Assembly: GCA_902601475.1 (NCBI GenBank)
Contig: CACKNK010000002.1
Coordinates: 1 to 64,000 of the forward strand
Length of the DNA: 64,000 nt
Source: an uncultured SAR86 cluster bacterium
GTDB taxonomy: Bacteria > Pseudomonadota > Gammaproteobacteria > Magnimaribacterales > D2472
Direction: 5' to 3'
Within the stretch, counting starts at the first letter, position 1. Each line of letters begins with the position of its first letter. A program made the position numbers and the translations under genes. Positions 1 to 64,000 of this stretch are shown here, one piece after another. The notes beneath the pieces are model-generated. The model saw only the letters and a program-made list of their open reading frames with translations, did no database searches and was not told the origin of the DNA.

Positions 1-932
1 ATGGAAAAGACACCTTTACTGGTGTCTGAGAAGTCATGATTTAAAGAACCTCTAAAAATATCTGCCTCAAGGGTTGTGGTATTAATTTTTGGATCACCAA
101 AAGTAACTTTTTCAAAAGCCTCTTCTGGTTCACCGTTGTATGTTGGTATGCCTCTGTCTATAAATCTTTCATGATCGGCATGCTCATAAGAAAGATCTAA
201 AGTCGTTGCTGAGCTTAGCTCAACCCGCATTGTCGGATTAAAGCCAAATCTATCACCATCATAATGATCTCTATGATTTTCTAATGCATCACTATGGATA
301 TTGAATCGAAGGGCAGTATTTGTGCCTGTCTCAACATTGTAATCAGCAGCAAGATCGCTTCCACCAAAGCTATCGATTCCAAAATCAAACGAACCAAAAT
401 TTTCTCCAACCATAGCTTTTTTGGTTACTCTATTTAAAATACCGCCAGTTCCTCCGCGACCAAACAACAACGCGTTTGGTCCTCTAAGGATTTCAACCTG
501 ATCTACGTTATAGAGTGATCTGTAATATTGAACATCATCCCTAACACCATCCTGATAGAAATCTGCTGTTGATCTTACGCCTCTAAAAACAACTGCATCC
601 CTGTGGCCCTCTCCCTGAGAAGTATTTACACCTGGTGTGTATCTAATAATGTCGCCAATTTGTCTGAAGCCTTGCTTCCTAATATCTTCATCAGTAACGA
701 TTGATACCGTTTGTGGGACATCAATTACCTCAACTGGAGTTTTTAAGGCGTTTACTTGATCTGAATATAAAACATTGCCTTTAACAATTACTTCCTCAAT
801 TTCTCCTTCTTGTGCAAAAGCTAGAGGTGATATAAGTAAGGTCAAGCAAATAGTTAAATAAACTATTAGTGAAGGCAAGCTTATAGCCTGGCTTACCCAG
901 AATTTTGGTTTTGAATTATTTGAAATTTCCAT
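1..932 (-). CDS. TonB-dependent siderophore-type outer-membrane receptor (N-terminal part)
   Basis: Translating the minus strand from the ATG at 932 gives an open frame to the left edge, so the C-terminal barrel lies outside the window. A hydrophobic signal peptide ends near LAFAQEG. A TonB-box-like stretch (EEVIVKGN) and a plug domain follow, with typical motifs: DVPQTVSIVTDEDIR, YTPGVNTSQGEG, DAVVFRGVRS, VEILRGPNALLFGRGGTGG and ILNRVTKKA. The next part, DFGIDSFGGSD onwards, starts the beta barrel. A strong ribosome site (GGAGG) sits just before the ATG. Plug motifs of this kind are typical of ferric-siderophore or catecholate receptors, and a Fur box lies directly upstream. The exact ligand cannot be read from this fragment. 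It should act in the outer membrane with TonB-ExbBD, which is not encoded here. Confidence 0.93.
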   Translation of the reverse strand, partial: MEISNNSKPKFWVSQAISLPSLIVYLTICLTLLISPLAFAQEGEIEEVIVKGNVLYSDQVNALKTPVEVIDVPQTVSIVTDEDIRKQGFRQIGDIIRYTPGVNTSQGEGHRDAVVFRGVRSTADFYQDGVRDDVQYYRSLYNVDQVEILRGPNALLFGRGGTGGILNRVTKKAMVGENFGSFDFGIDSFGGSDLAADYNVETGTNTALRFNIHSDALENHRDHYDGDRFGFNPTMRVELSSATTLDLSYEHADHERFIDRGIPTYNGEPEEAFEKVTFGDPKINTTTLEADIFRGSLNHDFSDTSKGVFS

Positions 933-976
933 CTTATCCTCCGATTAAAATCAAAGAATAAGAGGGCCTACTCTTT

Positions 977-1015
977 GAGAATGATAATGATAATCATTCT
1001 CATTTAGATTTGCAA
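977..1015 (-). promoter_or_regulatory. Fur box overlapping a sigma70 promoter of the TonB receptor
   Basis: Positions 977-1001 form a perfect interrupted palindrome: arms GAGAATGAT and ATCATTCTC around a 7-base centre. This closely matches the Fur consensus (GATAATGATAATCATTATC). Read on the minus strand, TTGCAA (1010-1015) and TATCAT (987-992) are 17 bases apart and form a plausible -35/-10 pair whose -10 lies inside the palindrome. Iron-loaded Fur bound here would block RNA polymerase, so the receptor should be induced when iron is scarce. The same design recurs at 37803-37837. Confidence 0.88.
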
Positions 1016-1023
1016 CAACTTTT

Positions 1024-1440
1024 TTAGTTATTTCCTCTTATAGCGAAATAGGTTCCCAAGGCCAATAAGAAAATTTGTTCACTCATAAATAATTTTTGAG
1101 TAATTAGCCAATCGGGGTGAGCAATTAGTAGGGCTCCAATCATGATTACAGCAACCGCACCACCACCCAATCGAGTAACAAGGTGACCTGTCGCTCCAAG
1201 AAACCCACCTATTATCACTGCGGCACCAGCACCAACCTCTCCTAGTGCTACGAGGCTAGCGGTTAACTCAGGAAAAAGGATTCCTTTGCTTTCGAATAAT
1301 TTAACCATGCCATCAGCTGGCATTGGGAATTTGCCTAATCCATGAAGAATAAAAGATGTTCCAAGTGAAAGCCTTAATAGCCATGGGCTAAGGTTCATAA
1401 ATGGTTTTGCAACGTTGTCTAAATATGCTGAAATGCTCAT
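1024..1440 (-). CDS. DoxX family membrane protein
   Basis: This 138-residue protein matches the DoxX family: an N-terminal region with PWLLRLSLGTSFILHGLGKF, a conserved GEVGAGAAVIIGGFLG segment, and four hydrophobic helices. DoxX-like proteins are small inner-membrane proteins of poorly defined function, some linked to redox or thiosulfate chemistry. The ATG start at 1440 has a GAGAGG ribosome site. It lies upstream of the TonB receptor on the same strand, but the Fur promoter sits between them, so the receptor can be transcribed independently. No specific substrate can be assigned. Confidence 0.85.
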   Translation of the reverse strand: MSISAYLDNVAKPFMNLSPWLLRLSLGTSFILHGLGKFPMPADGMVKLFESKGILFPELTASLVALGEVGAGAAVIIGGFLGATGHLVTRLGGGAVAVIMIGALLIAHPDWLITQKLFMSEQIFLLALGTYFAIRGNN

Positions 1441-1509
1441 ATATCCTCTCTTTGAAAATTGTTTGCTAGCTAATAAAATATTACGCTAATTAATAGTCAA
1501 AGGGAATTT

Positions 1510-1680
1510 ATGTTTAATCCATTAAAAATGACAGGTGACATTAAGGGCATGGAAAAAATGCTAAGGCCTGCGCTTGAAAAGTTTTTGAAGGAATCTGGAT
1601 TTGTGAAAAAAGCTGAGCTCTCAAAATTAGAGGCTAGAATTAAAAAACTTGAAGCAGAAGTCAAAAATTTAAAAAGCTAA
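1510..1680 (+). CDS. Small protein with C-terminal coiled coil
   Basis: A 56-residue frame starts at ATG 1510, five bases after an AGGG ribosome site, and ends at TAA 1678-1680. The N-terminal half is amphipathic (MFNPLKMTGDIKGMEKMLR). The C-terminal half, FVKKAELSKLEARIKKLEAE, has a leucine heptad pattern expected to form a coiled coil. The layout faintly recalls the UbiK/BMFP family, whose members end in a similar trimeric coiled coil, but this protein is much shorter. Its stop overlaps the convergent gene's stop, as at most junctions here. I do not assign a function. Reality is supported by the ribosome site, the coding pattern and its filling of an otherwise empty gap. Confidence 0.65.
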   Translation: MFNPLKMTGDIKGMEKMLRPALEKFLKESGFVKKAELSKLEARIKKLEAEVKNLKS

Positions 1681-2066
1681 AGATCTCCCTCTTCTCTCAT
1701 TTTCATTCTGATTTTAGTTGCACTAATATCAGTTATTGATTTATCAAAGACCTCTTCCTCGAAAACATAACCTACGCCACGTCCGTAAGTAATATTCACT
1801 ATGTTAGGAACCAGCATAATTTCGTATTCAATACCTCTCTTAAAACCATCCTTAGACAAACCTTCCTCAATATTTTTGCATACTGTGTCCCAATCAAAAG
1901 GATTGTCATCTTGGCCCTCGCCTCCAGATGAACCTTGAACGTCTCTGACTTGAATGATTACCTGTCCGGTTTTAGCCACACACCGCTTAAAAAGCTCTTG
2001 ATGGCCATCGTGCCAAGGCTGCCATCTTCCTAACATTTGAACAGTAGGTTTTTTTGGATCAAACAT
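1677..2066 (-). CDS. HxGH-type nucleotidyltransferase (cytidylyl/adenylyltransferase-like)
   Basis: This 129-residue protein carries the two signature motifs of the nucleotidylyltransferase superfamily: GRWQPWHDGH near residues 13-22 (HxGH) and ISATKIRMKMR near the C-terminus (ISxTxxR). Enzymes with this fold transfer an AMP or CMP group to a phosphate or sulfate acceptor. NMN adenylyltransferase, glycerol-3-phosphate cytidylyltransferase and ATP sulfurylase are examples. The substrate is not readable. It overlaps the upstream APS-kinase-like gene by 8 bases and forms an operon with it and a glycosyltransferase, which suggests an activated precursor for a surface glycan; that is inference. 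Confidence 0.8.
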   Translation of the reverse strand: MFDPKKPTVQMLGRWQPWHDGHQELFKRCVAKTGQVIIQVRDVQGSSGGEGQDDNPFDWDTVCKNIEEGLSKDGFKRGIEYEIMLVPNIVNITYGRGVGYVFEEEVFDKSITDISATKIRMKMREEGDL

Positions 2067-2469
2067 TCTTTAAAAGCTTTTCTGCTATTTCTATATGGTT
2101 GGTCTCATTCCATTCAGTAACATGAAAATCAACCGATTCAGGTTTTTGAAAAATCTTATTAGTATCCTCAAACCTTCCGGATGAGATTGTATCCAGCCAA
2201 ATAACAATATCGGGTTCAAAATTCTCTCTCGTTTCCTTGGTAGGACAAACAAAATCACAGACAACGAATCGACCGTTAGCCTTTTCAAAATCAGCAAAGG
2301 TTTTCATTCTCATGCTCTGCCTCAGCCTACCGGATTCAGAAAAATCCCAATCATTTGCCATAGTCCTAACCTTATCAGCGTTATACCATGCAGCCTCAAG
2401 CAATGGAACAAGCCTCTCTGTAAGATATGTTTTGCCGCTACCAGGTAGGCCCATTACTAGAATCTTCAT
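2059..2469 (-). CDS. Adenylylsulfate-kinase-like P-loop kinase
   Basis: A Walker A motif (GLPGSGKT) lies at residues 7-14, followed by NADKVR and FSESGRLRQSMRM. These are the positions where APS kinases have their DGDxxR and FSxxDRxxNxR motifs. A later segment, VCDFVCPTKETRENF, resembles the APS-kinase stretch containing PxxxxR. At 136 residues it is shorter than standard CysC (about 200), and the usual DGD is altered to NAD. The substrate might therefore be APS or another nucleotide-linked or small phosphate acceptor. No CysD/CysN or sulfotransferase is nearby. It sits one base after the glycosyltransferase and overlaps the nucleotidyltransferase, so the three are probably co-transcribed. 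Confidence 0.75.
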   Translation of the reverse strand: MKILVMGLPGSGKTYLTERLVPLLEAAWYNADKVRTMANDWDFSESGRLRQSMRMKTFADFEKANGRFVVCDFVCPTKETRENFEPDIVIWLDTISSGRFEDTNKIFQKPESVDFHVTEWNETNHIEIAEKLLKNV

Positions 2470-2470
2470 T

Positions 2471-3595
2471 TTATATATTTAATAGTCGCTTAAACTCTTC
2501 AAGATATGCTGTAGCAGACCTCTCACTGCTAAAATAATTTGCTCTGCATGAAATCTTATCTCTAAAATTTTTATCATTTATTTTTGTAAGTGCTTTGTTA
2601 AGACATTGTTTAAAAGCTTCCTTCGAATTGATTGAGAACAAATATCCGAATTCTCCATTATTAAGTATTTCACTTGGTCCATGTGGGCAATCGGATACTA
2701 TAGGAATGGTCCCAAAAAACATAGCCTCAACGATAACATTTTGAAAACCTTCATATTGTGAATTAGCTACAAAAAAATCTGCTTCATTCAAATACGTCAA
2801 GTAGTTTTTGCTAAAGCCAACTAATTTGATCCTGCTATTAAGATTATATTTATTAATTTTTTCCTGAAGCAGGATATTTAAAGATCCTTGTCCACAAATT
2901 GTTAGATGTAAATTAAATTCTTCATAGCAAAAATAAAATAAATCAATTAACTCCAACATTCCTTTTTGTGGTTCGAGCCTGCCAACTGAAACTAAGTTTA
3001 TCTGTTTGGTGTTAGATTCCTTATTAATTAAAATGCTAGAGGATTTGAATTCATTAATTCTTTTGTCAATAACAGGATTATAAATAACCTTAATATTAAT
3101 TTTATTAGATAGGGACCGCTTTAAATCATTCGCTACTCCCTTTGAAATAGCAATGAATAAATCAACTCTTTTATAAAAAATCTTATAGAGTATCGGCAGG
3201 ATGTACTTATCAAGAAATCTTTTTGCTGAAGAAGTTTGCAATGAAAATGTATTTCTACAGCCAATAACAAGCTTTGGCTTATGAGTTGAGAAAATTTTAG
3301 AAATTATCGCAACCATTCCAATCATATACATTGGAGTAACGACGATATCGGGTTTTGAGGTTCTAAATTCTCTAACTAATGAAGAAAAAAGTTTTACTAG
3401 CCTCTTTCCATTAATAAATTTAGTTTCAACAGAGCTTAAATTTATATCAGATTTAAGTGGTCCACGATTAAACCAATGCCATATACCTACATGAGTAAAT
3501 TCTTCACTAACTCTATTCGCTAAGTTTATGAATGATCTTTCTATCCCGCCAACTTCAAATGAGGGAATTAAAAAAACAATATGTTTTTTCTCCAC
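2471..3595 (-). CDS. Glycosyltransferase family 4 protein
   Basis: The 374-residue protein has the two-domain GT-B layout: an N-terminal FLIPSFEVGGIERSFINLA segment and a C-terminal domain with SVGRLEPQKGMLELI and the donor-binding region EGFQNVIVEAMFFGTIPIVSD. That includes the E-x7-E type motif of retaining group 1 enzymes. Such enzymes add sugars to lipid-linked or surface polysaccharide precursors at the cytoplasmic face. The start is GTG at 3595 with GGAG eight bases upstream. It leads a three-gene operon with the kinase and nucleotidyltransferase. Donor and acceptor are unknown. Confidence 0.88.
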   Translation of the reverse strand: MEKKHIVFLIPSFEVGGIERSFINLANRVSEEFTHVGIWHWFNRGPLKSDINLSSVETKFINGKRLVKLFSSLVREFRTSKPDIVVTPMYMIGMVAIISKIFSTHKPKLVIGCRNTFSLQTSSAKRFLDKYILPILYKIFYKRVDLFIAISKGVANDLKRSLSNKINIKVIYNPVIDKRINEFKSSSILINKESNTKQINLVSVGRLEPQKGMLELIDLFYFCYEEFNLHLTICGQGSLNILLQEKINKYNLNSRIKLVGFSKNYLTYLNEADFFVANSQYEGFQNVIVEAMFFGTIPIVSDCPHGPSEILNNGEFGYLFSINSKEAFKQCLNKALTKINDKNFRDKISCRANYFSSERSATAYLEEFKRLLNI

Positions 3596-3710
3596 AGCTT
3601 AGGCTCCAAAAATAGTTTGCAATCATATAGTTTTGATAAGAAATCTTAACAAGGGTCCTTTTATTGTATGAACCATTGTAATATTAAATTTCTATTGATT
3701 AAAAAAACTA

Positions 3711-4610
3711 TTGAAAAGTATTTATTACATTTTTAGCTTATTACTTTTGCCAAGTTTAATCTTAGCTGAAACAAAGCTTGCTGTTTTGGGATCTGGAACA
3801 CCAAACCCAGATCCTTACAGGGCAGGCTCTGGTTATGCTGTCATTACGAGTGAATCGGTTTACTTGGTTGACTTTGGCCCTGGAATTATAAGAAATGCTG
3901 CTGAGCTATCTAAGAATTGGGGGGGAGAAATTCCTCAGATGAATGTTGTAAATCTGAAACATGCATTTCTAACTCATCTGCATTCAGATCATACCATGGG
4001 AATAGCTGACCTTTTGCTTACTCCTTGGGTCATGGGTAGAAGTAAACCATTAAATTTATATGGGCCAAAGGGCCTTGATCAGCTTGCAGCAAATACCTTA
4101 AAGGCAAATAAAATTGATATTGATTACAGAATTAATGGGACTCAGCCAGCAAATAAGACCGGATATAAATTTATCTTTAAAGAACTAAATGAAGGCATTG
4201 TCTTCGAAAATGAGGAATTAAAAGTTGAAGCATTTAAAGTTCCACATGGAGACTTTGAAGATGCTTATGGTTTTAGATTTACAACTGCAGATAAGGTCAT
4301 TGTATTTTCAGGCGATACTGGAAAATCGCTTAAGATTGCTGAATTAGCAAAAAATGCTGATATCTTGGTTCACGAGGTTTACTCGCTTGAAGGTTTTAAA
4401 AAGAAAACAAAGGACTGGCAGAAATATCATTCAGAACATCACACCTCATCAATTGAAGTAGGAGAGATTGCCAGCCTTGCTAAGCCCAAAAAGTTGGTGC
4501 TCTCACACATCTTGTTTTGGGGATCAACACCAAAAGATATTATTGAAGAAGTAGGATCAACATTTACAGGCGATATCATCATTGCCGAAGATGGAATGAT
4601 TATTGAATGA
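3711..4610 (+). CDS. Exported metallo-beta-lactamase-fold hydrolase
   Basis: A signal peptide (YYIFSLLLLPSLILAE) is followed by the metallo-beta-lactamase core: LAVLGSGTPNP, LTHLHSDHT (the HxHxDH metal motif), a metal-binding aspartate in FSGDTG, and a late histidine in LSHILFWG. The pattern is closest to the RNase Z / arylsulfatase-like branch, but the signal peptide argues for a periplasmic hydrolase rather than tRNA processing. The start is TTG at 3711; the frame is blocked by TGA just upstream and no ATG precedes the signal peptide. The last 11 bases overlap the convergent hupE-like gene. The substrate is unknown. Confidence 0.82.
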   Translation: MKSIYYIFSLLLLPSLILAETKLAVLGSGTPNPDPYRAGSGYAVITSESVYLVDFGPGIIRNAAELSKNWGGEIPQMNVVNLKHAFLTHLHSDHTMGIADLLLTPWVMGRSKPLNLYGPKGLDQLAANTLKANKIDIDYRINGTQPANKTGYKFIFKELNEGIVFENEELKVEAFKVPHGDFEDAYGFRFTTADKVIVFSGDTGKSLKIAELAKNADILVHEVYSLEGFKKKTKDWQKYHSEHHTSSIEVGEIASLAKPKKLVLSHILFWGSTPKDIIEEVGSTFTGDIIIAEDGMIIE

Positions 4611-5550
4611 TGCCGATGACTCGATCAATAAACCAATAAGCTCCCATACTACCAATAACTAAGCTTGCAGCTATTTGAGAGTAATTTTGAATATTTATTT
4701 TTGTAGATAAATAAATAATCAGCAGCGGTATAGGTATTAAAGCAATTTGCGCAATCTCAATGCCTACATTAAAAAATAATAAAGAAAGTAGCATTTGGTT
4801 ATTAGCAATCCCTATGTCACTTAAAGCTCCAGCGAATCCCAACCCATGCAACAGACCAAAGCTAAATGCCATCAGCCAGGGAGTTTTAAATTGCCTATCA
4901 GATTCATTAATTTCCAAGGCTAAATAGATAATTGTTAAGGCAATAAGTGCCTCTACTGTCCCTTGCGGTAAGTAAATTAAATCATAGATAGAAAGTCCAA
5001 GTGTAATGCTATGAGCAACAGTAAAGGCAGTGATGGTTTTAATAATATTTCCCAATCCACTAATACAAAATATAAGACCAAAAATAAATAATATGTGATC
5101 AAGGCCATCAAATAAGTGGTCGATGCCAAGGTAAAGATATGTGGTTGGGTAATATTGTTCTGTGATTGGAATATCTAATTTATTTCTCTGAGCATTCACC
5201 AATCCCTCAAAAGTATCATCTTGAAAATTTATGGTTACCAGAGCATCTGTTAAGACGCCTAAATCAATTATTTCTAAGGATTTTCCTTTGATCGATTCAC
5301 TGCAATTAAGAACAATTTTTTCAATATAATATTTCCCTTGCACATAAGGATCCAAGCCCTCTGAGATGCATACATCAGGAAATATAACTTCAGCTTTTTT
5401 TCCAACATTTTTTACTGGATACATCCAAGTAGCATCATAAATTCCCTCATTATTATTTTGATTAATGATCAAATGAGCTGGATTAAATTCATGCGACTCA
5501 AGATTAGCTATTGGTAACAGAAGAACAAATAAAAAAAGTTTTTTGATCAT
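4600..5550 (-). CDS. HupE/UreJ family membrane protein
   Basis: The 316-residue protein has a signal sequence, an extracytoplasmic N-terminal domain of about 140 residues, and then six or so membrane helices. The helices contain the family motifs LGIDHLFDGLDHILFI, TAFTVAHSITLGLS and FGLLHGLGFAGAL, rich in conserved His and Asp. HupE/UreJ proteins are proposed nickel or cobalt permeases near hydrogenase or urease genes. This long variant with an N-terminal domain is common in marine bacteria without those enzymes. No Ni enzyme is encoded in the window, so the substrate is uncertain. It is followed after 10 bases by the YeiH-like gene on the same strand. Confidence 0.85.
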   Translation of the reverse strand: MIKKLFLFVLLLPIANLESHEFNPAHLIINQNNNEGIYDATWMYPVKNVGKKAEVIFPDVCISEGLDPYVQGKYYIEKIVLNCSESIKGKSLEIIDLGVLTDALVTINFQDDTFEGLVNAQRNKLDIPITEQYYPTTYLYLGIDHLFDGLDHILFIFGLIFCISGLGNIIKTITAFTVAHSITLGLSIYDLIYLPQGTVEALIALTIIYLALEINESDRQFKTPWLMAFSFGLLHGLGFAGALSDIGIANNQMLLSLLFFNVGIEIAQIALIPIPLLIIYLSTKINIQNYSQIAASLVIGSMGAYWFIDRVIGIIQ

Positions 5551-5560
5551 AAATTAACTA

Positions 5561-6466
5561 TTAAGCTACTTGAAAGGTCAAAAACAATGAAGCTGGGATA
5601 ACAATAAGCCAAATTAAAACTGGAAAGATAAATAGGCTTTTATCAACTCCCACAAAAGCATTTTTACTAATTTGTGTACCTACACAAAAAAGACCTAACA
5701 GGAAGAAAACTGAACTTAATTGTTTAAATTGAGAAGAATCAATTGGTAGTTGAAATGAGGAGCCTATAAAAATAGCTAAGATAAAACCAATTACAAACAA
5801 TGGTAATTTTGGTCTGCTGTCTGTCCTATTCATTAATGAAAGAATGATAACTAAAGGAATAATCCATAATGTTCGACCAAGCTTTAATGTTGCAGCAACC
5901 TCAAGGGATTCGGCTCCATAAATCATCGCAGCTCCAATTACTGCACTAGTATCATGAATGGCAGTCGCCGCCCATAAACCAAACTCCGATTGTGAGAGAT
6001 TGATCTGCTCAGCAATCAGAGGAAAAAATAATATGCCGATTGCATTTAATAAAAAGATTATGGCAATGGCTATCGACAACTCTTGAGGTCTTGATTTAAT
6101 AACTGGAGCTACTGCGGCCATTGCCGTTCCACCACAAATTGATGAGCCTGATGCAATTAAATATATGTATGATTGCTTTAATTTCAGTAGCTTTCCTAAA
6201 ATTAAAGTTAATAAAAAAACAAAAACTACAAACAAAGATATTGGTAACAAATAGCTTGCACTGGTTTCTTGGGCAACACTAAAGTCAATCGAGAAACCCA
6301 AAAGAATGATTCCGGTTTGTAATAATCTAGTGGCGTACTTTCTGGTTATAAACTCATTATCGGTTGAAAAAACAATCGAGAATCCAATCCCTAATAATAG
6401 CCCTACAACCGGACTGCCTAGGTAAATAGTTATACAAGCAAGAATTAGGGCAATTAAATATTGCAT
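5561..6466 (-). CDS. YeiH-family putative sulfate exporter
   Basis: A 301-residue polytopic membrane protein with about ten helices. It carries the conserved patches of the UPF0324/YeiH family: GSPVVGLLLGIGFSIVF, RLLQTGIILLGFSIDF, SGSSICGGTAMAAVAPVIKS, WAATAIHDTSAVIGAAMIYG and ATLKLGRTLWIIP. The family is annotated as putative sulfate exporters; transport has been tied to sulfonate degradation in a few bacteria but is not established generally. It is transcribed ahead of the hupE-like gene (10-base gap), so the two may be co-expressed. An inverted repeat sits in its upstream region at 6487-6513. Confidence 0.88.
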   Translation of the reverse strand: MQYLIALILACITIYLGSPVVGLLLGIGFSIVFSTDNEFITRKYATRLLQTGIILLGFSIDFSVAQETSASYLLPISLFVVFVFLLTLILGKLLKLKQSYIYLIASGSSICGGTAMAAVAPVIKSRPQELSIAIAIIFLLNAIGILFFPLIAEQINLSQSEFGLWAATAIHDTSAVIGAAMIYGAESLEVAATLKLGRTLWIIPLVIILSLMNRTDSRPKLPLFVIGFILAIFIGSSFQLPIDSSQFKQLSSVFFLLGLFCVGTQISKNAFVGVDKSLFIFPVLIWLIVIPASLFLTFQVA

Positions 6467-6486
6467 AGATATTAATTTTGCATTGT

Positions 6487-6513
6487 TTCAGACAAAAATA
6501 GTATCTGTCTGAA
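6487..6513. repeat. Inverted repeat in divergent promoter region
   Basis: The octamer TTCAGACA (6487-6494) and its exact complement TGTCTGAA (6506-6513) flank an 11-base spacer. It lies between the start of the YeiH-like gene (minus, 6466) and the membrane-protein gene at 6533 (plus). The size and place fit a dimeric-repressor operator or a 5' UTR hairpin. Neither can be proven from sequence alone. Confidence 0.5.
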
Positions 6514-6532
6514 TTAAAATACCTATTTAACA

Positions 6533-6999
6533 ATGTTTGAAGTAGTAAAAAATAAGAGATTTCAATTTGGATGCTTAATTTTATCTTTTGTCTGCATATG
6601 TGCTTTTCTATTTATCGGAAACAGGTTCGAAATAAATTATTTAGATCAAGAATACCTTGATCAAAGGATTCTTTTTGTTCTTGAAAATATGAGTGCTTTG
6701 CAAGCAAATATTCATCTATGGGTAACAATGACGCTGGATGTTATTTTCCCACTTGCCTATGGATTTTTATTTCTTGGGATCCTGTTAAATAATCTTGAAG
6801 GCCAATGGAGGTTTTTGGCTGTCCTAGCTTTAATATTAATTGCAGCCGACCTTACCGAAGGAATTTTTCAGATTCAGCTGTTAAAAGCTGAAACAACAGA
6901 AATGATGATAGTAAGTCATAAAAATAAAATTACTCTTATAAAGTACTTTCTTTTTTTAATATGTATGGGAATGTGCTTATTAACAAGTATGTTAAAACT

Positions 7000-7021
<22 letters not shown>
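6533..7021 (+). CDS. Four-helix membrane protein of unknown function
   Basis: The ATG at 6533 opens a 162-residue protein with a cytoplasmic basic start (MFEVVKNKRFQ) and four predicted hydrophobic helices near residues 12-28, 60-82, 92-110 and 135-155. I do not recognise a family. Its last 22 bases run into the 3' end of a tRNA-Ile gene on the opposite strand, and the final residues (GGSGKT) are read from tRNA antisense sequence. The real function and exact C-terminus are therefore uncertain. It has a separate promoter region shared with the divergent YeiH gene. Confidence 0.65.
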
Positions 7022-7077
<56 letters not shown>

Positions 7078-7124
7078 AAAAAAATTGGAAGGTGCATTCT
7101 ACAACTCATTCGTCTGAGTGACAA

Positions 7125-7814
7125 TCAGATATTGTTTGGATGCAGTGATTTATAAAGACTATAAAAAAGATAAAAAAGTGGTATGAGTGTGAAGTATTTG
7201 ACCAAGGCCAAGACCAATATTGCAACCATGTTGGTATCAATAGCTAGAAACCCAAAAATTAAACCTATGACTAATTGAAGTCCAATAAATACACTCGTGA
7301 TTAAAAAGAGCTTGGTGCCCTCTTTATCTGAATCATTCCATGCTAGGCCCAACGATTCGAATGCCCTTTTATTTTGAAACATAATGTATGCTGGATACAT
7401 TCCTAGTCTTGCAAATAGGTAGAATCCTGGCAACACAAGCAGTAATAGCCCAAGTCCATATACAATTGATGCAGCGATAGAGCTCCAAAGTAATGGGAAA
7501 AATTTTCTCAAGCCCATGAGGTATGCTTGATTTATGCTCAAATCTTGATTGGATGTCAGAGCTTCAAAGGCGACCATCATTGCTCCATAAAAAGCTATCG
7601 ATAGAACCATTGAAACAATACCTAGGACAGCCAACTGTATAGCGACTGGTTGGATGGATTCAATAATCAAGTCATTAGACATATTCTCATTGAGATCCAA
7701 TTGTAAAACTAAATAACTAACTGCAAATTCCAAGGTTATAAGCGGCAGCGCCAGTACAAACAAATAAGAAAAGTGCTTCAGGCAAAATGAGAGTGTGTAA
7801 AAGAACTGATTCAT
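7125..7814 (-). CDS. YciC-like (UPF0259) inner-membrane protein
   Basis: A 229-residue protein with about six hydrophobic segments. It contains a stretch, LLLVLPGFYLFARLGMYPAY, close to the LPGxxxxxRL motif of the YciC/UPF0259 and glycerophosphodiester-phosphodiesterase membrane-domain families. A following conserved patch reads AFESLGLAWNDSDKEG (S/W-x-x-T-K-G pattern). The family is uncharacterised; homologues are small polytopic inner-membrane proteins. It lies 33 bases downstream of tyrS on the same strand and might be co-transcribed. Function is not assigned. Confidence 0.75.
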   Translation of the reverse strand: MNQFFYTLSFCLKHFSYLFVLALPLITLEFAVSYLVLQLDLNENMSNDLIIESIQPVAIQLAVLGIVSMVLSIAFYGAMMVAFEALTSNQDLSINQAYLMGLRKFFPLLWSSIAASIVYGLGLLLLVLPGFYLFARLGMYPAYIMFQNKRAFESLGLAWNDSDKEGTKLFLITSVFIGLQLVIGLIFGFLAIDTNMVAILVLALVKYFTLIPLFYLFYSLYKSLHPNNI

Positions 7815-7847
7815 TGAGTGATTTTTAACTTAAGTGTTAGTATTTTA

Positions 7848-9038
7848 TCAGGTGACGTTAATTTTCTTAAAATTTCTTTTGCCAACTTGGTAAGTTTGAT
7901 TGGTGCCTTTTTCAACTTGGAACTTGGGATCCTCAATTTTTTGCTCATCAATTTTTACTGCTCCTTGCTTGATAAGCCTCATGGCTTCGGAAGTACTTTT
8001 TAACATACCGCTATCCTTAAGTAAGTTTGGTAAAGCTATTGATGATAATGCGATAGTGAGTTCGACCTCTTCAATATCTTCAGGTGTTTGTTTTTTTTGA
8101 AATTGATTCACAAAATTTGAGTATGCAGAATCAGCGGCAGCCTCATCATGGAACCGAGCAATTATTTCTTTGGCTAGTTCTATTTTTATATCTCGAGGGT
8201 TCGCACCCTTTTCTTGTGATGCTTTTAATTGTTTGATTTCTTTATCGGATTTAAAGCTTAATAAATCAAACCAACGCCACATTAACTCATCCGAAATTGA
8301 CATCACTTTACCAAACATATCATTGGGTTCTTCATCTATACCAATATAGTTATCCAACGACTTAGACATTTTTTTTACTCCATCCAAACCCTCTAAAATG
8401 GGGACAGTTTGAATTACCTGTGGATCAATTCCGTAAGATTTTTGAATTTCTCTGCCGACTAAAAGATTAAATTTTTGATCCGTACCACCTAACTCGATAT
8501 CAGCTTTTAAGTAAACAGAATCGTAGGCTTGCACTAAAGGGTAAAGCAGCTCATGAATAGAGATACTTTGATTTGATTTGTATCGTTTATTAAAGTCGTC
8601 CCTTTCAAGCATCCTTGCTAGATTGTATTGAGAAGCAAGCTCAATAAAGCCTTCTGCTCCTAAAGCTGAGCACCATTCAGAATTAAACCTAATCTCAGTT
8701 TTCTTTGGGTCTAATATTTTGAAGACTTGTTTCTTATAAGTCTCCGCATTTTTTAAAACCTCCTCTTTAGTTAATGGAGGTCTTGTTTTATTTTTACCTG
8801 ATGGATCACCAATCATTCCAGTAAAGTCGCCGATGACGAAAATGATCTTGTGGCCTAAATCTTCATAGTGCTTCATTTTGTTTATTAGCACGGTATGGCC
8901 TAGGTGAAGATCTGGTGCAGTTGGATCAAAACCTACTTTTACAGTAAGGGGTGAGCCTTCTTTTAGTTTTTCTACAAGCTCTTTCTCATTAATTAGTTCA
9001 TCAGAACCCCGATGAATCAATTTTAATTCTTCTTTCAT
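7848..9038 (-). CDS. tyrS: Tyrosyl-tRNA synthetase
   Basis: Charges tRNA-Tyr with tyrosine in the cytoplasm. The class I signature HLGH is at residues 45-48 and KMSKS near residue 228 ([14 protein letters not shown]). Tyrosine-binding and core segments ([58 protein letters not shown]) are intact. The C-terminus has an S4-like RNA-binding domain ([18 protein letters not shown]). At 396 residues the length fits the TyrZ-type enzyme. The ATG start is supported by alignment to the family N-terminus. Its closeness to M23 peptidase, anmK and erpA matches pseudomonad order, with FAH and putA inserted. Confidence 0.97.
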
Positions 9039-9081
9039 GATATTGGCTTATTATAGTATTAGATAGAGAGGTATTAACTAA

Positions 9082-9777
9082 ATGGGTACAGAAAATAAAA
9101 TAAGCTTTGAATTCAATCCAATTGTTAGAGGCATGAAGATTGCGGACTCTAATAATTTATTTCCGATTCATAGGGTTTTTTGTGTTGGGAAAAATTATGC
9201 TGAACACGCAAAAGAAATGGGTTCTGAGGTTGAAAAAAAAGAGCCCTTCTTTTTTTCAAAAGTCCCTGAGTCAGTTACTCAAGTTGGCAATGTCTTGATA
9301 CCTGAAGACACAGCCAATCTTCATCATGAGGTTGAATTGGTCGTTTGCTTAAAAAAAGGCGGTATGAATATTGATGTTGGTGCAGCGCATCAATATGTTT
9401 TTGGATATGCAGTGGGAGTGGATCTAACTAAAAGAGATATTCAAAAAAACGCTAAGGATAAGGGCCATCCCTGGGAGAGCGCTAAATCATTTGATCAATC
9501 TGGGCCTATTTCAGAAATAAAAAAGTATGAGGAAGTGGTATTAAAAAATAATAATATTTCGCTATCAATTAATGGAGAACAAAAACAAAGCGCTTCAATC
9601 AATACGATGGTTTGGGGAATAGAGGAATTAATAAGTATTTTGTCTCAAAAAGTATTCCTTAAACCAGGTGACATTATATTTACTGGCACTCCAGCTGGAG
9701 TTGGAAACATTAAAAAAGGAGACATATTAGAGGCATCGATTGATGAAGTGGGTGCTTTGAAAATTAACTTTGAATAA
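9082..9777 (+). CDS. Fumarylacetoacetate hydrolase family protein
   Basis: This 231-residue protein has the FAH-fold landmarks: VFCVGKNYAEHAKEMG, metal ligands in LHHEVELVV (HxExE type) and GVDLTKRDIQ, the AKSFDQSGPIS segment, and the C-terminal FTGTPAGVGNIKKGD. Single-domain members hydrolyse or decarboxylate acylpyruvates or oxaloacetate (YcgM/FAHD1 type) using Mg or Mn in the cytoplasm. The gene is 24 bases before putA and probably forms an operon with it, fitting amino-acid breakdown. The precise substrate is not determined. Confidence 0.88.
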   Translation: MGTENKISFEFNPIVRGMKIADSNNLFPIHRVFCVGKNYAEHAKEMGSEVEKKEPFFFSKVPESVTQVGNVLIPEDTANLHHEVELVVCLKKGGMNIDVGAAHQYVFGYAVGVDLTKRDIQKNAKDKGHPWESAKSFDQSGPISEIKKYEEVVLKNNNISLSINGEQKQSASINTMVWGIEELISILSQKVFLKPGDIIFTGTPAGVGNIKKGDILEASIDEVGALKINFE

Positions 9778-9801
9778 CTTAAGAATAATAAGCTTATCTT
9801 T

Positions 9802-12800
9802 GTGAAAACCGGTTCTAAATTTAGATCAGATGTTGAGATTGCAGATTCAATTTTGCAAAACTCTAAGTTTCTTGATTCAAGTGAAATTGAAGAAAATGCT
9901 ATTCGTTTAGTAAATTTTTGCAGAGAAAATAAATCAAAAAGAACCCGCCTTGATGCTTTTATGGAAGAGTATGGACTTTCTAATAATGAAGGTATAGCAC
10001 TAATGTGCTTAGCCGAATCACTTCTAAGAATTCCTGATAAAAAAACAAGAGATGATTTAATTAAAGAAAAAATTACTTCGGCCAAATGGATTGAACACCT
10101 TAATCAAGCTGATAGCTTATTAGTAAACTCCGCTACCTGGGGATTGATCATTGCTCAAACATTCCTCAAGCCTGTTGGGCTTGAATCGCACTGGTTAAAA
10201 AATCTATCAAACAAAATTGGTGAGGCTCCCATCCGAGAAGCAGTAAAGATGGCTATGAGTATTTTGGGTGATGAGTTTGTATGTGCTAAAAGTATTTCAG
10301 ATCTTGAGCATTCCAAAATTGTTAAAAATGAACATTGTTCATTTGATATGCTGGGAGAGGCTGCAAGGAATGAAGTTCAGGCCTTAAAATTTCTGGGTGC
10401 TTACAAGGAATCTATTCATGTTGCAGGGAAATTTAATCAGCAAACAGGTAATGATCATGGTGTCTCAATTAAGCTTTCTGCACTTTACTCAAAATATGAT
10501 TTGCTTCATCAAAATGATGTTAATAAAAAGCTGCTGCCAAGATTCAGAGATCTAGCCTTATTAGCTTTAGAAAAAGATGTTCCGCTTACGATCGATGCAG
10601 AGGAGCAAGATAAGTTAACCGTTAGCCTGGATTTGATTGAAAAAATCTTGCTTGAAAAAGATATCAGAGATTGGGAAAAGATAGGTGTTGCAGTTCAAGC
10701 TTATGGTAAAAGAGCTTTTGATGTAATCAATCATATCAATCAGCTTGGAAACAAACGGGAAAAGGTTGGGGTCAGGTTGGTCAAGGGTGCTTATTGGGAT
10801 TACGAGATAAAGAATGCTCAAAAAAATGGATACCCAGATTATTCTGTATTCACTGCCAAAAGTTTAACTGATCTAAACTATCTATATTGTGCCAAAGCAA
10901 TGATTGATTCGAGTTCAATCTTGCCTTGTTTTGCTACACACAATGCCAATACCATTTCTAGCATTATGCATCTTGCAGGTGGCAAGGATGTTTCTTTTCA
11001 GAGGCTATATGGAATGGGTGAACTCTTATACCAAGGTTGCGAAAAAATCTTTAATCAGGATTTTAAAACAAATGTTTATTGTCCTATTGGTGAACATAAA
11101 GAACTGCTGCCCTATTTAGTCAGAAGGTTACTTGAAAACGGTGCCAATGCATCATTTGTTAATCAGTTATTTGATGAAAATATTCCTGCAGGAAAAGTAG
11201 CCCAGTCACCTCAAAGGGTTGTCAAAGAAAAGCTTCTTTGCAATAAAATAAAACCTATCGAAATTCCACCTAACATGTACGGAAACAGAAAAAATTCATC
11301 AGGAACAGATCTATCTGAAAAAGAATCTTTAAATGAATTAAAGAACTCAGTTAATACTCTTGCTGAAAACGCCTTTAATGTTACTAACTTATCCTCGGCT
11401 GAGATAAATTCAACCAATAAAATTAAAATTTCAAGCCCTATTGATGGAAAGATTCTTGGCACCTATTCAAGTTTTAATGTAGAACAAGACATAATATTCC
11501 AGCAGTCAAAGCACTGGGCTGAAAAATCATTTGATGACAAAGCTAAAATACTACTTGCAGTTGCCGATCACATTGAATCCAACCCAGCAAAAATCTTAAG
11601 CCTCCTTGTAAATGAATCAGGTAAAACTTATCAAGACTCAGTAGATGAAATAAGGGAGGCAATTGATTTTATAAGATATTACGTTGAGCAAGCTGAAGAA
11701 CTATTTAAAGGCAAGGAGATGGTTGGATCAACCGGTGAAAAAAACTTTCTTCAGCACATGCCAAAAGGAGTAGTGCTTTGTATTAGCCCATGGAATTTTC
11801 CTCTTGCTATTACTGCGGGACAAATTATTGCAGCCTTGGTGACCGGTAATACAGTCATTGCAAAACCATCGGAGCACACAACAATCATTGCATATGAGTT
11901 TATTAAATTGCTCCTAGCAAAAGGAGTCCCTGATGATGCGATAAATCTTGTCCTTGGTGATGGGAAAGTAGGTGAGCATGTTATTAAATCTCAACTCTTG
12001 GACCTAGTATGTTTTACCGGCTCACTTCGAACCGCAAAAAACATTCATCAAAATCTTGCACAAAAATCAGGACAAATTGTATCCCTAGTTGCTGAGACAG
12101 GCGGCCTGAATGCAATGGTTATCGACTCATCTGCACTATTGGAACAAGCTTGCGATGATGTCATTAGGTCAGCTTTTATGTCTGCAGGCCAAAGATGTTC
12201 AGCATTAAGGATTGCATTGATTCATGAAGATGTTTATCAAGATTTTAAAGCTATGCTTGCTGGAGCAATGGATGATCTTGTGGTTGGTGATCCAAGAGAG
12301 ACTCGAACAGATGTCGGGCCAATAATAAGTGTTGATGCAGCAACTAAGATTAAAGCCTATGTTGATCTAAAGAGGTCTGAGGGATTCAAAATATTTTGTG
12401 CCAATGAAGATCACACTCATACTGATCAGTTTATTCAGCCTACATTTATTGAGATGTCATCGCTTTCTGAAATCAATGAAGAAATCTTTGGGCCTGTATT
12501 ACACCTTGTTTCATTTCAAGAAAAAAATCTAGAAATTGTCTTACAAGAATTGAAATCTAAGGGTTTTGGATTAACATTTGGAATTCATTCTAGAATTGAG
12601 AGTAAAGCGACAAAGATAAGTAAGTTGGTAAGCTCAGGTAATAGTTATATTAATCGAGATATGATTGGGGCTGTTGTTGGGACTCAGCCATTCGGTGGTT
12701 CCGGCTTATCTGGAACTGGTCATAAGGCTGGCGGTCCAAATTATTTAATCCAATTTGTGAATGAAAAATTAGTGTCGATTAATACCGTAGCCATAGGAGG

Positions 12801-12846
12801 AAATGCAGAGCTACTTAATCTAGAAACTGAAAATGGCAATTCTTAA
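9802..12846 (+). CDS. putA: Bifunctional proline dehydrogenase / glutamate-semialdehyde dehydrogenase
   Basis: Oxidises proline to glutamate in two steps, passing electrons to quinone (FAD domain) and then NAD. The proline dehydrogenase domain covers roughly residues 60-470, with VSIKLSALYSKYD, LTIDAEEQDKL, VGVRLVKGAYWDYEI and FATHNANT. The aldehyde dehydrogenase domain covers about 540-1010, with PWNFPLAITAGQI, a catalytic Glu at 765 (AETGGLNAMV) and a nucleophilic Cys at 799 (GQRCSALR). At 1014 residues it lacks the N-terminal ribbon-helix-helix DNA-binding domain and the long C-terminal tail of E. coli PutA, so it cannot repress its own gene. It starts at GTG 9802. Confidence 0.97.
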   Translation: MKTGSKFRSDVEIADSILQNSKFLDSSEIEENAIRLVNFCRENKSKRTRLDAFMEEYGLSNNEGIALMCLAESLLRIPDKKTRDDLIKEKITSAKWIEHLNQADSLLVNSATWGLIIAQTFLKPVGLESHWLKNLSNKIGEAPIREAVKMAMSILGDEFVCAKSISDLEHSKIVKNEHCSFDMLGEAARNEVQALKFLGAYKESIHVAGKFNQQTGNDHGVSIKLSALYSKYDLLHQNDVNKKLLPRFRDLALLALEKDVPLTIDAEEQDKLTVSLDLIEKILLEKDIRDWEKIGVAVQAYGKRAFDVINHINQLGNKREKVGVRLVKGAYWDYEIKNAQKNGYPDYSVFTAKSLTDLNYLYCAKAMIDSSSILPCFATHNANTISSIMHLAGGKDVSFQRLYGMGELLYQGCEKIFNQDFKTNVYCPIGEHKELLPYLVRRLLENGANASFVNQLFDENIPAGKVAQSPQRVVKEKLLCNKIKPIEIPPNMYGNRKNSSGTDLSEKESLNELKNSVNTLAENAFNVTNLSSAEINSTNKIKISSPIDGKILGTYSSFNVEQDIIFQQSKHWAEKSFDDKAKILLAVADHIESNPAKILSLLVNESGKTYQDSVDEIREAIDFIRYYVEQAEELFKGKEMVGSTGEKNFLQHMPKGVVLCISPWNFPLAITAGQIIAALVTGNTVIAKPSEHTTIIAYEFIKLLLAKGVPDDAINLVLGDGKVGEHVIKSQLLDLVCFTGSLRTAKNIHQNLAQKSGQIVSLVAETGGLNAMVIDSSALLEQACDDVIRSAFMSAGQRCSALRIALIHEDVYQDFKAMLAGAMDDLVVGDPRETRTDVGPIISVDAATKIKAYVDLKRSEGFKIFCANEDHTHTDQFIQPTFIEMSSLSEINEEIFGPVLHLVSFQEKNLEIVLQELKSKGFGLTFGIHSRIESKATKISKLVSSGNSYINRDMIGAVVGTQPFGGSGLSGTGHKAGGPNYLIQFVNEKLVSINTVAIGGNAELLNLETENGNS

Positions 12847-14083
12847 GGAACTTAAGCTAAAAAATTTCTCCCTAATTATTCCCGCTTTTTTGGCGGTATT
12901 AATCGTTTTCTTTGCAGCACAAGAAGATGAAGAAATTCCTGAACTCTCCATAGAGCAGAGTTCAATAAATCTTGAGGTCTCCATAGAAAAGAATAAACAT
13001 TCAAGTTTTTATACTGTTGAAGAAGGTGACAGTATGAGCGTCATTTTCGAGGAAAACAAAGTACCCCTAAATTTAACCTACAGAATCTTGAGAGGTCCCC
13101 ACAAGAATGATTTTGCAAATTTAATTCCTGGCAATGAATTTGAATTTCATTTTTTAGATAATGAGTTGCTTAAGATTGAGCTTAGAAAAGGGTCTCTCTT
13201 TTCCTTATCAGTAATAAATTCAAATGAGCCTGAATATGAGCTAATTAACTTAGAGCCTGAAGTTATCAGAGAGTTTAAATCAGGCAAAATAATTTCAAGC
13301 TTCTATGAAGCGGCTCTTGAGAGTGGAATTCCTGATAGTGTGATTATGGATCTTGCCTATCTTTTTGGCTGGGACATTGATTTTATTTTTGATATTAGAG
13401 AAGGGGATAGTTTTAAAGTTCTATATGAAACGCCTTACGTAGAGGGAGCTAAGATAGATAATGGCGATATCCTTTATGCAGAGTTCATCAATCAAGAACA
13501 GGAATATACAGCGATTAGATACTTTGATAGATCTGGAGAAAAATTTTATTTCGATAAAGACGGTAACAGTCTAAAGAAAGCTTTTTTAAGAGCACCGTTG
13601 GATTTTGCTTATGTCAGCTCTCATTTCAACCCTCGAAGAAAACATCCAATATTAAATAAAATCAGAGCGCATAACGGGGTAGATTATGCTGCAAAGAGAA
13701 ATACTCCTATAAGATCAACTGGGGATGGAGTGATTATTCATCAAGGCTGGAAAAGCGGATATGGAAGAACCATTCAGATCCGGCATGGAGGTGAAATTAC
13801 CACCCTGTATGCACATTTAGAGTCATACAATAAAAAGTTGAGTGAAGGGTCTAAAGTGAATCAAGGTACCGTTATTGGTTACGTGGGTGATTCGGGTCTT
13901 GCCACCGCTCCTCACTTACATTATGAATTCAAGGTCGGTGATAAAAGAACAGACCCTTTAAAAGTTAGGCTGCCGGATGATAAGCCGATAGATAAAATGG
14001 AGCTGCCTAAGTTTAATCAAACAAAATCGCAGATTTTAGACTTAACTAAAAAGCTATCTATAATGATAGCTGATGCCAACTAA
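12833..14083 (+). CDS. M23 family murein endopeptidase (MepM-like)
   Basis: A membrane anchor near residues 13-30 (FSLIIPAFLAVLIVFFA) is followed by a LysM/OapA-like region (FYTVEEGDSMSVIFEENKVP) and a C-terminal peptidase_M23 domain. The zinc ligands are visible in HNGVDYA and HLHYEFKVG, with FNPRRKHP and GYGRTIQIRHGG around them. Such enzymes cut peptidoglycan cross-links in the periplasm so that the wall can expand. It overlaps putA by 14 bases and anmK by 11. The M23-anmK-erpA order is conserved in pseudomonads and supports the call. Confidence 0.93.
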   Translation: MAILKELKLKNFSLIIPAFLAVLIVFFAAQEDEEIPELSIEQSSINLEVSIEKNKHSSFYTVEEGDSMSVIFEENKVPLNLTYRILRGPHKNDFANLIPGNEFEFHFLDNELLKIELRKGSLFSLSVINSNEPEYELINLEPEVIREFKSGKIISSFYEAALESGIPDSVIMDLAYLFGWDIDFIFDIREGDSFKVLYETPYVEGAKIDNGDILYAEFINQEQEYTAIRYFDRSGEKFYFDKDGNSLKKAFLRAPLDFAYVSSHFNPRRKHPILNKIRAHNGVDYAAKRNTPIRSTGDGVIIHQGWKSGYGRTIQIRHGGEITTLYAHLESYNKKLSEGSKVNQGTVIGYVGDSGLATAPHLHYEFKVGDKRTDPLKVRLPDDKPIDKMELPKFNQTKSQILDLTKKLSIMIADAN

Positions 14084-15164
14084 AGATATATACATAGGGA
14101 CCATGAGCGGAACCAGTGCAGATGCTGTGGAATCATGCGCTCTAAATATTGATAATAAATCTGTATCAATCATCGGTTCATACAGCACTAAAATTACTTC
14201 AAATGATCAGACCAAAATTCTTAACCTCGCGTCCGGTATGACTACTACTGCGCAAGAATTTGGTGAAATTAATCAATTATGTACGCGTTATTTTTTAAAA
14301 AGTATTCAAGGGCTCATAAGAAAAACTTCTATCAAGCACTCAAGAGTAAAAGGTATTGGCTTATCAGGGCAAACTGTATGGCATGCACCAAAATCTAAAC
14401 ACCCCTTCTCAATACAGCTTGGTGACCCAAATTATATTTCTCATACATTGGGTGTGCCAGTTGTGTCTGATTTTAGGAATTCTCATATTGTCCTTGGGGG
14501 TGAAGGTGCTCCCCTAACAACTTATTTTCATCATGAAATGTTTAAGTCTCAGAAATCTAGGCTAATCATCAATCTTGGGGGCATTACAAATTTCACTTTC
14601 ATAAAAAGATCTTTTGTTTTAGGTTCTGATGCTGGGCCTGCAAATGCACTAATGGATATATATTGCCAAAAAGTCTTAAAGAAAAAATTTGATAGAGGTG
14701 GCCTAATTGCAGCTAAGGGAGATATTCACGCATCATCTGTAAATGAGATGAGCAAGCATTCTTTTTTTCAAAAAAAATTACCAAAGTCTACTGGTAAAGA
14801 AATTTTTAATTTAAATTTCATACCAAAAAAATTAATAAGAAAATCTAAAGAGGACGTACTTGCAACTCTAAATTTCTTTTCGGCCAAAATGATATTCGAG
14901 CAAACTCAAAAACTTAAAAAATCCATTGATGAAATTTACGTCTGCGGGGGTGGAATCAAAAACCAAACTCTTATAAGCAATCTCGAAAGTCTTTTCAAAA
15001 TAAAAATTAGATCTTCAAAAGAGATTGGCCTAGATCCAATGCTGGTTGAGTCAGCTGCTTTTGGATGGCTTGCAAAGAAAAGGCTAAATCATGAAATACT
15101 TCAGGTCTTAAATAAAGACGAAAGTGCTAAAGGATTGCTTGGATCTATTACAAAAATCAGATAG
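14073..15164 (+). CDS. anmK: Anhydro-N-acetylmuramic acid kinase
   Basis: Phosphorylates 1,6-anhydroMurNAc, opening the anhydro ring, so that cell-wall turnover products re-enter metabolism. The N-terminal IGTMSGTSADAVES, the middle VVSDFRNSHIVLGGEGAPL, the nucleotide/sugar-binding INLGGITNFTFI and SDAGPANALMD, and the late VCGGGIKNQTLI all match the family. The length (363 residues) is normal. It overlaps the upstream endopeptidase gene, which generates muropeptides, and converges with erpA by 8 bases. Confidence 0.95.
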   Translation: MPTKDIYIGTMSGTSADAVESCALNIDNKSVSIIGSYSTKITSNDQTKILNLASGMTTTAQEFGEINQLCTRYFLKSIQGLIRKTSIKHSRVKGIGLSGQTVWHAPKSKHPFSIQLGDPNYISHTLGVPVVSDFRNSHIVLGGEGAPLTTYFHHEMFKSQKSRLIINLGGITNFTFIKRSFVLGSDAGPANALMDIYCQKVLKKKFDRGGLIAAKGDIHASSVNEMSKHSFFQKKLPKSTGKEIFNLNFIPKKLIRKSKEDVLATLNFFSAKMIFEQTQKLKKSIDEIYVCGGGIKNQTLISNLESLFKIKIRSSKEIGLDPMLVESAAFGWLAKKRLNHEILQVLNKDESAKGLLGSITKIR

Positions 15165-15483
15165 AAAAAGATTCGCCACATCCACATGTGGTTTTAGCAT
15201 TAGGATTTTGAATGATAAAGCGAGAACCAGACAGATCTTCAACAAAATCAAGTGTTGATCCGTAAAGATATGGGTATGAAAGAGCATCGAGCAAAATACT
15301 AAAATCTTTAAACTCAATTACGTCATCATCAAATGCAACCTCAGCATCAAACTTGAAACCATATTGAAATCCTGAACACCCTCCTCCCGTGACATAGACT
15401 CTAAATTTGTCATTATCACTACCTGCAGAGAGCCCCTGTATTCTGGTTACAGCATTTTCAGTAAGATTTATTGAACCACTCAT
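15157..15483 (-). CDS. erpA: Iron-sulfur cluster insertion protein
   Basis: An A-type carrier of about 108 residues. The three conserved cysteines appear in YVTGGGCSGFQYGF and TTCGCGESFSI, the cluster-binding positions of ErpA/IscA. ErpA delivers Fe-S clusters to target enzymes. The frame is open upstream to 15516, but the family N-terminus (MSGSINLTENAV) starts at the ATG at 15483, so I prefer that start. Position next to anmK and M23 peptidase is the standard gammaproteobacterial arrangement. Confidence 0.93.
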   Translation of the reverse strand: MSGSINLTENAVTRIQGLSAGSDNDKFRVYVTGGGCSGFQYGFKFDAEVAFDDDVIEFKDFSILLDALSYPYLYGSTLDFVEDLSGSRFIIQNPNAKTTCGCGESFSI

Positions 15484-15568
15484 AATTTTATCTATAAGGA
15501 CTAATATTATATTCACAAGAATATCCTTTCAGCCAAACATTTAAGTTTTTTAAGGATAAAATAACCCT

Positions 15569-16000
15569 ATGTCTTTTTACCTATGGCTTAAAGTATTTCA
15601 TATTGTATTTATGGTTTCAGCTTTTTCTGGGATTTTTTACTTGCCTAGGCTCTTTGTTTATCACATTGAATCAGATAATGCCTCAACACGAGACTATCTT
15701 TCAAAAATGGAAAATAGGTTGTTTCGATTTACTTTATTACTATTGAGTATTGGAATAATTCTTGGTGTCGCTATGGGATCACAAGGTACAAATTTTATTG
15801 TGTGGTTTTCTCAGTCATGGCTCATATTGAAAGTTTTTATAACATTCTTAGTTATTGGTTATCTAATAATGTGTAAAAAAATTATGCGCCAGCTTTCAAA
15901 TAACGCTTGCGGTTGGACCTCGAAAAGCATGAGGCTATTTAATGAAATCCCTGTGATCCTTTTACTTATCGCTGTAATTGCAGCTGTATTTAAATTCTAG
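15569..16000 (+). CDS. hemJ: HemJ-type protoporphyrinogen IX oxidase
   Basis: A 143-residue, four-helix membrane protein of the UPF0093/HemJ family, with LWLKVFHIVFMVSAFSGIFY, LPRLFVYH, ENRLFRFT and SWLILKVF motifs. HemJ converts protoporphyrinogen IX to protoporphyrin IX in haem synthesis when HemG or HemY is absent. It is two bases ahead of thiE and close to hemL, another haem-pathway gene, which strengthens the assignment. It has the conserved His in KVFHIVF and Lys in ILKVF. Confidence 0.9.
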   Translation: MSFYLWLKVFHIVFMVSAFSGIFYLPRLFVYHIESDNASTRDYLSKMENRLFRFTLLLLSIGIILGVAMGSQGTNFIVWFSQSWLILKVFITFLVIGYLIMCKKIMRQLSNNACGWTSKSMRLFNEIPVILLLIAVIAAVFKF

Positions 16001-16002
16001 CT

Positions 16003-16620
16003 TTGCAGAAAAATAAACTTGAAGGCGTATATTGCATTATTGGTGAAGGAAACTTTTTGCATGATACTTTTGATCAGACTATTAAGGTTTGCTTAGAGAA
16101 TAAAGTTAAGTTATTTCAAATAAGGTTTAAAAACAAAAATATCTTTTTTGAGCATGGGCTAAAATTAAAAAATCTAATAGAAGAGATTCACAATCATTCC
16201 GGACTTGTCTTAGTCAATGATGATATTACCCAAATAGAAGAATTTAATTTTGATGGTATTCATTTGGGTCAGTCAGATATCTCACCAATTTTTGCAAAAC
16301 ATATCTACAAAGAAAAGATTATTGGCTTAAGTTGTTATAACAGCATCTCGCTTGCGAATCAGTATCTGGATTACATTGATTATGTTTCTTTTGGAGCCAT
16401 GCACAGATCCTTAACTAAAAAAAATGCATGCGAAATATCTCAAGCTGAGCTTCAAAAAATAATTAAATTCAAAAGCAAGCTAAAAGCCATAATTGGCGGA
16501 ATTAATTTAGATACTTATGAGTCAAATATCAGTAACAATTTTGATATGATTGCTATATCAGATGGTATCTTTTCTTCAGAAGATTTGCCCTCATTCTTAA
16601 ATATGTTGAATAAGTCATGA
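16003..16620 (+). CDS. thiE: Thiamine phosphate synthase (divergent)
   Basis: Joins hydroxymethylpyrimidine diphosphate and thiazole phosphate to make thiamine phosphate. The TIM-barrel landmarks are present but drifted: LFQIRFKNK for the usual LReK, LVNDD, GIHLGQSD, IGLSCYN, SFGAMHRSLTKKN for GPxxxTxTK, and IIGGI. The TTG at 16003 is the start that matches the family N-terminus. The stop overlaps hemL (ATGA), and the thiE-hemL pair is common in gammaproteobacteria. The altered pyrophosphate-loop residues make activity slightly less certain. Confidence 0.82.
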   Translation: MQKNKLEGVYCIIGEGNFLHDTFDQTIKVCLENKVKLFQIRFKNKNIFFEHGLKLKNLIEEIHNHSGLVLVNDDITQIEEFNFDGIHLGQSDISPIFAKHIYKEKIIGLSCYNSISLANQYLDYIDYVSFGAMHRSLTKKNACEISQAELQKIIKFKSKLKAIIGGINLDTYESNISNNFDMIAISDGIFSSEDLPSFLNMLNKS

Positions 16621-17900
16621 ATCGTAATAAATCAGATGCTCTTTTCAAGGAGGCGCAGTTGCTGATGCCTGGAGGAGTAAATTCTCCAGTAAGAGCTTTC
16701 AAAAATGTTAACTCGAAACCTGTTTTTTTTAAGAGTGCAAATGGACCATATTTAATTGATGAAGATGAAAATCAATATATAGATTTTATTGGCTCCTGGG
16801 GGCCAATGATATTAGGACACAGTAATCCTATTATTGTTAAGGCCATCAACGAACAGCTAAAAAATGGAACAAGCTTTGGAGCACCAACAAAACTAGAGAA
16901 CCAAATGGCCTCCCTGATTAAGGAAAGTTTTCGCTCTATTGAGAGAATCAGGATGGTTAATTCTGGTACTGAAGCAACAATGAGTTGCATAAGGTTAGCA
17001 AGAGGATATACGAACAGAAATACCATTATCAAATTCGATGGTTGTTACCATGGGCATGTTGATTCATTGCTTGTTAAAGCAGGCTCAGGTGTATCTACTT
17101 TTGGCTTACCTGACTCTCCTGGAATCCCTGAGGATCTTGCTAAATTCACTATTTCTATTCCATATAATGATACTGAAGCATTTTTTAAGACCTTTGATGA
17201 AGTAAAGGATGATCTTGCCGCAGTAATTGTTGAGCCAATAGCTGGAAACATGGGTTTCATCAAAGGGCATACTGAATTCTTAAATGTTCTAAGGGAAAAA
17301 ACTCATCAAAATAATTCTGTTCTAATTTTTGATGAAGTAATGTCGGGGTTCAGGGTCAATCTTGGAGGTGCGCAATCAATGTATAACATTCAACCTGACT
17401 TGACTGCGCTTGGTAAGATTATTGGTGGAGGTCTTCCTGTGGGGGCATTTGGTGGTAATGCAGATATTATGAAATGTCTTGCTCCTGAAGGTCCTGTTTA
17501 CCAAGCAGGTACACTTTCAGGTAATCCACTTGCAATGTCAGCAGGTATAGCTCTAATCTCTGAGCTTCAAAAAACTAACCCATATGAACAATTAGAATTA
17601 ACTATTCAAAACTTCTTAAACGCCATCTCTAAAAGCTTAGAGACTAATGGTATTGATTTTGCTTACAATGCTTCTGGCGGAATGTTTGGTTTCTTTTTCT
17701 CAAAAAAACTGCCTGAAAATTTTGAAGATGTATGCGCAACAGATTCAAAAATTTTCCAAAAATTCTTTATAAAATCTTTGAGTAAAGGTATTTACTTTGC
17801 GCCTTCAAAATTTGAAGCTGGATTTTTATCAACCACGCATGTAGACGAAGTAATGCAATCTGCATCCCAAAAAGTCTTAGATGCAATAGAGGAATTATGA
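16617..17900 (+). CDS. hemL: Glutamate-1-semialdehyde 2,1-aminomutase
   Basis: A PLP-dependent enzyme that makes 5-aminolevulinate, the first committed step of haem synthesis by the C5 route. Family motifs: LMPGGVNSPVRAF, MVNSGTEATMSCIRLARG, FDGCYHGHVDSLLVKAG, LIFDEVMSGFR and LTALGKIIGGGLPVGAFGG, where the lysine binds PLP. The C-terminal EAGFLSTTH is typical. The length (427) is normal. It overlaps thiE upstream and the PfkB kinase downstream by 4 bases each, so translation is probably coupled. Confidence 0.97.
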   Translation: MNRNKSDALFKEAQLLMPGGVNSPVRAFKNVNSKPVFFKSANGPYLIDEDENQYIDFIGSWGPMILGHSNPIIVKAINEQLKNGTSFGAPTKLENQMASLIKESFRSIERIRMVNSGTEATMSCIRLARGYTNRNTIIKFDGCYHGHVDSLLVKAGSGVSTFGLPDSPGIPEDLAKFTISIPYNDTEAFFKTFDEVKDDLAAVIVEPIAGNMGFIKGHTEFLNVLREKTHQNNSVLIFDEVMSGFRVNLGGAQSMYNIQPDLTALGKIIGGGLPVGAFGGNADIMKCLAPEGPVYQAGTLSGNPLAMSAGIALISELQKTNPYEQLELTIQNFLNAISKSLETNGIDFAYNASGGMFGFFFSKKLPENFEDVCATDSKIFQKFFIKSLSKGIYFAPSKFEAGFLSTTHVDEVMQSASQKVLDAIEEL

Positions 17901-18895
17901 AGATGAAATATGACATAACAGCGATTGGAAATGCATTGGTTGATACTCAATTTAAAGTATCACATGAATTCATTGCAGAAGTTGGCCTAGAAATAGATCA
18001 AATGAATCTATCAAGTGCTGAGGAGCATGCTCCAATTATTGATAAGTTAAAAAAAGAGAATGCGGAATCTGTTTCTGATTGTGGAGGCTCAGCAACAAAC
18101 ACATTGGTAGCCGCAACTCATTTTGGTGCTAAATGTTTTCATACTTGCGTGGTTGCCGATGATGAAGATGGTCATAGCTACCTTGCAAACCTTAAAAATA
18201 TTGGTGTTAACCATAATTTTAAAATGCGGGATGCTGATGAAGTCCCAACAGGTAAATGCTTAATCTTGGTTACAGCAGATGCAAAAAGAACTATGTCGAC
18301 AGCCCTCAATGTAAGTGCGCTTATGCGAATGGATGATATTGATTTTGTAGCGATGCTTGACACCGATATTCTTTACGTTGAAGGCTATATGGTGACGAGT
18401 GATGAAAACTATTCTGTCACCCTTGAGCTCTTAAAAAGAGCGTCCGAAAAAAATGTAAAAATTGCCCTATCACTTTCAGATCCAGGCATTGTTATCGGAT
18501 TTAGAGAAAGATTTACCGAGCTAGAAAGTTTTGGAGTTGATTACATTTTTTGTAACGATGAAGAAGCAATGGCTTTTACATCAACCGAATCTATTGATTC
18601 GGCACTTGATGATCTTACAAAAAAAGATTTTATTAGTATTGTTACAACAGGCTCCAAGGGATGTTCAATTGTGAATAAAGATGAATTAATTCAAGTAAAA
18701 GCTGAAACCATCAATGCGGTAGATACAAATGGAGCCGGCGACATGTTTGCAGGCTGTTTTTTATATGCGCTCTCTCAGGGCAATTCTCTGAATGAATGTG
18801 GAAAATTTGCTAATTACGGGGCTTCTAAAATTGTTGAGACTTTTGGTCCAAGATTAACAGAATCTGGCTATCATGAGGTTCTAAAAAAATTATAA
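17897..18895 (+). CDS. PfkB-family carbohydrate/adenosine kinase
   Basis: A 332-residue ribokinase-fold protein. The N-terminal signature runs DITAIGNALVDTQF, a substrate segment is VSDCGGSATNTLVAATHFG, and the C-terminal ATP/catalytic motif is DTNGAGDMFAGCF, where the aspartate is the catalytic base. It resembles the adenosine-kinase-like subgroup found in many marine proteobacteria, but the sugar or nucleoside it phosphorylates cannot be told. It overlaps hemL by four bases, suggesting co-translation though no metabolic link to haem is evident. Confidence 0.88.
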   Translation: MKMKYDITAIGNALVDTQFKVSHEFIAEVGLEIDQMNLSSAEEHAPIIDKLKKENAESVSDCGGSATNTLVAATHFGAKCFHTCVVADDEDGHSYLANLKNIGVNHNFKMRDADEVPTGKCLILVTADAKRTMSTALNVSALMRMDDIDFVAMLDTDILYVEGYMVTSDENYSVTLELLKRASEKNVKIALSLSDPGIVIGFRERFTELESFGVDYIFCNDEEAMAFTSTESIDSALDDLTKKDFISIVTTGSKGCSIVNKDELIQVKAETINAVDTNGAGDMFAGCFLYALSQGNSLNECGKFANYGASKIVETFGPRLTESGYHEVLKKL

Positions 18896-18976
18896 AAAAC
18901 TAGCTTATTAAGTTCATTTCTGCTATTTTCTTCGCCCTTAAATAATTTGATTAATCTCAATAACTGAAAAACTAAA

Positions 18977-19603
18977 ATGCCAACTAAAAAAAGTAAAAAA
19001 ACAACAGCAAAGAAAACTTCAAATAAAAAAGCATCAACCAAGACAGTTAATAAAAAAGTGAAAGCTGCTCCTAAGAAAAAATCTGCAGCGCCGAAGAAAA
19101 TAACTAAAAAGAATACTGCAGCTAAGTCTAAAGCGCCGAAAAAGAAAGTAGCAAAATTATCTGTTGCAAAAAAGAAAAGAGTCGCTAAGAAAAAAGAACC
19201 CCAAATCTCGTCCTACAAGCCCAAAAAGAATGAGAAATATATGAGTGCTGCTATGAAGCGTCACTTTAATAAAGTTTTACTTAATTGGAGAGAGCACCTT
19301 AAAGAAGAAATGCAAAAAACTTTTGATCACCTTAAAAATAAAGGTGAAACTTTTGCAGATCCTGTTGATCGTGCTTCACAAGAAGAAGAGTTTGCCTTTG
19401 AATTAAGAACTAGGGATAGGGAAAGAAAACTTATCAAAAAGATTGTGAGCTCTTTAGAACAAATTAAACAAGATGACTATGGATACTGTTATTCGTGTGG
19501 AATTGAGATTGGCTTAAAAAGACTAGAAGCGAGACCCACTGCCACGCATTGCATTGATTGCAAGACTCTAGATGAGATAAAAGAAAAACAACTAGGGGGA
19601 TAA
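18977..19603 (+). CDS. dksA: RNA polymerase-binding factor DksA with lysine-rich N-terminal tail
   Basis: Residues about 88-208 are a full DksA: the coiled-coil with the DPVDRA tip and [17 protein letters not shown], and a zinc finger with CYSCG and HCIDC. DksA works with ppGpp in the secondary channel of RNA polymerase during the stringent response. The first 75 residues are unlike standard DksA: about 31 are lysine, mixed with Ala, Thr, Ser and Pro, resembling histone H1 or AlgP tails. The tail is in frame and contiguous with the core. No ribosome site is obvious before the ATG. pcnB follows, as in other gammaproteobacteria. Confidence 0.95.
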
Positions 19604-19623
19604 TCAATCTCCAAAATTTTAAT

Positions 19624-20889
19624 TTGAGCAACCCAAATAATTCATTTGTAAGTCCACCAAAAAAACTTCTCCAGAATAAATTTGATAAATTTGCTGAGGA
19701 GATTATCAAGCAATTACAAAAAAATGGTCATGATGCTTACCTTGTTGGGGGATGCATTAGAGATCAGTTAATAGATATTCCAGCTAAAGATTTTGATGTA
19801 GCGACCAGTGCAACACCTGAGCAAATTAGAAAGATATTTAAAGCCTCACGAATTATTGGAAAAAGATTTAAGTTAGTTCATGTTTACAAAGGCAGCCAAG
19901 TTATTGAAGTTTCCACTTTCAGAGCATCCGGAGCAAAATCGAATCAAGAAAAAATTGTTAAGGACCAGCTAGGTAAAATTTTAAGGGATAACGTCTGGGG
20001 AACAATTGAGGAGGATTGTGAAAGAAGAGACTTTACAATTAATTCTCTTTACTTTGATCCTATTCAAAAAAAATTATTCGATAGACATCAAGGGGTGAAT
20101 GATTCTTATAAGCGTAAAATAGTTTCTATCGGCGACCCCATGCTGCGCTTTGAAGAAGATCCTGTCAGAAGTTTAAGAGCTGTAAGATTTGCAACAAAGC
20201 TAAACTTTAAAATTGATAAACAAATAAAAGATGCAATTTATAAAAAAGGATATCTTTTGAGCAGCATATCCAATGCCAGAAGATTTGATGAATTTAATAA
20301 AATATTTATGCATGGGAAAGCTCAACATAACTTTGAAAAACTGGGAACTTTCGACTTGTTAAAACATTTAGTGAGTCATGTAGGGCAATCTAATAGCTAT
20401 GGTTATCGATTGCAGATGTCAGCGCTTATTAATACTGATAACAGGGTTTATGAAGGTAAATCAGTAACACCTGGATTTCTTTTGGCAGCCATTTTATGGC
20501 CAAAGTTGATTGAAATAGCAACTGTTGAAAATTCGATTAGCACAAGAAGATTTTTTCCTAACATGGATAAAATTTTAAGAGACCAGCAAATCTTAACTGC
20601 TGTACCAAGGAGATTTTATACTTACATAAAAGATATTTGGTCTTTGCAGTTAAGGCTTCAAAGTAGGATCAAAAATCAACCCTTTAAAGTACTTCAACAT
20701 CCAAGATTTAGGGCTGCATATGATTTACTATTATTAAGAATTGAGGCCTCTAATTCTGAGAGTGAAATTGGTGATTGGTGGACAAAATTTCAATCATGCA
20801 ACCGACAAACTAAACTTGAGATGATTAAAAGGCATCGAGAGAACTCATCAAACTCTAAAAAATTTGGCTTATCTGGAGAGTTGGGATAA
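19624..20889 (+). CDS. pcnB: Poly(A) polymerase I
   Basis: Adds 3' poly(A) tails that mark RNAs for decay. The nucleotidyltransferase head has YLVGGCIRDQLIDIPAKDFDVATSA, containing the GG and DxD catalytic motifs, then EDCERRDFTINSLYFDP, and the neck FEEDPVRSLRAVRFATKL. The C-terminal part is basic. It starts at TTG 19624; no ATG fits the family N-terminus. The 421-residue length is normal. It lies 20 bases after dksA. folK, which usually follows, is missing here. Confidence 0.94.
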   Translation: MSNPNNSFVSPPKKLLQNKFDKFAEEIIKQLQKNGHDAYLVGGCIRDQLIDIPAKDFDVATSATPEQIRKIFKASRIIGKRFKLVHVYKGSQVIEVSTFRASGAKSNQEKIVKDQLGKILRDNVWGTIEEDCERRDFTINSLYFDPIQKKLFDRHQGVNDSYKRKIVSIGDPMLRFEEDPVRSLRAVRFATKLNFKIDKQIKDAIYKKGYLLSSISNARRFDEFNKIFMHGKAQHNFEKLGTFDLLKHLVSHVGQSNSYGYRLQMSALINTDNRVYEGKSVTPGFLLAAILWPKLIEIATVENSISTRRFFPNMDKILRDQQILTAVPRRFYTYIKDIWSLQLRLQSRIKNQPFKVLQHPRFRAAYDLLLLRIEASNSESEIGDWWTKFQSCNRQTKLEMIKRHRENSSNSKKFGLSGELG

Positions 20890-20916
20890 TCTTTGTAAGA
20901 TAATTTTTTTACATTG

Positions 20917-21582
20917 ATGGATTTAGCAATTCAGGAAGCTCCCATACCAAAGTTCATAGCAGTTGAAGGGCCTATCGGTGTTGGAAAGACAACCCTTGCT
21001 CATAAAATAGCGCAATCATTTAATTATGATGTATTTCTGGAAAAACCAGCAGAAAATCCTTTCTTGAACAGTTTTTATAAAAATCCTAGTCAATCTGCCC
21101 TAGCTGCACAACTTTTCTTTTTATTTCAGCGGATGCAACAAATTGAGGATCTTAAGCAACAAAGTTTGTTTGAGCCTGTTCGAGTTGCTGATTTTCTAAT
21201 AGAAAAGGATAGGCTTTTTGCTGAGGTCACTTTATCTGATGAAGAGCTAGCACTGTACGACAAAGTTTACGAGCACACCACAATTGACGCTCCATCTCCA
21301 GACTTGGTGATATACCTTCAGGCTCCTGTTGAAGTTTTACTCGATAGAATTAATAAAAGAGGAAATCCTAATGAGAGGTATTTAACTGGTGAATACCTTG
21401 AAAGACTTAATGAAGCTTATTCAAAATTCTTTTTATACTATGAAAGTGCCCCGCTCCTCATAGTAAATGCTGCCGACATTAATCTTGAGGAAGATGGTAA
21501 GGATTATGAGATGCTCTTAGAAACTATTACCACAAATCCAAAGGGTAAAAACTTTATAAATCCTCATCCAACAATCCTTTAA
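20917..21582 (+). CDS. Deoxynucleoside kinase
   Basis: A P-loop kinase: [15 protein letters not shown] near residues 16-30 (Walker A), the EKPAENPFL segment, a [19 protein letters not shown] region containing the D/ERS-like motif, [21 protein letters not shown], and the lid (GNPNERYL). Members phosphorylate deoxyadenosine/deoxyguanosine or other deoxynucleosides for salvage. The ATG at 20917 is preferred over the adjacent TTG. It lies in the slot where folK often follows pcnB and abuts acs by one base. Some gammaproteobacteria carry a folK-deoxynucleoside kinase neighbour or fusion, so this may be what remains. Confidence 0.88.
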
Positions 21583-23528
21583 TGACTGAGACAAAAGTCA
21601 TTTCACCTGAAAGAGGTTTCGCAAATCCGCATTTAAGCTCACTGGAAGAGTATAAAAGACTGTATGAACAGTCCATCAATGATCCTGTTACTTTTTTTCA
21701 AAATGCCGCGAAAGAAAATTTAGTGTGGATTAAGCCGTTTACAACTACTTTTAATAATCAATTCAAAAATGCGAAATGGTTTGAAGATGGTGAGTTAAAC
21801 ATTACTTATAACTGCATTGATAGACATCTAGAGCATCATCAAGATAAAACTGCTTTTATTTGGGAAGGCGATGATCCTTCTGAAAGCAAGAATATTTCTT
21901 ATCAAGAATTACATGACCATGTATGTCGATTGGCTAATTTTATGAAAGATCTTGGAGTAAATAAGGGCGATAGAGTCTGCATTTACTTACCCATGATTCC
22001 TGAAGCAGTGTATTCAATGCTGGCTTGCGCTCGGATAGGCGCAGTTCATTCTGTGGTATTTGGAGGGTTTTCTGCTGAATCTCTTAAGGACAGGATTCTA
22101 GATGCTGACTGCTCATTACTCATCACTGCTGATCAATCAGTTAGGGGAGGAAAGAAAACTAATCTCAAAAAAAATGTAGATACTGCATTAGATTCTTGTC
22201 CTGGAGTTAAAAATTGTATTGTTGTTCAAAGGACAGGTGAAGGTATTGAAATGGTTAAAGGCAGGGATCATTACTACACAGAAAAGATTGCTCAATATGA
22301 TCCGACTTGCGAATGTGTGGCAACTAATTCGGAGGATCCTCTTTTTATTCTCTATACATCTGGATCTACAGGGAAACCTAAAGGAGTCATGCATAGTGTT
22401 GGGGGATATCTGCTGGGAGCACACCTGAGTTTTAAATTTATATTTGGTTATCAGCAAGATGATATTTATTGGTGTACCGCAGATGTTGGCTGGATAACTG
22501 GGCATACTTATATTGTTTATGGACCGCTAAGTAATTGTGCAACCAGTGTTATTTTTGAAGGCGTGCCTACTTATCCTTCATCCTCAAGATGTTGGGAGAT
22601 ATGTGATAAGCATCAAGTAAATATTTTTTATACTGCACCAACTGCGATTCGAGCATTAATGGCTCAAGGTGATAAACCTGTAAAGGATACATCTAGAAAA
22701 TCTTTAAAATTGCTTGGTACTGTAGGTGAGCCCATCAATCCTGAGGCCTGGGATTGGTATTATAAAATTGTTGGAGAATCGCGTTGTCAAATTATTGATA
22801 CCTGGTGGCAGACAGAGACTGGCTCTGTATTGATCTCACCCATTGCCGGAATTACACCTGTAAAACCAGGTTCAGCAACATTCCCTTTTTTTGGTGTTAA
22901 CCCAGGCTTAATGGATGATGAAGGTAATTTAATTGAGGGTGAAGGCTCAGGAAATCTTGTGATACAAAATTCTTGGCCAAGCCAAATAAGAACGGTTTAT
23001 GGGGATCATCAAAGAATGATTGATACGTATTTTTCTGAGTATGAGGACATTTACTTTACCGGAGATGGTGCCAAGAGGGATGAAGATGGTTATTACTGGA
23101 TAACAGGAAGGGTAGATGATGTCTTGAATGTTTCAGGGCATAGGCTTGGGACCGCTGAAATTGAAAGTGCCCTTGTGCTTCATCCGATTGTTGCCGAGGC
23201 TGCAGTTGTTGGATTTGAGCACCCCATCAAAGGGCAAGGAATCTATGCATTTGTAACACTGATGGTTGGGCAAAATTCAGACGATGATCTTGCCAAAGAA
23301 CTTTCAAAATTTGTTGCCAATGAAATCAGTCCCATTGCTAAACCTGATCTAATTCAATGGTCACCCAGTTTGCCTAAAACGCGTTCAGGAAAAATAATGA
23401 GAAGGATTTTAAGAAAAATTGCAGCAGGTGAAACTCATGATCTGGGAGATACTTCTACCTTAGCTGAACCAGAAGTTGTTAAGAATTTAGTTGAGAATAA
23501 ACTCTCTTTAAATCAAAACAGTGAATAA
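21582..23528 (+). CDS. acs: Acetyl-CoA synthetase
   Basis: Activates acetate to acetyl-CoA through acetyl-AMP. The 648-residue sequence carries the AMP-binding P-loop [42 protein letters not shown] and the C-terminal [11 protein letters not shown], whose lysine is the well-known acetylation site. The N-terminal LVWIKPF and W-F-x-D-G-E-L-N motif (WFEDGELN) are typical of Acs rather than longer acyl-CoA ligases. The start overlaps the kinase stop (TAATG). The 3' end overlaps the convergent small membrane gene by 21 bases. Confidence 0.97.
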
Positions 23529-23870
23529 AGAAAAAACTCCTCCGAGCAGATAAAAGATTACAGAAAAATTTATCATTGAGTTTTGACCTAGTGCGTCAAT
23601 TTCATTTCTCATTGAATAAAATTTTTCAGCATTGAAAGCCAATATATAAAAACCCATGAAATGGATTGCTAGCAAAACAAAGAAAACCCAACTCATTGAT
23701 TCCAGCAATGCAAACATACAAAGGACCAAGAAGCTAAGTTCATAACCAACATAGAATTTATGATTCGCTTTATTAAAAAAGAATCCAACGAGATCAAATT
23801 TACTATTATTAAGCCAAAGAAAAGTTAAGGCACTTAGTAAGTAGAAGCAGCCTAAAATAAATCCAAACAT
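23508..23870 (-). CDS. Small membrane protein of unknown function
   Basis: A 120-residue protein with four hydrophobic segments, [56 protein letters not shown] and [15 protein letters not shown]. No family is recognised. It lies two bases after the MBL-fold hydrolase gene on the same strand and probably belongs to the same Nudix-MBL transcript. It overlaps the 3' end of acs by 21 bases on the opposite strand. Confidence 0.6.
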
Positions 23871-23872
23871 GG

Positions 23873-24682
23873 CTAATTGAGTGACCAGATTTTTTTATCT
23901 TCACTCAGAACAGCTATGCCATCCTCTTCTAATTTTTCTAAATGTGCTGTGAGGCTCCACAGTGCAATTGGATGTAATTTTGGGTCAACGTCATCATAAA
24001 CAAGCTTGACCAAATCATTGACATCACATGGAGATATTTTTTTTAGGCACTCATGAACCTTAGATTCTCTTTGAAGTCGATGATTGATAATCCAATCAAC
24101 CACAGCGACTGGATCTTCAAGGTAATCTCCATGACCAGGCGCAATGTAATCAAATGCATAGCCTTTGAGAAGTTTTAATGAAGATAGGTATTGCTTCATG
24201 TTCCCATCAGGCGGAGCAATCACTACTGTTGAACCGTTCATAATATGATCACCGGTAATTAACGTTGATGCATCATGAACTAAATAACAAAGATGATTTG
24301 ATGCATGGCCAGGCGTATGAATGACCTCAATTTTATATTCTTCGCAGTCAATCACATCGCCATGACCTAAGACTTTATCTGGAGTAAAGGTTTTGTCTTG
24401 ATGTCCATCATCTTGCTCCACCATTAATCCATAGGAGGGAATATTTAAAATATCTTTTAATGGTCTCACTCCTGGTGAATGGTCCCTATGAGTATGAGTA
24501 ACCAAAATCCTTGTTGCTTTTTCTCCTACTGCATTAGCAATTTCATTAATGTGTGACTCAATGTTTGGGCCTGGATCAACAATAGTGATCTCTTCTTTAC
24601 CTATCAGATAAGTATTTGTCCCACCGCCTGTAAACATACTTGCATTGGGTGCTGTAATCTTTTGAATTAATTTACTATGCAT
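23873..24682 (-). CDS. MBL-fold hydrolase (LACTB2-like)
   Basis: A cytoplasmic metallo-beta-lactamase-fold enzyme with NTYLIGKEEITIVDPGP, VTHTHRDHSPGVRPL (HxHxDH), HTPGHASNHLCYLV, a metal Asp in LITGDHIM, and PGHGDYLEDP. The C-terminal winged-helix-like segment is typical of LACTB2-type endoribonuclease/thioesterase homologues. The open frame extends upstream to 24775, but the ATG at 24682 has an AGG ribosome site eight bases before it and overlaps the Nudix stop by only eight bases, so I prefer it. Pairing with a NUDT19-like Nudix gene is common in bacteria. The substrate is unknown. Confidence 0.85.
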   Translation of the reverse strand: MHSKLIQKITAPNASMFTGGGTNTYLIGKEEITIVDPGPNIESHINEIANAVGEKATRILVTHTHRDHSPGVRPLKDILNIPSYGLMVEQDDGHQDKTFTPDKVLGHGDVIDCEEYKIEVIHTPGHASNHLCYLVHDASTLITGDHIMNGSTVVIAPPDGNMKQYLSSLKLLKGYAFDYIAPGHGDYLEDPVAVVDWIINHRLQRESKVHECLKKISPCDVNDLVKLVYDDVDPKLHPIALWSLTAHLEKLEEDGIAVLSEDKKIWSLN

Positions 24683-25442
24683 CTTCATATCCTTCATCAT
24701 CAGGCAATAAACCGATCCAGTTTCCATCTCTCTTGAAAAACTTTGGCAGAATGGATTGAATATTATCAACCTCATTTTTTAAGCCAGTGAAAGCATCAGC
24801 TACTGTTTTATAAGGCAGTAACAGTGAAAGGTTTTTGATTGTAGGCATGATCATATTAAAAGTTCCTTCGCTGTTTGCCTTAAGTGCATCACTGGGTGTT
24901 ATCCATACACTTTCGGTTAGCTCCCAGCCATCATGATCATTTTGTTGTGACTCATCTGTTTTTGCAAAAAAGAAACGGGTATCAAATCTTTTCTTCTCTA
25001 CCTCAGGTGTTATCCAGTGTGAGATTGGAACGATATTAGTAAAATCAAAATGGATATCGTTACTAAGACAAAAATCATAAAACGTTAATTTTTTATTATT
25101 GATCTGATCCCGGATGTTTTTTAGCGCCTTTAGATCAAGGGATGCCGGCAATGATTTAGACATCAATATACCAACCTCTTCAAAACACTCTCTAACAACA
25201 GCAATCATATAAGCAAGACCATCTCTTTCAACTTTTAACATTGATGAAGCTGATTGATCATCAAGATCATCGCTCATTTGATAAATTTCTGACAAATAAT
25301 CCTCTGGATCAAGAGTGCCTCCTGGGAATACATGCAAATCACCAAATGCTGAGTTTGTACTTCTTTTGACCATCAATACCTCAGGGCCATTTAATGAATC
25401 CCTTGCTAAGACTATGGTTGCCGCTGGTCTGATTAATTGCAT
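24675..25442 (-). CDS. NUDT19-like Nudix hydrolase
   Basis: The 255-residue protein has FPGGTLDPEDY followed, after an insertion of roughly 45 residues, by AVVRECFEEVGIL, the REx2EExGx half of the Nudix box. This split arrangement is typical of the NUDT19 branch, which cleaves CoA derivatives or other nucleoside diphosphate compounds. The N-terminal RPAATIVLARD is family-typical. It overlaps the MBL-fold gene and is divergent from the alpha/beta-hydrolase gene, sharing a promoter region of only a few dozen bases. Confidence 0.85.
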   Translation of the reverse strand: MQLIRPAATIVLARDSLNGPEVLMVKRSTNSAFGDLHVFPGGTLDPEDYLSEIYQMSDDLDDQSASSMLKVERDGLAYMIAVVRECFEEVGILMSKSLPASLDLKALKNIRDQINNKKLTFYDFCLSNDIHFDFTNIVPISHWITPEVEKKRFDTRFFFAKTDESQQNDHDGWELTESVWITPSDALKANSEGTFNMIMPTIKNLSLLLPYKTVADAFTGLKNEVDNIQSILPKFFKRDGNWIGLLPDDEGYEDA

Positions 25443-25472
25443 AATTCGTTTAGTCAGCCATTATCTATTAGA

Positions 25473-26375
25473 ATGCATCTAATGAAAATATCCGACTCGC
25501 TTAAGGAAGACATTGCAGATGCTCCGAACTGGTTTCATCAAGCAATTGAGACAAAATTAGAACAGAAAAAATATGCTTTTAATGGTCATGAGGTTGCCTA
25601 TCAGAAATGGAATATTGATGATGAAGAACAGCTAACTGTTTTAATTCATGGGACCGGCGCACATAGTAAGTGGTGGGATCCTATCGCACCATTGCTCGTA
25701 TCTAAAGGCACGATTATTGCCCCAGAACTTCCGGGCATGGGAGATACCAGTCATTTTGATAAATATGACTTTGAGTTATTTAAAGATGCCGTTCTTGGCG
25801 TTATTGATAATGAAGGAATGTTAAAACGAAAAATCTTTTTAGTTGGTCATTCCCTTGGAGGGCATCTAGCTGCATACATTGCATCTGAAATGCCAGAACT
25901 TGTTAGTGGTTTAATCATCATCGACAGCCCAATAAGACCTCCTGACTATGATTACGATAAGCACATAAGTAGCGGCCCGTTAAGACCCATAAAATATTAC
26001 TCATCTAAAAGAGAAATTCTTTCTCGTTTTAGGTTAATGCCGCCCCAAGAATGTAAAAATGATTGGTATTTAAGATTTATTGCTGAATTTTCAATTAAGG
26101 AAACAAGCGATGGATGGCGATGGAAATTTGATGACAGATTATTTAGATCATTAAAACGACTGGATGGATATGGGTTTTCATTTTCATGTCCTGCATTATT
26201 TATTTCAGGAAACGACAGCTTGCTTTTAGGATCAAAGATAATGAAATATATGCAAAGTGCTTTCAGCGAAATAATGGAATTTAAGGTTATCAAAGATGCG
26301 GCTCATCACGTATTGGTAGACAAGCCTCTCGAGCTTGCAGAATTAATCAATATAGAGCTAAAAAAATGGAATTAA
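25473..26375 (+). CDS. Alpha/beta-hydrolase
   Basis: An alpha/beta-hydrolase fold protein with the oxyanion HGTGAHSKWWDP, the nucleophile elbow VGHSLGGHLA (GxSxG), an aspartate in FISGNDSLL and a catalytic His in DAAHHVLVDKP. The start is uncertain: the frame is open from TTG 25437, but ATGs at 25473 and 25482 are more likely because the longer version would overlap the divergent start. The ester or epoxide substrate is not known. It overlaps the following membrane-propeller gene by ten bases. Confidence 0.82.
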   Translation: MHLMKISDSLKEDIADAPNWFHQAIETKLEQKKYAFNGHEVAYQKWNIDDEEQLTVLIHGTGAHSKWWDPIAPLLVSKGTIIAPELPGMGDTSHFDKYDFELFKDAVLGVIDNEGMLKRKIFLVGHSLGGHLAAYIASEMPELVSGLIIIDSPIRPPDYDYDKHISSGPLRPIKYYSSKREILSRFRLMPPQECKNDWYLRFIAEFSIKETSDGWRWKFDDRLFRSLKRLDGYGFSFSCPALFISGNDSLLLGSKIMKYMQSAFSEIMEFKVIKDAAHHVLVDKPLELAELINIELKKWN

Positions 26376-27736
26376 TTTTTGGTGTATTACTAATTGCACT
26401 TGGCGTTAGCCTTCCGTTGTTTTATAAGTTTTGGCATAAGACCGTTATTCGAACCCTTGCCTCAAATTATCTGAAGATGCTTGGTCTTTTTGGTGTCATT
26501 ATTGGCGGGATTTTCTTATATTTTGGAATTCCTGAAAGTCCTATTTATTACCAACCATGGAATTACATCGTTATTTTAATTGGCATTTTGAGTATTTTCA
26601 GGGGCCTATTATTTTTATTTTTCAGTGATTGGGCCAAAACAATTGCATTAGATCATTTCAAAAAATTTATGATCTTTGGCACTCTTTTTCTCTTTGCAAT
26701 AGGCACGGTTCTTCTTTTAGAAAGTGCAAGAGATAAAACCCCATTTGAACCATTGGTTGGATGTGAAAGCAATGATGAGATTCAAGTTGTTTGTGGTTTT
26801 AAAAATCCTGAGGACCTAGTAATAATTCCAGATGGAAGTGGGCTCATCGTTTCCGAATACGGTGGACAAAAACCAATTCAAGAAGAAGGGGTAGGCAAAA
26901 TTAGTTTGCTAAACCTTAAAACCTTGAAGAAAGAAAAAATTGATATTTTATACAGTAGTAATGAATGGGGGGATGGGAAGTGCTTACGTAAAGACTCTGA
27001 TCTGATCGGGCCCCATGGCATTGACCTCATTAAACGTAAAGATGGTCAATATCAGTTAGCGGTTGTTTCTCATCTACCTGATGAGCGGATCGAAATGTAT
27101 AAGCTTTTCAAAGAAGATCAGACTTGGAACCTTGAATGGAAGGGCTGTGTTTCAACAGAAAATAAATACTACTTGAATGATGTGAGTTTGACTGATTCAG
27201 GATCATTTTATGCAACGCATATGTTTCCTAGAAATTTTAGTATGGAGAAATGGATTCTCGCATATTATTTTAAATTTAATACGGGTTTTGTAATTAAATG
27301 GGAAAAGAAAAATGGATTTACAGAGCTTAGATATACTTCAGGAGCTTACCCTAATGGCCTAAGCTATGATCCAGAAAAAAATTATTTGGCTGTAAATTAT
27401 AATCTGGGTGACTCAACTTCATTATATGACCTAGAAAGTAAACAGCATTTAGCTACTTATAAAACAAACTCTCCTGATAACATTGTTCTCCAAGACAATG
27501 ATTATTGGGTTGTCTCTCATGATTCAAATATTTATGATTATGCTCGATGCGGGCTTAACGAAAACTGCACCTTGCCATGGTCAATTTCAGTTCTAAATAG
27601 GAATACACTGGATCTAAAAAATAAAATCTCTTTTAAGAATACAAATATGGGTCCAGGAACAGTTGCTCTTATTGAAAATGAGAGAGTTTGGCTGGGTTCA
27701 TTTAGATCTAATCGCCTTGGCTATATAACTCAATAG
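26366..27736 (+). CDS. Membrane protein with C-terminal arylesterase-like beta-propeller
   Basis: Residues 1-120 form about four hydrophobic helices (LIFGVLLIALGVSLPLFY, LGLFGVIIGGIFLYFG, YIVILIGILSIFRGLLFLFF, FMIFGTLFLFAIGTVLLL). Residues about 130-456 look like a calcium-type beta-propeller of the paraoxonase/SMP-30 group, with NPEDLVIIPDGSGLIVSEYG, IGPHGIDLI, YYLNDVSLTDSGSFYATHMF and YPNGLSYDPEKNYLAVNY. The GPHG and ND motifs correspond to residues near the metal site in paraoxonases. The arrangement is unfamiliar to me as a fixed family. The enzyme activity is inferred; it could also be a binding domain. Confidence 0.7.
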   Translation: MELIFGVLLIALGVSLPLFYKFWHKTVIRTLASNYLKMLGLFGVIIGGIFLYFGIPESPIYYQPWNYIVILIGILSIFRGLLFLFFSDWAKTIALDHFKKFMIFGTLFLFAIGTVLLLESARDKTPFEPLVGCESNDEIQVVCGFKNPEDLVIIPDGSGLIVSEYGGQKPIQEEGVGKISLLNLKTLKKEKIDILYSSNEWGDGKCLRKDSDLIGPHGIDLIKRKDGQYQLAVVSHLPDERIEMYKLFKEDQTWNLEWKGCVSTENKYYLNDVSLTDSGSFYATHMFPRNFSMEKWILAYYFKFNTGFVIKWEKKNGFTELRYTSGAYPNGLSYDPEKNYLAVNYNLGDSTSLYDLESKQHLATYKTNSPDNIVLQDNDYWVVSHDSNIYDYARCGLNENCTLPWSISVLNRNTLDLKNKISFKNTNMGPGTVALIENERVWLGSFRSNRLGYITQ

Positions 27737-27738
27737 TC

Positions 27739-29205
27739 TTGAAAAAACTCTATTTCCCATCTCAGATATATGATTTTGAAAAATCATTATTTGCATCAGG
27801 CATTGATGAATTAGGTCTAATGAAGGATGCTGCAAATGCTGCAGCACAATGGATAATCAGTAATCTCAAACAGGAAAGCTTCATTATTCTTGTTGGTCCT
27901 GGCAATAATGGTGGTGACGGGATCTATATAGGTAAATATTTAATTGATCATGGTTATAAGGTTTATTTTTTACGGGCTCTACAAGAAAAAACTAAGTCCA
28001 ACCTCACCAAGTCTGCTGAAAAAGATATAGAAAATTACTTGATTGCATTGGTCGATCTGGATGATTTCAATAAACAGGAAACCGTCATTGTTGACGCCAT
28101 GCTTGGAATCGGTGGCAGAGAAACTATTTCGAATGAAATAAAATCAGTAAATAAAATAGCAAATACATTCGAAAATAAGATTGCTATTGATGCACCTACT
28201 GGCTTAAATGCATTTAGTGGTAAGGCATCAGAAGAAACTTTTCTAGCAACAAATACACTGACTTTTTTTGGATATAAAATTGGGCAAATTCTTGATCCTG
28301 GAAAAAATTTCACTGGTAAAATGGAATTACTTAAATTAAATAAAAATATAGATGAAGAGATGACAGAAGCTGCCAATTTATTTTCATTTGAAGATGTGAA
28401 AGACCTTTTACCAAAACGAAAGTTAGATTCTCATAAAGGCATGTTTGGAAAGATAGCCATTTTAGCAGGCGATGTAGGGTATGAGGGTGCTGGAATACTT
28501 GCAAGTGCAGGAGCTCTGTCTGTTGGAGCTGGACTTGTAAGGCTTTTAAGTCAGGAGAATGCTGTTACCCCTGCGCTGTCATATCTACCAGAACTTATGG
28601 TTTCTGGATCTGATAATCCACAAGATTTTAAAGACGATATTAAAAGTGCCGAAGTAATCGTTTGCGGTCCTGGATTTAAAGACAGCTATTGGTCAGAACA
28701 ACTATTGTATATGGCAATTGAATCAGCAAAAGAAAACAATCAAACCTTGATCATGGATGCTGGGGCATTAAGGCTCTTATGCAATAAGCCATTTCAAGAT
28801 ACAGACCTTCCTTCTAAATTAATCCTAACACCACATCCAGGCGAGGCAGCAGCTCTGTTAAACTTGTCCACTGAAGAAATTCAAGAAAACAGACTCTCTG
28901 CATCAACCAATCTAGCAACAAAATTTAAGGCATCAATTGTTCTCAAAGGCCTTCAGACCGTTATTTCAAGTAATGCTAATTATATTTGTGATGAGGGCTC
29001 TCCAGCCCTATCAATTCCCGGGTCAGGAGACATTCTTGCGGGCATAATTGCAGGTCTAATTGGTAACAAGCTGGATTCATTAAGCGCAATTAAACTTGGT
29101 GTTGCTGTTCACGGAAGATCTGGCACCGAATACTCAAAAAATTTTGGCGATAGAGGTTTAGATGCTAAAACACTGATTGAGCTGATAAAAAAGAACATTA
29201 ATTAG
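27739..29205 (+). CDS. nnr: Bifunctional NAD(P)HX epimerase / ADP-dependent dehydratase
   Basis: Repairs damaged hydrated NAD(P)H. The N-terminal epimerase half has VGPGNNGGDGIYIGKYL and VDAMLGIGGRE. The C-terminal dehydratase half has HKGMFGKIAILAGDVGYEGA, VCGPGF, LILTPHPGEAAALL and SIPGSGDILAGIIAGLIG. This matches the fused YjeF protein (488 residues). The TTG at 27739 is the start that fits. Next to tsaE and amiC, as in E. coli and many others. Confidence 0.95.
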   Translation: MKKLYFPSQIYDFEKSLFASGIDELGLMKDAANAAAQWIISNLKQESFIILVGPGNNGGDGIYIGKYLIDHGYKVYFLRALQEKTKSNLTKSAEKDIENYLIALVDLDDFNKQETVIVDAMLGIGGRETISNEIKSVNKIANTFENKIAIDAPTGLNAFSGKASEETFLATNTLTFFGYKIGQILDPGKNFTGKMELLKLNKNIDEEMTEAANLFSFEDVKDLLPKRKLDSHKGMFGKIAILAGDVGYEGAGILASAGALSVGAGLVRLLSQENAVTPALSYLPELMVSGSDNPQDFKDDIKSAEVIVCGPGFKDSYWSEQLLYMAIESAKENNQTLIMDAGALRLLCNKPFQDTDLPSKLILTPHPGEAAALLNLSTEEIQENRLSASTNLATKFKASIVLKGLQTVISSNANYICDEGSPALSIPGSGDILAGIIAGLIGNKLDSLSAIKLGVAVHGRSGTEYSKNFGDRGLDAKTLIELIKKNIN

Positions 29206-29212
29206 TTTTCCT

Positions 29213-29674
29213 ATGAATATTTTGCTTGAGGATGAATCTGCTTCAATTGAACTTGGACGATTATTGTCAGATGCATTGCGATCCGCTGATGAAGAAAAAT
29301 TTGAAATCCATTTAGAAGGTAACCTTGGAGCGGGCAAAACAACCATTGCACGCTCATTGATAAATGGTCTTGGCTGGCAGGGTAAAGTTAAAAGTCCAAC
29401 CTACACAATTTATGAAGAATACCAAGTCAAAGATTTTCTTTGTAAACATATTGACCTATACAGAATTGATAATCAGGAAGATGTAGATATGTTAGATCTT
29501 GAGACGGTTTCTGAAAAAAAATTATTAATCTTGATTGAGTGGCCGGAGAATTTACCCAACAAAAGAAAATTTGATTTAAAAATTTCTATTGTGCATAAAA
29601 ATGAATCGCGATTAGTTAAACTTTCAGGCACAGCTAGTAAAATAATAAAAACTGTTGAATCTAAATATGCATAA
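29213..29674 (+). CDS. tsaE: tRNA threonylcarbamoyladenosine biosynthesis ATPase TsaE
   Basis: A 153-residue ATPase with Walker A HLEGNLGAGKTTIARSLI, SPTYTIYEEY and HIDLYRIDNQEDVDML, all TsaE signatures. The conserved IEWPENLP follows. TsaE drives the TsaBD complex that makes t6A at tRNA position 37. It lies seven bases after nnr and overlaps the ATG of amiC by eight bases. Confidence 0.95.
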   Translation: MNILLEDESASIELGRLLSDALRSADEEKFEIHLEGNLGAGKTTIARSLINGLGWQGKVKSPTYTIYEEYQVKDFLCKHIDLYRIDNQEDVDMLDLETVSEKKLLILIEWPENLPNKRKFDLKISIVHKNESRLVKLSGTASKIIKTVESKYA

Positions 29675-30935
29675 AGTTATCTTTTCACTTGTATTTTTTT
29701 TGTGTCTATTTACACCTCTTGGTGCAAACTCACTAAATTTTGAAAACATAAAAGAATTACCCAATGGTGATATAAGAATTTCATTCAAACTTCAAAAAGT
29801 TGCCTTAATTAATGCCTATGCCCTAGATGACCCATCAAGAATTGTTATTGATGTTCGAGATACCAAGGTAAGTTCATTTTCAGAAGAAAATAACCTTGGG
29901 CCATTAAAGCTTGTGAGAGCATCGGATCAAAATAACCTGTCTAGGATTGTAATTGATCTTAAAGAGTCCGTTTATTGGAAAAAGCCATGGCAGATTAAAT
30001 CTAAAGACCACGTCAAATTAATACTGGAAATTAAGCAATCGCAAAGAGTCAAAAAAAATACGCGCGATATTTTAATTGCAATTGATGCTGGCCATGGGGG
30101 AAAGGATCCTGGATCGGTTGGAACCAACATTCTTGAAAAAGACGTAACTTTGATGATTGCCAAAGAGCTTGAGAGAACTCTTAGGGATACCCAAGGTTAT
30201 AAGCCGATTATGATTAGATCTACAGATGAATTTGTAAATTTAGATGATCGCTATCAAAAAGCAAGAGAATTAGGAGCAGATCTATTTGTTTCTATTCATG
30301 CCGATGGCTTTCGACTCTCAAGAGTAAAGGGGGCATCAGTGTATGTATGGTCTGAAGAAGCCTCCTCAATTACAGCAGAGAATTTGTCAAAAGCTAAGCT
30401 TGTTGCAGATAGCTCAATAAAGTCAAAGGTTGGAAGGCTTGATTTCCAAGACTTTGATGAGGATGCTGCCAGAGCAATATACCAGCTAGCTTATGAGGCT
30501 AAAATTGAAAATAGTATAATTCTTGGTGAAAAGATATTAGAGCAATTAAAAAGAGATCCTTTCACACACATGCATAAACCAAATGTTGAATTTGCTGACT
30601 TTAGAGTTTTAAAATCAATAGATATCCCATCTGTTTTAGTTGAGTCTGGATTCATAACCAACCCTGACGATTCTAGAAGATTATCAAAAAAACCTGGCAG
30701 AAGAATGATTGCAAGAAGTATATTTATTGGAATTCATGAATATTTCAAAGTTAAACCAAAACCTAATACCATTATGGATCCCTTGCCCGAATTCTTGACA
30801 TATACCATCCAAAAAGGAGATGTTATTTCTGAAATTGCAATTCGTTTTGGGGTAACCGTCAACGAAGTGATTAAGTGGAATGAATTAGATCCATCTAGTA
30901 TATTTCCGGGTCAAAAAATTAAAATCTATATCTGA
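29667..30935 (+). CDS. amiC: N-acetylmuramoyl-L-alanine amidase with AMIN and LysM domains
   Basis: Cleaves peptide stems from peptidoglycan, usually during cell separation. A signal peptide (FSLVFFLCLFTPLGANS) is followed by an AMIN domain (about residues 20-130). The Amidase_3 zinc domain has DAGHGGKDPGSVG, LEKDVTLMIA, SIHADGF and VESGFITNPDD. A C-terminal LysM domain follows (YTIQKGDVISEIAIRFG). ATG 29667 is preferred to the upstream in-frame TTG because the signal peptide follows it directly. The symbol is approximate; AmiB is equally possible. mutL, which often follows, is absent. Confidence 0.94.
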   Translation: MHKVIFSLVFFLCLFTPLGANSLNFENIKELPNGDIRISFKLQKVALINAYALDDPSRIVIDVRDTKVSSFSEENNLGPLKLVRASDQNNLSRIVIDLKESVYWKKPWQIKSKDHVKLILEIKQSQRVKKNTRDILIAIDAGHGGKDPGSVGTNILEKDVTLMIAKELERTLRDTQGYKPIMIRSTDEFVNLDDRYQKARELGADLFVSIHADGFRLSRVKGASVYVWSEEASSITAENLSKAKLVADSSIKSKVGRLDFQDFDEDAARAIYQLAYEAKIENSIILGEKILEQLKRDPFTHMHKPNVEFADFRVLKSIDIPSVLVESGFITNPDDSRRLSKKPGRRMIARSIFIGIHEYFKVKPKPNTIMDPLPEFLTYTIQKGDVISEIAIRFGVTVNEVIKWNELDPSSIFPGQKIKIYI

Positions 30936-31798
30936 TGAAGTGGACAAATAACAAAACAATTTTGATAACGGGTGCTACGAACGGTATTGGCAAAGCTGCC
31001 GCAATAAAGTTTGCCGAATCAGCAAAATCAATTGCTTTTACCTATCGCAATGAAGAGCTGGCTGAAGATTTAAAAAATGAAATGCAAAAAATTAACCCAA
31101 ATCTTTCAATCAATAATTTCTTTTGTGATTTTTCTGTTCAAGACTCTATTCGAGAATGTGCTGATAAAATTAAAAATGACCTTAAAGCAATAGATTTGCT
31201 TATCAATAATGCAGGAGTGGTGAATACCGAATACAGTGAAACCATTGATGGAATTGAAAACACATTTGCAGTCAATCATTTGGGGTACTTTCTTTTTACA
31301 AACCTATTGCTAGATCTTGTTAAAAAGGAAAGTGAATCAAGAATCATCAATGTTTCTTCAGCAGCACATCATTTTGTAAAAGGAATGCAGTGGGATGACA
31401 TAAATTATAAAGATAACTTTAAAATGGGGCTAAAAGCTTATGGTCAATCAAAACTTGGAAACATTCTTTTTACAAAACAATTAGCGAAGAAACTTCAAAA
31501 AGATGCCGTTACTGTCAATGCAATTCATCCCGGCGGAGTTAATACCTCATTGGGCAATCAAAATAATTCACTCTTAGGAAGAGTATTGAAAATAATTTTA
31601 AAGCCATTTTTTAGATCACCTCTCAAAGGTGCAAATACAATAATTTATCTGGCTGAGATAGACGGTCTCAGTATTACTGGAGCTTACTGGGTTGATGGAA
31701 GAGTTGCCAAAACATCACACTACTCAAAAAATGAAGCGGAAGCAGAAAAATTGTGGAGGCTATCTGAAAAACTTGTTAATCAAGAATTTGATATCTAA
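30935..31798 (+). CDS. Short-chain dehydrogenase/reductase (retinol-dehydrogenase-like)
   Basis: A 287-residue SDR. The cofactor-binding ILITGATNGIGKAAAIKF (TGxxxGxG), LLINNAGVVNTE (NNAG), and the catalytic Ser (IINVSSAAHHFV) and YxxxK (AYGQSKLGNIL) are present. The C-terminal HPGGVNTSLG is typical of the retinol-dehydrogenase/WWOX-like subgroup. The substrate is unknown. The start overlaps the amidase stop by one base (TGATG). It ends one base before the convergent priA gene. Confidence 0.88.
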   Translation: MKWTNNKTILITGATNGIGKAAAIKFAESAKSIAFTYRNEELAEDLKNEMQKINPNLSINNFFCDFSVQDSIRECADKIKNDLKAIDLLINNAGVVNTEYSETIDGIENTFAVNHLGYFLFTNLLLDLVKKESESRIINVSSAAHHFVKGMQWDDINYKDNFKMGLKAYGQSKLGNILFTKQLAKKLQKDAVTVNAIHPGGVNTSLGNQNNSLLGRVLKIILKPFFRSPLKGANTIIYLAEIDGLSITGAYWVDGRVAKTSHYSKNEAEAEKLWRLSEKLVNQEFDI

Positions 31799-33763
31799 CT
31801 AAAAGTTCAAAGGGTCAATTTCCACTTTCCATCTCACGCTACTTGATTTTGCTAATTGGCCAATTCTTTTTTCCAATTGATTTAAAGCACTATGGAGTAC
31901 CGTTCTTTTGTTAGCTTGCAAAAGAACATAATGAAAATATCGTCCTCTGACTTTAAATATCGATGCAGGCATCGGTCCATAAAAATTACATCCTGGTAAT
32001 TCAAAATTTTTTAAAATAGCTTCTAAAAAGTTAATATTTTTTTGAATCACAGTTGATGAAGATTTTAAAAGAGCTTGATAAGCGTAAGGTGGTTGGCTCT
32101 GCTTTTTTCTTTCTGTTAATAGATCCATTGCAAACGGCATATATGTTCCCGATTTAAGTTTCTCTAAGAAAGGGTGATCAGGATACCTGGTTTGAACTAG
32201 GACTACTGCTTTAGTATCCAACCTCCCTGCTCTCCCACTAACTTGAATTAATTGTTGTCCAAGATCTTCTAATGCTGATGGATTAATACTGGTTAACCCT
32301 GAGTCAATATTCATGACGATTACTGTTTTTAATTTCTTAAAATCGTGTCCTTTGATGAGCATTTGAGTGCCAACAATTACGCCCTGATGGGCATCATTAA
32401 TGCTTTTTAATAGCTCAGTTAAGGCACCCTTTTTTTTAGTTGTATCACTGTCAAATCTATAAACCTCACCCCTATCAATCGGGGTATTGTCTTGTAAGTA
32501 TTTCGATATACTCTCAGTGGCATAGCCTACTCCTCCAAGCTCACTATTCCCACAATCAGGGCATTGCTCAGGTATTCCATATGCAGAATCACATCTATGG
32601 CATATCAATCGATTTTTCTCATGATGGAATACCATGTTGGTTTCACAATTATTACATCTCGCAACCCAGTCACATTCACTGCATCGATATTCAGGTGCAA
32701 ATCCTCGTCGATTAATAAATACCATGCTTAGTACTTGGCTCGCATAATCATCTAAGATGGCTTTTTGGCCAATCTCAGAAATCCCGCCCTTTAAATTATT
32801 TGCATTGATGTCTACAAAAGTTAATTTAGGTGGCGATGATTGATTAAACCTTTCAAGCAACTCTGTTTTTTTAAATTTCTTATCTTCAACCTGACGCAAG
32901 ATACTCAAAGATGGGGTAGCAGAGCCTAAAATTATTGGTATCTTTAGATCGCTAGCTCTTTTGATTGCTACATCACGAGCTGAATAACTAAGGCCCTCAA
33001 CTTGTTTATAAGAATGATCATGCTCTTCATCAACAATAATTAGACCAAGGTTTTTTAGTGGCATTAAAACAGAAGATCGAGTTCCAATAATAATTTTTTT
33101 ATTACCATTTCTAGCATCCCTCCAAACCTTCCATCTATTTAAGTTGGTAATTCCAGAATGATAGTAAGCTACCAACTCTCCAAAAATTTTTTTTAACCTC
33201 TTTACCATTTGCGGAGCTAGAGAAATTTCAGGAATAAGCATTAATACAGATTGATTGGACTTAAGTTGTTCTTGAATTAATTTAATGTAGATCTCAGTTT
33301 TGCCAGAACCCGTCACACCATACAGAAGACAGGGATCAAAACCTTTTAATTGTTTTAAAGCTAAAAATGCTTTTTCTTGATGTGAGGTTAAATCTAAATT
33401 AAAGTCCGGCACCGCCTCACTTACTAAATCATTATTTTGGAGTTCAACTGCGTTAGCTTTTCTTAGGTAGGGAGGCATAAAGTTATCGATGACTTGCCCA
33501 ATTGGAAAGTGATAATAGTCTGATATCCAATGCAGCAATGCCAATTCATTAGTATTAAAAATTTCAAAGTCATCAAAAACCTTTTTTATTTTTAAGGTCT
33601 TAAATGCGGGCTTATTAACTTTTTTTATTACAACACCAATTCTTTCTCTGTTGGAGAAGTCAACAAGTACTCTAAATCCAATTTCTAGCCTAATATCTGA
33701 CGAATAAGTAAAAGTTCCTTGAACAGCAAGTGGTAAAGAGATGTTATAAAAAAATTTACTCAT
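31799..33763 (-). CDS. priA: Primosomal replication-restart helicase PriA
   Basis: Restarts stalled replication forks by loading DnaB. The N-terminal DNA-binding domain is followed by helicase motifs: YGVTGSGKTEIYI (Walker A), VDEEHDHSYKQ (DEEH), GSATPS and SGRAGR. Zinc-binding cysteines lie in YRCSECDWVARCNNCETN and RLICHRCDSAYGIPEQCPDC. The length, 654, is shorter than E. coli (732), mostly at the N-terminal end, but the core is intact. The gene converges with the SDR gene with no spacing. Confidence 0.95.
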   Translation of the reverse strand: MSKFFYNISLPLAVQGTFTYSSDIRLEIGFRVLVDFSNRERIGVVIKKVNKPAFKTLKIKKVFDDFEIFNTNELALLHWISDYYHFPIGQVIDNFMPPYLRKANAVELQNNDLVSEAVPDFNLDLTSHQEKAFLALKQLKGFDPCLLYGVTGSGKTEIYIKLIQEQLKSNQSVLMLIPEISLAPQMVKRLKKIFGELVAYYHSGITNLNRWKVWRDARNGNKKIIIGTRSSVLMPLKNLGLIIVDEEHDHSYKQVEGLSYSARDVAIKRASDLKIPIILGSATPSLSILRQVEDKKFKKTELLERFNQSSPPKLTFVDINANNLKGGISEIGQKAILDDYASQVLSMVFINRRGFAPEYRCSECDWVARCNNCETNMVFHHEKNRLICHRCDSAYGIPEQCPDCGNSELGGVGYATESISKYLQDNTPIDRGEVYRFDSDTTKKKGALTELLKSINDAHQGVIVGTQMLIKGHDFKKLKTVIVMNIDSGLTSINPSALEDLGQQLIQVSGRAGRLDTKAVVLVQTRYPDHPFLEKLKSGTYMPFAMDLLTERKKQSQPPYAYQALLKSSSTVIQKNINFLEAILKNFELPGCNFYGPMPASIFKVRGRYFHYVLLQANKRTVLHSALNQLEKRIGQLAKSSSVRWKVEIDPLNF

Positions 33764-33769
33764 TTATCT

Positions 33770-33797
33770 TTGTAAAGCCATCAGGTTTTGATATAGT
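33770..33797 (+). promoter_or_regulatory. Predicted sigma70 promoter of rpmE2
   Basis: TTGTAA (33770-33775) and TATAGT (33792-33797) are separated by 16 bases and lie 26 bases before the L31 start. Both are near consensus. No Shine-Dalgarno sequence is visible between the promoter and the ATG, and I see no clear Zur-box palindrome, although type-B L31 genes are often zinc-regulated. Confidence 0.5.
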
Positions 33798-33823
33798 GCT
33801 CATCCTTAGAAACTAATTTTATT

Positions 33824-34066
33824 ATGAAAGCAGATATACATCCTGAATACAGAGAAGTTTTATTCCATGATTCTGGTGCTGATAAGTACTTTCTCATACC
33901 TTCAACATTAGAAACTAGTGAAACAAAGGAGTATGAAGGCAAAACTTATCCTTATTATCCTCTTGATATTTCATCTGCATCTCATCCTTTTTACACAGGC
34001 ACTCAAAGGATAGTTGATACCGGCGGTCGTGTTCAAAGATTTGAAAAAAGGTTTGGAAAGAAATAA
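33824..34066 (+). CDS. rpmE2: 50S ribosomal protein L31, type B
   Basis: An 80-residue protein that matches L31 type [37 protein letters not shown] and VQRFEKRFG. The type-A CxxC zinc motif is missing, so this form needs no zinc. In many bacteria this type is a zinc-shortage backup; in others it is the only copy, which cannot be decided here. Divergent from priA, with its own promoter. Confidence 0.96.
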
Positions 34067-34071
34067 ATTTT

Positions 34072-34524
34072 CTAACCAACCCCTGAGCTACCAAATCCCT
34101 TTACTCCTCTTTTTGATTCTTTAAATGCATCAACGATGTTAAATTTTGCTTGAATTACAGGAACTATCAGCATTTGGGCTATCCTATCCCCAGAGTTAAT
34201 CTCAAAGTCTTTATCAGATCTATTCCAGGCTGGTACCTTGAGTTCACCTTGATAATCAGAATCAATCAAGCCCACTAGGTTTCCTAAAACAAGCCCGTGT
34301 TTGAATCCTAACCCTGATCTCGGTATTACGATCGCTGCCAAGCATGGGTCATTAATATGCATTGCAAATCCTAAAGGAATTAAAAAAGTCTCATTAGATT
34401 TTATTTTAATGGGTTCATTGAGGCACGCTCTTAGATCCATACCTGCTGATCCTTCGGTAGCATATTCAGGTAAAGCAATTTCGGTTCCAAGTCTGGGGTC
34501 AATAATTTTTATTTCAATTTCCAT
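34072..34524 (-). CDS. dut: dUTP pyrophosphatase
   Basis: Hydrolyses dUTP to dUMP, keeping uracil out of DNA. Five family motifs are visible: [54 protein letters not shown], and a C-terminal [11 protein letters not shown]. The length is normal at 150 residues. It lies two bases after the sixA-like gene on the same strand. Confidence 0.97.
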
Positions 34525-34526
34525 AA

Positions 34527-35009
34527 TTATTTTTTTGGTTTTCTAAAATTAATCAGTTTGTTTTGATGTTTCCTTATTTTATCCCATGAATCCACAATTT
34601 TTATTTGTGCCAGCGTGCAAGTAGGAAATTTATCTATCGTCTGATTTGCTAGCAGCTCAGTCATTAAGTGCATGGATGGATTGTGGCCAACAATCATTAC
34701 AGACGCAGTTTCTAAATTGATTTGAGAAAGAATCTCTATTAAATTCCCAACGCTTGAGTGATAAATACTATCAAGAAATTTATGATCTAATGCAAAGTTA
34801 GAAATGCTTTGGATAATATCAAACGTTTCTTTTGTTCGAGCGCTTGGGCTACATAGTACATGATCTATTTTGAGCTTTTTTTCAAAAAATAATTCTCCAA
34901 GATCCAGAGCGTTTCTTCTGCCACGATTATTTAGTGGTCTATCAAAATCACTATGATGATTGCTTGCCCAAGATGACTTAGCATGACGTAATAAAAATAA
35001 TTGATTCAC
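34527..35009 (-). CDS. sixA: SixA-like histidine phosphatase
   Basis: A 160-residue histidine phosphatase. The N-terminal [11 protein letters not shown] carries the RHG-like catalytic His, with [22 protein letters not shown] and [17 protein letters not shown] following; the last His completes the active site. SixA-type proteins dephosphorylate phosphohistidine on signalling proteins. No phosphorelay is encoded here, so the partner is unknown. It is transcribed with dut. Confidence 0.85.
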
Positions 35010-35023
35010 TTAGTTATTCTATC

Positions 35024-35052
35024 TTGCTTATAACCCCTTCGTACTTTAAAAT
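35024..35052 (+). promoter_or_regulatory. Predicted sigma70 promoter of rpmB
   Basis: TTGCTT (35024-35029) and TAAAAT (35047-35052) are 17 bases apart. The expected transcription start is near 35058-35060, only two to four bases before the ATG at 35062. The rpmB mRNA would therefore be almost leaderless, which fits the absence of a Shine-Dalgarno sequence. Confidence 0.5.
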
Positions 35053-35061
35053 CGCTTGCCT

Positions 35062-35298
35062 ATGAGTAAAGTATGTCAAGTAACAGGCAAAATGCCTCAG
35101 TCTGGAAATCATGTTTCACACGCTAATAATCGCGTGAAAAGAAAGTTTATGCCTAATTTACATACCCACAGATTCTGGGTTGAATCTGAAAATAGATTTG
35201 TTTCCTTAAAAGTATCTACCAAGGGTATGAGAATTATTGATAAGAAAGGTATCAGTGCCGTTCTTAAAGATATCCGAGCCAGAGGCGAAAAAGTTTAA
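35062..35298 (+). CDS. rpmB: 50S ribosomal protein L28
   Basis: The sequence [20 protein letters not shown] with [13 protein letters not shown] and [13 protein letters not shown] is a standard L28 (78 residues). ATG 35062 gives the family N-terminus; an in-frame TTG at 35056 is less likely. rpmG (L33), its usual partner in gammaproteobacteria, does not follow: the next gene begins at 35299 on the other strand. Confidence 0.97.
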
Positions 35299-36177
35299 TT
35301 AATAAACTACTGCTTCATTAAAATCTTTAGGCCCTCCGAGCATCTCTCTATCACTTCTTGGTTGAGTTCCATCTGGGTTTGTAATTCCTAGCTCTTTACC
35401 AACTTCTGCTGCAATAAGTGTTTTGCCACTATGCTGTATTTTATTTTCCTGATCGTAAAACGCTCTAATGACTTTTCCTGCAAAAGCTTGGGAAGCGGCT
35501 CCTTTTAGAAATTCAGCATATTGTTCATCCATATTTTTACTAACTTTTTCAGTTTTTTCATCCAGAACAATACCTGACCAAAGTGAAATGGAACATACAT
35601 CATGATCTTTAAAATCAAAAGCCATATCAAAAGCCATTTTGTCTATTCCTGCTTTTTGAGCTCCATAAATTGGGCCATGCATATAACAACTTGAACCATG
35701 TGAAGAAATTTGAACAACCAGTGATTTGGGTGTTTTTATCAACATTGATGCAAGCGCATGACTAAGAAAATAATTTGACTTTAATCCAACTTCAATAACA
35801 GACCATAAATCTGTTGATTTTTCCCAAAAAGGTTTGGGTAAGACCAGGTCGTCATGTATTTGGCATGCAGCATGGATAAGCATATCGAGTCTGCCATATT
35901 TATCCTCAATAATGGATTGAATGTTTTGAATGTCTTTTTTTAGATTTAAGTCTGCTGGTAAAACATCACACTCTATACCTTGTTTTTCAATATTTGAGGC
36001 CGTATCAATCAAGCTTGAATTTATCTCAAAACCAAATTGGCTAACTGTGGTGCCGGAATCCACAGAGCGTCCAACACAAATAATTGTGTCGCCGGGTTTA
36101 CCAACACTTTCAGCAATTCCTTTGCCCACTCCTCTGCTTGCTCCGGTAATCAGAATAACTTTTCCTTTATCTATCAT
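35299..36177 (-). CDS. Short-chain dehydrogenase/reductase
   Basis: An SDR with VILITGASRGVGKGIA (cofactor), LDMLIHAACQ (in place of NNAG), the catalytic Ser in VVQISSHGSS and a Tyr/Lys in GPIYGAQKAGIDKM (YxxxK). The 296-residue frame begins at GTG 36189, but ATG 36177 has GGGAA at good spacing. It resembles the DHRS1-like group found in animals and marine bacteria. The substrate is unknown. It is divergent from maf. Confidence 0.85.
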   Translation of the reverse strand: MIDKGKVILITGASRGVGKGIAESVGKPGDTIICVGRSVDSGTTVSQFGFEINSSLIDTASNIEKQGIECDVLPADLNLKKDIQNIQSIIEDKYGRLDMLIHAACQIHDDLVLPKPFWEKSTDLWSVIEVGLKSNYFLSHALASMLIKTPKSLVVQISSHGSSCYMHGPIYGAQKAGIDKMAFDMAFDFKDHDVCSISLWSGIVLDEKTEKVSKNMDEQYAEFLKGAASQAFAGKVIRAFYDQENKIQHSGKTLIAAEVGKELGITNPDGTQPRSDREMLGGPKDFNEAVVY

Positions 36178-36209
36178 GATGTTTCCCACCTATGCTATAA
36201 AATATATTT

Positions 36210-36791
36210 ATGATATATCTTGCATCAAAATCTCCACGAAGGGCAGAATTACTAAAAAAAATCAATGTAGAGTTTTTGTTACTTGAAGCAGAAATTGAAG
36301 AGAATCTCGTCTTAGAAGGTAGTCCAGCATTTAATGCAGAGAAACTTGCAAAAGAGAAGTGTTCTCAAGGGATAAAAAATGCAATTGCTACCAATCTTGA
36401 AAATTACCCTGTATTAGCAGCGGATACCATTGTTGTTATGGGCAATAAAATATATGGCAAGCCTAAGTCATCAGATCATGCTTTTGCGATGCTATCAGAA
36501 CTCTCCGGACAAGTTCATGAAGTCATAACCGGTGTTTCAGTTGGTGCTTGGGATTCTAAAAAAGCAGATATAGCAACGATATCTGTATCTACATTCGTAG
36601 AATTTGGAGATATTTCAGCCATTGAGCTTAAAGAATACAGTGAAACTGATGAACCCCTTGATAAGGCTGGGGCATATGCAATTCAAGGTTATGCAGAAAA
36701 GTTTATAAAAGGAATAAAGGGAAGTTATTCGAATGTTGTTGGCTTGCCGCTATTTGAAGCACTTAAACTTCTAAAACAGTTTCAATTATAG
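36210..36791 (+). CDS. Maf-family nucleotide pyrophosphatase (YhdE type)
   Basis: A Maf protein of 193 residues: YLASKSPRRAELLKKI, VLAADTIVVMGNKIYGKP, VHEVITGVSV and IQGYAEKFIKGIKGSYSNVVGLPL. The last motif is typical of the YhdE (dTTP/UTP pyrophosphatase) subgroup. Such enzymes clear modified or non-canonical nucleotides and are linked to division control. The stop overlaps the convergent Fe-binding protein gene by ten bases. Confidence 0.93.
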   Translation: MIYLASKSPRRAELLKKINVEFLLLEAEIEENLVLEGSPAFNAEKLAKEKCSQGIKNAIATNLENYPVLAADTIVVMGNKIYGKPKSSDHAFAMLSELSGQVHEVITGVSVGAWDSKKADIATISVSTFVEFGDISAIELKEYSETDEPLDKAGAYAIQGYAEKFIKGIKGSYSNVVGLPLFEALKLLKQFQL

Positions 36792-37786
36792 TCCGCTTTC
36801 CTGGCTGCTAAGACAGCCTGTCTTTGCAATACCCCTAATTGATGAACCGGCATAGTATCTTCTTTGAAATTGCCCCATGATTTTAATATTGGGTGGAGCT
36901 CTTGATCTTGAAGGACTGGATATTCAAGGTTTATAAAAGCATAATCTTTTTGTGCTTCTTTTCCTGACAACCATTCAAGCAATTTCACAGCTTCAGCTTT
37001 ATTATTCGAAGTTTTCAACACACCGCCGCCTGAAATATTTACATGCACTCCAAATGATTCTTGATCAGGCCAGATAATTGAAAGATTGTTTCCAATTTGT
37101 TGGTCTATTAATCTGCCCAAATAATACGAATTAACTATTGTTGCGTCACATTGACCTGATTGAACTGCCTTGAGTGCTAGGGTGTCACTCGAAAATACTT
37201 TAGTGGCTAGATTGTTACTCCATCCAGATAAAATTTTGTGAGTTTCTTCTTCACTCAACCTAAAGAGCATGCTTGCAATTAGGGATTGATTGTAAACTTT
37301 TGCTGAAGTTCTAAGGCAGAGCCTATTTTTCCATTGTTTTCCAGCTAATTCATGATAGCTTTTTGGGGGTGCTTGATTGCCTTTATCATTCACTACAATT
37401 GCTCTTATGCGTTTTGACAGTCCAAACCACTTTCCCTCGGGATCTCTAAAGTTCTTAGGAATATTATTAGTTAGAATGCTTGAAGAAATTGGTTCAAAAA
37501 TATTTGCTTGGCTGGCTTGCCACAAAACTCCTGCATCAACAGTGATGAATAGGTCGGCTGGAGAATTTATACCCTCCACTTCAATTCTCTCAAGAAGTTG
37601 CTGAGCATTTCCTGATAGTAATACGATATCAATACCGGTCGCTTCTGAATATTTATCCAAAATGGGTTCTATTAATTGAGGCTGACGAGATGTATATACA
37701 GTGAGTGTATCTTGGTTAACACTTTGATCGCAGGCTGTTAAGAATAAAGAAAAAGCTAATATTTGATAAAGTTTAGGTAGGTTCAT
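36782..37786 (-). CDS. Fe(III) ABC transporter substrate-binding lipoprotein
   Basis: A 334-residue periplasmic binding protein of the FbpA/FutA group, with TLTVYTSRQPQLIEPIL, ADLFITVDAGVLWQA, AIVVND and DATIVNSYYLGRL (tyrosines that ligate iron in this family). The N-terminus carries a lipobox (FLTAC), so it should be lipid-anchored. A strong Fur box lies directly upstream. The permease and ATPase genes that normally follow are not adjacent. It is expected to bind ferric iron in the periplasm. Confidence 0.92.
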   Translation of the reverse strand: MNLPKLYQILAFSLFLTACDQSVNQDTLTVYTSRQPQLIEPILDKYSEATGIDIVLLSGNAQQLLERIEVEGINSPADLFITVDAGVLWQASQANIFEPISSSILTNNIPKNFRDPEGKWFGLSKRIRAIVVNDKGNQAPPKSYHELAGKQWKNRLCLRTSAKVYNQSLIASMLFRLSEEETHKILSGWSNNLATKVFSSDTLALKAVQSGQCDATIVNSYYLGRLIDQQIGNNLSIIWPDQESFGVHVNISGGGVLKTSNNKAEAVKLLEWLSGKEAQKDYAFINLEYPVLQDQELHPILKSWGNFKEDTMPVHQLGVLQRQAVLAARKADYN

Positions 37787-37802
37787 TGTTTAAAAAGTAT
37801 TG

Positions 37803-37837
37803 ATGAGAATGATAATCATTCTCATTTTTAGGTGCAA
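37803..37837 (-). promoter_or_regulatory. Fur box overlapping promoter of Fe-binding protein
   Basis: Positions 37803-37825 form a perfect 11-base-arm palindrome (ATGAGAATGAT, one centre base, ATCATTCTCAT), close to the Fur consensus. On the minus strand TTGCAC (37832-37837) and TATCAT (37809-37814) are 17 bases apart, so the -10 is inside the palindrome. This is the same design as at 977-1015. Iron-replete Fur should switch off the binding-protein gene. Confidence 0.88.
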
Positions 37838-37849
37838 GCATTAGAATCC

Positions 37850-38911
37850 CTAAAATCTTATCTCTCCTATTGCATTTTTTATAAAAAATTTTTTTAATTG
37901 TGGAATATTATCTACCAGGCTAAGACCCCTATTTCTAACAAATCTTAAATAAAGATTATCTGCTTTGAATAAACCGTTGAGAAGATTAATGCCTGACAAC
38001 ATAGACTTATTGATTGTTCTTCGTCTGATTTCATATCTTTTAAGAACAGAGATATCTCCAAACGAAAGATTTGCATTTCTAGCTCTTACAAGTTCTTCTA
38101 AAAGAACACTGGCATCTGCAATACCTAGATTGAGTCCTTGCCCTGCAAGGGGATGAATTGAATGTGCGGCATCAGCCAAAACACATTGGCCAGGCTTAAC
38201 ATAATCTTTTGTGTGATGATGCGACAAGGGGAATGAAACAATTTCACTTTCAAGTTCTAATTTGAGATTAAATTTCTTAGAGATCTTTGATAGACTCCCC
38301 TTAACTGACTCTTTATCAGATGACGCATGAGCTTTTGGGATCGACCAAACAACAGTAAATAAATTATTTTTATTAGTTGGCATAATCGCAAAAATTTCAT
38401 TTTTATAAAAGTATTGCTTTGCAGAGTTATCACTTAAGTCATTGCTAGAGACCAAAAATGTATGACCGATTTGCTCATAACTTTGAGCCTCTTTCACATC
38501 GAGCATGTTTTGCTGATTTGAATCACAGTAAATAACCAAATCAGTGGATTTTTTATTTTGTTCAAAATCATTCTTTGAGAAAAAATTAAAATTATGTCTG
38601 GCCAAAGCATTATTTAGTTCATCGTAAAAAACTACCTTGGCAAGGTAATCTTCGCTAATGTCATCACTTGAAAAAGAAATCCGGCCACTGCCCTCTGCAT
38701 CATAAACATGAATATCTTGAACCTCAGCTTTTGAAATTCCCAAATCCAAGCTCTTCAAAAAATCTATCGATGCAGGATTGAGAGTAATGGTTCTAATATT
38801 TTGGTAATGTTTAGGATCCCCCTCAAGGATCTGTGATGAAATGCCTGATTGTTTTAATTTGATTGATAGTATTTTTGCAACAAGACCATTGCCTGCAATT
38901 AAAATACTCAT
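37850..38911 (-). CDS. UbiH/UbiF-family FAD monooxygenase
   Basis: A 353-residue flavoprotein hydroxylase. The N-terminal LIAGNGLVAKILSIKLKQSG is the ADP-binding fold and VLADAAHSIHPLAGQGLNLGIAD is the family GD-like motif. These enzymes hydroxylate the ubiquinone ring in the membrane-associated Ubi complex. Which position it modifies (C1, C5 or C6) cannot be told. It follows pepP by five bases on the same strand, as ubiH does in E. coli. It is shorter than UbiH (about 390). Confidence 0.88.
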   Translation of the reverse strand: MSILIAGNGLVAKILSIKLKQSGISSQILEGDPKHYQNIRTITLNPASIDFLKSLDLGISKAEVQDIHVYDAEGSGRISFSSDDISEDYLAKVVFYDELNNALARHNFNFFSKNDFEQNKKSTDLVIYCDSNQQNMLDVKEAQSYEQIGHTFLVSSNDLSDNSAKQYFYKNEIFAIMPTNKNNLFTVVWSIPKAHASSDKESVKGSLSKISKKFNLKLELESEIVSFPLSHHHTKDYVKPGQCVLADAAHSIHPLAGQGLNLGIADASVLLEELVRARNANLSFGDISVLKRYEIRRRTINKSMLSGINLLNGLFKADNLYLRFVRNRGLSLVDNIPQLKKFFIKNAIGEIRF

Positions 38912-38916
38912 TGAAT

Positions 38917-40215
38917 TTATGAAGACATCAGGGCTTCAATTTCTTTTGGATCTACTGGAGCACTTTGTGTAAGGTTTTCATTGCCTTGATCGGTAACAAG
39001 AATATTATCTTCGATTCGAACCCCGATCCCCTTCCATTTTTCATCAACAGAGCTTTTGCTAGAAATATAAATTCCCGGCTCAATGGTTTGTACCATTCCT
39101 GCCTCATAATTAGTGAAATTATTGCCATCTGAATAAGCTCCCACATCATGTGTATCTAGGCCTATCCAATGGCCAACTTTATGCATGTAAAAGTTTTTGT
39201 GAGCGCCCTCTTCCAATAAATCTTCGGTTTTTCCATCAAGTATGCCCAAATCAACCAATCCCTCAGTAATAACTCGTTCAGAAATTTCTTGAGGCTGCAT
39301 AATATGATTCCCTGTTTTGACCGCCTCAATGGCTTGTTTGTGAGCCTCCAAAACAACCTTATAAACTGCTAGCTGCTCATCACTAAATTTTCCATTCACA
39401 GGATATGTTCTTGTGATGTCTGACGCATAACATTCATATTCTCCACCTGCATCCACTAAAACTAGATCACCATCATTTAAGGTTTGATCATTCTCAACAT
39501 AATGCAAGATGCAAGCATGTTCACCACCGGCAACAATCGGCGTATAGGCAGGAAACCTTGAACCTTGCTCAGCAAATTTATATAAATAAAATGCTTCAAG
39601 ACTTTGCTCATTCATATTAGGAGCAACAAATTGCATGGCTGCTTTATGCGCTTGTGCAGAAATCTCACAACCCTTTTTCATTAATTGAATTTCTTTTTCT
39701 GATTTAACTCGCCTTAACGAGGATAAAAATGGTCCTGCATCAAGGTGCTCAATAGCTGCAGTATGGCGATCTTTCAATCTTGCCTGCTTAACCCAACCTG
39801 CAACCCTCTTAGAAAAATCTTCTTTGTAGCCAATTAATGAAAAAACCTTGTTACATCCTGCCAATAAATCTGGAATGGTCTGATCTGCCTCATGATTGTT
39901 ATATCCCTGAGAAAATCCATAGTCATCTACCGCGCCTTTAGGTCCGGCACGATATCCGTCCCAAAGTTCTGAATGTTCATCTTTGGGAGGGACAAACATA
40001 TAAGAACTTAACTTTGCCTTGCTATCAGTTTTAATAAGTATTATGGAATCTGATTCATTAAACCCGGATAGATACCAAAAATAACTATCCTGTCTAAAAG
40101 AGTAAGTATGATGAATGTTCCGTGAAACATGATCATTACTTGCAATCAGTAGGCATGCATTTGGACCCATTGCACCGCCAACTGCCTTTCTTCTGTCTGC
40201 AAACATAGTGTTCAT
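38917..40215 (-). CDS. pepP: Xaa-Pro aminopeptidase
   Basis: A dinuclear-metal M24 peptidase that removes N-terminal residues before proline. Metal ligands are visible in VLVDAGGEYECYASDITRTYP (Asp, Asp), HKVGHWIGLDTHDVG (His), EPGIYI (Glu) and GVRIEDNILVT (Glu). The N-terminal creatinase-type domain (RQDSYFWYLSGF) is intact. It forms the first gene of the pepP-ubiH pair. It is divergent from the TIGR02449-zapA unit, as in Pseudomonas. Confidence 0.95.
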   Translation of the reverse strand: MNTMFADRRKAVGGAMGPNACLLIASNDHVSRNIHHTYSFRQDSYFWYLSGFNESDSIILIKTDSKAKLSSYMFVPPKDEHSELWDGYRAGPKGAVDDYGFSQGYNNHEADQTIPDLLAGCNKVFSLIGYKEDFSKRVAGWVKQARLKDRHTAAIEHLDAGPFLSSLRRVKSEKEIQLMKKGCEISAQAHKAAMQFVAPNMNEQSLEAFYLYKFAEQGSRFPAYTPIVAGGEHACILHYVENDQTLNDGDLVLVDAGGEYECYASDITRTYPVNGKFSDEQLAVYKVVLEAHKQAIEAVKTGNHIMQPQEISERVITEGLVDLGILDGKTEDLLEEGAHKNFYMHKVGHWIGLDTHDVGAYSDGNNFTNYEAGMVQTIEPGIYISSKSSVDEKWKGIGVRIEDNILVTDQGNENLTQSAPVDPKEIEALMSS

Positions 40216-40283
40216 AAAAGCATTTTACTCTTTTTTTCTATCAAACTTCCCTAAATTACATCTAAGATTTAAACTGATATTTA

Positions 40284-40487
40284 ATGGAATCGAAAGAAAC
40301 AGGGCTCTCTGACCTAATTAAAAAAGTAAATGACTTGCTCAATAGGTTCAATGAGCAAAAAGGAATCATTGATCACTACATCAAACAGGAAAGGGTTTGG
40401 AAAGAAAATAAAATCTTACAGGCACAAGAAATTGAGTCCTTAAAGAGAGACCTAGCTAAACTGCAATCAAGATCTGAACATGAGTGA
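40284..40487 (+). CDS. TIGR02449-family coiled-coil protein
   Basis: A 67-residue, nearly all-helical protein (LIKKVNDLLNRFNEQKGIID, ENKILQAQEIESLKRDLAKL) with heptad-like leucines. Its place immediately before zapA (eight-base overlap) matches the TIGR02449 proteins of Pseudomonas and related genera, which are proposed to act with cell-division proteins. The function is not established. The ATG start is consistent with the promoter gap after pepP. Confidence 0.8.
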   Translation: MESKETGLSDLIKKVNDLLNRFNEQKGIIDHYIKQERVWKENKILQAQEIESLKRDLAKLQSRSEHE

Positions 40488-40740
40488 TAAAGAAATCCTA
40501 TCGATACGTGTGATGGGAAGAGATATTTCAATTGCTTGTCCTCCTGAGGATAAGCCACTTCTATTAAAAGCCTCAACAATTCTAAACAAAGAGATTGAAC
40601 AGATACCGGATAAAGGCAACGCGCTAATTTTGGCAGCACTTAATTTAGCGTTTCAGTCACTCAAGGGAACGCAAGTAAGTGACGATGATTCAAATAAAAT
40701 TAATCAAATAATCTCATCCATTGATGATGCCCTGAATTAA
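40480..40740 (+). CDS. zapA: Cell division protein ZapA
   Basis: An 86-residue ZapA: LSIRVMGRDISIACPPEDKP (N-terminal globular part), LLKASTILNKEIEQIPDKGN, and a C-terminal helix (ILAALNLAFQSLKG). ZapA cross-links FtsZ filaments at the division ring. Gene order TIGR02449-zapA-6S RNA-fthC is conserved in gammaproteobacteria and strengthens the call. Confidence 0.92.
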   Translation: MSDKEILSIRVMGRDISIACPPEDKPLLLKASTILNKEIEQIPDKGNALILAALNLAFQSLKGTQVSDDDSNKINQIISSIDDALN

Positions 40741-40796
40741 TCTTGTTTGAAAAAATCCTGCATGCTGAAGTCAATTTTAAGATGTATAATTTAAAC

Positions 40797-40962
40797 ACTG
40801 GTTCATTTGCCAATACATTCGATATCTTTGAACCGATACTTAAATGATAGGCAATATTCCACTGTCGATGTTGTGCAATACCTTAGGGAAGCCTGATTCG
40901 ATAAGAGCTTTGCCACCTGGACTTTCGGTTCAGGAAAAAATGTATAGCGGTGAATTGGTTTT
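40797..40962 (+). ncRNA. ssrS: 6S RNA
   Basis: It sits exactly where 6S RNA lies in other gammaproteobacteria, between zapA and fthC. A perfect -10 box, TATAAT (40785-40790), precedes it. The ends pair: CTGGTTCA (40798-40805) with TGAATTGG (40951-40958), then ATACATT (40813-40819) with AATGTAT (40939-40945), leaving a large central bubble. A conserved-type hairpin, CCTGGAC-TTTCG-GTTCAGG, resembles the late 6S stem. A run of T follows the closing stem. 6S RNA mimics an open promoter and holds sigma70 RNA polymerase in stationary phase. Ends are approximate to about five bases. Confidence 0.8.
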
Positions 40963-41018
40963 TAGCCTCCGTAATCGTGAAATCTGATTTAAGAAAATCA
41001 CAACTTAATCGGAGGCTA
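40963..41018 (+). promoter_or_regulatory. Long-range hairpin around the fthC start
   Basis: TAGCCTCCG (40963-40971) and its exact complement CGGAGGCTA (41010-41018) flank the proposed GTG start of fthC at 40977, so a nine-base-pair stem would enclose the start codon. It begins right after the 6S RNA end. It could act as a processing site between the 6S RNA and fthC mRNA or as a translation switch. Part of the right arm is coding sequence. Confidence 0.45.
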
Positions 41019-41516
41019 CATCTTCCTCAAAATGAATACCTTGATCGATCAAAAAAAATACAAACAAATATTGTTGAATCTGAAATTTTTCATGAAGCAA
41101 ACCTGATTGCTTGCTATTTACCTATAAAAAATGAGGTGGACACAAGTTATATCATTAAGAGTTGTTTTGATTTAAATAAATTAATTGTTCTTCCAAAGAT
41201 TATCTCTAACAGCATGATTTTTACCCTACATAAAGTTGATGATACTTTTGTTCTAAACAAATTTGGTATTAAGGAAACTGACAATGAAGAGATTTCAGTT
41301 AATGACATTGAGTTATTTATATGTCCTTGTTTGGCATACAACAAGTCAGGTAATAGATTGGGTTATGGGGGCGGCTATTATGATAAAGCCCTATCCTCAA
41401 GTGGTGCTAAAAAAATAGGAATTGCTTTCGAATTACAAAAATTACCATTTGATAGTGAGCCTCATGATATTCCAATGGACTACATTTGTAATGAAAATGG
41501 ATTATTTACCTGCTGA
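40977..41516 (+). CDS. fthC: 5-formyltetrahydrofolate cyclo-ligase
   Basis: Converts 5-formyl-THF to methenyl-THF with ATP. Motifs: KSDLRKSQLNRRLHL (family N-terminus), IACYLPIKNEVDT, the substrate-binding region DIELFICPCLAYNKSGNRLGYGGGYYDKAL, and IGIAFELQ. The family-typical N-terminus suggests GTG 40977; the frame is open from 40950, which would overlap the 6S RNA. The E. coli equivalent (ygfA) also follows ssrS and can be co-transcribed with it. Overlaps the epoxide-hydrolase gene by 15 bases at the 3' end. Confidence 0.92.
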   Translation: MKSDLRKSQLNRRLHLPQNEYLDRSKKIQTNIVESEIFHEANLIACYLPIKNEVDTSYIIKSCFDLNKLIVLPKIISNSMIFTLHKVDDTFVLNKFGIKETDNEEISVNDIELFICPCLAYNKSGNRLGYGGGYYDKALSSSGAKKIGIAFELQKLPFDSEPHDIPMDYICNENGLFTC

Positions 41517-42641
41517 TAAATCACCTTTTTTAACAAGGTTTACAATACTTTCGGCAAGAATCTTAGGATTTTCCATTGCAGCAAAATGCCCTCCTGGGTG
41601 AGTGTCCCAATGCTTTATGTTATATATTTTTTCAGCCCAAGCCTTGGGAGGCTTTGCGATCTCATGATCAAAAACTGCACAGCCTGTAGGTTGGTCTACA
41701 TAGTCAAAAGAAAAACCTGTTTGACCATTCTCATAATAAAGTCTCATCGATGAGGAAATAGTTTCTGTATACCAATAGAGTGAAACAATGCTGAGTACAT
41801 GATCAAGAGGTATGACTAATTGATCTGAATCATCGTCAGTCCAGGCATGAAACTTTTCGATAATCCATGCAGCTAGACCTACTGGAGAATCATTTAAACC
41901 ATAAGCAACGGTTTGCGGTTTTGTACTTTGAATAGCAAAGTAACCAAACCCCTTCTCTTGATATTTCTCAAAGTTTTTCATCCCTTCAATCTCTTCCTCG
42001 GTAACCCCTTGCATAGGATCATCGCTGTCAGGAGGCCAGGCAAGAACTAAGTTTAAATGCAAGGCTTCGCAGCTATCCTTGAACTGATCCGCCATCCACT
42101 TACTCACTGTTGCACCCCAATCACCACCTTGAGCTATATATTTTTTATATCCGAGAGCAAGCATAAGTTCATGGTTAATCTTTGCAATTTCCTGAGAGTT
42201 CATTCCAAAATCATTTGGTTTAGAAGAGAATCCATAACCAGGCATTGAAGGACATACAACATCAAAAGAAACTCCATCTATTCCTTCATTAAGGATCGGT
42301 ATGATTGATAAAAACTCCTGCACACTCCCTGGCCAACCATGCGTCATCACTAAGGGGTATGCATTTTTATGTTTTGATTTACTATGAAGAAAGTGAATAT
42401 CTAACCCTGAACTTGAATGAAACATATGGCTACCAGCATTATTGATTAAAGCCTCATGATCTCGCCAACTAAAATCATTAACCCAAGCATGCGTAGCTTT
42501 TTTCAAATAATCTAGACTTGTTCCGAGGGACCACTTATTATCATTTAATTCATCTGGCCATCGAGAGAGCGCTATTTTTTCATGCAGTAAATCAATTTTT
42601 GATTGCGGGACATAAACTTCAAATTCTTTTATATTTTTCAT
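41502..42641 (-). CDS. Epoxide hydrolase
   Basis: A 379-residue alpha/beta hydrolase with the N-terminal EHN domain (FEVYVPQSKIDLLHEKIALS, RWPDEL) typical of microsomal-type epoxide hydrolases. The oxyanion VMTHGWPGSVQEFL and nucleophile AQGGDWGATVSKW (Asp in GGDWG) are present; the catalytic His lies in DTHPGGHFAAMENP. These enzymes open epoxides to diols, and in marine bacteria are thought to detoxify or degrade hydrophobic compounds. The substrate is unknown. It follows ilvA with a four-base overlap. Confidence 0.93.
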   Translation of the reverse strand: MKNIKEFEVYVPQSKIDLLHEKIALSRWPDELNDNKWSLGTSLDYLKKATHAWVNDFSWRDHEALINNAGSHMFHSSSGLDIHFLHSKSKHKNAYPLVMTHGWPGSVQEFLSIIPILNEGIDGVSFDVVCPSMPGYGFSSKPNDFGMNSQEIAKINHELMLALGYKKYIAQGGDWGATVSKWMADQFKDSCEALHLNLVLAWPPDSDDPMQGVTEEEIEGMKNFEKYQEKGFGYFAIQSTKPQTVAYGLNDSPVGLAAWIIEKFHAWTDDDSDQLVIPLDHVLSIVSLYWYTETISSSMRLYYENGQTGFSFDYVDQPTGCAVFDHEIAKPPKAWAEKIYNIKHWDTHPGGHFAAMENPKILAESIVNLVKKGDLSAGK

Positions 42642-44182
42642 TTCAAAAAATTTATGTAGCCGACATTGTCAGACTCTTCGATAAACTCATAATCAAGTGA
42701 CTGAAGATGCTTGATTAGAGATTTTTGTTTACCCGTTTCTTCCTGGATACCAATTAAAACATTTGCAAATGCAGCCCCAAGATTTCGGTAATGAAAAAGT
42801 GAAATATTTCTTTCGGATCCAAAGGCTTTAAGAAAATCCAATAAAGCACCTGGTTTCACAGGAAACTTACATCTAAACAGCCTTTCATTTAAATTATTGG
42901 CTTTAATTAAGTGGCCTCCAATCATATGACGCAAATGATCGTTGGAAATAACACTGCGAGTTAAGTCGGAATATGAGAAGCGACTTTTTTTTAACTTTGC
43001 TCTTAATGTTTTAAAGGCATTATCATTTTTAAGACGAATACCAACCAATACATGTGCCTCAGCCTGATCAGAAAAACGATAATTAAATTCGGTAATCTGT
43101 AACTTTCCAAAGATTCTGCATAACTTAAGGAAACTCCCTGGTTTTTCAGGGATCTTTATACTCAATAATTTCTCACGATCTTCACCTACTTCAGATCTCT
43201 CAACAATATAGCTAAGTCTTTCAAAATTTATATTTGCGCCACTGCTAATTGCAATTAATTTCTTATTATTAATTTTTTTACAGTACTTTTTTAAACCAGC
43301 AAGAGCTAATGCCCCTGCAGGCTCAGATAAAACTCTGGTGTCTTCAAATATATCTTTTACGGCAGCACATACCTCGTCAATTGACACCGTAATAACACCG
43401 TCAACACACTCTTTAATTACTTCAAAAGTATGTTTACCAATTTGTTCAACAGCCACGCCGTCAGCAAACAGTCCAACTTCTCTTAGTTTTACACGCTTAT
43501 TAAATTTAACTGCCTCCAATAGACATGCTGAATCTTCTACTTCTACACCATAGACTTTAGTTTTTGGTGAATGTTGAGCAATCCATGCTGATACACCTGC
43601 TAACAGGCCTCCTCCACCAACTGGTACAAATACGGCATCAAAAGCTTCTTCCTCTGATTCAATCTCCTTACCTATCGTACCCTGACCCGCAATGGTTAGT
43701 GGGTCATCAAAGGCAGGAATTAACTCCATCCCTTTATCCTTGGCAATCTGAGATGCCTTTTTGTATGCCTGATTATAGTTATCACCATGTAAAAGGATTT
43801 TTGAGCCAAATGATTGTACTGATTGGATTTTAATTTCTGGAGTTGTTTCAGGCATAACAATTAGACATGGGATCTTTAATTTTTGTGATGCATTAGCAAC
43901 GCCCTGAGCATGATTTCCAGCAGATGCAGCTATAACTCCTAGTTTTTTTTGTGATGCAGACAATTGTGAAATCTTATTGTAAGCACCTCTATTCTTAAAA
44001 GAAAAAACTGGTTGCAAGTCCTCTCTTTTTAAGAAAACGTCATTAGCTAATTTCTTAGAAATATTTTTAGCAAAAGTAATCGGGGTCTTAATAGCAGTAT
44101 CATAAACAGTGGCCTGATTAATTAAATCAATGTACTTCTTGGATTGCTTGAATGATCCCGTTTTTTTTATTTTTAAACGCAT
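42638..44182 (-). CDS. ilvA: Threonine ammonia-lyase (biosynthetic)
   Basis: Deaminates threonine to 2-oxobutyrate, first step to isoleucine. The PLP lysine is in PVFSFKNRGAYNK; GNHAQGVA, PVGGGGLLAGVSAW and the C-terminal twin ACT-like regulatory domain (IPEKPGSFLKLCRIF and FPVKPGALLDFLKAF) are clear. The open frame extends upstream to 44272, which would overlap rpiA; the ATG at 44182 gives the family N-terminus (514 residues, like E. coli IlvA), so I use it. It is divergent from rpiA with 33 bases between starts. Confidence 0.95.
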   Translation of the reverse strand: MRLKIKKTGSFKQSKKYIDLINQATVYDTAIKTPITFAKNISKKLANDVFLKREDLQPVFSFKNRGAYNKISQLSASQKKLGVIAASAGNHAQGVANASQKLKIPCLIVMPETTPEIKIQSVQSFGSKILLHGDNYNQAYKKASQIAKDKGMELIPAFDDPLTIAGQGTIGKEIESEEEAFDAVFVPVGGGGLLAGVSAWIAQHSPKTKVYGVEVEDSACLLEAVKFNKRVKLREVGLFADGVAVEQIGKHTFEVIKECVDGVITVSIDEVCAAVKDIFEDTRVLSEPAGALALAGLKKYCKKINNKKLIAISSGANINFERLSYIVERSEVGEDREKLLSIKIPEKPGSFLKLCRIFGKLQITEFNYRFSDQAEAHVLVGIRLKNDNAFKTLRAKLKKSRFSYSDLTRSVISNDHLRHMIGGHLIKANNLNERLFRCKFPVKPGALLDFLKAFGSERNISLFHYRNLGAAFANVLIGIQEETGKQKSLIKHLQSLDYEFIEESDNVGYINFLK

Positions 44183-44215
44183 AGTAAAAGCTAATATTTT
44201 GTTTATTATACAAGT

Positions 44216-44851
44216 ATGAGTGACGCAAAGGTGCAGGTTGCTAAAAAGGCGTTTGAGGAAATGGCTCCTCAAATAAATAAAGAATCTATATTAGGAATTG
44301 GAACCGGATCCACAGTCAATTGCTTCATTGAGATCTTAAAACAAAGCAATGTTCAGTTTAAAGGTGCCGTATCTAGCTCTGAGGCTTCTACCCTACTTCT
44401 TCAAGAGTTTAATGTAGAGATTTTTAGTCTTAATGATGTAAATGAAATTCAGTTTTATATCGATGGAGCTGATGAAGTTGACCCATCACATAACTTAATT
44501 AAGGGTGGCGGCGGAGCTCACACCAGAGAAAAATTGGTTGCCTCGGCTTCGAATCAGTTTATTTGTATTGTAGATCAATCAAAGCATGTTGAATGTCTAG
44601 GAGACTTTGGTGTTCCTGTTGAAGTTTTAATCGAAAGTAGAAGTTTTGTTTCAAGAGAAATTGTAAAACTAGGAGGAGTTCCAACTTATAGGAGCGGTGT
44701 CATTACAGATCAAAACAATCATATCATTGACGTTTCAAAGCTTGATTTATCAAATCCAAAAGACATGGAAATTCAAATAAATTCAATACCAGGTGTTGTT
44801 GAAAATGGGATATTTGCTATCAGAAAACCAAACAAGGTTTTAACTGCTTAA
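44216..44851 (+). CDS. rpiA: Ribose-5-phosphate isomerase A
   Basis: Interconverts ribose 5-phosphate and ribulose 5-phosphate. IGIGTGSTVNCFIEIL, YIDGADEVDPSHNLIKGGGGAHTREKLVA and EVLIESRSFV are standard RpiA motifs; the catalytic Asp and Lys/Glu are intact. The 211-residue length is close to normal. A short AT-rich gap separates it from ilvA. It ends four bases into the convergent glutathione-peroxidase gene. Confidence 0.96.
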   Translation: MSDAKVQVAKKAFEEMAPQINKESILGIGTGSTVNCFIEILKQSNVQFKGAVSSSEASTLLLQEFNVEIFSLNDVNEIQFYIDGADEVDPSHNLIKGGGGAHTREKLVASASNQFICIVDQSKHVECLGDFGVPVEVLIESRSFVSREIVKLGGVPTYRSGVITDQNNHIIDVSKLDLSNPKDMEIQINSIPGVVENGIFAIRKPNKVLTA

Positions 44852-45390
44852 CTATTAAGGTCAGTTGTTATTTTATAGGTTAGTTCTTCAGAACTTGGTT
44901 TAACTTTTGATCGAAAACCCTCTACAGTCAAACCATCTTTTGAGATTAAGTATTTATTAAAATTCCAATTGGGTTCCATGCCAGAAGCTTCAGCAAGTTT
45001 CTTAAAGAATGGTAGTGCTTTGGAGCCCTTCACTTTACTGGTCGTTAGCATAGGGAATGTTACGCCGTATTCAGTTGAGCAAAACTCAGAGACCTTGGAA
45101 TCATCTCTAAATTCTTGATAGAAATCTCTTGATGGGACACCTAAAACGACGAAACCCTTTTCTGAGTATGTTTCATAAAGTCTTTGTAACTCAGTATATT
45201 GATTTGTATATCCACATCTACTCGCAACGTTTACAACAAGAACTGATTTTCCGGTTAACTCACAGAGATTTAGCTTTTCATCAGAATCAAGCAACCTGAT
45301 TTCATGATCTAACAATTCTGAGCAGGCACTTACAAATTGGGTGATCCCAAAAAAGCACAGTGATATTAGTAAAGCTAGTACTAAGCGCAT
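44848..45390 (-). CDS. Glutathione-peroxidase family thiol peroxidase, exported
   Basis: A signal peptide (LALLISLCFFGITQFVSA) leads into the peroxidase fold. VVNVASRCGYTNQY carries the peroxidatic Cys and EPNWNFNKYLI the Trp and Asn of the active site. The loop PSRDFYQEFRDD replaces the subfamily's usual PSNDFGGQEP, so the substrate pocket has drifted. Such enzymes reduce peroxides with glutathione or thioredoxin; the signal sequence puts it in the periplasm or inner membrane. A 33-residue ORF ends ten bases upstream on the same strand, and the RNA element at 45.5 kb may regulate it. Confidence 0.85.
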   Translation of the reverse strand: MRLVLALLISLCFFGITQFVSACSELLDHEIRLLDSDEKLNLCELTGKSVLVVNVASRCGYTNQYTELQRLYETYSEKGFVVLGVPSRDFYQEFRDDSKVSEFCSTEYGVTFPMLTTSKVKGSKALPFFKKLAEASGMEPNWNFNKYLISKDGLTVEGFRSKVKPSSEELTYKITTDLNS

Positions 45391-45399
45391 AGGGAAATA

Positions 45400-45501
45400 C
45401 TATACTACAGGTGCAACAGCATAAATACTTGAAAGAAATAGAGTTACTAAAGTAAGTACCTCTACAGATTCAATGATTTTTTTCTTATGTCTATTGCTCA
45501 T
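45400..45501 (-). CDS. Hydrophobic small ORF upstream of glutathione peroxidase
   Basis: An ATG at 45501 opens a 33-residue frame with a charged start (MSNRHKKKIIES) and a membrane-helix-like end (VLTLVTLFLSSIYAVAPVV). The stop lies nine bases before the peroxidase ATG. Charge distribution and spacing fit a small membrane protein or a leader peptide in the same transcript. There is no Shine-Dalgarno sequence, and the terminator at 45509-45533 is directly upstream, so a read-through or separate promoter would be needed. I cannot exclude a chance ORF. Confidence 0.35.
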   Translation of the reverse strand: MSNRHKKKIIESVEVLTLVTLFLSSIYAVAPVV

Positions 45502-45508
45502 ATTTTTT

Positions 45509-45533
45509 AAAAAAGGAGGGCATTGAGCCCTCC
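45509..45533 (-). terminator. Strong intrinsic terminator
   Basis: Read on the minus strand, GGAGGGC (45533-45527) and GCCCTCC (45521-45515) form a seven-base-pair, GC-rich stem with a five-base loop, followed by six T. It ends the candidate small RNA. On the plus strand the stem is followed by ATTATTT, a weak terminator. It is the only textbook intrinsic terminator I noticed in the window. Confidence 0.85.
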
Positions 45534-45584
45534 ATTATTTCCAGAGAATGTCAGCAATACATAGGGGGAGAGGAGTGCTGACAA
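45509..45584 (-). ncRNA. Candidate small RNA or attenuator leader with anti-SD loop
   Basis: Transcribed on the minus strand from about 45584. Hairpin 1 has perfect arms TGTCAGCA and TGCTGACA (45583-45576 and 45556-45549) enclosing a 19-base loop that includes CTCCTCTCCCCC, the complement of a purine-rich ribosome-binding site. A short linker, TTCTCTGGAAATAAT, leads to a terminator hairpin and six T. Promoter, stem-loop and terminator make a compact unit of about 76 bases. The shape recalls rhizobial alpha-r14/cuckoo RNAs that carry CU-rich anti-Shine-Dalgarno loops, but I know no homologous family in gammaproteobacteria. It may act in trans on mRNAs or in cis on the genes at 45501-44848. Confidence 0.65.
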
Positions 45585-45589
45585 GTATT

Positions 45590-45617
45590 ATTATATGTAT
45601 TTATATTTAAATATCAA
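45590..45617 (-). promoter_or_regulatory. Near-consensus sigma70 promoter for the small RNA
   Basis: On the minus strand, TTGATA (45617-45612) and TATAAT (45595-45590) are 16 bases apart: five and six matches to the -35 and -10 consensus. The predicted start near 45584 coincides with the first base of hairpin 1. The rest of the gap, 45618-45777, is very AT-rich. It holds a plus-strand TATAAT at 45729-45734, a possible -10 for the fatty-acid gene, but no good -35. I see nothing else there. Confidence 0.7.
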
Positions 45618-45777
45618 TACTATTTATAAATAATTTTTATTAATTTTAAGATATAAACTCTATGAATTAATCAGCAATATTAAGATATGTATAGTGTATT
45701 TTCAGTATATTTAACAAAATAATGCCTATATAATTTCATCTCTATTCAGAGAATTTACAGAAAATAAGAGGTATTTA

Positions 45778-47922
45778 ATGAAAGGTACAGTTAATTACGA
45801 ATTACGAGGTGATATTGCAGTCCTTGAGGTTGATAATCCACCTGTAAACCCTTTAAGCAGCGGTGTTAGAGTTGGTCTTTGTGATCAATTTGATAAAGCT
45901 AATAATGATGAAAATGTTAGAGGTATTGTCTTAAAAGGAGCAGGAAATGCATTCATAGCAGGTGCAGATATATCTGAATTTGGTCAAAAAATGGAAGGTC
46001 CGGACCTCCATACTGCACTAAAAAACATTGAATACAGCGAAAAACCAGTTGTTGCGGCAATAAATGGGCCTGCTTTAGGTGGCGGTCTAGAGACAGCACT
46101 ATGCTGTAATTACAGAATTGCAACTGAAAAATCAATTGTAGGCTTACCAGAAGTTAATTTAGGCTTATTGCCCGGTGCAGGTGGAACGCAAAGGTTACCA
46201 AGAATAGTTGGGCCATCACAAGCACTCAAAATAATGCTTTCTGGGGTGCCAGTTCCTGCAAAAAAAGCACTTGATCAAGGTATTTTAGATAGCATTTCTA
46301 CCGGTGATTTAGTAGAGGATGCGATTAGCTTTTTGCATAAAAAGCTTGATGAAACAACTGAACATCCAAAGGTAAGAGACTTAAATGAAAAATTAGTTGA
46401 AGCACGTGGCAATGAAAACGTAATGGCAGAAGCAAAAGCTTTAGCATCTAAGTCAAGAAAAGGTCAATTTGCACCTGGTCAAATTATTAAATGTGTAGAG
46501 GCTGCAATTGAAGAAGATGATTTTGATGCTGGTATGAAGAAAGAATCTGATTTATTTCTAGAGTGTTTGCTGCATCCTCAAAGAGAAGCAATGATCCATA
46601 TTTTCTTTGGCGAAAGGACAGCTGGAAAAATATTAGATGTTCCTAAAGATACAGAAACCCAAAAAATAGGATCTGCAGGTGTTGTTGGTTCAGGAACAAT
46701 GGGTGGTGGTATTGCAATGAATTTTGCTAATGCAGGTATACCGGTAATTGTTCTTGATCAAGATGAGAAGAACCTAGAAAGGGGAATAGGTGTTATAGAA
46801 AAAAATTATCAAATGATGGTTGACCGTGGGAGACTTTCACAAGAAATGAAAGATGGTGTCATGAGCTTAATTACACCATCACTTAATTATGAGGATTTGG
46901 GTGACTGTGACATTGTGGTTGAGGCGGTTTATGAAAATCTTGAATTGAAACAAGAAATATTTAAGAAACTTGATGACGTAGTTAAGGGCGATGCTATTCT
47001 TGCAAGTAATACCTCAGGTCTTGATATTGATGCAATTTCATCAGTAACTGAAAGGCCAGATAAGGTAGTGGGTACTCACTTTTTTAGCCCAGCTAATATC
47101 ATGAGGTTGTTGGAAATTGTAAGGGGAGAGAAAACATCTAAAGAAACCCTTGCAACAATAATGAAGTTAGGGAAGGTTATAAAGAAGGCTGCGGTTATGT
47201 CTTTGAATGCTCCTGGCTTTATAGGTAACAGGATGCTTTATGGCTACACGCATCAAGCAAATATGTTGTTGCTTGAAGGTGCATTACCTAATCAAGTTGA
47301 TACTGCACTTGAATCCTTCGGAATGAATATGGGACCTTTCAGAATGTTTGACTTGGTAGGATTAGATTTAGGTTGGAGGGCAAGAAAACTTGCAAAACTT
47401 GAAACACCTCTTACTAATAAAATTGCAGATGCATTATGTGAACAAGAAAGATTCGGCCAAAAAAATGGTAAGGGTTTCTATAATTATTCTGATGGATCTC
47501 GTGCCCCTAACCCGGCGCCAGAAAATGAAGAGATCTATGTCAAGGTTGCAGAAGAAAATGGTTTCACTAGAAGAGATATTTCTGATGAAGAAATAGTTGA
47601 TAGATGTATTCTCGGTTTAGTAAACGAAGGAGCGAAGATCTTGGAAGAAGGTGTTGCTCAAAGATCAAGTGATATGGATATCGTTTATATCAATGGTTAT
47701 GGTTTTCCTATATGGAGAGGAGGTCCAATGTTTTATGCAAATTCAATTGGTCTAGACAAAGTACTTGAAAAGATAAATAAATTTGCAGAAAAAGATGAAG
47801 ATTTCTGGAAACCAGCAGATTTACTGGTTGCAATGGCTAATAATGGTGGGAAATTTGCTGATGCGCCAACCGATGATCTCAAAAAAGAGAAATTAGCATT
47901 TAAGCAAGAAGTTAAGTACTAA
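45778..47922 (+). CDS. Multifunctional enoyl-CoA hydratase / 3-hydroxyacyl-CoA dehydrogenase
   Basis: A FadB/FadJ-type 714-residue enzyme of beta-oxidation. The N-terminal crotonase domain (about residues 1-190) has AFIAGADISEF and GLPEVNLGLLPGAGGTQRL, with both catalytic glutamates. The dehydrogenase domain starts near 295: GVVGSGTMGGGIAMNFANAG (NAD), SNTSGLDIDAI, GTHFFSPANIMRLLEIVRG, and the C-terminal dimer domain. An AGAGG ribosome site precedes the ATG. No thiolase gene is adjacent, so its FadA partner must lie elsewhere. The long AT-rich upstream gap probably holds its promoter. Confidence 0.94.
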   Translation: MKGTVNYELRGDIAVLEVDNPPVNPLSSGVRVGLCDQFDKANNDENVRGIVLKGAGNAFIAGADISEFGQKMEGPDLHTALKNIEYSEKPVVAAINGPALGGGLETALCCNYRIATEKSIVGLPEVNLGLLPGAGGTQRLPRIVGPSQALKIMLSGVPVPAKKALDQGILDSISTGDLVEDAISFLHKKLDETTEHPKVRDLNEKLVEARGNENVMAEAKALASKSRKGQFAPGQIIKCVEAAIEEDDFDAGMKKESDLFLECLLHPQREAMIHIFFGERTAGKILDVPKDTETQKIGSAGVVGSGTMGGGIAMNFANAGIPVIVLDQDEKNLERGIGVIEKNYQMMVDRGRLSQEMKDGVMSLITPSLNYEDLGDCDIVVEAVYENLELKQEIFKKLDDVVKGDAILASNTSGLDIDAISSVTERPDKVVGTHFFSPANIMRLLEIVRGEKTSKETLATIMKLGKVIKKAAVMSLNAPGFIGNRMLYGYTHQANMLLLEGALPNQVDTALESFGMNMGPFRMFDLVGLDLGWRARKLAKLETPLTNKIADALCEQERFGQKNGKGFYNYSDGSRAPNPAPENEEIYVKVAEENGFTRRDISDEEIVDRCILGLVNEGAKILEEGVAQRSSDMDIVYINGYGFPIWRGGPMFYANSIGLDKVLEKINKFAEKDEDFWKPADLLVAMANNGGKFADAPTDDLKKEKLAFKQEVKY

Positions 47923-48455
47923 ATTTTAATATTTACTTCTGTTTCTTCAGGGATGTAAGAAAACAGCTCAATCACATCATTATTGAACATCCTTATACAC
48001 CCATGTGATGCTTTTTCGCCTATGAGTCCTTCTTCATGGGTGCCATGAATATATATGTATCTTTTAAAGGAATCTACGTTTCCACCTTTGTTATGGCCTT
48101 CTTCAAGTCCATCAAGCCATAGTATTCTTGATGTAACGTAGTCATTTTCATTATTTTGTCGCTCATGAACTATCTCAGCAACTTGATTCATATTTTCTCT
48201 ACTAACAAAAATCGTATTTTTTTCAACATTTGTTCCTATTTTAGTAAGAATTTTATGTTTTCCTAGTGGTGTTTTATAGGAATTTTCAATTTGACCCTCT
48301 CCAAAAGATGAGCTAGATATAGGGTAACTAGCTAACATCGATTTATCTTCATAAACGTATAGTCTTTGCTGTGATATATCAATTTCAATAGAATTATTAG
48401 CGCTTAAAAAACTGGAAAGAATAATAAGAGTTAATGCTGAGCTATGAATTTTCAT
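47919..48455 (-). CDS. L,D-transpeptidase (YkuD domain)
   Basis: A 178-residue exported protein. A signal peptide (SALTLIILSSFLSAN) precedes IEIDISQQRLYVYED and the YkuD catalytic motif YIHGTHEEGLIGEKASHGCIR, whose His and Cys form the active site. These enzymes build 3-3 cross-links or attach proteins to peptidoglycan. It overlaps lnt by 14 bases on the same strand and converges with the fatty-acid gene by four bases. The exact reaction is not known. Confidence 0.93.
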   Translation of the reverse strand: MKIHSSALTLIILSSFLSANNSIEIDISQQRLYVYEDKSMLASYPISSSSFGEGQIENSYKTPLGKHKILTKIGTNVEKNTIFVSRENMNQVAEIVHERQNNENDYVTSRILWLDGLEEGHNKGGNVDSFKRYIYIHGTHEEGLIGEKASHGCIRMFNNDVIELFSYIPEETEVNIKI

Positions 48456-49950
48456 TTAAAACTTTTCTTAAAAACAATATTATAATAAAAATTGAACAAC
48501 ATATTATGAGATATCTCATTAAATCATAACCAAAATTTACAAATAAGGAGTTATTTGTTATCTGGGGGACATTAAAAGAGATAATTCCTTGTTCATTAAT
48601 CTCCATTTTATCAACAATTGTTCCTTTATTATCAATAAAACCTGATATGCCGCTTGCAGTAGATCGTAAAATCCACCTATTAATTTCTTTTGCCCTTGAT
48701 CTAACAATCTGAAAATGCTGATGTGGACCATTTGACTCTCCAAACCAACTATCATTACTTACATTAACAACAATTGTTGAATTTTTTACCTTTTGTATAT
48801 AGTTATTTATATATGCTGTATCAAAACAAATAAGTGGCAAAATAGAGTGATTTCTAAAAGGAATGGTTTCGTCAGTGATGTTTCCAGGTTTTAAAAAAGA
48901 CATAGGTAAATCAAAGAAATCTATTAAGCCCCTTAGAATTGATTCAAATGGCAGAAATTCCCCAAATGGAACAAGATTTACCTTCTTATAACCGGATAAT
49001 TTTTCACTAGACAGGATTGTCAAAGTATTAAAATAATTAATTGATGTAGGAGCTGATTCAGATTGGTAGATACCGGAAATTACATTCAAATTACTCTCTT
49101 CAAGCCTCCTCACAAGATTGTTTCCATATGAACTCCTTTGCGTGTACGGAAAAGGAGATTCTGGCCAAACAATAAGATCTAATCCATCTTTCTCTAAACT
49201 CAAGCTGATTAGTCTATCTTCAATTGATTTCCCATAATCACTTTCAAATTTTTGACGTGGCCCAAATGAGGGCTGAACTATTCCAAATTTTAAATGCTCA
49301 TTGCTTGAATTATTGATGTCTAATTTTGTGGTTAGGGACGGTATTGCAAATGCAATTATTAATAAAATACTCAAACCATACTTATATTCTTTTCTTGAAC
49401 TAAGAGCTGCTGCTGAGACTATTAAATAAAATAATAATGAGCATCCGATCACACCAATTATTGGTATCAAAAAATCAAGTATAGTATCAAGGAAAATTAC
49501 TCCTGGTTGCAGCCATGGAAATCCTCCTAAGATAAAAAATCTTGCTGATTCAAGCAATATTAATATTGAAGATAGGATTAGTACATTTGTAAAGTTAGAT
49601 ATTCTTTTAATGTATATAAATAGCATAATAGGGAGCACGAATATACTTGAAAGTAAAAATCCTAGAAAAATTAATGCAGTGACTGATAAAGCTATGTTAA
49701 CATTTCCATGATAGTGAATACTCACTATTAACCAAAAAGTTCCAGCAAACCAAAGTCCAAATCCCCATAAGAGAATATGCAACCATTTGTTTTCAGTTGT
49801 AGAGCTAGTTAGTATCGAGACCAAATATAAATAGGATAATACTAGGATCCACTTTTGGTCATAAGGTGCAAAAGCAAGAAAAGATAATATTCCAACTAAT
49901 GCGGTTGTAAGATATTTAATCAGACGTTGGTTTATTAATTGTGATGCCAA
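48442..49950 (-). CDS. lnt: Apolipoprotein N-acyltransferase
   Basis: Adds the third acyl chain to lipoproteins in the inner membrane. Six N-terminal helices are followed by a nitrilase-like domain with the catalytic triad: Glu in VWPESPFPY, Lys in LVPFGEFLPFE, and Cys in LICFDTAY. Late motifs NVSNDSWFG and HFQIVRSRAKEINR are standard. The start is TTG at 49950 and overlaps corC by 35 bases. It belongs to the conserved lnt-corC-ybeY-ybeZ-miaB operon. Confidence 0.95.
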   Translation of the reverse strand: MASQLINQRLIKYLTTALVGILSFLAFAPYDQKWILVLSYLYLVSILTSSTTENKWLHILLWGFGLWFAGTFWLIVSIHYHGNVNIALSVTALIFLGFLLSSIFVLPIMLFIYIKRISNFTNVLILSSILILLESARFFILGGFPWLQPGVIFLDTILDFLIPIIGVIGCSLLFYLIVSAAALSSRKEYKYGLSILLIIAFAIPSLTTKLDINNSSNEHLKFGIVQPSFGPRQKFESDYGKSIEDRLISLSLEKDGLDLIVWPESPFPYTQRSSYGNNLVRRLEESNLNVISGIYQSESAPTSINYFNTLTILSSEKLSGYKKVNLVPFGEFLPFESILRGLIDFFDLPMSFLKPGNITDETIPFRNHSILPLICFDTAYINNYIQKVKNSTIVVNVSNDSWFGESNGPHQHFQIVRSRAKEINRWILRSTASGISGFIDNKGTIVDKMEINEQGIISFNVPQITNNSLFVNFGYDLMRYLIICCSIFIIILFLRKVLNENS

Positions 49951-50755
49951 TCTTTTTAACTTTCCTTTTATCAGCAGCTGTGACAGCTAAAGTCATATTG
50001 TTAACTTCAATCCTATCACCAACCTTTGGCAGCAAACCTAATTTGTGAATAAATAATCCACCGACGGTTTCTGCGTCAAGATCATCAAACTTTAAGTCAA
50101 ATTTTTTCTCAAATACATTTATATCTAATCTAGCGTCGGCAATATATTCAGTAGGACTCACTTGAATTAATTCATCAACGTCGCCGGTATCATGCTCATC
50201 TTCGATTTCTCCAACCAATTCCTCAAGAACATCTTCGATGGTTATCAGCCCTGATACTGATCCATACTCATCTATAACTACTGCCATATGAGATCTGTCG
50301 TTTTTAAATTCTTCAAGCATAGTGTCGGCTTTCTTATTCTCAGGAACTATTTTTATATTTCTTGTTACTTTTTCTAGAGAAATAGGGGTTTTAGAATGCA
50401 AAGCGGGTAATATGTCCTTGGCCAAAAGCAGACCCTTTACCTCATTCTTATTTTCTCCCATAACAGGGTACCTTGAGTGCCCTGATTCGATAATTCTATT
50501 TATAAATACATCTTGGCTTTCATTTACGTCAACTGTAACCATTTCAACCTTTGGGATCATTATTTCCTTCAAAGTTGTATCTCCAAGCCGTATAGCCTTC
50601 TCAGCTATTAATTGAGCTTCTTTATCAATAATATTTGTATTAAGCGCATGCTGTAAGACCTCTGATACCTCATTCAGAGATTTGGGTTTAAAAGATATTA
50701 GATTTTTTAGCTTTTTAAATGCTGTCGACGGAGGTTTTTCTTCTTCAGATTTCAT
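49916..50755 (-). CDS. corC: CorC/YbeX CBS-domain protein
   Basis: A 279-residue protein with paired CBS domains (EIMIPKVEMVTVDVNE, HSRYPVMGENKNEVKGLLLAKD, SHMAVVIDEYGSVSGLITIEDVLEELVGEI) and a C-terminal CorC_HlyC domain (ETVGGLFIHKLGLLPKVGD). It lacks the DUF21 membrane part. YbeX/CorC is linked to Mg/Co efflux and ribosome metabolism. It is downstream of ybeY, overlapping by 11 bases, and overlaps lnt. Confidence 0.95.
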   Translation of the reverse strand: MKSEEEKPPSTAFKKLKNLISFKPKSLNEVSEVLQHALNTNIIDKEAQLIAEKAIRLGDTTLKEIMIPKVEMVTVDVNESQDVFINRIIESGHSRYPVMGENKNEVKGLLLAKDILPALHSKTPISLEKVTRNIKIVPENKKADTMLEEFKNDRSHMAVVIDEYGSVSGLITIEDVLEELVGEIEDEHDTGDVDELIQVSPTEYIADARLDINVFEKKFDLKFDDLDAETVGGLFIHKLGLLPKVGDRIEVNNMTLAVTAADKRKVKKIGITINKPTSD

Positions 50756-51191
50756 ATGTATATGGATTCCTTATATTAAAGTCTTTAAGGTATTTTATTT
50801 CAAGTTCTTCCATGGCTTCTGCTTCAGTATTTTCTTTGTGATCAAATCCAAAAAGGTGCAATGTTCCATGTGCCAGCAAATGCAAGAATCTATCTCTGGT
50901 TGTTTTATTCTGCTGATTTGATTCTCTTGTCACAGCATCTATATTGATAGCTATATCACCAAGCTCATCATCTGCACCAATACCTATGTTTGGAAAAGCC
51001 AGTACATTTGTGGGCATATCTTTGTTGCGGAATGTTTTATTAAGTTTTTGCATCTCTGCATCATCGACGATATTCAGATTTATATTTTGTTTTGAGTTCA
51101 TATCGTTTAATAGTTTGTCTACTAATTTATCCATCTCGCTCTTGAAAGAACGTATATCTAAATCTGTACTGTTAAATATATTCAATGGCAT
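50745..51191 (-). CDS. ybeY: rRNA maturation endoribonuclease YbeY
   Basis: A 148-residue metalloenzyme that matures 16S rRNA and takes part in ribosome quality control. The zinc motif HLLAHGTLHLFGFDH (three His) and LNKTFRNKDMPTNVLAFP are diagnostic. The start at 51191 is six bases from the ybeZ stop once the frameshift in ybeZ is corrected, as in the usual operon. Confidence 0.95.
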   Translation of the reverse strand: MPLNIFNSTDLDIRSFKSEMDKLVDKLLNDMNSKQNINLNIVDDAEMQKLNKTFRNKDMPTNVLAFPNIGIGADDELGDIAINIDAVTRESNQQNKTTRDRFLHLLAHGTLHLFGFDHKENTEAEAMEELEIKYLKDFNIRNPYTYEI

Positions 51192-51196
51192 GAATT

Positions 51197-52154
51197 TTAG
51201 GAGTTCTCATGGTCAGCATAAGCATCGATTATTTTTTTAACCAATGGGTGCCTTACAACATCTTTGGAATTAAATTCTGTAATAGATATACCATTAACAT
51301 CCTTAAGAACTCCAATAGCATGCCTTAAACCAGATAGAACATTTTTTTGGAAGGTCTACTTGTGACATATCTCCATTTACAACAACATATGAACCAAAGC
51401 CTGTTCTTGTTAGAAACATCTTCATCTGATCAATGGTGGTATTTTGACTTTCATCCATAATAATAAATGCATTATTGAGTGTTCTACCTCGCAAATAAGC
51501 TAATGGAGCTAACTCAATGATATCTCTTTCAAATAATCTATTAGATTTATCAACTCCTAACATTTCAAATAAAGCATCGTAAAGTGGCCTCAAATATGGG
51601 TCTACTTTTTGATTTAAATCTCCAGGCAAGAACCCTAGTTTTTCACCCGCCTCGACCGCTGGCCTTATAAGCACTATCTTATCCACCTTCTCTAAAAGCA
51701 AAAATTCTATTGCCTTTGCAACTGCTAGATAGGTTTTACCCGTACCAGCTGGTCCTACACCGAAATTAATTTCATGCTTGTCTATGCTTGCTAAATAATT
51801 TTCCTGATTAGTGGTTCTTGGTGAAATTTGTTTTCTGGGAGTTTTAATGACGTATTCTTTCAATGACCTTAAATCTTCTTTTTTGTTATTTAATGCGGCG
51901 TGAATAATATCACTTGATAGCTCAATTCCCGAACAACAGTTGGCATAAAGATTTTGAATGGTATTGGAGGCCTCTTCAATAACCTTTTCGTCACCTTCGA
52001 TTTTAATTTCATTACCTTTATGGAAAATCCTGACAGAAAATTTATCTTCTATCAATTTTATGTTGCCGTTTAACTCCCCAACAAATGCGGCAATATACTT
52101 TGGGTTCTCAGGCTCTAATTTAAGATGTAAGGAGGAGATCTGCTGGTCTTGCAT
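51197..52154 (-). pseudogene. ybeZ: PhoH-like ATPase YbeZ with a one-base frameshift near the C-terminus
   Basis: The N-terminal part (52154 down to about 51349) is an intact PhoH ATPase: GVGPAGTGKTYLAVAKAIEF (Walker A), RPAVEAGEKLGFLPGD and FIIMDESQNTT (Walker B). After VDLPKK the reading frame changes: a run of seven T on the plus strand (51342-51348) is one base too long. Removing one base restores [15 protein letters not shown] and [17 protein letters not shown], the normal PhoH C-terminus, to a stop at 51197. As sequenced, the protein ends at 51303 with altered residues. It may be a sequencing error, a slippage site or a real mutation. YbeZ works with YbeY in rRNA processing. Confidence 0.88.
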
Positions 52155-52157
52155 TAA

Positions 52158-53480
52158 CTATTGAGTAAAAAGGGTGCCTTTGAGAGAGTTGGAAAGTGCT
52201 TCATCAATTTTTATATCTACTAATTTACCTAGAATATTTGGATTTTGGAAGTGGAAATTTACCACTCTGTTACATTCTGTTCTTGCTTGCATTTCCCGTG
52301 AATTTTTCTTTGATAAATCAGTTACGAGACACCTTTGAATTGTTCCTTCCAATTCTTTACTGTATGCGGCCTGAAAGTCGTTTAACCTTGATTGAAGTTC
52401 ATACAGCCTCTCTTTTTTTTCATCTAATGTTGAGCGGTCTGCTAGCTTTGCAGCCGGTGTTCCAGGTCTAGCAGAAAAGATGAAACTGAAAGAGGCATCG
52501 AATTTTACTTCATTAACTAAGCTCATGGTCATTTCAAAATCTTCCTTAGTTTCTGTTGGAAACCCAACAATAAAGTCTGAAGAAATTTTAATACTTGGTC
52601 TTATTTGTTTAAGCCTATGAATAATAGAAAGGTAATCATCAAAAGAATAATTTCTTTTCATATCTAAAAGAACTTTATCTGACCCTGATTGAACTGGTAG
52701 ATGGAGGTGATCAACCAACTGGGGCACATACTTATATATTTCTACTAAATCGTTAGTCATATCAAGAGGATGTGAGGTTGTATATCTTATGCGTTCAATG
52801 CCATTAATTTCCGCACTTATTTGAATTAAATCTGCTAAACCAAGGATTCTGCCGCTCTCAGAATATTTGTAACTATTTACATTTTGACCAACAAAAACTA
52901 TTTCTTTAACACCCTGCTCAGCTAATCTTGCTACTTCATCAAAGATTTGCCTTGGTTTTCGGCTAACTTCTTCGCCCCTGGTATATGGGACAACGCAAAA
53001 AGTACAAAATTTTGAACAGCCCTCCATGATTGAAACAAAACTGGAAGGGCCTGATGCCTCAGGTAGCAACAGTGAGTCAAACTTTTCCTCTATCGGGAAA
53101 GATACATCAACAGCTTTAATTTTATCTTCTTGATCTAATAGTTCAGGTACCTTGTGGAGTGTTTGTGGTCCAAAAATAAGATCTACATAGGGCGCTCTTT
53201 TAAAAATATTTTCTCCCTCTTGCGAAGCAACACAACCACCGACTCCAATTTTTAAGTTTGGGTTCATTTCTTTCAATTTATTGATTCTTCCTAGCTCTGA
53301 ATAAACCTTCTCTTCAGCCTTTTCCCTTATAGAGCAAGTGTTTAGAAGAATAATTTCAGCATCATCCGGTGACTGCGTTAGCTCTATATTTTTTTCCTTT
53401 TTTAGGATTTCTACAGTCTTCTGGGTGTCATATTCATTCATTTGACAACCATAGGTTTTAATATAAAGTTTAGTACCCAT
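52158..53480 (-). CDS. miaB: tRNA-2-methylthio-N6-isopentenyladenosine methylthiotransferase
   Basis: A radical-SAM enzyme that adds the methylthio group at A37 of tRNA. The UPF0004 N-terminal domain has cysteines in KTYGCQMNEYDT, LLNTCSIREKA and GGCVASQ. The radical-SAM cluster motif is EGCSKFCTFCVVPYTRG (CxxxCxxC). The TRAM domain is at the end. ATG at 53480 gives the family start; the frame extends to 53501 upstream. It is the first gene of the lnt operon and divergent from the DUF1820 gene, as in Pseudomonas. Confidence 0.96.
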   Translation of the reverse strand: MGTKLYIKTYGCQMNEYDTQKTVEILKKEKNIELTQSPDDAEIILLNTCSIREKAEEKVYSELGRINKLKEMNPNLKIGVGGCVASQEGENIFKRAPYVDLIFGPQTLHKVPELLDQEDKIKAVDVSFPIEEKFDSLLLPEASGPSSFVSIMEGCSKFCTFCVVPYTRGEEVSRKPRQIFDEVARLAEQGVKEIVFVGQNVNSYKYSESGRILGLADLIQISAEINGIERIRYTTSHPLDMTNDLVEIYKYVPQLVDHLHLPVQSGSDKVLLDMKRNYSFDDYLSIIHRLKQIRPSIKISSDFIVGFPTETKEDFEMTMSLVNEVKFDASFSFIFSARPGTPAAKLADRSTLDEKKERLYELQSRLNDFQAAYSKELEGTIQRCLVTDLSKKNSREMQARTECNRVVNFHFQNPNILGKLVDIKIDEALSNSLKGTLFTQ

Positions 53481-53490
53481 ATAACTAATT

Positions 53491-53820
53491 ATGGCCAACA
53501 AAAAGACAATCTATAAAATAATATTTCTTCAACTTGGAGAAATCTATGAAATTTTTGCCAAACAAATTTATCAAAGCGATATGTATGGTTTCATAGAGGT
53601 TGAAGAGTATATATTTAATAAAAATAAACAGCTAGTAGTAGATCCTTCAAACGAAAAGTTGAAGAATGAATTTAAGAGTGTTGAAAGGTCTTACTTGCCC
53701 ATCAATGCCATTATCAGAATAGATGAGGTTGCTGAATCTGGAGAAGCTAAAATTAAACAAACAAAAAATCAAGTTACGCCTTTTCCTATAAATATACAGC
53801 CTCAATCTAAGCAAGATTAA
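53491..53820 (+). CDS. DUF1820 family protein
   Basis: A 109-residue protein with YKIIFLQLGEIYEIFAKQIY, YGFIEVEEYIF and LPINAIIRIDEVAESGEAKI. These are conserved positions of DUF1820. It sits divergently next to miaB, where DUF1820 genes lie in Pseudomonas. The function is unknown. The C-terminal tail (FPINIQPQSKQD) is polar and likely disordered. Confidence 0.85.
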   Translation: MANKKTIYKIIFLQLGEIYEIFAKQIYQSDMYGFIEVEEYIFNKNKQLVVDPSNEKLKNEFKSVERSYLPINAIIRIDEVAESGEAKIKQTKNQVTPFPINIQPQSKQD

Positions 53821-53869
53821 GTTACCGAAATTTCACATATTAGTTACTCTGTAGAGTTAATATAGTTAT

Positions 53870-55471
53870 GTGAAAAGAAGAGAAGTTCTTAAGATTTCTG
53901 CATTAGGTCTTGCTGCTGCATCAGCAAGTTGTGCTGGGCTTAGAAATTCCATTAGGGCGCAATCAAATATTAAAGGTTTTTATCATGGAGTAGCCAGCGG
54001 TGATCCAACAAATAAAAGCATTATTCTTTGGACAAGAGCTACTCCTGTATCCCCGGGTCCAATAGTATGCAACTTAGAAGTTTCACTTAACAAAAATTTC
54101 ACTAACATCGTATTTAGCAAAAAAATAACTACGACTTTTGATACTGACTACTGTGTTAAGTATGATTACGAACCAAATTTTAGCTTTGGTAAAAACAAAT
54201 ATTTTTTTTACAGATTTCGTAGTGATCGATTAACTTCAGATGTTGGCAGAGCTAAGCTTCTGGATGATTCAGCAAAGGAAACTAGCTTTGCTGTCATGAG
54301 TTGTTCAAATTTTCCTGCAGGTTATTTTAATGTCTATGAAGCCTGTGCGTATGAAGAAATAGATTTTTGGATTCATCTCGGTGACTATTTATACGAGTAT
54401 CCTATGGATGGATATGCAACAGAAAATGCACAGCTGTTAAACCGCATTCCAGAACCTCATCATGAAATACTCACTTTATCTGATTACAGAAAACGTCATG
54501 CTCAATATAAAAAAGATCCTCAATCACAACTATTACACGCTACTCATCCCTTGATTGCAGTTTGGGATGATCACGAGATTACAAACGATACTTGGAAGTA
54601 CGGTGCAGAAAATCATGATGCATCAGAGGGGGACTTCCTGGAACGGAAATCAAACGCCATTAAGGCATATTTAGAATGGATGCCAATAAGAGAGAATACA
54701 AATAAGAGAAATATTTATCGATCATTTAAAGTTGGCTCGCTTCTGAATCTAGTCATGCTTGATACAAGACAGAACAACAGAGATAAACAAATTGATCCAA
54801 GAAACTATTTTTCCTCCGGTCAATTTGATATGGATAGTTTTTACAATGATCTTCTTAATAAAGAAAGAAGATTAATTGGAGAACCTCAATTTAGTTGGTT
54901 GGCAGATACTTATGGCAACTCAGAAGTCGCTTGGAATATCCTAGGCCAGCAAGTCTTAATGACAAAATTAAAATTTCCTGATATTTCATCTGCACTTTCT
55001 AACAGCAACCTTTCAGAGGAGGTTAAACAATATCTACCTTTGTTAAAGCTTGGGTTGCCAAGCAACTTAGATGCGTGGGATGGATATCCTGCAGAACGAG
55101 ATAGAATCTTTTCTCTGTTTAAAAACAATAATTCAAAGTTAATTAGTTTGGCTGGAGATACGCATAATGCATGGTTTTCAAAACTTTTTGACAATGCTGA
55201 AGAACATATTGGTTATGAATTTGGAACTCCCTCCGTTACTTCTCCTGGGCTAAGTGAATATCTAAATGGGGTCAACCCAGGAGAACTTGAGCAAGGAATT
55301 ATTAATGCAAATAAAGAGATAAAGTGGGTAAATACTTCTCACAGAGGGTATACAAAAATTTACTTGAATGAATCTATCCTTAAGGGAACTTTTAAATTTA
55401 TAGAATCTGTGTTGGAAAAATCTGCAGAAATCTCTTTTTCTAAAACTTTTACTATAGATCCTAAATCCTAA
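53870..55471 (+). CDS. phoD: PhoD-type alkaline phosphatase, Tat-exported
   Basis: The 533-residue protein starts at GTG 53870. The N-terminus, KRREVLKISALGLAAASASC, is a twin-arginine signal. Family motifs: GVASGDPTNKSIILWTR (N-terminal Fn3-like domain), SCSNFPAGYFNVYEA, WIHLGDYLYEY, VWDDHEITNDTW and LAGDTHNAWF, which carry the metal ligands (Fe/Ca type). PhoD removes phosphate from organic esters in the periplasm or outside, a common phosphorus-scavenging enzyme in the ocean. I found no convincing Pho box upstream. The Tat genes are about 4 kb away. Confidence 0.93.
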   Translation: MKRREVLKISALGLAAASASCAGLRNSIRAQSNIKGFYHGVASGDPTNKSIILWTRATPVSPGPIVCNLEVSLNKNFTNIVFSKKITTTFDTDYCVKYDYEPNFSFGKNKYFFYRFRSDRLTSDVGRAKLLDDSAKETSFAVMSCSNFPAGYFNVYEACAYEEIDFWIHLGDYLYEYPMDGYATENAQLLNRIPEPHHEILTLSDYRKRHAQYKKDPQSQLLHATHPLIAVWDDHEITNDTWKYGAENHDASEGDFLERKSNAIKAYLEWMPIRENTNKRNIYRSFKVGSLLNLVMLDTRQNNRDKQIDPRNYFSSGQFDMDSFYNDLLNKERRLIGEPQFSWLADTYGNSEVAWNILGQQVLMTKLKFPDISSALSNSNLSEEVKQYLPLLKLGLPSNLDAWDGYPAERDRIFSLFKNNNSKLISLAGDTHNAWFSKLFDNAEEHIGYEFGTPSVTSPGLSEYLNGVNPGELEQGIINANKEIKWVNTSHRGYTKIYLNESILKGTFKFIESVLEKSAEISFSKTFTIDPKS

Positions 55472-56009
55472 AAAATTCTTTTTTATAAAATCGCAACTCA
55501 TTAATAGACTCTCTAATATCATCTTGAGCGCGATGACAGCTATTCTTCTCGTATGCTTGAGCATTATTAGACCACCGGGTAATTACTTCCTTTACAGAGG
55601 AAACATCAATGTGCCGATAATTAAAATACGCCTCAAGTTGCGGCATGTATTTAGAAAGAAATCTTCGATCATGAGAAACGGTATTCCCGCACATTGGAGA
55701 TTTTTTTTGACCAACATACTTAGAAATAAAATCTAAGGTCTCAATTTCTGCCATTTGTTCTGTGATGTTACTAATTTTAACTGCGTCAATTAAACCGGTT
55801 GAACCATGTTGTTTCTGATTCCACTCATCCATAGAGTCTAGAAGAGATTTATTTTGATTGATTACCAAGTTGGGACCTTCGGCAATAATGTTAAGTTCAG
55901 AATCAGTGACAATCGTTGCAATTTCAATAATCCTCTCTTGCTCTGGATCAAGACCGGTCATCTCCAAATCGAGCCAAATAAGATTTTTATTAGATAATTG
56001 AGATGGCAT
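55461..56009 (-). CDS. orn: Oligoribonuclease
   Basis: A 3'-5' exonuclease of the DEDDh group that finishes RNA decay by degrading 2-5-mers. Motifs: LIWLDLEMTGLDPEQERIIEIA (D, E), CGNTVSHDRRFLSKYMPQL (D), RHIDVSSVKEVI and CHRAQDDIRESINEL (His and Asp). The 182-residue length is standard. It is divergent from rsgA, as in most gammaproteobacteria, and overlaps phoD by 11 bases. Confidence 0.97.
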   Translation of the reverse strand: MPSQLSNKNLIWLDLEMTGLDPEQERIIEIATIVTDSELNIIAEGPNLVINQNKSLLDSMDEWNQKQHGSTGLIDAVKISNITEQMAEIETLDFISKYVGQKKSPMCGNTVSHDRRFLSKYMPQLEAYFNYRHIDVSSVKEVITRWSNNAQAYEKNSCHRAQDDIRESINELRFYKKEFFRI

Positions 56010-56049
56010 TAACTGTTATGTCCTAAAATAGGTGTATTTTGTGACTTAA

Positions 56050-56913
56050 ATGGAAAAAGTTCAAATTGGCAAAGTAATAGAGTTTTACACAAATTCTTGC
56101 TTGGTGCTGTCTCAGGAAAAAACATACAACTGTATGACCCCAAAAAACCATGAAGTAGCTGTCGGAGACAATGTTGAGATACTTGTACAATCATCTAATG
56201 CAATCATTACTAAAATTCATGACAGATCAAGTGCTTTGTATAGATTTCGTGGGCATAAAAAAAGGTTATTGGCAGCAAATCTAACTAATATTGGGATTAT
56301 TCTTGCCTCAGTTCCTCAAGCACCAAGATCATTTATTGATAAGTGGTTAACAATTGCTGATGGAGCAAAACTAGAACCATTCTTGGTTTTTAACAAATCT
56401 GATCTAGAGTTATCACAAGAATTTGAAGATACAAAAGATCTATACGCTAACTTAAATCTTCCTTACTTCATCACTTCTTTCAAAAAAAATTTTGGTATTT
56501 CGGAATTAAAAAACTATCTCGAAAATAGAACTTGCATCTTTGTTGGTCAATCAGGTGTTGGCAAGTCTTCTCTAACCGGTGCGCTTACTGGAATAAATCT
56601 TAAAACTAAAGTCTTATCGAATGAACAGGGTCAACATACCACTTCAACATCTAGGCTATTCAAAGTGGAAAACGTTGATGGGTCTATTATTGACTCGCCA
56701 GGCGTAAGAGACATTGAAGAGGGTCCAGTAAGTAAAAGTTCAATAAAAAGTGTTTTCCATGAAATAACAGAGGCCTCAAAAAAATGTCAATTCAGAAACT
56801 GTGGGCATAAAAAGGATAAAGGATGCTTCGTTAAAAAAGGGATCGAAGAGGGCCTAATCAATCAGTCAAGGTATGATAGCTTCCTAGAATTAGTAAAAAA
56901 TATAGATGAATAA
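56050..56913 (+). CDS. rsgA: Ribosome small subunit-dependent GTPase A
   Basis: Helps the late steps of 30S subunit maturation. The GTPase motifs are in permuted order, typical of RsgA: FNKSDLE (G4), then GQSGVGKSSLTGAL (G1) and IDSPGVRDIE (G3). An N-terminal OB fold and a zinc finger (CQFRNCGHKKDKGC) are present. It is shorter (287) than E. coli RsgA (350), missing the N-terminal tail. Overlaps ubiE by eight bases. Confidence 0.96.
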   Translation: MEKVQIGKVIEFYTNSCLVLSQEKTYNCMTPKNHEVAVGDNVEILVQSSNAIITKIHDRSSALYRFRGHKKRLLAANLTNIGIILASVPQAPRSFIDKWLTIADGAKLEPFLVFNKSDLELSQEFEDTKDLYANLNLPYFITSFKKNFGISELKNYLENRTCIFVGQSGVGKSSLTGALTGINLKTKVLSNEQGQHTTSTSRLFKVENVDGSIIDSPGVRDIEEGPVSKSSIKSVFHEITEASKKCQFRNCGHKKDKGCFVKKGIEEGLINQSRYDSFLELVKNIDE

Positions 56914-57643
56914 AAAAACACATTTTGGCTTTGAACAAGTTGATGAAAAAGATAAAGAAAAAAAGGTAGGGGGCGTTTTTTCATCAGTTGCCGACAATTA
57001 CGATTTAATGAATGATGCGATGTCCTTTGGATTGCATAGGTTATGGAAAGAAATTTTAATTGAGCTTAGTGAAGTCAAATCAGACAGCAAGGTATTGGAC
57101 ATAGCAAGTGGGACTGGTGACATTCCAAAAATTCTTTTGAATAAACATAATGCAATAGAAGTGCATATGACAGACATTAATGCATCAATGTTGTCGAATG
57201 GTTACAAGAGGGCGGTTAATGAAAACTTTCATTCAAATACATACTTTTCAGTAGCGAGCGGTGAGTCACTCCCATATAAGGATAATAGTTTTGATCTTAT
57301 AACAGTTGGGTTTGGCTTGAGAAATTTTACCAATAAGGAAGATGGATTAAAGGAGATGAGAAGATGCCTAAAGGGTAACGGAGTTCTTTTGGTTCTAGAA
57401 TTTTCGAAACCACAAAATAGTCTATTTTCAAAAGTTTATGATTGGTATTCTTTCAACATCATTCCTAGGATGGGAAAGTTTCTTGCTAATGATTCAGAGA
57501 GTTATAAATATTTGGCTGAATCAATAAGAATGCATCCTGACCAAGTAACATTGAAGCAAATGATACTCGATGGTGGATTTGAGGAATGTAAATTCTTTAA
57601 TTTATTGAATGGAATCGTTGCCATTCATAAGGCTTATAAATAA
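56906..57643 (+). CDS. ubiE: Ubiquinone/menaquinone methyltransferase UbiE
   Basis: SAM-dependent C-methylation in ubiquinone synthesis. HFGFEQVDEKDKEKKVGGVF, VADNYDLMNDAMSFGLHRLW, VLDIASGTGDIP (SAM motif) and ITVGFGLRNFTNKEDGLKEM are UbiE hallmarks. The 245 residues match the family. It begins a ubiE-ubiJ-ubiB chain with one-base overlap to ubiJ. Confidence 0.96.
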   Translation: MNKKTHFGFEQVDEKDKEKKVGGVFSSVADNYDLMNDAMSFGLHRLWKEILIELSEVKSDSKVLDIASGTGDIPKILLNKHNAIEVHMTDINASMLSNGYKRAVNENFHSNTYFSVASGESLPYKDNSFDLITVGFGLRNFTNKEDGLKEMRRCLKGNGVLLVLEFSKPQNSLFSKVYDWYSFNIIPRMGKFLANDSESYKYLAESIRMHPDQVTLKQMILDGGFEECKFFNLLNGIVAIHKAYK

Positions 57644-58131
57644 TGAAAGTAAAGCTGACACATTTTTTAGATGAATTATTTGAATCTAACAACACTTTTA
57701 AAAACGCCTTAAAAAGATTCTATCCTATTAATGCCAACCTTGAGATCACTGGCATTTGCAAATTCAATCTTTTTCTATCAGAAGAACTGAGTCAGCTTTC
57801 TACTAACAAATCTAATGATAAAGATTTTGAAATCAGCTGCGGTCTAACTGATGTGTCATTTTTATTGAGACATGAATTTAAGCAGGAATGGATATCAGGT
57901 GATAGTGAAAAGGCCCTTGGTCTAATTAACTTGCTTAGAAATACCAATATAAATTTTGAATATCTGGTAGCAAAACATTTAGGAGATATACCGGCGCTTG
58001 GATTAATGATGCTACAAAGAAAAGCCACGCAGACCGAAACCAATAAAGCTCTCAATGAAGACATAGTTTTAAATAATATTAGAACATTTGCCTTGAGACT
58101 GGATCGAGCAGAAAGAATAGGACAATCTTAA
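57643..58131 (+). CDS. ubiJ: Ubiquinone biosynthesis accessory factor UbiJ (SCP2 domain)
   Basis: A 162-residue SCP2-domain protein between ubiE and ubiB, the position of UbiJ in gammaproteobacteria. GDSEKALGLINLLRNTNINFEYLVAKH and LGDIPALGL match the C-terminal helices, and the N-terminal region fits a lipid-binding SCP2 fold. UbiJ organises the Ubi complex by binding lipid intermediates. Sequence similarity to the family is loose, so context carries much of the weight. Confidence 0.85.
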   Translation: MKVKLTHFLDELFESNNTFKNALKRFYPINANLEITGICKFNLFLSEELSQLSTNKSNDKDFEISCGLTDVSFLLRHEFKQEWISGDSEKALGLINLLRNTNINFEYLVAKHLGDIPALGLMMLQRKATQTETNKALNEDIVLNNIRTFALRLDRAERIGQS

Positions 58132-58133
58132 TA

Positions 58134-59681
58134 ATGATTTTTGGTGCAATTAAAATAACTTTCTTATCTTTTTATCATGGAATAATAAATATCCCTTTTG
58201 AAAATGGCACTAGTAAGTTTTTTGGGCTACTAAATTACTTAAACATTTTTTACTTCTTCAAGAAAAAAATACCATCCTCTGAACGATTGAATGCATTTCT
58301 TGAATCTATGGGACCATTATTTATCAAATTTGGTCAGCTTTTATCTACTAGAACAGACGTCCTTCCTCAGACATATACTCTTGAGCTACAGAAACTAACA
58401 GATTCTTGTAAGCCATTTGAAGGAGAAGAGGCGCTAGAAATATTTAAAAGATCAATTACAAACGAACAGTTTAAAAAAATAAACAATTTTGAATTAAAGC
58501 CCTTGGCCTCAGCTTCACTTGCACAGGTACATACCGCCAATCTAATCGAAAATAATCAAGAAATAGTAATTAAGATTCTTAGGCCAAATATATCCAAAAA
58601 GGTTAATTCAAATATAAAGCTTCTTAAGTTATTTGCATTCTTTGTTAAGGTTTTATTCAAAGACAGTTACCGCTTAAAGATTAATCAAGTTGTAAATGAC
58701 TACGAAAGAACAATCTTAAAAGAAATTGATTTGAGATTGGAGGCAAATAACACCATACAAACAAGAGAAAATTTCTTAGAATCAAATCTCCTCTATATTC
58801 CATCAGTTTATAAAGAATTCACTAACAAAAATATTCTTGTCATGGAGCGAATCTACGGAACTCCATGCACAGATATTGATAAAATTAGAGCTGCTGGAGT
58901 TGATTTAAAGGTCCTTGCAGAAAACGGTGTCAAAATTTTTCTTGATCAAGTTTTTCGAGATAATTTCTTTCATGCTGACATGCATCCAGGCAATATTTTT
59001 GTTGATTTAAAAAATCCAGAAATGAATAGGTATATTGCTGTTGACTGCGCGATTGTTGGCAGCCTAAGTGATGCAGACCTTTATAATCTTGCACGCATGC
59101 TTAGTTGCACAATTAAACAAGATTACAAAAAACTTGCTAATTTATTTATCTCTAATCAATGGGTAGAACAAGATTCAGATGTTTATGACCTAGAGATGAC
59201 ACTTAAATCTTGTTGTGAGCCAATTTTTGAAAAACCACTTGCAGAAATTGAGTTCGGAAAGCTGTTACTGTTTTTATTTGAAAGTACTCGCAGTTTTGGT
59301 TTATCAATTCAACCGTCATTGGTGCTCCTTCAAAAAACATTAATTCATATCGAGGGCATGGGAAGAAGCATTTATCCAAAACTAGATTTTTGGTCGATAG
59401 CGGAGCCCTATTTAGATGACTGGATTCGAAATAAGTATCATCCCAAACAATTGCTCAAATACATTGAGGAAAATAGATACGAAATATTGGAAAAGGGTGC
59501 TAACTTACCTAATGATATTTTAAATATCTTAGATGCTCTGAAATCCATTGCAGATAATCCACAGCATCAGAATAAAAAAGTCGAAGCATTAAAACATGAG
59601 ATTTCAAAGCAACAATTCATTAACAGACTATCGTTGGCAGGCTTCTTGCTATTAGCAGTTTTATTTCTTATTAATTCTTAG
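58134..59681 (+). CDS. ubiB: Ubiquinone biosynthesis regulatory kinase-like protein UbiB
   Basis: An atypical (ADCK-type) kinase-like ATPase for ubiquinone synthesis. SMGPLFIKFGQLLSTRTDVLP (KxGQ motif), PLASASLAQVHTANL (A-rich loop), IVIKILRPN (Lys), FFHADMHPGNIFVD (catalytic HxDxxPxN) and AVDCAIVG (metal Asp). The C-terminus has a membrane helix (LAGFLLLAVLFLI). At 515 residues it is slightly short. It is followed by the tat genes, as in E. coli. Confidence 0.96.
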   Translation: MIFGAIKITFLSFYHGIINIPFENGTSKFFGLLNYLNIFYFFKKKIPSSERLNAFLESMGPLFIKFGQLLSTRTDVLPQTYTLELQKLTDSCKPFEGEEALEIFKRSITNEQFKKINNFELKPLASASLAQVHTANLIENNQEIVIKILRPNISKKVNSNIKLLKLFAFFVKVLFKDSYRLKINQVVNDYERTILKEIDLRLEANNTIQTRENFLESNLLYIPSVYKEFTNKNILVMERIYGTPCTDIDKIRAAGVDLKVLAENGVKIFLDQVFRDNFFHADMHPGNIFVDLKNPEMNRYIAVDCAIVGSLSDADLYNLARMLSCTIKQDYKKLANLFISNQWVEQDSDVYDLEMTLKSCCEPIFEKPLAEIEFGKLLLFLFESTRSFGLSIQPSLVLLQKTLIHIEGMGRSIYPKLDFWSIAEPYLDDWIRNKYHPKQLLKYIEENRYEILEKGANLPNDILNILDALKSIADNPQHQNKKVEALKHEISKQQFINRLSLAGFLLLAVLFLINS

Positions 59682-59720
59682 CTCCTCTCTTTTAAAGTAT
59701 ACTATTGCAGAGGTCAAAAT

Positions 59721-59897
59721 ATGGGATTCGGCGGTATTAGCATTTGGCAACTATTAATCATTCTGCTGGTGGTTCTAGTCCTCTTTGGTAGTAAAAAACT
59801 AAGGTCAATTGGGTCCGATCTTGGGCAAGGCATAAAAGGTTTTAAAAAAGCTATCAATGATGACGAATCAAAGGAGAATGATAAATCTAAAGATTAG
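59721..59897 (+). CDS. tatA: Sec-independent translocase subunit TatA
   Basis: A 58-residue TatA: short N-terminus ([12 protein letters not shown]), transmembrane helix ([20 protein letters not shown]), amphipathic helix ([15 protein letters not shown]) and an acidic, lysine-rich tail. TatA forms the pore-like assembly that moves folded twin-arginine proteins across the inner membrane. AGAGG lies upstream of the ATG. tatB and tatC follow directly. Confidence 0.95.
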
Positions 59898-59908
59898 AAG
59901 TAACTAAA

Positions 59909-60151
59909 TTGTTTCAAATAGGCTTTATTGAAATTCTTTTTATAGGATTAATCATTCTGTTGCTTTTTGGCCCTGAAAGGCTTCCTGAGATTTCAAAAAT
60001 AATAATTAAAAACACAACGCGCTTAAAAAGAAAATTTTCATCCTTTAGGGAGGATATCGAAAGAGACATTGGCGCAGATGAGATAAAGCAAGATATCTTT
60101 AATGAGTTTAAGCTGGAAGAGCTTGAGAAAAATGAATCAGAAAAATCCTGA
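59909..60151 (+). CDS. tatB: Sec-independent translocase subunit TatB
   Basis: An 80-residue TatB: MFQIGFIEILFIGLIILLLF with the conserved Glu at residue 8 and GPERLPEISK after the membrane helix. TatB works with TatC as the signal-peptide receptor. It is short (E. coli 171), keeping only the membrane and first amphipathic helix. It starts at TTG 59909, since no ATG fits. Its end overlaps the start of tatC by 20 bases. Confidence 0.93.
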   Translation: MFQIGFIEILFIGLIILLLFGPERLPEISKIIIKNTTRLKRKFSSFREDIERDIGADEIKQDIFNEFKLEELEKNESEKS

Positions 60152-60842
60152 ATCTGAATCGTTAGTTAGTCATCTTTCAGAGCTTAGAAAGAGATTGTTA
60201 AGTTATGTAATCTGTGTTGCGGTTATTTTTATTGTATCCATACCATTTGCAAATCAAATTTATAATATTTTTTCTACTCCCATGAGTGAGCTTTTGGTCA
60301 ATTCAACCATGATTGCCACTGAAGTTACCTCCCCATTGCTTGTTCCGATAAAGTTGAATCTTTATCTCGCCTTATTAATCAGCATGCCGTATCTTTTTTA
60401 TCAGGCATGGAAATATATTGCGCCTGGATTATATGAAAAAGAAACTGCGACCTTAAAACCAATCCTATTTTTTGCAGCCATTCTATTTTATATGGGAGTG
60501 CTGTTTGCATACTTAGTTGTAACTCCACTCATTCTTCAATTTCTTGTTGGAATTGCCCCAGAAAACATAGCTGTAATGACTGATATTAATCAATTCCTAA
60601 ATTTCATGCTTAAGCTGCTTTTAGCATTTGGAATTGCCTTCCAGGTACCGGTGGCAACTTATCTGACCATTAAAAGTGGAATTAAGACTAAAGATGAAGT
60701 GAAAGCATTGCGCCCTTATCTTATAGTAGGTTTTTTTGTTGTTGCGATGCTATTAACGCCACCAGATATTTTTTCTCAATTATTTTTGGCTCTACCTATG
60801 TGGTTATTATTTGAGCTTGGCCTTCTTTTCTCAAAAAAATAA
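60132..60842 (+). CDS. tatC: Sec-independent translocase subunit TatC
   Basis: A six-helix membrane protein of 236 residues. HLSELRKRLL at the N-terminus, YKYIAPGLY-like (WKYIAPGLYEKE), FAAILFYMGVLFAYLVVTPL, FGIAFQVPVATYL and LTPPDIFSQ are the TatC signatures, including the conserved Glu and Phe. ATG at 60132 gives the family N-terminus, so the earlier in-frame start at 60102 is rejected. TatC binds the RR signal peptide; PhoD in this window is a likely client. Confidence 0.96.
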   Translation: MNQKNPESESLVSHLSELRKRLLSYVICVAVIFIVSIPFANQIYNIFSTPMSELLVNSTMIATEVTSPLLVPIKLNLYLALLISMPYLFYQAWKYIAPGLYEKETATLKPILFFAAILFYMGVLFAYLVVTPLILQFLVGIAPENIAVMTDINQFLNFMLKLLLAFGIAFQVPVATYLTIKSGIKTKDEVKALRPYLIVGFFVVAMLLTPPDIFSQLFLALPMWLLFELGLLFSKK

Positions 60843-60843
60843 G

Positions 60844-61437
60844 CTATTTGGGAACATTAAGTCTTTCCAGCCATGAATCATCTTCTGGCATCTTGGCTTC
60901 CAGGATACGATTTAAAAGTTTGTCAGGACTTGTGTCCACAATTAGTTGTGAGTAGTTTGCCTCTGATACAAAACCAGATTTAACAGAATGGTCATACCAT
61001 TTAAAAAAAGAGTCATAGTAATTATTGGTATTCAAAATTCCAACTGGTTTATTAATAATTCCTAATTGGTTGCTGACAAGAACTTCGGTAAGTTCATCCA
61101 ATGACCCTACGCCTCCAGGCAGAACAATAAATGCATCACTGTGATTAAAGAATTCTTGTTTTCTTTCAAATAAATCCTTAGTGATAATTGTTTTGGTAAT
61201 TCTTGGGTTGGTAAGCTCAAAGGAATCTAGGCTGCTTAAAGTAATACCAATTACTTCACCACCAGATTCGATTGCGGTGTCTGCAACAACCTTCATCAAG
61301 CCAACATCACCACCACCAAAAACAACATTGATGCCCTTTGAAGCAATTAATTGAGAAATTTCCTTGGCTTTTTCCTCATAGATTGGATCATTCCCCAAAT
61401 GGGCTCCGCAAAAAACTGCAATACTTTTGATTTTCAT
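60844..61437 (-). CDS. LOG family protein (TIGR00730)
   Basis: A 197-residue protein with SIAVFCGAHLGNDPIYEE, VVFGGGDVGLMKVVADTA and VLPGGVGSLDELTEVL (PGGxGT-type motif). The family includes the cytokinin-activating LOG phosphoribohydrolase and bacterial PpnN-like nucleotide hydrolases. It probably cleaves a nucleoside monophosphate to base and ribose 5-phosphate. It overlaps the acyl-CoA dehydrogenase gene by four bases. Confidence 0.9.
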   Translation of the reverse strand: MKIKSIAVFCGAHLGNDPIYEEKAKEISQLIASKGINVVFGGGDVGLMKVVADTAIESGGEVIGITLSSLDSFELTNPRITKTIITKDLFERKQEFFNHSDAFIVLPGGVGSLDELTEVLVSNQLGIINKPVGILNTNNYYDSFFKWYDHSVKSGFVSEANYSQLIVDTSPDKLLNRILEAKMPEDDSWLERLNVPK

Positions 61438-62597
61438 GATGGTAATCCTAAAATATTCTTTGAAATGATGTTGAGCTGAACTTCGCTCGAACCCCCGGCA
61501 ATAGTATAAGCCTTAGAATAAAAAAAAGATTTAACCACATCGTTGATCATCTCAGATCCTTTTCCGGGGACAAGTAGTCCTCCCATACCAAGAGATTTGA
61601 TGTTTAACTCCCATCTGAGTTGAAGCTCTTCAGTACTCAAGTACTTAAGCGTGAGCGCAGCCTCTGAAAATCCAAATTGACTTTCCTCTTTAACTCTTTG
61701 CATGGTCAAATTAATAAGCTCATTTCTTAGTTCATGTTTTGTAATTTCATTATGTAACAATTTTTTATCCGAAAATTCTGAGCAGTTCTTAAGCAAATCT
61801 GAAGGCGATATATCTACTGCTCCCTCAGACTCCATATCGCTCATCATGGTTCTTTCATGCATAAGCAATGATTTTGCTACCGGCCATCCTTTGTTTTCTC
61901 CGCCAATGCAGTGTGACTTGAGCGCTTTGGCATCATCAAAAAAGACCTGGCAAAACGGAGATACACCGCTGATCAATTGAATTCTATTTGTTGTTATCTC
62001 ATCTTGTTTCATATCAATCAAAACAAATGAAATTCCGTCATGCTTTTTTATTTTATCTGTCTTAACAAGGCAATACATCCAATCAGCTTTATCTGCTTCC
62101 GAAGTCCAAATTTTGGATCCATTAATTATGTAAGTTTCATTATCATTTGATGTTGCTGTGGTGCTTACTCCTGCAAGATCTGAACCTGCACCTGGCTCAG
62201 AAAATCCTTGGCACCACCATATTTCTCCTCTGGCTATCTTCGGAAGAAACTCCTTTTTTTGATCTTCTGTTCCAAATTCAAGTAATACCGGACCAAGCAT
62301 TGTTATTCCAAAATTAATCTGTGGATTTCTGCAGCCTCTTTTCTTAAGTTCTTGCCTTAAAATCTGAGCTTCCTCAAAATCCAAACCTGCTCCACCATAT
62401 TCCTTTGGCCATTCTGGTGTGGAATATCCAGTTTGAGTCATTGCATTAAACCATTTTTCAGAATCTGAATTTGGGAATGAAATTGATGATGATGCCCATA
62501 CCTGCTCGCTAGCTGGCATTGGAGTCATCATTGATTTTGGACAATTTTCATCAATCCAATTGGATATATAGGCTCTAAAGTCTTTAGTTTGGCTCAT
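61434..62597 (-). CDS. Acyl-CoA dehydrogenase
   Basis: A 387-residue FAD enzyme: WPKEYGGAGLDFEEAQIL, CQGFSEPGAGSDLAGVSTTA, YIINGSKIWTSEADKADWMY and a C-terminal YTIAGGSSEVQLNIISKNILG (catalytic-domain end). It oxidises an acyl-CoA, feeding beta-oxidation or branched-chain or terpene breakdown. The usual catalytic Glu position is not obvious in the fragment I can read. It lies four bases after dtd and may be co-expressed with the LOG gene. Confidence 0.92.
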   Translation of the reverse strand: MSQTKDFRAYISNWIDENCPKSMMTPMPASEQVWASSSISFPNSDSEKWFNAMTQTGYSTPEWPKEYGGAGLDFEEAQILRQELKKRGCRNPQINFGITMLGPVLLEFGTEDQKKEFLPKIARGEIWWCQGFSEPGAGSDLAGVSTTATSNDNETYIINGSKIWTSEADKADWMYCLVKTDKIKKHDGISFVLIDMKQDEITTNRIQLISGVSPFCQVFFDDAKALKSHCIGGENKGWPVAKSLLMHERTMMSDMESEGAVDISPSDLLKNCSEFSDKKLLHNEITKHELRNELINLTMQRVKEESQFGFSEAALTLKYLSTEELQLRWELNIKSLGMGGLLVPGKGSEMINDVVKSFFYSKAYTIAGGSSEVQLNIISKNILGLPS

Positions 62598-62601
62598 TGA
62601 G

Positions 62602-63039
62602 TTAGAAATTAAAATTTAATGTAAAGGGTCCATCATTGGTTAATTCAAGTTCCATATATGCCCCAAAAACACCATATTTTACATTTTTATATTCAAGATT
62701 TATGGAGGCTTTGAGTTTATTATAAAGCTCTTCTGCTAAATCAGGAGATGCAGCCTTATGGAAACTAGGTTTTAAGCCTTTTTTTGTGGATGCATTTAAG
62801 GTAAATTGGCTTACAATTAGCAATTCTGCTCCTATTTTACGCAAACTTGCATCTAACTTGCCACTAACTCCTTCGAAAAATGAATAATCTAATATTTTTG
62901 ATATTAGTTTATCTATTTGAACTTGTGTGTCAGTTTGTTCAAAACAAACCATTAAAAGTATGCCTTTATCAATAGAGCTGACTAAATCCTTATTAACCCT
63001 TACCGAGGCTTTTTTGACCCTTTGTGCTAAACAAAGCAA
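62602..63039 (-). CDS. dtd: D-aminoacyl-tRNA deacylase
   Basis: Removes D-amino acids mis-attached to tRNA. LAQRVKKASVRVN, LLIVSQFTLNASTKKGLKPSFHKAA (SQFTL motif) and FGAYMELELTNDGPFTLNF (GP cis-proline motif) are clear. The 145-residue length is normal. It starts at TTG 63039, three bases after fba on the same strand. Confidence 0.95.
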   Translation of the reverse strand: MLCLAQRVKKASVRVNKDLVSSIDKGILLMVCFEQTDTQVQIDKLISKILDYSFFEGVSGKLDASLRKIGAELLIVSQFTLNASTKKGLKPSFHKAASPDLAEELYNKLKASINLEYKNVKYGVFGAYMELELTNDGPFTLNFNF

Positions 63040-63042
63040 GAC

Positions 63043-64000
63043 TTAATTTACGGTTGGATCGAGATTTCCTGACAGATATTGCAAATGCATCTCTTCTAAT
63101 GATAGTGGTGAGATTTTGTCTGCATTGCCTGCGGTACCAAATGATTCGTATCTGTTAATACATATTTCCTTCATCGCTACCAAGGTTTCAGAGAGATATT
63201 TCCTAGGATCAAACTCTGATTTATTAGCGTCTAAAAATCTTCTTATTGCACCAGTTGATGCAAGCCTTAAATCAGTATCGATATTTACTTTTCTAACTCC
63301 ATGCTTTATTCCTTCTTGAACTTCTTCTACTGGAACCCCATAAGTCTCAGGAATATCTCCACCAAACTTATTAATAATTTCTAACCAATCCTGAGGAACT
63401 GCTGACGATCCATGCATAACCAAATGTGTATCTGGAATCCTTTTGTGTATTTCTTTTATTCTGTCGATTGCAAGAATATCGCCAGTTGGTGGCCTCGTAA
63501 ATTTATATGCACCATGGCTCGTTCCAATTGCAATTGCTAGGGCATCAACATGAGTATCTTTCACAAAGCTTGCTGCTTCTTCCGGATCAGTTAATAACTG
63601 GTCATGGGTTAGAATCCCTTCGGCCCCACTACCGTCTTCATCGCCAGCCTCTCCAGTTTCAAGTGAACCCAAACAGCCTAACTCTCCTTCAACAGAAACC
63701 CCGCAGGCATGTGCCATATCAACTGTTCGCTTAGTAACAGAAACATTGTAATCATATGAAGCTGGAGTCTTCATGTCCTCTTCTAATGATCCATCCATCA
63801 TCACTGAAGAAAAACCAAGCTGTATGGATCTCTGACATACTGCTGGAGATGCCCCATGGTCTTGATGCATAACTACCGGAATGTGCGGAAACTCTTCTAT
63901 TGCAGCTAAAATTAAATGTCTTAAAAAGTTAGGGCCGGCATATTTTCTTGCACCTGCAGAGGCCTGAACAATAACAGGACTATTAGTTTCATCAGCTGCC
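63043..64000 (-). CDS. fba: Class II fructose-bisphosphate aldolase (5' end outside window)
   Basis: The frame is open to the right edge and begins upstream of it. Readable motifs: [28 protein letters not shown] (zinc His), [69 protein letters not shown]. It cleaves fructose 1,6-bisphosphate in glycolysis/gluconeogenesis. The insertion [17 protein letters not shown] is typical of the subgroup found in proteobacteria. The ATG at 63870 is internal, not the start. Confidence 0.95.

Follow-up and report, generated by a model that had tools for sequence, protein, structure and literature searches.

Does the minus strand at 45509-45617 of the window, the 64,000-nt stretch of SAR86 DNA that we analysed, encode a small regulatory RNA, and if so, what might such an RNA control? 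A sequence-only reading had proposed a near-consensus promoter, an 8-bp hairpin with a CUCCUCUCCCCC loop and a terminator on this strand, and all of these elements could be read directly. The promoter (TTGATA-16-TATAAT, 45590..45617, minus strand as for all elements of the RNA) consists of a -35 element at 45617-45612 and a -10 element at 45595-45590 with a spacer of 16 bases, and precedes a candidate small RNA of about 76 nt (45509..45584). Its 5' hairpin (45549..45583) is built from the stem arms UGUCAGCA (45583-45576) and UGCUGACA (45556-45549), which enclose the 19-nt C-rich loop CUCCUCUCCCCCUAUGUAU (45557..45575), the predicted pairing site. The linker CUCUGGAA (45539..45546) is followed by an intrinsic terminator (45509..45533), supported by a terminator scan and by alignments, in which GGAGGGC-UCAAU-GCCCUCC occupies 45533-45515 and six U run to 45509. 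In many relatives the U-tract is poorer, and the terminator is therefore probably leaky. The predicted fold of the 76-nt RNA has an energy of -25.1 kcal/mol (z = -4.46), a stability that none of 200 shuffled sequences equalled. In a scan of 19 kb for sigma-70-like sites, the promoter of the RNA was the top match (11/12) and its terminator came first in the terminator listing; promoter-like sites as a class were not in excess over shuffles in the same scan. Elsewhere in the window, at 40792-40965 on the plus strand, a 6S RNA (Rfam RF00013) lies directly before a 5-formyltetrahydrofolate cyclo-ligase-like gene at 40950, an arrangement that corresponds to the usual ssrS-ygfA order.

The RNA gave blastn matches across the family to which the window's own genome (G000, an assembly of 1.35 Mb) belongs within the SAR86 order, hereafter f1. 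From 23 sequences we built a covariance model, with which the window copy scores E 3e-17. This model had matches in 129 of 199 genomes from the SAR86 order; at E<=0.01 it recognised the RNA in 95 of the 103 sampled f1 genomes, three of these 95 matches being weak. Clear relatives were also present in family f4 and in one genus of family f3, and among 274 genomes sampled class-wide the model returned only two weak matches outside the SAR86 order. None of the viral contigs that were searched carried the exact loop core. In 57 distinct sequences both helices are 95.7% paired, and at 11 of 15 pairs both partners have changed, a level reached by none of 500 shuffles and a signal that was lost when the pairing partners were slid against each other. 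Compensatory changes affect seven of the eight pairs of the 5' stem, whose variants include GUCAGCA/UGCUGAC, AUCAGCA/UGCUGAU, ACCAACA/UGUUGGU and GCUAGCA/UUGCUAGC. The loop core CUCUCCCC is near-invariant, and in nearly all copies the loop reads CUCCUCUCCCC(C) or a close variant. The sequence-only reading had staked its proposal on promoter, stem pairing and terminator being kept together in related genomes, and had suggested a covariance search. Since these parts are conserved jointly in relatives, we conclude that the RNA is a real family of the SAR86 order that is under strong selection. It is also unlisted and appears to be new, as had been supposed: Rfam gave no match at the gathering threshold, and at E<=10 only sub-threshold matches at chance level. 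With its own promoter and terminator, a conserved structure and a conserved pairing site, the RNA has the general traits of trans-acting base-pairing sRNAs, and its nearly invariant C-rich loop is, judging from the alignment, the likely pairing site.

Several genera contain a second copy in which operator-promoter, hairpin, loop and terminator are as at the main locus. Second copies lie convergent with the exonuclease I gene sbcB and/or beside a pseudoazurin gene (L025, L114; also L112, L115, L120 and L176), and in some genomes between the two. The promoter is kept in both copy classes and in family f4, and the near-invariance of the loop core likewise extends across both classes. Alignment of 49 distinct promoter copies revealed a near-palindrome with the consensus TATTGATAaTtnAtTATAAaTA that covers the -35 element and the spacer (45598..45630 in the window, minus strand), with a TTATAAA half-site upstream. 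Across 25 genomes this operator pattern was found almost exclusively at RNA copies and pseudoazurin genes; pseudoazurin genes with the same palindromic operator are those at L193, L194 and L182 (genomes G007, G010 and G013). In G007, a complete genome, the three top-scoring sites, well above shuffles, belong to pseudoazurin and to the two RNA copies, A and B. The operator marks a very small regulon that includes the RNA copies and pseudoazurin. Because this regulon pairs a copper electron carrier with the peroxidase encoded downstream of the main-locus RNA (see below), it suggests that the inducing signal is redox or copper.

Which mRNAs might the loop address? We ranked the loop's complementarity to gene fronts, with gene starts called by a simple script. 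In G007, the leader of the gene assigned as proteorhodopsin by Pfam Bac_rhodopsin carries TAATAGGGGGAG, a perfect 12-nt complement to the loop that ranked first among 1247 gene fronts. The proteorhodopsin leader of G005, a genome from a different genus, is otherwise different in sequence and contains ATAGGGGGAG, a perfect 10-nt complement that ranked first among 972 genes, drawn from 926 kb (70% of the genome) plus the proteorhodopsin locus. In all of G007, ATAGGGGGAG occurs three times, namely in the two RNA copies and in the proteorhodopsin leader. When the predicted energies were combined over 725 orthologue pairs from the two genomes, proteorhodopsin was the best pair at -48.2 kcal/mol; for 232 shuffled loops the best pair averaged -35.3 kcal/mol (sd 2.6), and none of the 232 reached -48.2. 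The gene was first found in G007, so that fairer tests come from G005 and from the shuffles, and shared ancestry of the two leaders cannot be fully removed from the comparison. The second-best conserved match is a 73-aa membrane protein that ranks fourth in both genomes (G007 contig C1 at about 272788, orthologue in G005 at about 276931, both on the plus strand); here the complementary segment AUAGGGGGG is the ribosome site itself, and a Pfam search of the protein gave no match. Predicted pairing singles out a small number of conserved targets, with proteorhodopsin in first place. The loop is too invariant for co-evolution with the leader to show in a clade-by-clade comparison.

The proteorhodopsin leaders themselves share a layout. 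In 29 of 33 f1 leaders a G-run lies at about -30 to -53, apart from the AGGAG-type Shine-Dalgarno sequence (SD); in genera g3 and g8 SD and G-run are one and the same, the g4 leader has no G-run, and g5 leaders have only about 6 nt in common with their own loop. No G-run was present upstream of the SD in the genera in which the RNA was not found (f2; g12, g16 and g19 of f3), while in g15, a genus of f3 with an RNA-like hairpin beside polA, the leader contains an upstream AGGAGAG. In the predicted folds the G-run is a pseudo-SD whose partners are ACUUC or GCUCC segments, which could alternatively close the true SD. When the G-run was held open, SD accessibility fell from 0.35 to 0.09 in G000, from 0.56 to 0.06 in G005 and from 0.80 to 0.20 in G017; this drop was predicted for g1, g2, g5 and part of g6, and an SD-closing fold was not predicted for the leaders of g7 and g9. 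These folding data suggest that the leader is a switch. Since opening of the G-run lowers SD accessibility in the model, occupation of the G-run by the loop would be predicted to repress translation; the sign of the effect, probably repression, is the least certain step of our interpretation. Within about 60 nt upstream of proteorhodopsin, the leaders L330-L359 and L409-L433 have in common a G-run, a hairpin and a separate SD, an arrangement that by itself resembles an RNA switch. An upstream open reading frame was considered as the cause of the G-run and rejected, most genera having, by eye, no start codon after it.

A switch of this kind would work without an sRNA, and the G-run could simply be a pseudo-SD; some relatives that lack the RNA have G-rich proteorhodopsin SDs as well (GGGAGAG). 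It is thus conceivable that the RNA acts in trans on other, true targets and that its match to proteorhodopsin is a coincidence, the G-run serving as a ribosome standby site or as a switch in cis. Perfect matches of 12 and 10 nt exceed any SD-like core, however, and neither the first rank in two genera nor the failure of all 232 shuffled loops is what such a coincidence would lead one to expect, so that we regard this explanation as rather unlikely.

The gene context of the RNA raises a second question, namely whether it acts in trans at all. Straight past its terminator in the window starts a conserved small gene (45400..45501, minus strand) for a peptide of 33 aa, MSNRHKKKIIESVEVLTLVTLFLSSIYAVAPVV, followed by a glutathione peroxidase-like gene (44848..45390, minus strand; Pfam GSHPx, 2e-27). 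An equivalent of the small gene, of 24-33 codons, follows the RNA in 52 of 52 main-locus f1 copies examined, and the peroxidase gene lies 2-53 nt past it in 51 of these (the next gene in L009 was not resolved). The codon-position entropies of the small gene (0.95/0.53/1.34) indicate that it is coding. The peptide consists of a single hydrophobic helix with an end motif like S-x-x-A-I-x-P-I/V and gave no match in a Pfam search. In family f4 (L163 and L212), the same promoter precedes a shorter hairpin, whose loop contains UCUCCUCUCCCCC; the terminator comes next, then a pair of small genes, the peroxidase gene and a convergent rpiA, an order that matches f1. The locus therefore predates family f1. 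Among the genomes examined from f2 and f3, the peroxidase gene directly follows an L,D-transpeptidase gene, and no RNA was found there. The RNA at the window locus, which had been taken for a stand-alone transcript, is accordingly the 5' part of an overlooked peptide and peroxidase unit; the description as stand-alone holds for the copies elsewhere in relatives.

So constant an association invites the explanation that hairpin and terminator are merely a 5' leader or attenuator of the peptide and peroxidase genes, in which weak pairing of the loop with GGAGGG tunes readthrough. CUCUCC in the loop could indeed pair with the terminator arm GGAGGG, and the CUCUGGAA linker is conserved at the main locus only. 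Yet the second copies, which have neither the small gene nor this linker, retain hairpin and loop, and the pairing between loop and terminator amounts to just about 6 bp, a need that the conservation of the loop exceeds. Since the two loci share the loop despite different downstream genes, we argue for action in trans and consider a role in cis only to be improbable.

Broad repression of many mRNAs through their SD sites, as had been proposed from the sequence by analogy with the cuckoo RNAs, would agree with the presence of CUCC and UCCUC in the loop and with the several mRNAs targeted by related C-rich-loop RNAs (PMC3771888), but is very unlikely because at the gene starts of G007 the real loop formed no more strong duplexes than its reversed or shuffled versions, which match start regions equally well. 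The GGGAGAGG pattern before ATG was scattered across 37 genomes, with counts little above the control and no conserved gene recognised among them.

How does the RNA compare with known ones? The idea that gammaproteobacteria have no equivalent is contradicted by sX13 of Xanthomonas, an Hfq-independent RNA with C-rich loops, one of them containing UCCCCCU, that targets G-rich motifs near gene starts (PMC3771888). Both RNAs are gammaproteobacterial and share a C-rich loop. However, sX13 has three stem-loops and is located at polA, whereas the SAR86 RNA, which matches no known family, is made up of a single C-rich hairpin and a terminator and is followed by the small gene and the peroxidase gene; the window locus lies at the peroxidase gene, and only the g15 copies adjoin polA. 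There, a hairpin that shares the stem and has a CU-rich loop of the CUCUCUCCCC type (L159 1443-1512, minus strand; L160 1438-1507, plus strand; L162 1435-1504, minus strand) is found just downstream of polA and convergent with engB, at the same polA-downstream place as sX13 and in the polA-engB site of Spot 42 and ErsA. It scored weakly with the covariance model (28-30 bits), its promoter is not evident and it has no family match; Spot 42 and ErsA act together with Hfq. It is a possible counterpart of sX13, Spot 42 or ErsA. The alphaproteobacterial cuckoo/CcsR RNAs, which are co-transcribed with the small protein gene ccaF1 (DUF1127) in a stress context (PMC10253847), resemble the SAR86 RNA in combining a C/U-rich loop with a small protein gene, but there the RNA is preceded by that gene, whose DUF1127 product binds RNA, whereas in SAR86 a membrane-peptide gene lies downstream. 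As the cuckoo/CcsR (alpha-r14) loop motif CCUCCUCCC is absent from the SAR86 RNA and there is no upstream DUF1127 gene, the likeness does not extend to membership. VcdRP of Vibrio cholerae combines, in one transcription unit, a protein of about 29 aa with a run of C residues by which it pairs to start regions (PMC8672173); VcdP precedes the pairing site inside one RNA and Hfq is present, whereas the SAR86 gene lies past the terminator and Hfq was not found. Measured against dual-function RNAs of the VcdRP and SgrS type, the conserved gene is 3' of the terminator, and a shared RNA would depend on readthrough.

Models for Hfq and ProQ found nothing in 25 genomes of the SAR86 order, while control genomes were positive. 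As no Hfq was found in these genomes, any action of the RNA should be Hfq-free, and by analogy it should work like structured, Hfq-independent C-rich-loop RNAs such as sX13. In kind, it is a C-rich-loop base-pairing RNA and joins a known group; as a family it appears to be new, an Hfq-less variant that is linked to a peroxidase and a small membrane peptide and for which a tie to proteorhodopsin is predicted. From the sequence-only reading, the new family and the C-rich loop as likely pairing site have been retained, and general anti-SD action, uniqueness among gammaproteobacteria and stand-alone status at this locus have been given up.

Taken together, our preferred interpretation, to which we assign a probability of about 0.6, is that the RNA is a trans-acting, Hfq-independent SAR86 sRNA of a redox/copper regulon that tunes, and probably represses, proteorhodopsin. 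The regulated promoter, with its palindromic operator over the -35 element, would drive transcription of the RNA; most transcription would end at the terminator and yield the RNA of about 76 nt, while readthrough would produce an mRNA for the membrane peptide of about 30 aa and glutathione peroxidase. The rigid hairpin would display the C-rich loop CUCUCCCCCUA, which in the cell may pair with G-runs in a small number of mRNA leaders, and foremost in that of proteorhodopsin (GGGGGAG, some 30-50 nt ahead of the start codon). Such pairing would remove the G-run from its partner in the leader, and the freed anti-SD segment could then close the real ribosome site, so that switching on the redox/copper regulon would lower proteorhodopsin translation. 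In its full form, in which SAR86, apparently without Hfq and ProQ, uses a loop-presenting sRNA of a redox/copper regulon (peroxidase, peptide and pseudoazurin) to switch proteorhodopsin translation through competition between pseudo-SD G-run, anti-SD and true SD, the proposal is tentative, with chances that we would put a little short of even.

The open-licence literature that we searched describes no SAR86 sRNA and no control of a proteorhodopsin by an sRNA or other RNA. We know of no described mechanism by which the uncultured, streamlined cells of SAR86 control the pump and, to our knowledge, RNA control of a proteorhodopsin has no earlier case. The findings add an unannotated family of proteins of about 30 aa that is linked to a peroxidase, and suggest that a lineage in which neither Hfq nor ProQ could be detected has kept base-pairing sRNAs. 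SAR86 bacteria are among the commonest in the ocean, are abundant in its sunlit waters and were the first source of proteorhodopsin; a conserved RNA that fits the proteorhodopsin leader is a directly testable candidate regulator of their light-driven pump.
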